From contig NZ_JAGDVS010000086.1 of assembly GCF_023255755.1 (NCBI RefSeq), forward strand, positions 1-33,539: a stretch of DNA of 33,539 nucleotides. Reading direction: 5' to 3'. Each line of letters begins with the position of its first letter. Within the stretch, counting starts at the first letter, position 1. Below, in pieces: positions 1 to 33,539 of the stretch. Under the pieces are notes generated by a model. It searched no databases and was not told where the DNA came from. It saw only the letters and a program-made list of their open reading frames with translations. The position numbers and the translations under genes are program-made. This DNA comes from Acidithiobacillus sp. (GTDB taxonomy: Bacteria; Pseudomonadota; Gammaproteobacteria; Acidithiobacillales; Acidithiobacillaceae).

Positions 1-1383
1 ATGATTGAAGGCGTGGAGGCGCTGGAGCCCTATTTTTCGCGCTACCTGCCGCAAATGGCTTTGGTCAGCCTCATACCGCTGGCTATTCTCGTGTTTGTCT
101 TCCCTGCAGACTGGATCAGCGGATTGATTCTTCTCATCGCCGGGCCGTTGGTACCCTTCTTTATGGTGCTGGTGGGTTACCAGGCGGAGGCCATCAATCA
201 GCGCCAGTGGCGCAAGATGCTGTTGATGAGTGCCCATTTTCTGGACGTGGTACAGGGCCTGACCACGCTAAAAATTTTCGGTCGCGCCAAGGACGAGATG
301 GAGATCGTTGCGCGCATTTCTGACGATTATCGGCGCACGACGATGGCCGGGTTACGGGTGGCCTTCCTCACTTCGGCGGTGCTGGAATTTTTTGCGAGCC
401 TGTCTATTGCATTGGTGGCCGTCTCGCTGGGTGCGCGCCTGTTGGAAGTCCATTCCTCGGTCACTTTTTACACCGCGTTCTTCATTCTTTTGCTGGCGCC
501 GGAGTATTTTAACCCGCTGCGTGGCCTTGCCACCTATTATCATGCGCGGATGGGCGCCATTGCCGCCGCCAAACGCATCTTCGAAATTCTCGACATGCCG
601 CTACCGGAGCAGGAGCGGCGGCCAGTGGCTTACGCCGGTACACAGGCTATCAGCCTCGCGGTGCGCGACCTGCATTTCTCCTATGAGGAAGGCAGGATAG
701 CGCTGGCCGGCGTGAACGCCGATTTTCCGGCGGGCAAGGTTACCGCGCTGGTCGGCGCCAGTGGTGCGGGTAAGAGCACCCTGGCCAATGCCTTACTCGG
801 CTTTGTGCAACCGGATTCCGGAGAAATCCTGATCAATGGCCAGATTCCTTTGCGTGCCCTGGAGCGGGAGAGCTGGTGGCGGCAACTGGCCTGGGTACCG
901 CAAAATCCACGCCTGTTCCACGGTACCATCGCCGAAAATATCCGCATCGGCCGTCCTGATGCGGATATGGCCACCCTGCGAGAGGCAGCGAAGAACGCCC
1001 ATGCGCTGGAATTCATTGATGCCTTGCCGCAAGGTTTTGATACCCCCGTGGGCGACTTGGGGCAGGGCCTTTCCGGCGGTCAGATTCAGCGGGTCGCCTT
1101 GGCCCGTGCCTTTGTCAAAAATCCGCCGCTCTTCATTCTGGATGAGGCCACGGCTAACCTGGATATGGAAAACGAGTCACTGGTCCTGGATGCCATGCAG
1201 CGACTCGTCCAGGGACGAACGGCCATCGTCATTGCCCACCGTCTGGCGACGGCAGAGCGCGCTGATTACATCCTGGTCATGGATGCCGGGAAAGTGGTCG
1301 AAGCCGGTACTCACGGCGAACTTTTGGCCACCGGTGGCGTCTATGCAAGGCTCGTAGCAGCCTATCGGGGGGACCGTGCGTGA
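1..1383 (+). CDS. cydD: Thiol reductant ABC exporter, CydD subunit (5' partial)
   Basis: CydD pairs with CydC as an inner-membrane ABC transporter that exports glutathione/cysteine to the periplasm, needed for cytochrome bd and c maturation. The visible 460 residues begin in the middle of the transmembrane domain (the GVEALEPYFSRYLPQ stretch normally lies over 100 residues into CydD), so the true start is upstream of the window and the ATG at base 1 is not the start. Several hydrophobic segments precede an ATPase domain with Walker A GASGAGKST (252-260), signature LSGGQ (357-361), Walker B ending in D381-E382 and the H-loop His413. The stop overlaps the GTG start of the next gene by 8 nt, the usual cydDC arrangement. 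cydAB are not visible. The subunit assignment rests on order and on the EALE motif; family membership is certain. Confidence 0.9.
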   Translation: MIEGVEALEPYFSRYLPQMALVSLIPLAILVFVFPADWISGLILLIAGPLVPFFMVLVGYQAEAINQRQWRKMLLMSAHFLDVVQGLTTLKIFGRAKDEMEIVARISDDYRRTTMAGLRVAFLTSAVLEFFASLSIALVAVSLGARLLEVHSSVTFYTAFFILLLAPEYFNPLRGLATYYHARMGAIAAAKRIFEILDMPLPEQERRPVAYAGTQAISLAVRDLHFSYEEGRIALAGVNADFPAGKVTALVGASGAGKSTLANALLGFVQPDSGEILINGQIPLRALERESWWRQLAWVPQNPRLFHGTIAENIRIGRPDADMATLREAAKNAHALEFIDALPQGFDTPVGDLGQGLSGGQIQRVALARAFVKNPPLFILDEATANLDMENESLVLDAMQRLVQGRTAIVIAHRLATAERADYILVMDAGKVVEAGTHGELLATGGVYARLVAAYRGDRA

Positions 1384-3133
1384 TCTTTACCGTCTGCTGA
1401 AACTGTTCGGATCCTTCAAGTTCTGGATGCTGGGGGGGGCCTTCCTGGCCTTGCTGACCATTCTTTCTAACTTCGGCCTGCTGGCCCTCTCCGGCTGGTT
1501 TCTGGCGAGTGCCGCGCTGGCCGGTCTGGGCGGTTATGCCACTCTGAATTTGTATAACTTTTTCCTGCCAGCCGCCGGGGTGCGCGCTTTTGCGACGACC
1601 AGGGTTATCTCGCGCTGGCTGGAACGCATTGTCACCCATGAAGCGACGTTTCGTCTGCTGGCACAACTACGCACCTGGTTCTATACCCGACTGGAGCCGC
1701 TCGCACCTGCCGGCTTGCAAGGCTATCGTTCCGGCGACATCCTCTCGCGCATCGTCGCCGATATCGACACCCTGAACAATTTTTACCTGCGTGTCTTCAC
1801 CCCTTTCCTGGTGGCCGGAGTCGCGACGCTGGTGATGGCGGGCGTCTTCGCTTTTTTCTCCTGGCAACTGGCCATTGCGCTCTTTCTCTTCCTCGCCGTG
1901 ACCGGCCTGCTTCTGCCGCTGCTCACCGAGCGGCTGGGCGCGCGCAGTGGCGCGGAGATGACCACCATTCAGTCAGATTACCGGGTACAAGTGGTGGATG
2001 GTATGCAGGGTATGGGTGAGCTGCTGACCTATAACGCCGGACCGGAGATACTGCGGCGTACGGGTATGCTCAACGATGCGCTACTTCGGCGGCAGGCGCG
2101 TATGGCGCAGATCGCCGGTTTCGGCAGCGCCAGTATGGGGTTCATGGGCAATCTGGCGGTCTGGGTCATTGTGGTGCTGGCGATTCCGTTGGTCCACGAC
2201 GGGGCTTTGGGTCGTTCAGACTTGCCCCTCTTTGCCCTGGGCGTGATGGGGTCTTTCGAGGCCATTGCGGCCCTGCCACTGGCCTTTCAGTTTTTGGGGC
2301 AGACCCGTGCGGCCGCACGCCGTATTTTTGCGGTGGCGGATACGCCCCTGCCTTTCCCTGATGCATCGGGACCCGCACCGCAGGTGGACCGGCCGGATCT
2401 GGAGCTCAAGAGCCTGCACCTGCGCTATCCTGATGCCCAATGCGATGCCCTGGCCGGCGTAGACCTCAGCATCCCGGCGGGCGCACGGGTTGCGGTACTG
2501 GGGGTGACGGGAGCTGGCAAAAGCAGTCTCGCCAACCTGCTGCTGCGTTTCTACGACTATCAGTCGGGCAGCGCGTGTTTGGGTGGCCATGAGTTGCGGG
2601 ATTTCCCGGCAGACAATCTGCGCGAATATTTCGCGGTAGTATCCCAGCGTTCCTATCTCTTCCACAGTACGATTCGCGACAACCTGCTGGTGGCCAAGGG
2701 CGAGGCGGAAGAGGATGAGCTTTGGTCCGCACTGGCCACGGCGCAGCTTGCGGAGTTCGTGCGTAGTCAGCCTCAGGGTCTGGATACCATTGTCGGCGAA
2801 GGGGGCGTGAAGCTCTCCGGCGGTCAGGGTCGGCGGGTGGCCATCGCCCGGGCGATTCTTAAGGATGCCCCCTGGCTGATTCTGGATGAGGCGACCGAAG
2901 GGCTCGATCCGGTGACGGAGATGGAATTCCTCAAAGATCTGCGCCAGATCATGGAAGGGCGCACCGTCCTGTATATTACCCATCGTTTGGTGGGTCTGGA
3001 GCACATGGATTGCGTTCACCTTCTCGACGAGGGGCGGATTGTGGAGTCGGGGACCTATGGAGAGCTTTTACAGCGGGGCGGACAGCTCAGCCATTTCGCC
3101 ACATTCCGCCAAGCCACTGTAGTGTCCCGCTAA
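1376..3133 (+). CDS. cydC: Thiol reductant ABC exporter, CydC subunit
   Basis: This is the second half of the heterodimeric CydDC exporter. At 585 residues it has the usual full length: an N-terminal six-helix membrane domain (about 15-310) and a C-terminal ATPase with Walker A GVTGAGKSS (376-384), signature LSGGQ (480-484), Walker B with D504-E505 and H-loop His536. The start is GTG at 1376, inside the end of cydD, which implies translational coupling. The stop codon overlaps the stop of the convergent small gene on the other strand by 4 nt, so no room is left for a terminator between them. Family assignment is clear from the motifs and from the tandem arrangement with cydD. Confidence 0.92.
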   Translation: MRDLYRLLKLFGSFKFWMLGGAFLALLTILSNFGLLALSGWFLASAALAGLGGYATLNLYNFFLPAAGVRAFATTRVISRWLERIVTHEATFRLLAQLRTWFYTRLEPLAPAGLQGYRSGDILSRIVADIDTLNNFYLRVFTPFLVAGVATLVMAGVFAFFSWQLAIALFLFLAVTGLLLPLLTERLGARSGAEMTTIQSDYRVQVVDGMQGMGELLTYNAGPEILRRTGMLNDALLRRQARMAQIAGFGSASMGFMGNLAVWVIVVLAIPLVHDGALGRSDLPLFALGVMGSFEAIAALPLAFQFLGQTRAAARRIFAVADTPLPFPDASGPAPQVDRPDLELKSLHLRYPDAQCDALAGVDLSIPAGARVAVLGVTGAGKSSLANLLLRFYDYQSGSACLGGHELRDFPADNLREYFAVVSQRSYLFHSTIRDNLLVAKGEAEEDELWSALATAQLAEFVRSQPQGLDTIVGEGGVKLSGGQGRRVAIARAILKDAPWLILDEATEGLDPVTEMEFLKDLRQIMEGRTVLYITHRLVGLEHMDCVHLLDEGRIVESGTYGELLQRGGQLSHFATFRQATVVSR

Positions 3134-3477
3134 TTTTGCCGATCGCCGCTGAGGCCGGACAGCAGTTTTTGCTCCAGGGCCTTAGCCTGCTGCACACTGG
3201 ACTGGCAGGCGGCGCCGGCGGGGTCCTGCGCGCACTTTAAGTCGTCATCCAGCACCACTGTGCTCGCTTTTTGCAATCGGGCCTGACTGCTGCGACTCTG
3301 CGGCGTACTGGTCACCCACGACACCCCGTAACCGAGCGCCGAAGAGAGTAGGGTGGCCACCATAAACACCAGTGTCATGCGGGTAAAACCGCGTTCCAGT
3401 CCCTGCTCATCCAGGTAACGCTTGCTATACCAGGCAAATACCGGATAACTGACAATGCCTGCCACCAGACCCCACAT
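3130..3477 (-). CDS. Small hypothetical membrane protein
   Basis: A 115-residue protein that I do not recognise. It has a hydrophobic segment at about 3-17 and a second at about 34-56 (TLVFMVATLLSSALGYGVSW), then a polar tail of about 60 residues with two cysteines (in LKCAQD and AACQSS) that could form a disulfide if the tail is periplasmic. The ATG lies 3 nt after the stop of ygfZ with an AAGGA ribosome site inside the end of ygfZ, so the two genes are almost surely one transcript. The 3' end overlaps the cydC stop by 4 nt in convergent orientation. Function unknown; the coupling to ygfZ is the only functional hint. Confidence 0.7.
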   Translation of the reverse strand: MWGLVAGIVSYPVFAWYSKRYLDEQGLERGFTRMTLVFMVATLLSSALGYGVSWVTSTPQSRSSQARLQKASTVVLDDDLKCAQDPAGAACQSSVQQAKALEQKLLSGLSGDRQN

Positions 3478-3480
3478 GGA

Positions 3481-4446
3481 TTATCCTTCCCTGGCGACGT
3501 CCAGGGGCAGGGGGTAGGGAAGTTTCCCTAAGCTCAAAGGCGTACCGTCCGGCACCCCGGCCATCAGGGCTTCCCCGGCGTTAGCGGCGCGTACAACGGC
3601 CAGCGCTGCAAAGCCATCCTGAGGATCCGGTGCCGCATTGATGACGATGCCAATGCTCTGTTCACCCATGCTGGTGCAGAAGACTTCTTCACCCGCCCGC
3701 AGCGGCGCCGGCGCCGCGATCCGATAAGTCTGGTTCTTGAGCTTGCCGAGATAGTGGGAGCGGGCGACGATCTCTTGTCCTGGGTAGCAGCCCTTCTTGA
3801 AATTGATGCCGCCCAATACCTCCAGATTCAGCTCCTGGGGAATGATTTTTTCTGTGGTGGCGCTGCTGATCATGCCGATGCCAGCGTGAATGGCCTGCAA
3901 TCGCCAATCCTCCGCAGATCCGGCCCGCGCGCCAGCCGCCGCCAACTCTGTGCTGAGCGCTTCGACACGGGATGCGGGCAAAATGATCAGAAAGGCTTCT
4001 TTATCCACCCAGGGCAGGCGGGTAATGATCCTGTCGTCGTCGACCACGCCGCTGTTGCCGGCTTCCGGCAATGCTATGTTGAAGGTGTGGTCGAGCAGGC
4101 CACCCGCACCGCTGCCGTAGACGGCTAGTAATGCGGATTCCGGTTCCCCCCGCTCAATCTCCAGCTTGGCCATCATCCGGAACTTGCGCAGGCGCTCGAT
4201 GACTATGTCGGCCATATCGGCGGCCAGACTCAACCAAAAGCCATCGCCGTCGCGCTGCACGTAAAAATTGGCGATCATGCGCCCTTTAGCCGTACTGTAG
4301 CTGCTCCACTGGCCGTGACCACTGGCCAGGGCATGCAGATCGTTAGAGAATTGCCCTTGTAAAAACTTTTCGGCATCCACACCGTAGGCGTGAATCAGAC
4401 CCAGTTCCGTATGCAGGGGGGTAAAGGTAATGACGGCTGAAGACAT
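3481..4446 (-). CDS. ygfZ: tRNA-modifying / folate-binding protein YgfZ
   Basis: YgfZ is a GcvT-like folate-binding protein that supports the repair or assembly of Fe-S enzymes such as the tRNA methylthiotransferase MiaB. The 321-residue protein contains the family signature KGCYPGQE (218-225) with the conserved Cys220. Its length matches the family. The ATG at 4446 is 5'-to-5' with the YgfX-like gene; the two reading frames overlap by 17 nt if the upstream start of the latter is used. Beside nadB and algU this is the same neighbourhood as in Pseudomonas. A small membrane protein gene follows directly. Confidence 0.93.
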   Translation of the reverse strand: MSSAVITFTPLHTELGLIHAYGVDAEKFLQGQFSNDLHALASGHGQWSSYSTAKGRMIANFYVQRDGDGFWLSLAADMADIVIERLRKFRMMAKLEIERGEPESALLAVYGSGAGGLLDHTFNIALPEAGNSGVVDDDRIITRLPWVDKEAFLIILPASRVEALSTELAAAGARAGSAEDWRLQAIHAGIGMISSATTEKIIPQELNLEVLGGINFKKGCYPGQEIVARSHYLGKLKNQTYRIAAPAPLRAGEEVFCTSMGEQSIGIVINAAPDPQDGFAALAVVRAANAGEALMAGVPDGTPLSLGKLPYPLPLDVAREG

Positions 4447-4960
4447 GCGATTCGACTCCCAGTTGCTGAAACAGCATGGCTCCGATCATACCCTCCTGGA
4501 TGACTGCGACAAAGTCTTGCCGATTCTTTCCTTCGGCAGCGCCCGGCGACAGCGCTGGCTACAGAGTGTTCCCTGTGCACTGGCTTTGCTCTGCGCGGGT
4601 TTTACGATGGTCCATGACTGGCGTTGGGGTTTAGCACTGCTTGCCGTGCTGCTGGCGTGGATCGTCTGGCGCTGTCCTTTGCGTCAGCGCGTCGGCCAGG
4701 CCGTGCCGGAGGCGATCCTGATCGGCATAGAGAGCGACCTGCAGGTACAAATGGATGATGGCAGCGTGGTGCATATTCAGCCTCGCGATCGCCCGTTTCT
4801 GCACCCGCGTCTGGGGGTGATTCCCCTACAGGGTAGCGATGGTCGCCGCCATGTGCTGATCGGCCTCTTCACGACAGACGATGATCTGTGGCGGCGCTGG
4901 CGGCTCAGGCTGCGCCAGGAATGGAACGCAGCACCGGACCCTGCTGATCCCGCTGGCTGA
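4430..4960 (+). CDS. YgfX-like (DUF1434) inner membrane protein
   Basis: This 176-residue protein has two adjacent hydrophobic segments (about 43-58 and 64-80) after an N-terminal soluble stretch, then a beta-rich soluble domain with an FLHPRLGVIPL segment. Shape and position (between ygfZ and nadB) match YgfX/CptA, known in enterobacteria as the partner of SdhE (YgfY). Sequence identity is not obvious, so the family call is an inference from topology and context. Start choice: ATG 4430 has a G-rich ribosome site about 9 nt upstream; ATG 4445 is an alternative that nearly removes the overlap with ygfZ. The last 56 nt overlap the 3' end of nadB convergently. No sdhE gene is visible beside it. 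Confidence 0.6.
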   Translation: MTAEDMRFDSQLLKQHGSDHTLLDDCDKVLPILSFGSARRQRWLQSVPCALALLCAGFTMVHDWRWGLALLAVLLAWIVWRCPLRQRVGQAVPEAILIGIESDLQVQMDDGSVVHIQPRDRPFLHPRLGVIPLQGSDGRRHVLIGLFTTDDDLWRRWRLRLRQEWNAAPDPADPAG

Positions 4961-6494
4961 TACTGTCCGCTGCCACATCCCTGCATTGCGGGTGGTCACT
5001 ATTGAAATGACAGCCGCGGGATTCTTCGCGTAACAGCGCGGAACGGGTGAGGATTTCCGCGCATTGGCGCAGATTACGCAGCTCCTGATAGGACCGCGGC
5101 CCGCACAGGGCATCGCCGATGCGCGTAGCCAGTTCATTCCAACGCGCGCTGGCCGCCCGCAGGTTCTGATCATTGCGGATGATGCCTGCCGCTTGCCACA
5201 TACCGGCTTGCAATATCTGCCGCAGGGTGGTGATCTCTGTGGCGCACACAACGGTTTTCACCTGCCTTGGCGACGGCACGGGCAACTGACGAGGCCTGTC
5301 TGGCAGGTGCGACTGTCCTTCCAGATCCGCGACGATCGCTGCCGCACCCACCACACATTCCAGCAGCGAATTGCTGGCGAGACGATTGGCGCCGTGCAGC
5401 CCGGTGGAGCTGACTTCGCCCGCCGCATAGAGTCCCGGGATGGTGCTGCGTCCCGCCGCATCTACGACTACACCGCCGCAGGTATAGTGGGCGGCAGGGA
5501 CCACCGGAATCGGCTCTCGTGTCAGGTCATAGCCCTGTGCCCGGCAGTGCGCGAAAATAGCCGGAAAATGCTGCTGCACCAGGGTGCCGGGCTGCGCGCT
5601 GATGTCTAGAGTGACATAGGCGAGGTGATGCTGCTTCATCTCCGCATCAATCGCACGCGCGACAATATCCCGCGGTGCCAGCTCGGCACGGAGGTCATAA
5701 TGTTCCAGAAAAGTACTGCCGTCCGGCAGTCGTAAGAGCGCTCCCTCACCGCGTAAGGCCTCAGAAAGCAAAAAAGGTGCACTACCCGGCTGGTAGAGCG
5801 TAGTGGGATGAAACTGGATGAACTCCAGATTGGCGATTTCCGCACCTGCCCGATAGGCGAGTGCGATGCCGTCCCCGGTGGCCACCAGTGGATTACTGGT
5901 GTGCAGATACAATTGACCCGCCCCGCCACTGGCGAGAATTACCGCCCGTGCCGTCCACAACTCCGGACGGTCGTCTCCGGGAGCGAGTACCCAGGCGCCC
6001 GCGCAACGGCCCGCGCTGAGCCAAAGATCGCTGGCGTAGTGTTCTTCAGCTATCTGTACGGCAGGCTCGGCCAGAGCCCTTCGCAGCAAGGTACTCTCGA
6101 TGGCGTGGCCCGTAGTGTCAGCGCTGTGCAGTACCCGGCGCGCCTGGTGTCCGCCCTCACGGGTGAGATGCCAGTTTCCGTCCGGCTGGCGATCAAAGGG
6201 CACTCCCCAGTCAATTAATTGATGCGCCGCCTCCGGGCCGCGGCCAATAATTTGCCGGACTGCCTCCGGGTGACATAGTCCGGCACCGGCTCCCAGCGTA
6301 TCCTCGATGTGTAGGGCAATGCTGTCGTGGTCCATATCCATGACCGCGGCGATGCCACCCTGCGCCCAGTCGCTGGCGGAATCCTCCGCCCGTCCTTTGC
6401 TCACAATGCCTACCTGGCCAAGGCGGCTGAGACCCAGGGCGGTGCTGAGTCCGGCGGCGCCGGAGCCGATAATGAGAAAGTCGAAAAAAGGCAT
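4905..6494 (-). CDS. nadB: L-aspartate oxidase
   Basis: NadB is a cytosolic FAD enzyme that oxidises L-aspartate to iminoaspartate, the first step of de novo NAD synthesis (NadA is next). The 529-residue product begins MPFFDFLIIGSGAAG with the Rossmann FAD motif GSGAAG (10-15), followed by the DWAQGGIAA substrate/FAD motif typical of the succinate dehydrogenase/NadB flavoprotein family, and later ARVILAS-type and HGANRLASNSLLE motifs. The frame is open for 49 more codons upstream, but the family N-terminus and an AGGA ribosome site 7 nt before the ATG at 6494 fix the start. It is divergent from rpoE across a 121-nt spacer, as in Pseudomonas. The 3' end overlaps the YgfX-like gene by 56 nt. 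Confidence 0.95.
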   Translation of the reverse strand: MPFFDFLIIGSGAAGLSTALGLSRLGQVGIVSKGRAEDSASDWAQGGIAAVMDMDHDSIALHIEDTLGAGAGLCHPEAVRQIIGRGPEAAHQLIDWGVPFDRQPDGNWHLTREGGHQARRVLHSADTTGHAIESTLLRRALAEPAVQIAEEHYASDLWLSAGRCAGAWVLAPGDDRPELWTARAVILASGGAGQLYLHTSNPLVATGDGIALAYRAGAEIANLEFIQFHPTTLYQPGSAPFLLSEALRGEGALLRLPDGSTFLEHYDLRAELAPRDIVARAIDAEMKQHHLAYVTLDISAQPGTLVQQHFPAIFAHCRAQGYDLTREPIPVVPAAHYTCGGVVVDAAGRSTIPGLYAAGEVSSTGLHGANRLASNSLLECVVGAAAIVADLEGQSHLPDRPRQLPVPSPRQVKTVVCATEITTLRQILQAGMWQAAGIIRNDQNLRAASARWNELATRIGDALCGPRSYQELRNLRQCAEILTRSALLREESRGCHFNSDHPQCRDVAADSISQRDQQGPVLRSIPGAA

Positions 6495-6615
6495 TTGCTG
6501 TCCTGGGAGATGTGTCGGGCGCAAGCGTTGCGAGAATTGGGAGGGGTCATGATACGATGGCAGTCTGATAAGGTGAAGAACGGCACCTAAAGAACAAAGG
6601 GAAGGAAAAGGCCGA

Positions 6616-7242
6616 ATGGGTAAGATTATGGGACGCAGCACGGCGGGTGGTCAGGAGCATGGCGCACCCAGTGACCTGCTCCTCGTCCAGCGCGTGCAAA
6701 AGGGAGAGAAGGGGGCATTTGATCTCCTGGTACGCAAATACCAACACAAGGTGATTTCCCTAGTCGGACGTTTCGTACGCACGCCCGAGGAGGCTGAAGA
6801 TGTGGCCCAGGAAGCTTTTGTCAAAGCCTATCGTGCGCTCGCCAATTTCCGCGGCGACAGCGCTTTCTATACCTGGCTGTACCGCATTGCCGTCAATACG
6901 GCAAAAAATCATCTCGTAGCCCAGGGCCGCCAAGTTTCTATTGTGGATGCAGAAACAGAAGATGCGGAACAATTTGCCAGTGCCGATGGACTAAGGGAGT
7001 ACGATACCCCAGAAGGGCTGTTGCTCAGTAAGGAATTGGCAGAACATATCGATACGGCACTGACGGCGTTGCCGGAAGATTTGCGCATGGCGGTGACCTT
7101 GCGGGAGTTTGAAGGCTTGAGTTACGACGAAATTGCCCAGATCATGGAGTGTCCGGTGGGAACGGTGAGGTCCCGGATCTTTCGGGCGCGTGAAGCGATT
7201 GCCAAGGTTTTGGCCCCTTTGTTAGAGCAGGAAAAGTCATGA
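6616..7242 (+). CDS. rpoE: ECF sigma factor RpoE/AlgU
   Basis: This 208-residue group-4 sigma factor directs RNA polymerase to envelope-stress promoters. It has a sigma-2 domain (about 20-95) with the EDVAQEAFVKAYRAL core-binding helix and a TWLYRIAVNTAKNHL DNA-melting segment, then a sigma-4 domain (about 140-195) with a GLSYDEIAQIM...GTVRSRIFRARE helix-turn-helix. These are very close to the AlgU/RpoE consensus. A purine-rich ribosome site (AAGGAAAAGG) precedes the ATG. Its stop overlaps the next start as ATGA, coupling it to its anti-sigma factor. Beside nadB this is the algU locus of Pseudomonas-like genomes. No clear autoregulated sigma-E promoter could be read in the spacer before it. 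Confidence 0.95.
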   Translation: MGKIMGRSTAGGQEHGAPSDLLLVQRVQKGEKGAFDLLVRKYQHKVISLVGRFVRTPEEAEDVAQEAFVKAYRALANFRGDSAFYTWLYRIAVNTAKNHLVAQGRQVSIVDAETEDAEQFASADGLREYDTPEGLLLSKELAEHIDTALTALPEDLRMAVTLREFEGLSYDEIAQIMECPVGTVRSRIFRAREAIAKVLAPLLEQEKS

Positions 7243-7904
7243 ACGATGAAACGCAAAAAGAACTGATGGCGTTCATGGAAGGCGAGCTGACCGGATTGCG
7301 CGCCAACCGCTTAGCCGCACGGTTACAAAGTGAGCGCGGATTGAGGGAGGCCTGGGAGTCTCAGTATCGCATCTCCTTTCTTCTGCAAAATGACCGGAAA
7401 GGGGTCCAGTTAGCGTCGGCTGATTTTGCAGACCGGGTTGCCTGGACGATTGTGAGCGAACCCAGTATCCTGGCCCCGCAGAACGCGCAGCGGCGGGGTA
7501 TTTCCGGGAATTTCTGGATTAAGGCGGGTTCCGTTGCTGCGGTGTTGGTGGTGTCAGTAACTCTGGTGGGCGTCTTGCCGCATAACATCGTGTCAGATCA
7601 ACCCGCCGCCGGCAGCGGGTCCGGTCATTATGCACAGACGGCCATGCTGAGGGGCTTTTCGTCCCGCAGTGACGAATTCCATCTGCGTCCCGTAGCCGGC
7701 TTTACGCCGCGCCCCTCCGGCACAGATATACTTATCCAGAGAGATATTCAACGGCTCTGGGTGCCCGGCAGTGGTAACTACTTTGTCTCTTCGCAAGTTT
7801 CCTCCGCCTATGGTTCGGGTCAGTCTGGTCTGGAGAGTACGGCCTATACGCCTGCGGCGGGTATCAGCGCAGCTTCCATGGCTTTTCCTGCAGGTAATCC
7901 CTAG
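7239..7904 (+). CDS. rseA: Anti-sigma-E factor, RseA/MucA-like
   Basis: A 221-residue single-pass membrane protein that should hold the preceding sigma factor inactive. The N-terminal cytoplasmic part (1-90) shows the RseA family pattern: KELMAFMEGEL at the start, then a helix with WESQYRISFLLQ. One transmembrane segment lies at about 93-113. The periplasmic tail is rich in Gly, Ser, Ala and Pro and shows no resemblance that I can see to the RseB/MucB-binding region. The start overlaps the rpoE stop by 4 nt (ATGA). The family call is secure from the N-terminus and operon position. No rseB/mucB or mucC gene follows; degP comes next after 135 nt. Confidence 0.85.
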   Translation: MNDETQKELMAFMEGELTGLRANRLAARLQSERGLREAWESQYRISFLLQNDRKGVQLASADFADRVAWTIVSEPSILAPQNAQRRGISGNFWIKAGSVAAVLVVSVTLVGVLPHNIVSDQPAAGSGSGHYAQTAMLRGFSSRSDEFHLRPVAGFTPRPSGTDILIQRDIQRLWVPGSGNYFVSSQVSSAYGSGQSGLESTAYTPAAGISAASMAFPAGNP

Positions 7905-8039
7905 AATCGGCGTCAGTTAAAATGAACGCCGGAGCGCATAGTCGCGAGAGGCGGCGACTGTTGCTAAGTACAGCAGATACCGAGATGATAGACACGGTCT
8001 TAGATTGAGTAATAAATTGGATGGTTGGGAGGGGGTTTC

Positions 8040-9521
8040 TTGAAAAATCGCGTGCTGGGTAGACAGCGCCTTGCAGTGGCGCTTTGTGTAGGTTTGGGAC
8101 TGAGCATAGGGACGGTGGCGCCTGCTTGGGCGGATGTCGGTGCCAACGGTCAGGCTTTGGTAGGTTTGCCTGATTTTACGCCCATCGTCAAACAGTATGG
8201 ACCTGCCGTGGTGAACATCAGCACGACAGAGACCAGGGTGGCGCGCAATACGGGCTCGCCATTCCCGCCGAACTCTCCCCTGAATCAGTTTTTCGCGCCC
8301 TTCTTTGGCGCGCCAGGGCAGCCGGGTGGCCCTCAGGGAGCGCCCGGAGCCGGTCAGAAATACCAGGTGCAGTCTTTGGGTTCCGGATTTATCGTCAGTC
8401 CCGATGGTTATATTGTGACGGCGGCGCATGTGGTGAAGGGTGCCCAGAAGATCATTGTCAGCCTCACCAATCACCATCAATACACGGCCCACCTGGTGGG
8501 GTTATCGACGCGCATGGACGTTGCGTTGCTTAAAATCGATGCGAAAAATCTGCCAACGGTACAAATTGGTGATTCCAGCAAGCTGGAGGTCGGGCAATGG
8601 GTACTGGCAGTAGGATCGCCCTTTGGCTTTGAGAACAGCGTGACCCAGGGTGTGGTCAGTGCGACCTCGCGACCTTTGCCGGATGACCCTTATATCCCGT
8701 TTATTCAAACGGATGTGCCGATTAACCCCGGCAACTCCGGTGGCCCGCTCTTCAACATGCGTGGTCAGGTGATCGGTATCAACGACCAGATTTATACCAG
8801 TAGTGGCGGCTACATGGGGTTGTCTTTTTCCATCCCCATTAATGTCGCTATGGATGCCGCCAAGCAGTTAAAGTTACATCAAAAAGTGCATTTTGGCTGG
8901 CTCGGGGTCATGATTCAGGACGTCAGCATGGATCTTGCGAGGTCCTTCCACATGAAGGAGCCGATAGGTGCGCTGGTGTCGCAGGTGGTACCTGATGGTC
9001 CGGCCGCCAAGGCAGGGCTACGACCAGGGGATGTCATCGTTTCCTTTGGTGGCCAACCTATCTACAACTCGGGTCAGTTGCCGCCGCTGGTGGGGGCATT
9101 ACCCGCGGGCTTCAAGGCGAAGTTGGGTGTCATCCGTGATGGCAAAGCCATGACCCTCAACATCGTGGTAGAGAGTCTGCCCGGTAATCTGGAGAATGCA
9201 GCGGAATCCACCGCGCCCGGCAGCCCGGCGCAGAAGGGCGAAATTAAACGACTGAACGTGCAGGTGGGTCCGCTGACGGCGGAAGCACGTAAGCAACTGA
9301 ATGTGAATACCGGCGTTCTCGTCCTCGGCGTTGGTGTAGGTCCGGCAGCGGAAGCTGGCATTCGTCCCGGCGATGTGATTCTGCAGGTAGCACAACAGCA
9401 GATTGCCAATGCTGCCGATTTGCAGAAGCTGGTGGCGGTGTTGCCGGCAGGTCAGCCGATACCGGTGCTGGTGCGGCGCGGTGAAGGGAGTTTTTATCTG
9501 GTACTTTCGCTGCCGCATTGA
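8040..9521 (+). CDS. degP: Periplasmic serine endoprotease DegP/MucD (Do family)
   Basis: HtrA-family protease/chaperone for misfolded periplasmic proteins. From a TTG start at 8040, preceded by a GGGAGGGGG ribosome site, the 493-residue protein starts with a Sec signal peptide (KNRVLGRQR, hydrophobic core, cleavage after AWA). The trypsin-like domain carries His130 (TAAHVV), Asp160 (MDVALL) and Ser233 (GNSGGP). Two PDZ domains follow at about 275-370 and 395-490. A TTG five codons upstream is also open but would place the ribosome site inside the gene. It closes the sigma-E unit and is followed by a strong terminator. The position matches mucD of Pseudomonas. Confidence 0.93.
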   Translation: MKNRVLGRQRLAVALCVGLGLSIGTVAPAWADVGANGQALVGLPDFTPIVKQYGPAVVNISTTETRVARNTGSPFPPNSPLNQFFAPFFGAPGQPGGPQGAPGAGQKYQVQSLGSGFIVSPDGYIVTAAHVVKGAQKIIVSLTNHHQYTAHLVGLSTRMDVALLKIDAKNLPTVQIGDSSKLEVGQWVLAVGSPFGFENSVTQGVVSATSRPLPDDPYIPFIQTDVPINPGNSGGPLFNMRGQVIGINDQIYTSSGGYMGLSFSIPINVAMDAAKQLKLHQKVHFGWLGVMIQDVSMDLARSFHMKEPIGALVSQVVPDGPAAKAGLRPGDVIVSFGGQPIYNSGQLPPLVGALPAGFKAKLGVIRDGKAMTLNIVVESLPGNLENAAESTAPGSPAQKGEIKRLNVQVGPLTAEARKQLNVNTGVLVLGVGVGPAAEAGIRPGDVILQVAQQQIANAADLQKLVAVLPAGQPIPVLVRRGEGSFYLVLSLPH

Positions 9522-9538
9522 TGCAGGTGATAGCCGCG

Positions 9539-9568
9539 AAGGGCTGGGTGTTTATACCAGCCCTTTTT
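9539..9568 (+). terminator. Rho-independent terminator after degP
   Basis: A perfect 9-bp stem, AAGGGCTGG (9539-9547) and CCAGCCCTT (9557-9565), with a 9-nt loop, runs into a T tract ending at 9568. It lies 18 nt after the degP stop and separates the stress unit from lepA. Confidence 0.92.
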
Positions 9569-9626
9569 GTTATGGTGTCTGACGCGGCGGTAATGGCCGC
9601 CAGGCGCCCATGAATTGATAGGTCAT

Positions 9627-11429
9627 ATGACTGAACAGCAACATATTCGTAATTTTTCTATTATCGCCCATGTGGATCACGGCAAATCCACGCTGGCGGA
9701 TCAGTTTATCCGTCTTTGCGGGGCGCTGACCGAGCGGGAAATGTCCAGCCAGGTGCTGGATACCATGGACATCGAACGGGAACGTGGAATCACCATCAAG
9801 GCACAGAGTGTGCGCTTGCAGTTTCGTGCCGCAGATGGGCAGGAGTACCAATTCAATCTCATTGATACGCCGGGCCATGTGGATTTTTCTTACGAGGTCA
9901 GCCGTTCTCTGGCCGCCTGTGAGGGGGCTTTGCTGGTCGTGGATGCTTCGCAGGGCGTGGAGGCGCAAAGTGTGGCCAACTGTTATACGGCGCTCGAACA
10001 CGATCTGGAGATTCTACCCGTCCTGAACAAGATTGATTTGCCGGCTGCCGATCCGGAGCGGGTGCGCCGGGAGATTGAAGAAATTGTCGGGCTGCCCGCT
10101 GACGACGCCGTAGAGGCCAGTGCCAAAGAGGGCATCGGTATTCGAGAGATTCTGGAGCGGGTGGTGGAGCGTATCCCGCCGCCCCAAGGCGATCCGGACG
10201 CACCGTTACAAGCCCTCATCATCGACTCCTGGTTCGATAATTACCTGGGGACCGTGGTTTTGGTGCGGGTGATGAATGGTTCGGTCCGTCCGGGCCAGCG
10301 TATCCTGACGATGGCGGGACAGAAATCTTATGTGGTCGAAAAGGTTGGTGTTTTTACCCCAAAATCCCTGACTGTTCCGGCTCTGGAGACCGGTGCGGTG
10401 GGTTTTGTCATTGCAGGCGTGCGGACCATTGAAGGCGCCCGGGTGGGGGACACGCTGACGGAGCAGGACCGCCCCGCAAGTGCGCCGCTGCCGGGTTTTC
10501 GCGAGGTGCAGCCGCAGGTGTTCACCGGGCTTTATCCCGTGGACTCGGCGGACTATGAAAATTTTCGCGAGGCGCTGCAGAAATTGCGGCTGAATGATGC
10601 GGCATTGCAGTTTGAGCCAGAGACTTCACAAGCCCTGGGTTTTGGTTTCCGTTGCGGATTTTTAGGACTGTTGCACATGGAAATCGTGCAGGAGCGCCTG
10701 GAACGCGAGTATCAGCTTGAGCTGATCAGTACCGCACCTACCGTGATCTATGAGGTGGTTACTACGGATGGGCAGGTGCTGAAAATTTCCAACCCTGCCG
10801 AGTTGCCGCCGGCACAAAAAATTGCGGATATTCGCGAGACGGTGATTACGGCCAATATCCTGGTGCCAGAAAGCTATCTTGGGCCGGTGATTGCCCTCTG
10901 CGAAGAGCGGCGCGGGCGGCAAAAGAATATGCAGTTCACCGGCGGACAGGTGATGCTGCGCTATGAGTTGCCGCACAACGAAGTCGTCCTAGATTTTTTT
11001 GACCGTCTCAAATCGGTGAGTCGGGGCTACGCCTCCATGGATTATGAATTTGCGCGTTTCGAGAGCGGGCCGCTGGTGAAAATGGACATCCTCATCAATG
11101 GTGAAAAGCTGGATGCGCTGTCCTGGATTGTGCACCGCGATGTGTCCGAACGGCGCGGACGGGAACTGGTGGCCCGTTTACGTGATCTGATTCCCCGGCA
11201 GATGTTCGAGGTGGCTATTCAGGCCGCCATAGGGGCCAAAGTCATCGCCCGGGAGTCGGTCAAAGCCATGCGCAAGAATGTGCTGGCCAAGTGTTATGGC
11301 GGTGACATTTCGCGCAAACGTAAATTGCTGGAGAAGCAGAAAGAGGGCAAAAAACGCATGAAGCAGATCGGTCATGTGGAGATTCCTCAGGAAGCTTTTC
11401 TGGCAGTGCTGAAAAGTGACAAGAGATAA
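9627..11429 (+). CDS. lepA: Elongation factor 4 (LepA)
   Basis: LepA/EF4 is a ribosome-associated GTPase related to EF-G that acts on translation and ribosome assembly. The 600-residue protein starts [20 protein letters not shown], the family N-terminus, with G1 AHVDHGKST (14-22), G2/switch [14 protein letters not shown]3 DTPGHVDF and G4 NKID. The carboxy end has the LepA-specific domain with KRMKQIG. An in-frame TTG at 9615 is open but the ATG at 9627 fits the family. It lies directly upstream of lepB, the standard lepAB pair, with a 66-nt spacer. It has no visible promoter of its own apart from what lies between the degP terminator and 9627. Confidence 0.97.
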
Positions 11430-11495
11430 AACGCGCTCTGCGGAAATTATGTGGAGGCTGATTTTGGTTATGCACAGAGTGAAGGATAGGTACTG

Positions 11496-12287
11496 ATGGA
11501 TTTTACCCTGGGGTTGTTTCTGGCGGTTGTGCTTTCCGGCCTGATCTGGCTGGTGGATCTCCTGTTTTTGCGAAAGAAGCGGCCTGCCGAAGCCAGAGAG
11601 TCCGTTGTTGTCGAGTATGCCCGGAGTTTTTTTCCGGTATTGCTTATCGTTTTTCTGATCCGCGCCTTTTTGTTTGAGCCCTTTCAGATACCCTCCGGGT
11701 CCATGATTCCGACCTTGCGGGTGGGGGACTTTGTGTTGGTCAACAAATTCCAATGGGGATTGCGGCTACCCTTGATTCACACACCCATTACCCAGGGCAG
11801 CCCGGTAGAGGCTGGTGATGTCATGGTGTTCCGTTATCCCAAAAATCCGCGTGTCGACTACATCAAGCGGGTCATCGGCCTGCCGGGCGACACGATTGAG
11901 GTGAAGGGAGATGCACTCTACATCAACAACAAACTGGTGCCACAAAAATTTATCAGAACCTTTAATTATAAGCCCGAGGGGCAGGGCGCCGAAGGCATGG
12001 TGATTCCCACCAAAGAATATGAGCAGGAGCTCGGGGGTCACAAGTTCCATATTATCGAATTTGATACGCCGGAAGCCCAGATGAATTTCGGGCCATACAA
12101 GGTGCCGCCCCATTCCTATTTTATGATGGGCGATGACCGGGATAATAGTAATGACAGCCGTTTCTGGGGCGTGGTGCCAGAGCGCAATATCGTCGGGAAG
12201 GCGATGTTTGTGTGGTTCTCCTGGAATGCCGAGGACTGGTCTATCCGCTGGAAGCAGATTGGTCGTTCATTAGATGGGGCATCCTGA
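11496..12287 (+). CDS. lepB: Signal peptidase I
   Basis: LepB removes Sec signal peptides on the outer face of the inner membrane. The 263-residue protein has two hydrophobic segments (about 5-25 and 45-60), then box B PSGSM with the catalytic Ser69, and box D DYIKRVIGLPGD with the general base Lys124. A later GDDRDNSNDSR box matches box E. The length is a little below E. coli LepB (324) but normal for this family. An AAGGA ribosome site lies about 9 nt before the ATG. It follows lepA and precedes a DUF4845 gene, as in Pseudomonas. Confidence 0.96.
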   Translation: MDFTLGLFLAVVLSGLIWLVDLLFLRKKRPAEARESVVVEYARSFFPVLLIVFLIRAFLFEPFQIPSGSMIPTLRVGDFVLVNKFQWGLRLPLIHTPITQGSPVEAGDVMVFRYPKNPRVDYIKRVIGLPGDTIEVKGDALYINNKLVPQKFIRTFNYKPEGQGAEGMVIPTKEYEQELGGHKFHIIEFDTPEAQMNFGPYKVPPHSYFMMGDDRDNSNDSRFWGVVPERNIVGKAMFVWFSWNAEDWSIRWKQIGRSLDGAS

Positions 12288-12368
12288 ATTTGCGTGCCGC
12301 ACTTGCAAAATCATTATTCAGGACTAAATAAGAGGTACAGATGAATCCAGGCTCCAGGAGGGCTCGGA

Positions 12369-12803
12369 ATGCGCAAATCGATTCTAAATACCCTGATCAT
12401 AAAGAAAGCCTTTGGCCCGCGTGCCCAAGGCACGCGATCCATAATGCCCCGGCATTCCGGGGAGGCAGGCGTCTCGTTCATCGGTGTGATTTTCTGGCTG
12501 TTGATCCTCGTGTTTCTTGTCGCCTTTGTGGTGAAGGTGATGCCGTCCTACTATGATTACTGGTCTTTGAAGAATATCGTTAGCCAGCAGGCACAACAGT
12601 CTGGGCCGGAAGAGTCTGCATCACAAATTCGCCATAACCTGAACAGTAGACTAGGGGTGGCCATGATCAATATCCCGCAGAAGGACATCCAGATCGAGAA
12701 AAGTGGTATCGGACCGGCGTTGATTACCATCAGTTATGACAAGATTGTGCCTTTGATAGCCAATATCAGTCTGCTGCTTCATTTTGAAGCCGTAGGACAT
12801 TGA
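12369..12803 (+). CDS. DUF4845 family membrane protein
   Basis: A 144-residue protein of unknown function in the position of the DUF4845 gene between lepB and rnc in many proteobacteria. The start at 12369 has a strong AGGAGG ribosome site 7-8 nt upstream. After a basic N-terminal region there is GEAGVSFIGVIFWLLILVFLV (split by a pilin-like Glu/Gly/Phe pattern), a single membrane helix at about 36-56, followed by a soluble part of about 85 residues. The longer-than-usual basic N-terminus (about 30 residues before the helix) is unusual; an internal ATG at residue 26 would give a more typical protein but lacks as good a ribosome site. Family call is by context and topology. Confidence 0.75.
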   Translation: MRKSILNTLIIKKAFGPRAQGTRSIMPRHSGEAGVSFIGVIFWLLILVFLVAFVVKVMPSYYDYWSLKNIVSQQAQQSGPEESASQIRHNLNSRLGVAMINIPQKDIQIEKSGIGPALITISYDKIVPLIANISLLLHFEAVGH

Positions 12804-12830
12804 AAAAGGCTTTTCCATCTATGATATAAT
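12800..12830 (+). promoter_or_regulatory. Candidate sigma-70 promoter for the rnc operon
   Basis: TTGAAA (12800-12805) and a perfect TATAAT (12825-12830) are separated by 19 nt; the spacing is slightly long, but the -10 is consensus. It starts at the DUF4845 stop and would start RNA about 30 nt before rnc. Inferred by eye only. Confidence 0.6.
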
Positions 12831-12868
12831 TTTTCCTTTCACACTTTTGGATTACTGAGTCTGCATTT

Positions 12869-13549
12869 ATGGGTGTCTTAGAAGGGCTGCAACAGTCGGT
12901 CGGCTATCATTTTCGTGAGCAATCCTTGCTATTGCAGGCGCTGACGCATCGGAGTGCGGGTGCCCAGCATAATGAACGGCTGGAGTTTCTGGGTGACGCG
13001 GCGTTGAATTTTGTAGTGGCAGCGAAGCTCTTTGCCCGCTTTCCCAAGGTAAGTGAAGGGGACCTGTCGCGGATGCGGGCGCGGCTTGTTCGTGAGGAAA
13101 CCCTGGCGGAGATTGCCGGAAAGATCGCCCTGGCCGATTCCCTGATCCTCGGTCCCGGAGAAATACGCAGCGGCGGCGCGCGGCGCGACTCCATCCGTGC
13201 CGATGCTCTGGAGGCGGTGATTGGCGCGGCCTTTCTTGATGGCGGCTTTGCGGCGGCAGAAAGTATTGTCGCGCAACTGGTTGAACCCCTGATGACCGAT
13301 CATCTGGGTGGTGAAGAGTTGCGTGATCCCAAAACGCAGTTGCAGGAATTCCTGCAGGGGCAGGGACGTCCTCTTCCCATCTATACGATGGTGGAAGAAA
13401 AAGGACAGGCCCATGAGCGACGTTTTGTGGCGCGTTGTAGTGTGCCGGGCGCCGAAGCTACCGAAGCGGAGGATGGCAGTCGGCGGAAAGCAGAACAGCA
13501 GGCCGCGGCGCTGATGCTGGCACAACTGCAGGGGGCCGTGCGTGGATGA
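12869..13549 (+). CDS. rnc: Ribonuclease III
   Basis: RNase III cuts double-stranded RNA in rRNA processing and mRNA decay. The 226-residue product shows the signature NERLEFLGDAAL with metal ligands Glu39 and Asp43, and DALEAVIGAAF with Asp112 and Glu115. A double-stranded RNA-binding domain follows at about 153-222 (DPKTQLQEFLQ ... RKAEQQAA). The length equals the E. coli enzyme (226). There is little ribosome-site signal before the ATG at 12869. The 3' end overlaps era by 8 nt if the GTG start of era is used. It heads the rnc-era-recO-pdxJ-acpS cluster. Confidence 0.97.
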   Translation: MGVLEGLQQSVGYHFREQSLLLQALTHRSAGAQHNERLEFLGDAALNFVVAAKLFARFPKVSEGDLSRMRARLVREETLAEIAGKIALADSLILGPGEIRSGGARRDSIRADALEAVIGAAFLDGGFAAAESIVAQLVEPLMTDHLGGEELRDPKTQLQEFLQGQGRPLPIYTMVEEKGQAHERRFVARCSVPGAEATEAEDGSRRKAEQQAAALMLAQLQGAVRG

Positions 13550-14459
13550 TGTTATGGATGTTGTTGTTCCTGACGAAGGGTATCGCAGCGGGCATGTGGC
13601 GCTGCTCGGGCGCCCTAACGTCGGTAAATCTACCCTACTGAACCATCTGGTTGGGCAGAAAATCAGCATCACTGCGCCGCGGCCGCAGACAACGCGTGAT
13701 CAGATTCTCGGGATTCTCAGCCGACCCGATGGGCAACTGCTGTTTCTGGATACGCCGGGCGTGCATAGCGGTTATCGCAGTCTGAACCGGCATCTGCTGC
13801 GGGCTACCCGAGGTGCGCTGGAGTCTGCGGATCTGGGCGTGCTGGTGGTAGAAGCACTGCTCTGGACCCATGATGATGCGGAGGCCTTGCGCTGGTTACA
13901 GCGGGTCGGTATTCCGCTGGTGGCTGTGGTCAACAAAGTGGATCGGGTGACGGCCAAGGCGCGGCTGTTTCCCTATTTGCAAACGTTGGCGGAGCGTGGA
14001 GAATTCGCGGCGGTCATACCGCTGTCGGCGCGCAAGGCGGCTGATGTGGAGCGTCTGGCCGACGTGCTGGTGCCCTTGTTACCGCCGGCACCGGCGTCTT
14101 TCCCGGAGGATCAGGTCACTGATCGCAACCTGCGGTTTATGGCGGCAGAAATCATCCGCGAGCAAATATTCCGGCAACTGGGTGCCGAACTGCCCTACGA
14201 TACAGCGGTTGTCATTGAAAGCTATCAGGTGGAAGGCGGTCAGCAGCGCATCGAGGCGACTATTTATTGTCGACGACCGGGGCAGAAAGCCATTATTTTA
14301 GGTGACGGCGGCAGCCGGTTGCGGGTGATTGGCAGCCGGGCGCGGGAGGCGTTGCAGCGGTTGACCGAAGAGCGGGTCTGGTTGGGCTTGTGGGTCAAGC
14401 AAAAGGAACAGTGGTCGGAAGACCGCAATATCCTGCGCGAGCTGGGGTATGACGACTGA
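13542..14459 (+). CDS. era: GTPase Era
   Basis: Era is an essential GTPase that binds 16S rRNA during 30S assembly. The 305-residue protein contains G1 GRPNVGKST (23-31), G3 DTPG (70-73) and G4 NKVD (131-134), and a C-terminal KH RNA-binding domain (about 205-290) with the [17 protein letters not shown] loop. The start is GTG at 13542, overlapping the rnc end; ATG at 13554 is a possible alternative that leaves the GTPase domain whole. The last 11 nt overlap recO. Length matches E. coli Era (301). Confidence 0.96.
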
Positions 14460-15216
14460 GGCCGGTGATCGCGCCTGGGTCTTGCATCGCTACCCTTACG
14501 GGGATACCAGTCTGGTAGTCGAACTGTTTACGCAGACACAAGGTCGGCTGGGGGTATTGGCCAAAGGTGCCCGGCGCGCCCGCTCTCCGCTGGCGCGGAT
14601 TGAGGCGGGGCGCCCCTTATGGGTGCGTTGGCTGGGGCGGGGTGAGTTACCGGTGCTGGCGCAGGCGGAAGAGCTTGGGCCGGCGCTGCCACTGGATGCC
14701 CTGCAAGGCCTCAGTCTTTTTTATATCAACGAACTGCTATTAAGACTCACGCAGCGTGGCGACCCCTTTCCTGCGCTCTTTCCGGTGTATGAAGAAACGA
14801 TCAGGGTATTACGCGGTGAACCCGGTGAGGGTTGGTATTTGCGGCGCTTCGAGCGGCGCCTGCTGGAAAACCTGGGTTGGGCACCCGACCTGGAACGCTG
14901 CGCGGAGTGTGGTCGATCTCTTGATCCTGCACTTTCAGAACATTGGTTTTACCAGGCAGCACGCGGGGTATTCTGTCCGGCACATGCACCGGATGCCGCG
15001 GTAGTGACCTTAGAGGCGGCTGCTTTGGGTTGGTTGCGGGGGGCGATGCAGACACGAAATGCGGGAGGCTTGGGGCCCTCTTTGCGGCGCTGTTTGGAGC
15101 AGGAGTTACAAGTCCATCTGGGCGGGCGCCCACTGGAGAGCCGCCGCCTCCTTGCGGCATACTTGCGCAGAACACAGCCCACGTCGACGATACGGAGAGA
15201 GGAGCACGGCGAATGA
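14449..15216 (+). CDS. recO: DNA repair protein RecO
   Basis: RecO helps load RecA onto SSB-covered single-stranded DNA in the RecFOR pathway. The 255-residue protein has the N-terminal OB fold with [19 protein letters not shown] and the family [15 protein letters not shown] segment, and a zinc-type cluster with Cys151, Cys154 and Cys176. The ATG overlaps the end of era by 11 nt. The stop overlaps the pdxJ start as ATGA. Order era-recO-pdxJ is conserved in gammaproteobacteria. Confidence 0.95.
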
Positions 15217-15938
15217 TTGCTTTGGGGGTGAATATTGATCACGTTGCCACGTTGCGGCAGGCGCGCGGCACCCGTTATCCGGACCCGGTGGAGGCGGCCT
15301 TTGTGGCGGAGCGCGCCGGCGCTGATGCCATTACCACGCATTTGCGTGAGGATCGTCGGCATATCCTGGAACGGGATGTGGAAATTCTCAGCCAGACCCT
15401 GCGTACCCGCCTCAATCTGGAAATGGCGGTAGAAGAAGGCGCCCTGCGCGTGGCAGAACGTCTGGCCCCCAGTGATTGCTGTTTGGTGCCGGAACGTCGG
15501 GCGGAGCTGACCACCGAAGGCGGACTTGACGTGGCCGGACAGTTGCCGCGTATCAAAGAGGTTTGTCAGCGTCTGGCCGCTGCCAGGATCCGGGTGTCGT
15601 TGTTCATTGACCCTGATCCCTTTCAGTTAGAGGCGGCGATGGAAACCGGAGCGCCCGTGGTCGAGCTGCATACGGGCCGCTATGCCAATGCCGCTGATGC
15701 GGCGGCGCGTGCAGAAGAACTGGGCCTGATCACCAGTGCGGTAAGCTTTGCCGATAGCCTCGGCCTGCAGGTGAATGCCGGGCATGGTCTCGACTACCAC
15801 AATGTGCAGGCAGTGGCAGCGATTCCCCATATCCGCGAGTTGAATATCGGCCATGCCATCGTTGCCCACGCACTGTTTGTTGGTATGGCGACGGCGGTGG
15901 CGGATATGAAACGCCTCATGCTGGAGGCCCGGGGATGA
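15213..15938 (+). CDS. pdxJ: Pyridoxine 5'-phosphate synthase
   Basis: PdxJ condenses 1-deoxyxylulose 5-phosphate with 3-amino-2-oxopropyl phosphate to form pyridoxine 5'-phosphate. The 241-residue TIM-barrel protein starts [20 protein letters not shown], the family N-terminus, and continues with HLREDRRHI and later ELHTGRYA. The frame is open about 90 codons further upstream inside recO, but the family start at 15213 is preceded by an AGGAG site and overlaps the recO stop as ATGA. The end overlaps acpS in the same way. Confidence 0.97.
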
Positions 15939-16327
15939 TTGTGGGTATGGGGACCGATATTGTCGCTGTAGAGCGGATGGCCCGTCTCCATGCCCGCTTC
16001 GGGGGGCGTTTGGCCGAGCGTCTGCTGGGGCCTTTGGAGGCTGCGGAAATGCCGAGGGAGGCTGTCGCCGGCGCCGCTTTCCTGGCTCGGCGCTTCGCGG
16101 CTAAGGAAGCAACGTTTAAAGCCCTAGGCAGCGGCATGAGTGATGGAATGCGCTGGATGGATGTGCAGGTGGGCCACGACCCGGCCGGGCGTCCGCAACT
16201 GGTGCTGGGCGGCCGCGCGCAGCAGCTCTTACGGGGGCTTGGCGATGGTGTGCGCAGTTGGCTGTCCATCAGCGATGAACGCCGCTATGCCCTGGCGGTC
16301 GTGGTGCTGGAACAAAGGGAGCAGTAG
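15935..16327 (+). CDS. acpS: Holo-[acyl-carrier-protein] synthase
   Basis: AcpS transfers 4'-phosphopantetheine from CoA to the serine of acyl carrier protein; its target acpP lies 12 kb downstream in this window. The 130-residue protein has the two family motifs: GTDIV near the start with Asp8, and [14 protein letters not shown] with the catalytic Glu. Length is normal (E. coli 126). The ATG overlaps the pdxJ stop (ATGA), and only 3 nt separate it from ugd. Confidence 0.96.
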
Positions 16328-16330
16328 GCG

Positions 16331-17653
16331 ATGAAAGTGACAGTGGTGGGGACCGGATACGTGGGGCTAGTCACGGGTGCCTGTCTGGCGCAGGTGGGTA
16401 ACCAGGTGCTGTGTGTGGATGTGGATGCCGACAAGGTCGCGCGACTGCGGGCCGGTGAGGTGCCCATCCACGAGCCTGATTTGCCCGCCATCGTGCAGGA
16501 AGGCATTGCCAGCGGGCACTTGCGCTTCACTACGGATATTGCTGAGGGCGTGACCCATGGGGATTTCCTCTTTATTGCCGTGGGGACGCCGCCCGATGAA
16601 GATGGCTCTGCCGATTTGCGCCATGTGCTGGCAGTGGCGGGTGATATTGGTAAACATTTGCAACGTCCGGTCACTGTGATCAATAAATCCACGGTGCCGA
16701 TAGGCACGGCGCAAAAAGTGCGCACTGGAATTGCTCTGGCTTTGCAGGAGCGGGCGACGGATATCGCTTTTGATGTGGTCGCCAATCCCGAGTTTCTGAA
16801 AGAAGGCGCCGCCGTGGCAGACTTTATGAAGCCGGACCGGATTATCATTGGCACGGATGACGGGGCGGCAGCGGAGCGGATGCGCGCCCTCTATGCCCCC
16901 TTCAACCGCAATCATGATCGCCTGATTGTCATGGACCCGCCTTCCGCGGAGCTGACCAAATATGCCGCCAATGTCATGCTCGCCACCAAAATTTCGCTGA
17001 TGAACGAGCTGGCGGGTCTGGCGGAGCGGATGGGGGCGGATATCGAGCAGGTGCGACGCGGCATCGGTGCCGATCCCCGCATCGGCCACGCCTTCATATA
17101 TCCGGGTTGCGGCTATGGCGGGTCCTGTTTTCCGAAGGATGTACGGGCGCTGGAATACAATGCCCGACAATATGATTTTGATGCACCCCTACTGGCGGCG
17201 GTGGAGAAGGTGAATAATCGCCAGAAAGGTCTCCTGGAGCAGAAAGTGGTGCGGGCTTTGGGCGAGGATCTTACGGGCAAGACCATTGCCGTTTGGGGCC
17301 TCGCTTTCAAACCCAATACCGATGATATGCGCGAGGCTCCCAGCCGGGTGCTCATGGAAGCCTTGTGGCGACGCGGTGCGCACGTGCAGGCTTTTGATCC
17401 GGCGGCCATGGATGAGGCACGGCGACTTTATGGTGGGCAGTGCGCGTTACAGCTTTGTCCGGACCCCTATGTGGCCTGTAAGGAGGCCGATGCACTGGTG
17501 ATCTGTACCGAGTGGCAGCAATTCCGTAGCCCCGATTTTGCGCGGATGCGCAGCCTCCTCCGCCAGTCCTTGGTTGTCGATGGGCGCAATATTTATGACC
17601 CGACGACTGTGCGTGCTGAAGGTTTTACTTACCATGCCATCGGACGCCCCTGA
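16331..17653 (+). CDS. ugd: UDP-glucose 6-dehydrogenase
   Basis: Oxidises UDP-glucose to UDP-glucuronate with two NAD, a precursor of surface polysaccharides. The 440-residue protein starts [16 protein letters not shown] with the NAD Rossmann motif (7-12) and carries the catalytic Cys266 in [12 protein letters not shown]. The C-terminal domain has [14 protein letters not shown]. It follows acpS by 3 nt and is followed by a heptose kinase whose start lies within its last codons, so two envelope sugar genes sit in one transcript with housekeeping genes. Confidence 0.95.
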
Positions 17654-18605
17654 TATGGCCGGGGATTTGCACGGTCTGGCGCAGGCGCAGGTGGCTATTG
17701 TCGGCGATGTGATGCTTGATCGTTACTGGTTTGGCAAAGTCGAACGTATCTCCCCGGAAGCGCCTGTGCCAGTGGTGCAGGTGCGGCGGGAAGAGGAGCG
17801 TCCCGGCGGTGCCGCCAACGTCGCACTGAATGTGCTGGCCTTGGGGGCGCACGCGCTTTTACTGGCCCCGGTCGGAGATGACGGAGCGGGTGAGCGTTTG
17901 GGTATGCTGCTGACGGAAGCAGGGGTCAAGACGGTGCTGATTCCTGATAAGGCCTGTCCAACGACGGTGAAGTTGCGCGTCATCGGTCACCAGCAGCAGC
18001 TCCTGCGCATGGATTTTGAGGCGCAGCCCAGCCAGGCCCACAGCGATGCCTTGCGTCAGCAGGCGCCGGCCTTGTTGACCCATGCCAAGGCACTGCTGCT
18101 GTCCGATTACGGCAAGGGCGCCTTGCGGGAAGTGGAACATCTGGTGGCATTGGGGCGCAGTCTGGGTATTCCAGTGCTGATTGATCCCAAGGGCAGGGAT
18201 TATCGCCCTTACCAGGGTGCGACCATTATTACCCCTAATCTCAGCGAGTTTCAGGCAGTGGCAGGCACCTGGGCGAATGAGGCGCAATTCCGCGCACTGG
18301 GCGAGCAGTGGCGGGAATCTCTGCAACTGGAGGCGCTGCTGGTAACGCGCGGCGAAGAAGGGATGACCCTTTTTATGCAGAATGCCATCTATCACCATCC
18401 GGCTCAGGCCCGGGAAGTCTTTGATGTGACCGGTGCCGGAGACACGGTCATCGCAACCCTGGCGACGGCACTCGCGGCGGGCTGGGCGATGGATCGTGCA
18501 GTGGAACTGGCCAACCGCGCAGCAGGTATCGTCGTGGGCAAGCTGGGGGCAGCTGTCGTGACAGTGGAAGAGTTGGCCGCGACGGAATCCACGCGTGAAG
18601 GCTGA
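17634..18605 (+). CDS. hldA: D-glycero-beta-D-manno-heptose-7-phosphate kinase (RfaE domain I)
   Basis: Phosphorylates heptose 7-phosphate at C1 in the ADP-heptose pathway of LPS inner core. This PfkB-family protein of about 323 residues has [15 protein letters not shown] near the start, [11 protein letters not shown], and the anion hole/catalytic DVTGAGDT with Asp270. It ends after the kinase domain: the C-terminal adenylyltransferase half of bifunctional HldE is missing, so a separate HldC/RfaE2 must be elsewhere. Start choice: ATG 17634 has an AAGG ribosome site inside the end of ugd; ATG 17655, right after the ugd stop, is possible. The end overlaps the ttcA region. Confidence 0.88.
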
Positions 18606-18606
18606 G

Positions 18607-19377
18607 ATGGTGACGACACTGCCCCGGCTGCCGGTGCCGAAGCTTTTACAACGCCGGATCGGCCGAGCGATTGCCGATTTCCGCATGATTCAGCCTGGAG
18701 ATCGCATCCTGCTCGGACTGTCCGGCGGGAAAGACTCGCTGACCCTGTTGCACCTGCTGCGGGCCATGCAGCGGCAATCCCCTGTGCCCTTTGAGTTGGG
18801 CGTGGCCACCGTCGACCCCATGAGCCCAGATTATGACCCACAGCCGCTGGTACCTTATCTGCGGGATCTGGGTATTCCGTATTTTCTGGAGCGACAGAAT
18901 ATTTACGAGCGAGCACAAAAGCACCTGCTACGGCCCTCTTATTGCAGTTTTTGTGCGCGGATGCGGCGGGGTGTGTTGTATCGCTGCGCACGGCGCGAAG
19001 GCTATAAGGTCCTGGCGCTTGGTCAGCATCTGGATGATTTCGCTGAAAGCTTCTTCATGTCCATGTTTTACAACGGTGAGTTGCGCACCATGAAGGCGCA
19101 TTATCGGGTGCGGGAAGGCGATTTACGGGTGATCCGCCCCCTGGTGTACTGCCGGGAAAGGCAAACACGCCAGTTTGCCACGGAGCAAGCCCTGCCGGTG
19201 ATTCATGAAAATTGTCCGGCCTGTTTCGGCAAACCGACGGAGCGCCAGCACATGAAAGAACTCCTTGCCACGCAGGAAGCATACGATCCCCGTCTGTTCA
19301 AACAACTCCAGCGCGCTTTGCTGCCGCTGATGGGGCAGGGACTGGAAGGTTTGGAATTTAAGGAAACGCATGACTGA
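18607..19377 (+). CDS. TtcA-like tRNA 2-thiocytidine synthetase family protein
   Basis: PP-loop ATPase of the TtcA family, which uses an Fe-S cluster to put sulfur on C32 of some tRNAs. From the ATG at 18607 (GAAGG site 6 nt before) it has 256 residues: SGGKDS PP-loop (39-44), CSFC (113-116) followed by ARMRRGVLYR, GQHLDD, VIRPLVYCRE, and a second pair CPAC (203-206). E. coli TtcA has the same order of motifs but is about 311 residues long and has GHHRDD and a CNLCG second pair. This protein is therefore a shorter, divergent member and its exact substrate is open. A GTG at 18595 would add four residues and overlap hldA. It overlaps hslO by 8 nt. Confidence 0.8.
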   Translation: MVTTLPRLPVPKLLQRRIGRAIADFRMIQPGDRILLGLSGGKDSLTLLHLLRAMQRQSPVPFELGVATVDPMSPDYDPQPLVPYLRDLGIPYFLERQNIYERAQKHLLRPSYCSFCARMRRGVLYRCARREGYKVLALGQHLDDFAESFFMSMFYNGELRTMKAHYRVREGDLRVIRPLVYCRERQTRQFATEQALPVIHENCPACFGKPTERQHMKELLATQEAYDPRLFKQLQRALLPLMGQGLEGLEFKETHD

Positions 19378-20212
19378 TTATTCGCAGAGTTTTTATTGGG
19401 AGACCTTGCCATTGCGAGGGGCGCGCTGTCGCCTGGATGACATTTACGCGCGGGTGCTGCGGGATTTCTCCGGACCCGAAGGCGTGGCTAAGCTGCTGGG
19501 TGAGGTGCTGGTGGGCTTGGCACTGCTGGCTACTACCCAGAAAAACTATGAACGCCTGATCATGCAGGCGCAGAGCAAAGGTCCGTTGAAGCTGCTGGTG
19601 GCGGAGATGACGGCGGCGGGTGGTATGCGGGCTTATGGTCGATGGGAGGAGGGTGCTACGGCGGATTTCTCGAATCTGCCCGATGCGCTGCTCGCTATTA
19701 CTGCGGACATGGGGCTGGATCGGGATCGTTATCAGGGTTTGGTCACATTGCACGAAACGCTGACCGAGTCCCTCAATGCGTATTTTGCGAAGTCGGTGCA
19801 GTCTCCGGCCTACTTCCGGCTGGCGGTAGACGTGGCGGCGCAGCAGGCCGGGGGTTATTTCCTGCAACGGCTACCCGGCGTACTCAGTACCGAGGATTGG
19901 CGGGTGGCTACCCAATTTATCGCCATCGGCTCGGACCAGTCTTTGCTGAAGGCGCGGCCTGAGCAGTTTCTTCCGGAGATTTTTCCGGAGGAAGCGGTGC
20001 GTTTGCATACTGAGCAGCCTTTGACCTTTTCCTGTTCCTGTTCCCGTAAGCGGGTGGAGCGGATGCTGGTGTCCGTGGGGCAGGCGGAAGCGGAAGAGAC
20101 GTTAGCCACGGAAGGTGCAGTCATCGTCACCTGTGAATACTGCCATGAGGTCTATCGTTTTGCGGACACGGATATCGCACTGCTGTTTGCTGCGGGCCAA
20201 CCGCTGCACTAG
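19370..20212 (+). CDS. hslO: 33 kDa redox-regulated chaperonin Hsp33
   Basis: Hsp33 is a cytosolic holdase switched on by oxidation of its zinc-bound cysteines. The 280-residue protein carries the diagnostic C-terminal CxC (Cys222, Cys224 in SCSCSRKR) and CxxC (Cys255, Cys258 in CEYCHEVY) zinc site. An AAGGA ribosome site precedes the ATG at 19370, inside the end of the TtcA-like gene. It is the last gene of the long run from rnc; about 108 nt separate it from tmRNA, with no obvious terminator. Confidence 0.95.
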   Translation: MTDYSQSFYWETLPLRGARCRLDDIYARVLRDFSGPEGVAKLLGEVLVGLALLATTQKNYERLIMQAQSKGPLKLLVAEMTAAGGMRAYGRWEEGATADFSNLPDALLAITADMGLDRDRYQGLVTLHETLTESLNAYFAKSVQSPAYFRLAVDVAAQQAGGYFLQRLPGVLSTEDWRVATQFIAIGSDQSLLKARPEQFLPEIFPEEAVRLHTEQPLTFSCSCSRKRVERMLVSVGQAEAEETLATEGAVIVTCEYCHEVYRFADTDIALLFAAGQPLH

Positions 20213-20272
20213 CGGTTGGTGGCATAGTCAGGCAGATAGTTCTCCTGTAATATTGGGCAGTGGACGAGGGGT

Positions 20273-20302
20273 TTGGCCTGGGCAACTTTTGGGCCGTATT
20301 CT
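20273..20302 (+). promoter_or_regulatory. Candidate promoter of ssrA
   Basis: TTGGCC (20273-20278) and TATTCT (20297-20302) with an 18-nt spacer, giving a start about 10 nt before the mature tmRNA 5' end. The -35 is weak. Read by eye; other placements are possible. Confidence 0.4.
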
Positions 20303-20320
20303 TGTCCAATAGGGTGAATA

Positions 20321-20684
20321 GGGGGCGACCGGCTTCGACGCAGGTCGCGAAGCCTTCGGTGCATGCAGAGCTGCGGTTTGCTCTTAAAACTGGTCGCAGA
20401 TTCATAATTGCCAACGACAGCAATTACGCCCTCGCTGCTTAAGCAGTGAGCCCTCTGCCCGGATTTGTCTGTGGATCCGGAGCCGAAAGGCGCGCGGAGG
20501 GTCATGAAACACGGAATCGTGCGCATTCTAGTCTGTGGGATGCGTGCTAAATTAAAGCAGAATCGCCATGTCGTCATCCTGTCTGTCGGAGGGCGGTGCG
20601 GTTAAAGCCAAAAGACAAACTACGCATGTAGATCCGGTGGTCTAGGTACTGCGGACGCGGGTTCAATTCCCGCCGCCTCCACCA
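20321..20684 (+). ncRNA. ssrA: Transfer-messenger RNA (tmRNA)
   Basis: Rescues stalled ribosomes and tags the incomplete protein for degradation. The 5' end GGGGGCGACCGGCTTCGACG is the family start, and its first seven bases pair with CGCCTCC just before the encoded ACCA at 20681-20684 to form the tRNA-like acceptor stem (one G-U pair). The T arm GGGTTCAATTCCC precedes it. The tag frame runs from the GCC resume codon at 20410 to TAA at 20440-20442 and encodes ANDSNYALAA, one residue block different from the E. coli tag ANDENYALAA. From memory this tag is the one reported for Acidithiobacillus ferrooxidans. The total length of 364 nt is typical. Confidence 0.97.
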
Positions 20685-20696
20685 ATGAAGTTAAGT

Positions 20697-20728
20697 AAGC
20701 CCCTGATATTATGGGGCTTTATTTTTTT
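20697..20728 (+). terminator. Rho-independent terminator of ssrA
   Basis: Stem AAGCCCC (20697-20703) and GGGGCTT (20713-20719) with a 9-nt AT-rich loop, followed by a run of seven T at 20722-20728. It lies 12 nt after the tmRNA CCA end. Confidence 0.93.
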
Positions 20729-20743
20729 ATCTTGGCCGCATTT

Positions 20744-20832
20744 CTTTCACAATATGAAAGCGGTCTTTAATCGTTGCCATTCACACTAAGGAATGCTTTA
20801 ATTTGATCGCATTCAACTAAAGACAGCTTTCA
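20744..20832 (+). promoter_or_regulatory. Inverted-repeat region before fic, possible operator
   Basis: The AT-rich 104-nt gap before fic holds CTTTCA-N5-TGAAAG (20744-20760) and GAATGC-N12-GCATTC (20791-20814), with a further CTTTCA touching the fic ATG (20827-20832). Repeated half-sites in front of a toxin-like gene could be binding sites for a regulator, perhaps the Fic protein's own winged-helix end. No -35/-10 pair stands out. Function is inferred. Confidence 0.35.
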
Positions 20833-21981
20833 ATGACACGCATCACTGGGACCTACTCAATTTCCACGACACTGGGCGAGTCGGTGCGCGCCTTCGTGCC
20901 CCACGCCTTGCCGCCAGCTGAGCCAGCCCTGTCGCCCGAGGTGTTCACTGACCTCAATCGGCAGGCAGAACTGGCGCTTGCGCGTTTAGCGGGTGTGTCA
21001 GGGTTGGTGCCGTCGGCAGATTGGTTGCTGTACAGCGCCATCCGCAAAGAAGCCCTGCTTACGTCACAGATCGAGGGCACGCAGGCCACGCTGACCGACT
21101 TGTTCGATGAAGAAGCAGGCTTCAAAGTCAGCAACACCGACGACGTGGAAGAAGTGACCAACTACCTGCGTGCATTCCGCTGGACACAGGAGCAACTGCG
21201 CGATCCGAAAGGGCTGCCCATCAGCGTACGGCTGTTGTGCGAGGTGCATCGACGCCTGCTGGATGGAGCGCGCGGCGCAGGTAAACAACCCGGGGAGTTG
21301 CGTCGGTCGCAAAACTGGATTGGTGGAACACGGCCCGGCAATGCGGTTTTCGTACCGCCGCCGCCGGAGCACATATCAACCCTGCTGGCCGACATGGAGC
21401 GCTTCATCCATGACGAAGCGAAGGACCTGCCACCGATGGTCAAGGTGGCGCTCATCCACGCGCAGTTTGAAACCATCCATCCGTTTCTTGACGGCAACGG
21501 GCGCATTGGCCGCCTCCTGATCGCGGCGCTGTTTGAACACTGGGGGTTGCTGTCCGAGCCTTTGATGTACCTCAGCGGCTACCTAAAGCAACACCAGACG
21601 GAGTATTACCGTCGCCTATCGGCTATCCGCACAGATGGGGATTGGGAGTCTTGGGTGATCTTCTTTCTGGAAGGTGTCGCTACAGCCGCTGGCGATGCGG
21701 AAAAAAACATCATCGAGGTCGCCAGTCTGGTGGCTACAGATCGCAGGCGCTTGCTGCAATCCGCCAAGGCAGGCCCGGCCAGCTACCGGCTGTTCGAGAT
21801 GTTGCCGATGATGCCGCGCTTCACCATTGAACGCGTCAGAAAGCAGCTGGACACCAGCTTTCCCACAGCAACGGCGGCCGTAAAACTTCTGGAAGATCTG
21901 GGCGTCGTGACGGAGATGACCGGGCAGAAAAAGAACCGGAGTTACAGCTACCAGGCCTACGTTGAACTGCTCTCTCGGTGA
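20833..21981 (+). CDS. Fic-family protein AMP-transferase (class II)
   Basis: Fic proteins transfer AMP from ATP to hydroxyl side chains of target proteins. The 382-residue product has the Fic core HPFLDGNGRIGR with catalytic His216, phosphate-anchoring GNGR (221-224) and Arg227. An N-terminal inhibitory motif of the [S/T]xxxE[G/N] type, TSQIEG (77-82, inhibitory Glu81), marks it as a self-inhibited class II Fic protein. The C-terminal part (about 310-382) looks like a winged helix. It resembles the large stand-alone Fic proteins with Fic_N domain rather than small toxin FicT. There is a weak ribosome site. It lies directly after ssrA, a common integration point, and no antitoxin gene accompanies it. 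Target unknown. Confidence 0.93.
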   Translation: MTRITGTYSISTTLGESVRAFVPHALPPAEPALSPEVFTDLNRQAELALARLAGVSGLVPSADWLLYSAIRKEALLTSQIEGTQATLTDLFDEEAGFKVSNTDDVEEVTNYLRAFRWTQEQLRDPKGLPISVRLLCEVHRRLLDGARGAGKQPGELRRSQNWIGGTRPGNAVFVPPPPEHISTLLADMERFIHDEAKDLPPMVKVALIHAQFETIHPFLDGNGRIGRLLIAALFEHWGLLSEPLMYLSGYLKQHQTEYYRRLSAIRTDGDWESWVIFFLEGVATAAGDAEKNIIEVASLVATDRRRLLQSAKAGPASYRLFEMLPMMPRFTIERVRKQLDTSFPTATAAVKLLEDLGVVTEMTGQKKNRSYSYQAYVELLSR

Positions 21982-22185
21982 GAAACACCCGCAGGCCCGC
22001 AGCTGGCCGCGTCCTACCTTTGGTTTTCGGTTGACGCTGGTGCTGTCCACTGCAAGCCAAGTCAATTTTAACGGGTGTGCGGCTACTCCAGGTGCCACTT
22101 GCGTTTATGAGGCTCAGCCATATACCCCTCGTTTGAGGAGTCCACTGCCACTAACCGCGTAGCGGTGTCAGCAGCTTCACTAACT
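21982..22185. other. Non-coding stretch after fic, no gene seen
   Basis: Together with the next features this forms a 634-nt gap between fic and hipB. In 21982-22185 I see no reading frame with family character, no terminator and no repeat. Very short minus-strand frames exist and look like decayed mobile DNA. The sequence does not resemble the flanking core genes. Confidence 0.5.
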
Positions 22186-22356
22186 CTACAAATTCGCTGG
22201 GGCGGACTTCCACATTGGCTGGAACAGGCCCTGCCCCTGAAAATAGCGGCGGATTGTCGGGTAGGACGGCAGCGTCACAACCTGCCCCCGCAGGGCGGCC
22301 TGCAGGTTGTAGTAGTGCAATTGGGCGGTCCAGCCTGGATGCTCCCGGTATGGGGT
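22186..22356 (-). pseudogene. Transposase/integrase fragment
   Basis: A 56-codon minus-strand fragment reading TPYREHPGWTAQLHYYN, then LPSYPTIRRYFQGQGL and ending KSAPANL. The HPGWTAQLHYxNL...PSYPTIRRYxxxxGL pattern is what I recall from the N-terminal helix-turn-helix part of DDE-type (rve) transposases/integrases. The frame is closed upstream by a TAA next to a run of nine C (22360-22368 on the plus strand) and downstream by TAG, and the DDE catalytic domain is absent. It is therefore a remnant. Family naming is from memory and tentative. Confidence 0.55.
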
Positions 22357-22408
22357 TTACCCCCCCCCAGCCCCTCACGCTACGTGACCATCAGCGCCTC
22401 TAAAACCA

Positions 22409-22471
22409 TCAATATCCCTGACCGTACTCACGCGCGGCCAGTTGTTTCTGATTGCGGTGAACGACTTCCAT
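22409..22471 (-). CDS. Short minus-strand ORF with good ribosome site, probably broken transposase start
   Basis: Twenty codons starting MEVVHRNQKQLAAREYGQGY then TGA. A strong GGAAGGAG ribosome site lies just upstream, immediately beside hip operator 1. It may be the original start of the transposase gene whose later part is at 22186-22356, broken by small changes, or a random short frame. No function is claimed. Confidence 0.3.
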   Translation of the reverse strand: MEVVHRNQKQLAAREYGQGY

Positions 22472-22487
22472 TTTGGTCTCCTTCCAA

Positions 22488-22505
22488 ATTTCCCGATCAG
22501 GAAAT
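22488..22505. promoter_or_regulatory. hip operator 1 (palindrome)
   Basis: ATTTCCCGATCAGGAAAT, an 18-bp inverted repeat with one mismatched pair. It is the first of three similar sites at exact 50-bp steps before hipB, and lies next to the ribosome site of the short minus-strand frame. HipB proteins bind such palindromes in known hipBA operons (E. coli uses TATCC-N8-GGATA). Confidence 0.75.
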
Positions 22506-22537
22506 AGCAGACCGAATCATGCCCTAACCGCACTAAA

Positions 22538-22555
22538 CATTCCCGATCGGGAAAT
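22538..22555. promoter_or_regulatory. hip operator 2 (palindrome)
   Basis: CATTCCCGATCGGGAAAT, with a perfect 14-bp palindromic core TTCCCGATCGGGAA (22540-22553). It lies 50 bp from operator 1 and just upstream of the candidate -35 box at 22561. Confidence 0.78.
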
Positions 22556-22560
22556 ATCGC

Positions 22561-22606
22561 TTGCACTTAGTCCGGTTTTGACTGACAATTTCCCGAACAG
22601 GAAACT
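22561..22606 (+). promoter_or_regulatory. Candidate hipB promoter region
   Basis: Two overlapping readings are possible: TTGCAC (22561-22566) with GACAAT (22584-22589), 17-nt spacer, or TTGACT (22578-22583) with GAAACT (22601-22606), 17-nt spacer. In both cases operator 3 overlaps the -10 or start region, which fits autorepression. The hipB ATG lacks a clear ribosome site, and with the second reading the message would be nearly leaderless. Confidence 0.45.
22588..22605. promoter_or_regulatory. hip operator 3 (palindrome)
   Basis: ATTTCCCGAACAGGAAAC, the least symmetric of the three copies, 50 bp from operator 2 and 10 bp before the hipB ATG. It covers the expected RNA start or -10 box. Confidence 0.75.
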
Positions 22607-22615
22607 GAGTCAGCC

Positions 22616-22876
22616 ATGCCATTCATTCGATCACCTCAACAACTCGGCGATGCACTGCGTGGAGCTCGCAAACAACTCGGGCTGACCCAGCCCCAGTTGG
22701 CGCTGGCAGCTGGGGTGGGCGTGCGCTTCATTGTCGACCTTGAAGCAGGCAAGCCCACCTTGCGGCTGGAAAATGTGCTGAGGGTCATTGATGCTCTGGG
22801 TGGTGAGCTTCAGTTGAGTGGATTGCCATCCGCTGCTTCCGACGCTCAACGAGAGGATGACGGCCATGGCGCATGA
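22616..22876 (+). CDS. hipB: HipB-like antitoxin / XRE-family repressor
   Basis: An 86-residue helix-turn-helix protein. The XRE fold runs from about 8 to 65: LGDALRGARKQLGLTQPQLA, then AGVGVRFIVDLEAGKPTLRLENVLRVIDALG, very like HipB antitoxins. In known systems HipB binds the HipA kinase and represses its own operon. The reading frame is complete and overlaps hipA by 11 nt (hipA ATG at 22866), the usual coupling. Three palindromes at 50-bp intervals precede it. As hipA is broken, this may now be a free-standing repressor. Family is well supported; function as antitoxin here is inferred. Confidence 0.88.
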   Translation: MPFIRSPQQLGDALRGARKQLGLTQPQLALAAGVGVRFIVDLEAGKPTLRLENVLRVIDALGGELQLSGLPSAASDAQREDDGHGA

Positions 22877-23425
22877 ACTGGAAGTCTGGCTTTTCGCCGA
22901 TCGTGTCGGCACGTTGGCGCTGGTCGATGGGCGGCTAAGCTTTTGCTACGCTCCCAGTTGGCTGACTCACAAAGACGCCATTGCCTTGTCCGCCTCGCTG
23001 CCCCTGCAAACGGAGCCGTTAGACGACCGCAAAACGCGCCCCTTTTTTGCGGGTCTTCTACCCGAAGGGCAAATGCGCCGCTTGATTGCGCAGCAGTTCA
23101 GGTGTCTGACCAGAACGACTTTGCGCTGCTGGACCACATCGGTGGCGAATGTGCCGGGGCTGTGACCTTCCTTGAGCCGGGGCAGACTATGCCTGTTTCG
23201 ACAGGCGGCGATGACGTTCAATGGCTGAGCGACGCGGAAGTCGTGGTCATCCTGGATGAATTACCGCGTCACCCCATGTTGGCAGGAAAAGATGGCTTGC
23301 GGCTTTCTTTGGCTGGTGCTCAAGACAAACTTCCGGTGGTGTTTGGTGGTGCGTGCATCGGGCTGCCCCTCAATGGCACGCCTAGTTCCCACATCCTGAA
23401 ATCGTCATCAATTCGTGTTGAATGA
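22866..23425 (+). pseudogene. hipA: hipA-like toxin kinase, frameshifted and truncated
   Basis: HipA is a serine kinase that stops translation by phosphorylating glutamyl-tRNA synthetase. The start MAHELEVWLFADRVGTLAL and FFAGLLPEGQMRRLIAQQF is the HipA N-terminal subdomain. At about 23096-23101 one base appears lost: the next part, QVSDQNDFALLDHIGGECAGA, continues in another frame and runs on through GLRLSLAGAQDKLPVV and SSHILK. It then stops after SSSIRVE at 23425. About 187 of the usual 430 or so residues remain and the catalytic kinase lobe is gone. A sequencing error could explain the frameshift but not the truncation. Confidence 0.88.
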
Positions 23426-23448
23426 TACGCAGATTCAAGACAGGGTAG

Positions 23449-23477
23449 TTGACCTTCATCTCATGAAATACTTTACT
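23449..23477 (+). promoter_or_regulatory. Candidate promoter of the yceD-rpmF-fab operon
   Basis: TTGACC (23449-23454), a 17-nt spacer and TTTACT (23472-23477), between the broken end of hipA and yceD. RNA would begin about 25 nt before the yceD ATG. The -35 is good and the -10 is poor. Confidence 0.45.
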
Positions 23478-23509
23478 TAATCCGCAGTCATCGCTAACAT
23501 GCCGCGCTT

Positions 23510-23971
23510 ATGTTTTCCGCTAAAACCAACAGTCTGCATCTTACCAAAGTGACCGGCCCTGGCGATCGCCTGGAAGGTCCGGTTGATCTTGCTGCATGGA
23601 GTCGTCTGGCGGCGGCGACGGCAGAAGTGAAATCGGTGCAGGCAGATCTGGATTTGCAGCGAAATGGTTCAGTCGTATTGGCAGACGGATTTATAGAGGT
23701 TTCTGGACAAATTCGCTGTGAGCGTTGCCTGGGAAACATGCCTTTATCTTTAAAGGTGCCCGTGCATAGCGGTCTGGCTGAAACCGAAGAGATGGTCAGC
23801 ACGTTGGATCCGGATCTGGACATCGTGTTGGCCGATAGGGGTGTTGTGGCACTGCAGGTGTGGTTGGAAGACGAGGTTCTGCTGGCTTTGCCCATGATTC
23901 CGCGTTGTGCGGAGTGGCAATCCGGCACTTGTCCGGTATCCGGACTGGAAGCATTTATTATTGTTGATTAA
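23510..23971 (+). CDS. yceD: YceD/DUF177 family protein, 23S rRNA accumulation protein
   Basis: Small protein linked to 23S rRNA accumulation/ribosome assembly and almost always encoded just before rpmF. The 153-residue product has the family cysteine motif IRCERCLGNMPL (near 74-85) and the pattern of acidic C-terminal residues, followed by PMIPRCAEW. The ATG at 23510 lacks a clear ribosome site, possibly because the island ends less than 100 nt upstream and replaced the original leader. rpmF follows after 14 nt. Context makes the call firm. Confidence 0.85.
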   Translation: MFSAKTNSLHLTKVTGPGDRLEGPVDLAAWSRLAAATAEVKSVQADLDLQRNGSVVLADGFIEVSGQIRCERCLGNMPLSLKVPVHSGLAETEEMVSTLDPDLDIVLADRGVVALQVWLEDEVLLALPMIPRCAEWQSGTCPVSGLEAFIIVD

Positions 23972-23985
23972 TGGAGATTTGAGAC

Positions 23986-24171
23986 ATGGCCGTACCACAA
24001 AGTAAAACTTCCCATTCACGTCGTAATATGCGTCGTGCCCATGATTTTCTGGTAACCGTCAACCGCTCGGTCTGTGCGAATTGTGGCGCTGCCAAGTTAC
24101 CTCATCACGTTTGCCCCGAGTGCGGATTCTACAAGGGCCGTGAAATGGTCAAGAAGTCTGTGGAAGCCTGA
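23986..24171 (+). CDS. rpmF: 50S ribosomal protein bL32
   Basis: A 61-residue ribosomal protein beginning [20 protein letters not shown], the family start. It keeps the four-cysteine zinc ribbon CANC...CPEC (C+ form) seen in many bacteria but absent from E. coli L32. A GGAG ribosome site lies 8-9 nt before the ATG. Its place between yceD and plsX is conserved. Confidence 0.98.
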
Positions 24172-24208
24172 GTGACTTGCTGAACCGGCACAACGCGAGC
24201 TTGTTCTC

Positions 24209-25234
24209 ATGCCGCATATAGCGGTGGACGCCATGAGCGGAGACAGTGGCCCCTCGACGGTAATCCCTGCCATCAAGGATCTGCTGCAAAATTATCCCGA
24301 TGTCACTTTTCATCTGGTCGGGGACAGTCATATCCTGAAAAGTGAATTGCAACGCATGCACCTTCAGGATTCGGAGCAGGTGAAAATCCACCATGCCAGT
24401 CAGGTGATAGGTATGGATGAGGCACCTTCCCAGGCATTGCGGGGTAAACGCGATTCATCCATGCACATAGCCATTGCCCTGGTTCGCGACGGGCATGCCG
24501 ATGCAGTGGTCAGTGCGGGTAACACTGGTGCCTTGATGGCTATGGGTAAAGTATTTTTGCGGACTATTCCGGGTATTGATCGTCCGGCGATTGCCGCCTT
24601 CCTGCCTACTACCACAGGACGGTTTTTGGCCCTGGATTTAGGTGCCAATGTGGATTGTCACCCTGAACATCTGCTTCAGTTCGCGGTCATGGGCTCGATT
24701 CTCGCCGAACGGGTGATGGGTGTGGCCAAACCACGTGTCGGCCTGCTCAATATCGGGTCCGAAGAAATCAAGGGTAATGAGCAGGTCAAGGAAGCTTCTT
24801 TGCTGCTGCGTGCGGCACGACTCAACTTCATTGGTAATGTCGAAGGTTCGGACATTTATCGCGGCGTTGCAGATGTGGTCGTTTGTGATGGTTTTGTGGG
24901 GAATGTCGCGCTGAAAACTTCAGAAGGACTGGCCAGCATGATCAGTCACGAGTTGCGCGCCAGCTATACGCAAGGGATTTATGGAAAACTGGCTTATCTG
25001 GTCAATCGGCCCATCTTGCAGCGACTCAGAAAGCGTCTGGATTCCCGGCAGTATAACGGGGCGACCTTGCTGGGCCTGAATGGGATTGTCATTAAAAGTC
25101 ATGGTAATGCCGATCGCTACGCCTTTGCGCGGGCGGTGGAAGTCGGCATTGCCGAGGCCAAGCACCGGCTGACCCTGCATATTGCTGAAGTCATTCAGGA
25201 AAACCTCAACCCTGTGGTGCGAAACAGCGCGTGA
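24209..25234 (+). CDS. plsX: Phosphate acyltransferase PlsX
   Basis: Makes acyl-phosphate from acyl-ACP for phospholipid synthesis. The 341-residue protein starts [15 protein letters not shown] (family AVDAMGGD-like motif with Ser in place of the usual Gly), and has [20 protein letters not shown] and [11 protein letters not shown], all typical of PlsX. It ends with a GTGA overlap with fabH. Ribosome site is weak. Cytosolic, peripheral membrane. Confidence 0.96.
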
Positions 25235-26175
25235 ATCCCATTTATAGTCGTATTGCCGCTACTGGCGGATATCTGCCCGAGCGCGTCATGCATAATGCCG
25301 ATCTCGAACAGATGGTAGACACCAGTGATGCCTGGATTTTTGAGCGTACCGGTATTCGTTCGCGGCATATTGCTGCAGAAAACGAAAAAACCGTTGACAT
25401 GGCCGAGCACGCCGCCCGGCAAGCCTTACGGGATGCGGATATTCAGGCAGAAGACCTGGATCTCATACTGGTCGCGACTACCACGCCCGATCAGATTTTT
25501 CCCAGTACGGCCTGTCTGTTGCAAGCCCGACTGGGTAATCGCGGCGCGCCGGCCTTTGACCTGCAGGCAGTATGTACCGGTTTCATTTATGCTCTGGCTA
25601 CGGCTGATCAGTTTATTCGCAGTGGTACGGTAAAAACGGCCCTGGTAGTCGGGGTGGAAAGCATGTCCCGCATTGTCGACTGGACCGATCGTTCGACCTG
25701 CATTTTGTTTGGAGACGGAGCGGGCGCGGTGGTCTTACGTGCAGATTCGACACCCGGTATCATTTCTACGCATATTCATGCCGATGGAGCCTATGCCGAA
25801 TTGCTGCAGGTTCCGGAAGGCCGCGATCAATTGACCATGCAGGGTAATGCTGTTTTCCGTATGGCCGTGCGCACGCTGGGGGATATTGTTCAGGAAACTC
25901 TGGCAGAAAACCAAATGGGTGCAGAGGATATTGACTGGTTGGTACCCCATCAGGCCAACATCCGCATTATCCAGGCGACGGCCGATAAATTGAATATGCC
26001 CATGGATCGGGTAGTGACGACGGTGGAACATCATGGTAATACTTCTGCAGCATCGGTGCCTTTGGCACTGGATGATGCAGCCAGGCGGGGATGCTTCAAG
26101 GCCGGGCAAAATCTTCTGCTGGAAGCCTTCGGCGGTGGTTTTACCTGGGGTTCGGCGTTGTTGCGTTGGGCTTGA
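25231..26175 (+). CDS. fabH: 3-oxoacyl-[ACP] synthase III (KAS III)
   Basis: FabH condenses acetyl-CoA with malonyl-ACP to start fatty acid chains. The 314-residue protein has the triad Cys115 ([10 protein letters not shown]), His240 (PHQANIRI) and Asn270 (HHGNTSAAS). The start is GTG at 25231 overlapping the plsX stop. Length equals the family (E. coli 317). The gene is followed by fabD after 54 nt. Confidence 0.97.
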
Positions 26176-26229
26176 AGTGTATGTTGCCCACGGGCATCAA
26201 CTGACAGTTTGCTTTAGGAGGAGTTTCGA

Positions 26230-27165
26230 TTGCACGGCTCTATCGCCTTTGTGTTTCCCGGTCAGGGTTCCCAGTCTGTTCAAATGCTTGCCGATCTGGC
26301 TTCTACCCATCCTCTGGTCCAGGAGGTTTTTGCAGAAGCCTCTGACGTATTGGGAGAAGATCTCTGGGCTCTCAGTCAGAATGGTCCCGTCGAAAAACTC
26401 AACCAGACCCGCTGGACGCAGCCCCTGATGCTGGCTGCCGGATATGCGGTGTACCGGGTGTGGGAGGAAGAGGGCGGTGCTTATCCTGATTTTGTCGCCG
26501 GGCATTCCCTGGGTGAATATACGGCGCTGGTAGTCGCCGACGCGCTGGATTATGCCGATGCGGTTCGCCTGGTGGCCGAACGTGGTCGTTTGATGCAGGA
26601 AGCGGTACCGGAGGGGGCCGGTGCAATGGCTGCGGTCATTGGTCTGGCGGATGATGATCTCAAGCGGCTCTGTGCCCAGGAATCTCAGGATAATGTCCTC
26701 TCTGCCGCGAACTTTAACGCGCCCGGACAGGTCGTGGTGGCTGGCGAAACCGCCGCAGTGGAAAGACTGGTTGAAGCGGCCCGATCTGCCGGTGCCAAAC
26801 GGGTCGTTCTGTTGCCGGTCAGTGTCCCCAGTCACTGCAGTTTGATGACTGAAGCGGCTCAACAATTTGCCACAGTGCTGGAGTCGGTCACTTTCCGCGC
26901 CCCGAAGGCCATGCTGATCCACAATGCTGACGTGCTGAGTCATACCACGCCCGATAGTATTCGTGCCGTTCTGGCCAAGCAATTATACAGTCCGGTACGC
27001 TGGACCGAGACCATTCGTTATCTGGCGCGCCAGGGTGCCCTGACCTTTGTGGAAATGGGACCAGGACGGGTTTTATCCGGTCTTGGCAAGCGGATTGAAC
27101 CTTCTTTGACCATGCTGCATGTAGAAGATGGTAAAAGCCTCAAGGCTGCTCTGGAGCTGGTTTGA
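26230..27165 (+). CDS. fabD: Malonyl-CoA:ACP transacylase
   Basis: Loads malonyl onto acyl carrier protein. The 311-residue product begins with HGSIAFVFPGQGSQSVQM, contains the active-site GHSLGEY with Ser93 and the later VSVPSHCSLM with the catalytic His. The start is TTG at 26230, supported by a strong AGGAGGAG ribosome site 7 nt upstream and by the family N-terminus. The stop shares a base with the fabG ATG (TGATG). Confidence 0.97.
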   Translation: MHGSIAFVFPGQGSQSVQMLADLASTHPLVQEVFAEASDVLGEDLWALSQNGPVEKLNQTRWTQPLMLAAGYAVYRVWEEEGGAYPDFVAGHSLGEYTALVVADALDYADAVRLVAERGRLMQEAVPEGAGAMAAVIGLADDDLKRLCAQESQDNVLSAANFNAPGQVVVAGETAAVERLVEAARSAGAKRVVLLPVSVPSHCSLMTEAAQQFATVLESVTFRAPKAMLIHNADVLSHTTPDSIRAVLAKQLYSPVRWTETIRYLARQGALTFVEMGPGRVLSGLGKRIEPSLTMLHVEDGKSLKAALELV

Positions 27166-27914
27166 TGGGAAGCACACTGGAAAATCAGGTCGCGCTGGTT
27201 ACCGGAGGCCGTCGCGGTATTGGTCAGGAAGTAGCCCGGGTGCTCGGCAATGAAGGCGCCCTGGTCATTGCTACAGCAACCACCAGCAAGGGGGCTGAGG
27301 CCATTTCTGCAAATTTTCAGGCCAGCGGCATCCAAGGACACGGGGTTGTTCTGGATGTCACGGATGATGCGGCGATGGATGCCTGCCTGAAAAAAATTCA
27401 AAGTGAGCATGCCGCGCCCAGCATTCTGATTAACAATGCAGGAATCACTCGGGACCAGTTACTGTTGCGCATGAAAGATGAAGACTGGGATGCGGTGATG
27501 GCAACCAATTTGCGCGCCGTTTATCGCCTCAGCAAAATTTGTTTGCGCGATATGCTAAAGGCGCGTTTTGGCCGTATAATCAACATAACTTCGGTGGTGG
27601 GCAGCATGGGTAACGCCGGACAAAGTAATTATGCGGCGGCCAAAGCGGGCGTAGCAGGTTTTACGCGTGCCCTGGCCAGAGAAGTGGCTGGCCGTCAGGT
27701 GACGGTCAATTGTGTGGCTCCCGGCTTTATCAGCACCGATATGACCGAAGGTTTAAGTGAATCTCATAAGGAAGCGCTTTTACAGCAGATTCCAGCAGGT
27801 CGCCTGGGTAGTGTCGCCGATGTGGCGGGGGCCGTGGCTTATCTGGCCAGCCCGCAGGCCGGTTATATCACCGGACAAATTCTTCATGTCAATGGTGGCA
27901 TGTGGATGGGATAA
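27165..27914 (+). CDS. fabG: 3-oxoacyl-[ACP] reductase
   Basis: NADPH-dependent reductase of the elongation cycle. The 249-residue short-chain dehydrogenase has TGGRRGIG (cofactor loop), NNAGI, the catalytic Ser in ITSVVGSMGN and YAAAK. It ends HVNGGMWMG, the typical FabG end. The ATG at 27165 is preferred to the TTG one codon earlier. One-base overlap with fabD. An 84-nt gap with a hairpin separates it from acpP. Confidence 0.97.
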   Translation: MGSTLENQVALVTGGRRGIGQEVARVLGNEGALVIATATTSKGAEAISANFQASGIQGHGVVLDVTDDAAMDACLKKIQSEHAAPSILINNAGITRDQLLLRMKDEDWDAVMATNLRAVYRLSKICLRDMLKARFGRIINITSVVGSMGNAGQSNYAAAKAGVAGFTRALAREVAGRQVTVNCVAPGFISTDMTEGLSESHKEALLQQIPAGRLGSVADVAGAVAYLASPQAGYITGQILHVNGGMWMG

Positions 27915-27932
27915 GGTAACGTTGGCTTTACA

Positions 27933-27952
27933 GGACTGCACCCCTGTGGTCC
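27933..27952 (+). promoter_or_regulatory. Hairpin between fabG and acpP
   Basis: GGACTGCA-CCCC-TGTGGTCC can form an 8-bp stem with two G-U pairs and a 4-nt loop. No T run follows directly, though AAAAATTTTT occurs about 14 nt later. It could stabilise or separate the acpP message, or be chance. Confidence 0.35.
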
Positions 27953-27998
27953 AATCTCGCCGACAAAAATTTTTAACCAGCAAAGGAGTTTCTCCCAA

Positions 27999-28247
27999 AT
28001 GGAAAATGTGGCAGAACGAGTAAAGAAAGTAGTAGTCGAGCAGTTGGGCGTCAATGAAGATGAAGTGACCAATGAGGCTTCCTTTGTGGATGACCTGGGC
28101 GCCGATTCTTTGGACACCGTGGAACTGGTCATGGCCCTCGAAGAAGAATTCGACTGTGAAATTCCTGATGAAGAAGCTGAAAAAATTGCTACCGTGCAGC
28201 AGGCTATTGATTATGTATCCTCTCACATGCCCGCCAAGGATGCCTGA
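27999..28247 (+). CDS. acpP: Acyl carrier protein
   Basis: An 82-residue acidic carrier protein with the modification site Ser37 in [11 protein letters not shown]; the serine receives phosphopantetheine from AcpS (acpS lies upstream in this window). Helical pattern and length are normal. An AAAGGAG ribosome site lies 11 nt before the ATG. It sits between fabG and fabF as in E. coli. Confidence 0.98.
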
Positions 28248-28285
28248 GACATCGTCTATTTCAGGAACATGAGGAGAACCGACCG

Positions 28286-29527
28286 TTGAAAAGACGCGTT
28301 GTCATTACAGGGCTGGGTATAGTTTCCCCTGTGGGGATCGGTATATCTGCGGCTTGGGATGCCATTGTGCAGGGACGTAGTGGTATTGGTCGCGTCACAC
28401 GTTTTGATCCTGCCCCTTATAGTTCGCAAATCGCCGGAGAAGTGCGCGGTTTTGATGTCACCCAATACATTCCCAGCAAAGATGCCAAAAAAATGGATTT
28501 GTTCATTCATTACGGCATTGTGGCAGCGATGGAAGCCATTGCAGATTCCGGCCTGAAAATCAGTCCGGATATTGCTGAACGGGTAGGTGTTTCGATTGGC
28601 AGCGGCATTGGTGGCTTGCCTGGTATTGAGTCCGAACACCAAATTGTTACGGATAGCGGCCCCAGACGTATTTCACCGTTTTTCATCCCGCGTTGTATTG
28701 TGAACATGGTCGCGGGACATATTTCCATTATGTATGGTGCCAAAGGCCCGAATATTGCCATGGCTACGGCCTGCTCCACGGGTACCCATTCCATCGGTGA
28801 TGCCGCTCGGCTCATCGAATATGGGGACGCGGACGTCATGATCGCCGGCGGTGCCGAAGCCGCCATCAGCCCACTGGGCTTGGGTGGTTTTTCAGCATCT
28901 CGCGCTCTTTCGACCCGCAATGATGAGCCCGAAAAGGCGAGTCGGCCCTGGGATAAGGATCGTGATGGTTTTATCTTAGGTGAAGGTGCCGGTATCTTGG
29001 TCCTTGAAGAATATGAGTTTGCCATGCGGCGTGGTGCCCGTATTTATGGGGAGCTGGCTGGCTATGGTATGAGTTCCGACGCCTATCACATGACCCAGCC
29101 CGCAGCTGGCGGGGAGGGGGCAGCCCGGTGTATGCGTGTCGCACTGCATAATGCCGGTTTCCAGCCGGAACAGGTGGGTTATATCAATGCCCACGGCACT
29201 TCCACCCCTTTGGGCGATCGTGCCGAGACGGAAGCTGTGCATGCCGTATTTGGAGAGCATGCGCGATCTTTAGCCATGAGTTCCACCAAATCCATGACTG
29301 GTCATTTGCTGGGTGCAGCGGGGGGAGTAGAAGCCGTATTTACCACGCTTGCCCTGTATCATGGCATATTGCCGCCGACCATCAATCTGGATACAGCCGA
29401 TGAAGACTGCGATCTGGACTACGTCCCCTTGCAAGCCCGCCAGCAAAGCGTAGATGTCGCTTTGAGCAATTCTTTCGGTTTTGGTGGTACCAACAGCACT
29501 CTCGTATTTCGCCGCCATAGCGACTAA
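28286..29527 (+). CDS. fabF: 3-oxoacyl-[ACP] synthase II (KAS II)
   Basis: Elongating condensing enzyme. The 413-residue protein has Cys163 ([12 protein letters not shown]), His303 ([11 protein letters not shown]) and His340 ([10 protein letters not shown]), the full Cys-His-His triad. It starts at TTG 28286 ([16 protein letters not shown] follows) behind a GAGGAG ribosome site. Length matches E. coli FabF (413). It follows acpP after 38 nt. Confidence 0.98.
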
Positions 29528-29535
29528 TCCGTTCA

Positions 29536-30387
29536 GTGCGCGTGCAGGCCGTGATGATGAATGGGGTCCCGCAACAATCGGGAGCCTGTCCGGCTGCTAT
29601 TGATCGCGCTTTTCATTATGGGGATGGTCTGTTTGAGACCATCCCCATCATTCAGGGTAAACCCCTGTTCTGGGATGAGCATCTCCAACGCCTTCAGGCA
29701 GGCGCGCAATTATTGCAGATGAATCTACCCGGCTCATTGCCGTGGCTTGAAGATTTTCAGCGCTTGCAAGCGCATGTTTCTTTACCCGATCGCTACGTTC
29801 TCAAATTGATTTTAAGTCGTGGTCCGGGAGGGGGTTATGGTATTCCCCGCAATGTCTCCGTCGCCCGTTATCTGTTTGCTTCGGACTGGCCCGAGCGTAG
29901 TGCAGCTTATTGGCATCCGGGGATTCTCGCAGATATTTGCTCGGTTCCCCTGTTGACCGGAGCCCCTTATCTGACAGCGAAAACCCTGAATCGTCTGAAT
30001 CAGGTCATGGCCCGTAATGCCTTGCCGCAGGAATACGCCGAGGGCATCGTCCTCGATCAACAAGGCTTTTTGCGCGAAGGGATTATGTCCAATTTATTTT
30101 GGGTTACTGCTGGCATGGTCTATACACCCTCACTGGAGGAGGGTGGTATTGCCGGAATCCAGCGTCAGGCAATTTTGAATTGGCTGCAGACATCGGATAT
30201 TCCCTGCCAAATCGGGGATTATCGGGCAGAAAACCTGATCGAGGCCGAGGAAATTTTTTTCAGTAACAGTCTGATTGGTATCTGGCCGGTCAGGCGTTTT
30301 CAGGATCGTAACCTGGAGGGTAGCCAGGGTAAAATCAGTGCCAAAATACTGCAATGGCAGGCAACACTCGGGCTGGGTCCAACCTGA
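29536..30387 (+). CDS. pabC: Aminodeoxychorismate lyase (class IV aminotransferase fold)
   Basis: Converts aminodeoxychorismate to p-aminobenzoate for folate, with PLP. The product of up to 283 residues shows DRAFHYGDGLFETI, the PLP lysine Lys149 in TAKTLNRLNQV, and EGIVLDQQGFLREGIMSNLFW. The start is uncertain: GTG 29536, GTG 29542 or ATG 29554, none with a strong ribosome site. Context fabF-pabC-mltG-tmk-holB is the E. coli order, which favours PabC over D-amino-acid or branched-chain aminotransferases of the same fold. The stop overlaps mltG by one base. Confidence 0.9.
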   Translation: MRVQAVMMNGVPQQSGACPAAIDRAFHYGDGLFETIPIIQGKPLFWDEHLQRLQAGAQLLQMNLPGSLPWLEDFQRLQAHVSLPDRYVLKLILSRGPGGGYGIPRNVSVARYLFASDWPERSAAYWHPGILADICSVPLLTGAPYLTAKTLNRLNQVMARNALPQEYAEGIVLDQQGFLREGIMSNLFWVTAGMVYTPSLEEGGIAGIQRQAILNWLQTSDIPCQIGDYRAENLIEAEEIFFSNSLIGIWPVRRFQDRNLEGSQGKISAKILQWQATLGLGPT

Positions 30388-31394
30388 TGCGGCGCATAAT
30401 CCTGACTTTGCTGCTGGTTATTATTCTCGCTCCGCTGGGCTATTACGGTGTGACCATGTACTTGCCGCAATCTTTTCCCAAGCCGGGAAAGCAGGTCCCT
30501 ATCCGGCTCGGTAGTGGCACATTGGAAAGTATTCAGATTTTGCACAAGGCGGGTGTTCTGCCTTATCCGCAGATGTTTCGTATGGCCTGGATATTGGCCG
30601 GTCGTCCAGTGCTGCAGGCGGGTCTATATGATTTTCAGGGTCATGTTTCGCAGGAGAATATTCTGCAACGTCTGATACATGGGCAATCCCGGCCACTCAA
30701 TGTGGTCATTATCCCCGGTTGGAATTTGTCGCTGATTCTTCAGGAGTTGCGTTTAAAGTCTCCCTATGTGAACCTGCATGGACTTCCGACGGGCGATCAG
30801 GCCGCGCAACAACTGGCTGCCGCAGGAATCGGCGCCCAGGACAGTGCCGAAGGTTGGCTTTTCCCCGACAGTTATCGCTATGTTCCCGGGACTTCAGCCC
30901 TGAGTATCCTGAAGCGCGCCTATCAACGAATGGATAAGAATTTACAGCATTTATGGTCGCAACGCGCTCCGGGATTACCCTTGAAAAACCCCTACCAGGC
31001 GCTCATTCTGGCTTCTGTGGTGCAAAAGGAAGGAGCGCCTCCCGCACAACAGGCGCATATTGCGGCTGTGTTTTTGAATCGATTACGCCAGGGAATGCCA
31101 CTGCAGTCAGATCCGACGGTAATTTATGCGCTGGGTAAGCACTATCAGGGGCATTTGACGCCGCAGGAAATGCACGTGTCTAGTGCGTATAATACTTATC
31201 TGCATGTAGGGCTCCCGCCAACGCCTATTGCCATGCCCGGCTTAAGTAGTTTACAGGCAGTATTGCATCCGAGTGACAGCCACGACCTGTATTTTATTGC
31301 TCAGGGGAATGCCTACCATTATTCGACCAGCTACAATCAACATATCGAGCAGATAAAACGCTATCTGCAACCCACAGCGAGGACGTTTTCATGA
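30387..31394 (+). CDS. mltG: Endolytic murein transglycosylase MltG
   Basis: Cuts nascent glycan strands and is thought to end peptidoglycan polymerisation. From the ATG at 30387 (TGATG with the pabC stop) the 335-residue protein has an N-terminal membrane anchor (about 3-20), a LysM-like region, and the YceG domain with catalytic Glu215 in ASVVQKEG, then FLNRLRQGMPLQSDPTVIYALG and a SAYNTYLHVGLPPTPI segment. All are family motifs. A longer frame upstream lies inside pabC and is not needed. The stop overlaps tmk as ATGA. Confidence 0.95.
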   Translation: MRRIILTLLLVIILAPLGYYGVTMYLPQSFPKPGKQVPIRLGSGTLESIQILHKAGVLPYPQMFRMAWILAGRPVLQAGLYDFQGHVSQENILQRLIHGQSRPLNVVIIPGWNLSLILQELRLKSPYVNLHGLPTGDQAAQQLAAAGIGAQDSAEGWLFPDSYRYVPGTSALSILKRAYQRMDKNLQHLWSQRAPGLPLKNPYQALILASVVQKEGAPPAQQAHIAAVFLNRLRQGMPLQSDPTVIYALGKHYQGHLTPQEMHVSSAYNTYLHVGLPPTPIAMPGLSSLQAVLHPSDSHDLYFIAQGNAYHYSTSYNQHIEQIKRYLQPTARTFS

Positions 31395-32041
31395 CAGCCC
31401 AGGAATCCACTATCACACCGGGAATGTTCATCACCCTGGAAGGTATTGAAGGCGCTGGCAAAAGCTCTGCCATACCAGTACTGGCGGCTTTTTGTGAAGC
31501 TCAGGGATTGAGCGTGGAGCGTACGCGCGAGCCGGGTGGTGGTCATTTGGGTGAAGCCTTGCGCAGCATATTTTTGAATCCGGAATTGGCCCTGGATGTG
31601 GAAGCGGAGTTACTTCTGCTTTATGCAGGGCGACGCGACCATTGGTTGAACCGGATTCAGCCGGCGCTGACGGACGGTAAGATCGTCCTTTGCGACCGTT
31701 ATGAAGATTCCACTTATGCTTATCAGAGTGGGGGCAGGGGATTTCCTCAAGAGCGTATTGCCGAACTGGCGCGCTGGGCTGGCATTACCCGGGCACCGGA
31801 TTTGACTTTCTGGTTTGATGTTAGCCCGGAACTCGGCGCCGCCCGTATTCGTGCCCGGCGGCCAGATCGTCTGGAACGGGAACAGACCCCATTTTTTACC
31901 AAAGCGCGGGCCGTGTTTGCCCAACGTCGGGCGGCCGAACCCCAGCGGATCATCCGCATTGATGCCTCAGCCCCCATGGATCAGGTGCATGCCGCGCTGG
32001 AGCAGGCCCTGGCTCCCCGTTTGCGTAAGCATTTTTCATGA
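31391..32041 (+). CDS. tmk: Thymidylate kinase
   Basis: Phosphorylates dTMP to dTDP. The 216-residue protein has the P-loop LEGIEGAGKSS, the TREPGG motif, DRYEDSTYAYQ and the LID region with ARIRARRPDRLE. Both ends overlap their neighbours as ATGA (mltG, holB), implying coupled translation. Length is normal (E. coli 213). Confidence 0.96.
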   Translation: MTAQESTITPGMFITLEGIEGAGKSSAIPVLAAFCEAQGLSVERTREPGGGHLGEALRSIFLNPELALDVEAELLLLYAGRRDHWLNRIQPALTDGKIVLCDRYEDSTYAYQSGGRGFPQERIAELARWAGITRAPDLTFWFDVSPELGAARIRARRPDRLEREQTPFFTKARAVFAQRRAAEPQRIIRIDASAPMDQVHAALEQALAPRLRKHFS

Positions 32042-33039
32042 AAACTTTTCAGCCAGATCCCCAATCCTGGCAACCCATCCAGGCCTTATTGGCCTCCGGA
32101 TTACCGCAGGCCATGCTGGCAGTCGGTGATTCCGGTTCTCTGCTGCGTCTGCATCTCGATGCGCTGCAGGCCGCCACGTTGTGTTTCAAGCCGACTGACG
32201 AAGGGTTTGCCTGTGAACAATGCCGTTCGTGCAAACTGCTGGCGGAAGGCTCCCATCCGGATTTATGGGTAGCAGCCCCTGAGCCGGGTAAGCAGATAGC
32301 CATTGATACCTTGCGTCAGGCCATGGAATGGATTCAGTACACGCCGCAGGTCAGCAACTCGCGCTGGTTGCGCATCGATAATGCCGAAGCCATGACGGTG
32401 GCAGCCGCCAACGCCATTCTAAAGACCCTGGAAGAACCCCCCACCCGTGCGCACGTTGTTTTGCATAGTGAACAGGCTTCCCGTCTATTGCCTACCATTC
32501 GCTCCCGCCTGCAGCGCATTCCCCTGCCGGAAATGCAGATGGTGCAGTCCATGCACTGGCTGCAACAGCAGGGTGTGGATGCAGAAAATAGCGGCGCTTT
32601 GCTCCGTCAATTAGGCAATCGGCCCTTGCGCGCCCTGGAGCTTTGGGAGGCCGGTTGGCTGGAGCAGCGCCAGCAATGGCTGCGTAGTTTGCTGGATTTA
32701 TCTGGGCAGGGGGTCGTGGCGGCCCTGAAACTTGCGGAGCAATGGAGCAAAAGTTCGGATCTATTTCTGATCCGGGAGATGGTACTGAATGTCCTCGCCG
32801 ATTTTATGCGTTTGCGACAGGGGCTGCTGGACAGAATCGCTGACCTGGACTATCTAGAAGAGTTGCGACTGAAAGCTCCGGATATTTCGGCGGAAGCGCT
32901 GCAGTCCAACCTGGATGGCTGGTTGCAACTGCCATTGACCCTGTCCCAAAACAGTAACGGGATGATGGTCATGGAAAAGTTGCTTTTGGACTGGCTGAAA
33001 TTGTGGCCAAGGAGGAAAACCCATGGAATTCAAAACTGA
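32038..33039 (+). CDS. holB: DNA polymerase III subunit delta'
   Basis: Part of the clamp loader. The 333-residue protein has the zinc cluster with CEQCRSC, and the AAA+ sensor region ANAILKTLEEPP with SRLLPTIRSRLQRI. The Walker A lysine motif is absent, as expected for delta' (the N-terminal region reads AVGDSGSLLRL). ATGA overlap with tmk. The end overlaps pilZ by 17 nt. Confidence 0.94.
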   Translation: MKTFQPDPQSWQPIQALLASGLPQAMLAVGDSGSLLRLHLDALQAATLCFKPTDEGFACEQCRSCKLLAEGSHPDLWVAAPEPGKQIAIDTLRQAMEWIQYTPQVSNSRWLRIDNAEAMTVAAANAILKTLEEPPTRAHVVLHSEQASRLLPTIRSRLQRIPLPEMQMVQSMHWLQQQGVDAENSGALLRQLGNRPLRALELWEAGWLEQRQQWLRSLLDLSGQGVVAALKLAEQWSKSSDLFLIREMVLNVLADFMRLRQGLLDRIADLDYLEELRLKAPDISAEALQSNLDGWLQLPLTLSQNSNGMMVMEKLLLDWLKLWPRRKTHGIQN

Positions 33040-33385
33040 ACCCAAACCGGGAGGCGCGGCTACCGCGTTGTCTGTAGTATTGCGTGATCCCCAGGCCGTA
33101 CAGCGTTGCTTTATGTCTGCCATCAAGGGCGGCGGATTACTGGTGGAAACACCTAATCTTCTTCCCATGGGTACTGAAGTGCTGCTGATGATTACCCTGC
33201 CCGACAGCCAACCCCGCGCCCCGGTGATGGGTAAGGTTATCTGGGTCACCCCTGTGGAAAACCGCGATGGTCGGCCACCGGCCATCGGCGTCCAGTTTCA
33301 GAATGATCGCTCAGGGGTGCTCACGCGCATTCAGAATGCCCTGTCTGGATTGCCCACCCATGGTGATGCAGTGCTGAGTTTTTGA
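33023..33385 (+). CDS. pilZ: Type IV pilus assembly protein, PilZ domain
   Basis: A 120-residue PilZ-domain protein after holB, the position of the founding pilZ of Pseudomonas, which is needed for type IV pilus assembly. The ATG has a very strong AAGGAGG ribosome site 7-8 nt upstream. The RxxxR and [D/N]xSxxG residues that bind cyclic di-GMP are not seen; the corresponding segment reads SAIKGGGLLVET. This fits the founding PilZ, which does not bind the nucleotide. Pilus genes are not in this window. No terminator was found after it. Confidence 0.9.
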   Translation: MEFKTEPKPGGAATALSVVLRDPQAVQRCFMSAIKGGGLLVETPNLLPMGTEVLLMITLPDSQPRAPVMGKVIWVTPVENRDGRPPAIGVQFQNDRSGVLTRIQNALSGLPTHGDAVLSF

Positions 33386-33448
33386 CGGGATTTTCTTCAG
33401 CTTTTCAGTGTCAGGATTTGCAGTTGCGGGTACCAAGATTTCCGGTCA

Positions 33449-33478
33449 TTGCTCTTTGAGCAAGGTCTGGGTTACACT
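33449..33478 (+). promoter_or_regulatory. Candidate promoter of tRNA-Ser
   Basis: TTGCTC (33449-33454), 18-nt spacer and TACACT (33473-33478), about 12 nt before the tRNA. The -35 is the left arm of a perfect 6-bp hairpin TTGCTC-TTT-GAGCAA (33449-33463). Confidence 0.5.
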
Positions 33479-33489
33479 TCGCAGCCTCA

Positions 33490-33539
33490 GGAGAGGTGAC
33501 CGAGCGGCCGAAGGTGCAGCACTGGAAATGCTGTGTACT
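33490..33539 (+). tRNA. tRNA-Ser (anticodon GGA), 3' end beyond window
   Basis: GGAGAGGTGACCGAGCGGCC is the start of bacterial serine tRNA (acceptor arm, then D arm). The anticodon stem CAGCA/TGCTG closes a loop CTGGAAA, anticodon GGA at 33524-33526, reading UCC and UCU. The long variable arm begins at the window end, so the gene is cut at base 33539. Confidence 0.93.

Follow-up and report, generated by a model that had tools for sequence, protein, structure and literature searches.

Three palindromes in front of the hipB gene of an Acidithiobacillus sp. likely form an operator array through which a Y4mF-type hipBA operon regulates itself, with a pitch that would be set by the geometry of neighboring complexes. 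Across the 33,539-nucleotide stretch of DNA that was analyzed (hereafter “the window”), the three sites share a common core and lie exactly 50 bp apart from start to start, both between O1 and O2 and between O2 and O3. This much had been proposed from the sequence alone and held up on inspection: the sites, given here as 14-mers starting at 22490, 22540, and 22590, are identical to those that the sequence-only reading had placed at 22488, 22538, and 22588, i.e., where the same three sites start when written as 18-mers. The array ends 12 bp before the hipB start, and the locus contains the following elements:

22490–22503, + strand: operator O1 (distal), TTCCCGATCAGGAA, from direct sequence reading and pattern match; located 48–51 bp from O2 in all 67 three-site orthologues.
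22540–22553, + strand: operator O2 (upstream of the -35 element), TTCCCGATCGGGAA, a perfect palindrome, from sequence and pattern match; its columns are nearly invariant in 68 sequences.
22561–22566, + strand: probable -35 element, TTGCAC, read from conserved columns -29 to -24 relative to O3.
22584–22589, + strand: probable -10 element, GACAAT (GATAAT in most orthologues), read from conserved columns -6 to -1; weak in the window copy.
22590–22603, + strand: operator O3 (over the expected RNA start), TTCCCGAACAGGAA, from sequence, pattern match, and conservation profile.
22616–22876, + strand: hipB, encoding an 86-aa HTH antitoxin/repressor of the Y4mF family TIGR03070 (84.5 bits against a cut-off of 71.65).
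22866–23405, + strand: hipA remnant, with codons 1–79 in one frame and codons 49–186 in another, after which it is lost.

The spacing was evaluated across 80 loci from other species, collected by HipB protein search alone, 79 of which had enough upstream DNA. Operator sites were present at all 79 of these usable loci. Overall, O2–O3 was the tighter of the two distances, measuring 50 bp at 77 loci and 49 bp at 2, and O1–O2 measured 50 bp in 36, 49 bp in 28, 48 bp in 2, and 51 bp in 1 of the 67 three-site loci. A clear O1 was absent from 12 of the 79 loci, and O2–O3 was still kept there. The pitch was likewise kept in L116, L129, L132, and L137, where the array stands at a different distance from the assigned hipB start. 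Conserved 50-bp spacing in relatives was the test that the sequence-only reading had set for itself, and the outcome was strongly positive, both for the 79 orthologues and for whole-genome scans that used the motif only: with distances of 34–64 bp allowed, all six pairs recovered were at 50 bp, and a looser scan over the same range placed 14 of 14 pairs at 49–50 bp, whereas the reversed-motif control yielded no pairs. When 32 related upstream regions were shuffled, none of the 960 shuffles produced a comparable three-site chain. With several palindromes upstream of hipB at a conserved spacing, the locus has the layout of a HipB multi-operator array. The genome-wide search for the core TTCCCGANCNGGAA that the same reading had suggested returned, by pattern scan of the 2.73-Mb genome, a single match outside the array, on another contig (C186:14373), close to the chance expectation for 12 fixed bases, and zero matches for the reversed-pattern control. 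A wider regulatory role for HipB in this genome was rejected on that basis.

We built a conservation profile from 68 non-redundant sequences, in which O2 and O3 are near-invariant and a -35 element (TTGC) and a -10 element (GATAAT) stand out between them, separated by a 17-bp spacer. O2 ends 7 bp before the -35 element and the RNA start falls inside O3, so that the placement of site 3 over the RNA start and of site 2 just before the -35, claimed previously, is supported by conservation. A simple consensus promoter scan of the window returned nothing strong. The boxes between O2 and O3, together with the position of O3 over the start site, mark this as a probable autorepression array. In Escherichia coli, HipB binds palindromic operators cooperatively, bends the DNA, and acts in repression together with its co-repressor HipA (PMC3920265). 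By analogy, HipB dimers would bind each of the three palindromes, and binding at O3, over the RNA start, and at O2, abutting the -35 element, would shut the promoter between them; blockage of the hipBA promoter by occupancy of O2 and O3 is the most likely mode of repression. O1 would contribute a third complex. The fixed pitch of 49–50 bp would hold neighboring HipB complexes, or HipBA complexes when HipA is present, at a set distance and rotation, at which contacts between them may form and allow cooperative filling of the array. Such cooperative contact across 50 bp is a proposal made from sequence rather than from a structure.

The pitch could instead follow from promoter geometry alone: if O2 must abut the -35 element and O3 must cover the start, a distance of about 50 bp results, and the complexes need no contacts. 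The position of the promoter, exactly between O2 and O3, agrees with this explanation, as does the tighter distance between these two sites. However, the letters of the O1–O2 spacer are nearly unconserved across the 68-sequence profile and include no conserved promoter, yet the O1–O2 distance remains within 48–51 bp in every three-site orthologue, and other HipB clades use ~27 or 38 bp between sites. Promoter geometry as the sole determinant is therefore unlikely. Given an O1–O2 length that is constant with no promoter and little sequence constraint, the geometry of neighboring complexes is the best explanation.

Beyond the orthologues, HipB operators fell into distinct pitch classes. A pitch of 26–28 bp, with very varied motifs, characterizes an E. 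coli-type clade, and a pitch of 36–39 bp a rhizobial and related group (L123, L175, L178, L146, L172, and L154). Most other loci, including the window type, have 48–51 bp; among them is a clade whose operators are unrelated in sequence (L139, L145, L156, L189, and L192). Two loci (L147 and L148) have 62–63 bp, and loci whose HipB is related to that of Legionella HipBST have 71–72 bp. Loci first scored as array-less were re-examined with gapped half-sites; where a hipA was present, most proved to have one of these pitches under a different motif. Across these sequences, pitch tracks HipA lineage and not operator letters. Specifically, when four classes (26–28, 36–39, 48–51, and 62 bp) were placed on a maximum-likelihood tree of HipA, 4 changes sufficed, whereas shuffled labels needed 28.8 on average. 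This comparison describes the pattern and is no blind test, since class labels were set after the spacings had been seen, some from the best-scoring of several detections and that of L179 from a 99-bp double interval. The 26–28 bp class forms one side of a branch of this tree with support of 100/98. Among individual HipA residues, those that align with E. coli G22, P86, and D88 were rejected as the sole cause of pitch, G22 varying within both classes; P86 and D88 are common in the 26–28 bp class and unseen in the 48–51 bp class, and may merely mark the clade.

A ladder fitted through the spacing classes had a period of 11.15 bp, a result that is suggestive only, as the classes were chosen after the fact and 1.5% of trials with random classes gave an equally good fit. 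Across the HipA-type toxin-antitoxin families, HipB sites might follow a ladder of ~27, 38, 50, 62, or 71 bp, in steps of about one helical turn, with a fixed rotation between neighbors even as operator letters and distance vary, a generalization we put forward tentatively and at somewhat less than even confidence. If it is true, pitch would be a property of HipA lineage, and direct contact of each HipBA complex with its neighbor would be indicated.

The sequence-only reading had suggested a looped or higher-order repressor array, with dimers on one face of the DNA; in the looped form, O1 and O3 would be joined by HipB–HipB contact. The regular spacing and the 70-degree bend that E. coli HipB is reported to impose on its operator (PMC3920265) would both suit a loop. 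At 10.5 bp per turn, however, 50 bp amounts to 4.76 turns, ~86 degrees short of five, and at 11.1 bp per turn to 4.50 turns, although twist in the complex may differ from either value; the one-turn ladder, itself post hoc, also puts neighbors near half-integer turns. Placement of the dimers on one face is accordingly not supported. The 12 loci that keep O2–O3 without a clear O1 likewise argue against a loop. What stands of the earlier proposal is a structured array; looping is not supported, equal neighbor spacing being fitted as well by contacts between adjacent complexes, and we regard it as improbable.

A further explanation is simple descent: the block of operators, perhaps of tandem-duplication origin, would have been inherited without enough time for its length to drift. 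All loci are homologous, and the spacers of close orthologues are still 42–65% identical, as this explanation would have it. Among 23 diverse, distant three-site loci, however, spacer identity has fallen to 31% against 27–28% for shuffled DNA, and the lengths still stay at 48–50 bp except in L176, where the distal site is doubtful. Near-random spacers combined with near-constant lengths among distant HipBs make the spacing look selected, and the pitch also holds where the operator letters are entirely different, which leaves descent alone very improbable. Tandem duplication as the origin was rejected, the two spacers within one locus being hardly alike (32% identity against 28% for shuffled DNA).

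Slightly less credible still is a general paired palindrome read by some other protein, with hipB a mere neighbor: 59 viral contigs do carry the same core at 49–52 bp, 58 of them with no recognizable HipB nearby, but the inner flank of these viral pairs differs (N-A-W-T-T), bacterial pairs found by motif only lie mostly directly before hipB, and motif letters vary among HipB subfamilies with the position before hipB kept.

The viral pairs, of the form TTCCCGNNCGGGAA, were found in IMG/VR contigs (L235–L293) that fall into 33 sequence clusters, in a search that allowed 44–59 bp. Spacings were 49 bp in 31 contigs, 50 bp in 20, 51 bp in 7, and 52 bp in 1 (examples at L238:5365-5427, L254:2538-2601, and L270:1010-1072), and the pairs are mostly intergenic, with the inner flank mirrored. 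Only one, in L269, adjoins hipBA. No common regulator was found among the neighboring genes, some of which encode terminase, DNA polymerase, or ribonucleotide reductase. As the viral pairs mostly occur without HipB, core and pitch alone are not proof of HipB. Outside the viral set, TTACCG operators at L200:1005-1068 (G759:C29:25604-25667) form a second pair, spaced 50 bp, ~2.2 kb upstream of the hipBA array on the same contig and beside an apparent IS200/IS605-type OrfB; this pair may represent another promoter under HipB control or else a promoter duplication. A 49-bp operator pair in G526 (G526:C3:14362-14424; L199:1063-1125) has no hipB-like gene nearby in an ORF check.

Multi-operator HipB arrays are known in E. 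coli, Caulobacter, and Legionella, so the kind of array described here is not new. The O1–O4 sites of E. coli K-12 hipBA resemble the window array in that several palindromic HipB sites precede hipB. They differ in sequence and spacing, as the earlier reading had stated and as is borne out here: the E. coli sites are TATCCN8GGATA with pitches of 28, 40, and 28 bp, as read from the sequence in this analysis, against TTCCCG..CGGGAA at 50 bp in the window, which contains neither TATCCN8GGATA sites nor 28-bp pairs in its array. E. coli hipBA also belongs to a separate, well-supported HipA clade, the one with the 26–28 bp pitch. The closest published case is probably that of Caulobacter crescentus hipBA1 and hipBA2, which have three palindromic operators (PMC8545095); their inverted repeats are identical, and the intervals reportedly agree with the higher-order complex of E. 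coli (PMC7029023). On a Brevundimonas plasmid, a relative from the Caulobacteraceae (L171) has TTCCTG/TTACCG/TTCCCG sites at 50 and 50 bp. In the Legionella HipBST system, three evenly spaced sites are conserved across species, and HipB binding was shown by EMSA (PMC10653801). This three-gene system differs in its motif and in having 18-nt sites with 53-bp gaps (PMC10653801), dimensions that match the 71–72 bp pitch of the HipBST-related loci above. Among open papers, we found none stating a 50-bp rule or a ladder, the Caulobacter supplementary figures and key structural papers lying outside the scope of this search.

HipBA is the classic persistence module, and E. coli has so far been the main source of evidence on whether its multi-operator promoter works through higher-order HipA–HipB–DNA assemblies. 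A pitch shared across the family and more durable than the operator letters amounts to a large natural experiment on such assembly. A pitch rule predicts spacing changes that should break cooperative repression, and helps to find HipB targets and to assign HipBA subtypes from DNA alone.

The sequence-only reading is supported as to an operator array of structured spacing before hipB, and missed the broken state of the adjoining hipA. hipB is intact, with a protein that is letter-identical in a second genome (G004) and scores above the curated TIGR03070 cut-off. It is followed directly, with an overlapping start, by a hipA fragment that matches the HipA N-terminal domain TIGR03071; full-length HipA relatives have ~425 aa, whereas the window gene is frameshifted near codon 79 and ends, truncated, near codon 186. 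The window locus therefore does not encode the intact HipA kinase of a HipBA type II toxin-antitoxin operon. In G004, a stretch 99.7% identical over 3.3 kb has the same hipA break (L006), and, G004 being a single contig, an assembly error is unlikely. Full-length HipA is present in relatives with the same array, including G003, where hipA is intact. In G005, from the same genus, O1, O2, and further-decayed pieces are kept at the same place. With hipA broken, the array here cannot control a working toxin-antitoxin pair, and hipB would now repress only itself. The window copy of O3 has an A at a column where 99% of the aligned sequences have G, and this deviation, together with that of the -10 element, would fit relaxed selection after toxin loss. 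The window array thus looks like a surviving relic with slight decay, which probably outlived its toxin in the source genome, a locus at which an array can persist after toxin loss.

Just upstream of the hipBA remnant, at 20833–21981 of the window (+ strand), lies an intact gene for a Fic-domain protein of 382 aa (Fic_N and Fic), and a Fic gene also precedes hipBA on a Sphingobium plasmid (L121). hipB was also seen with a 50-bp array and no recognizable hipA downstream (L113:1501-1850), and on a viral contig (L112:2869-3201) a hipB-like gene has a 49/49 array but likewise lacks hipA.
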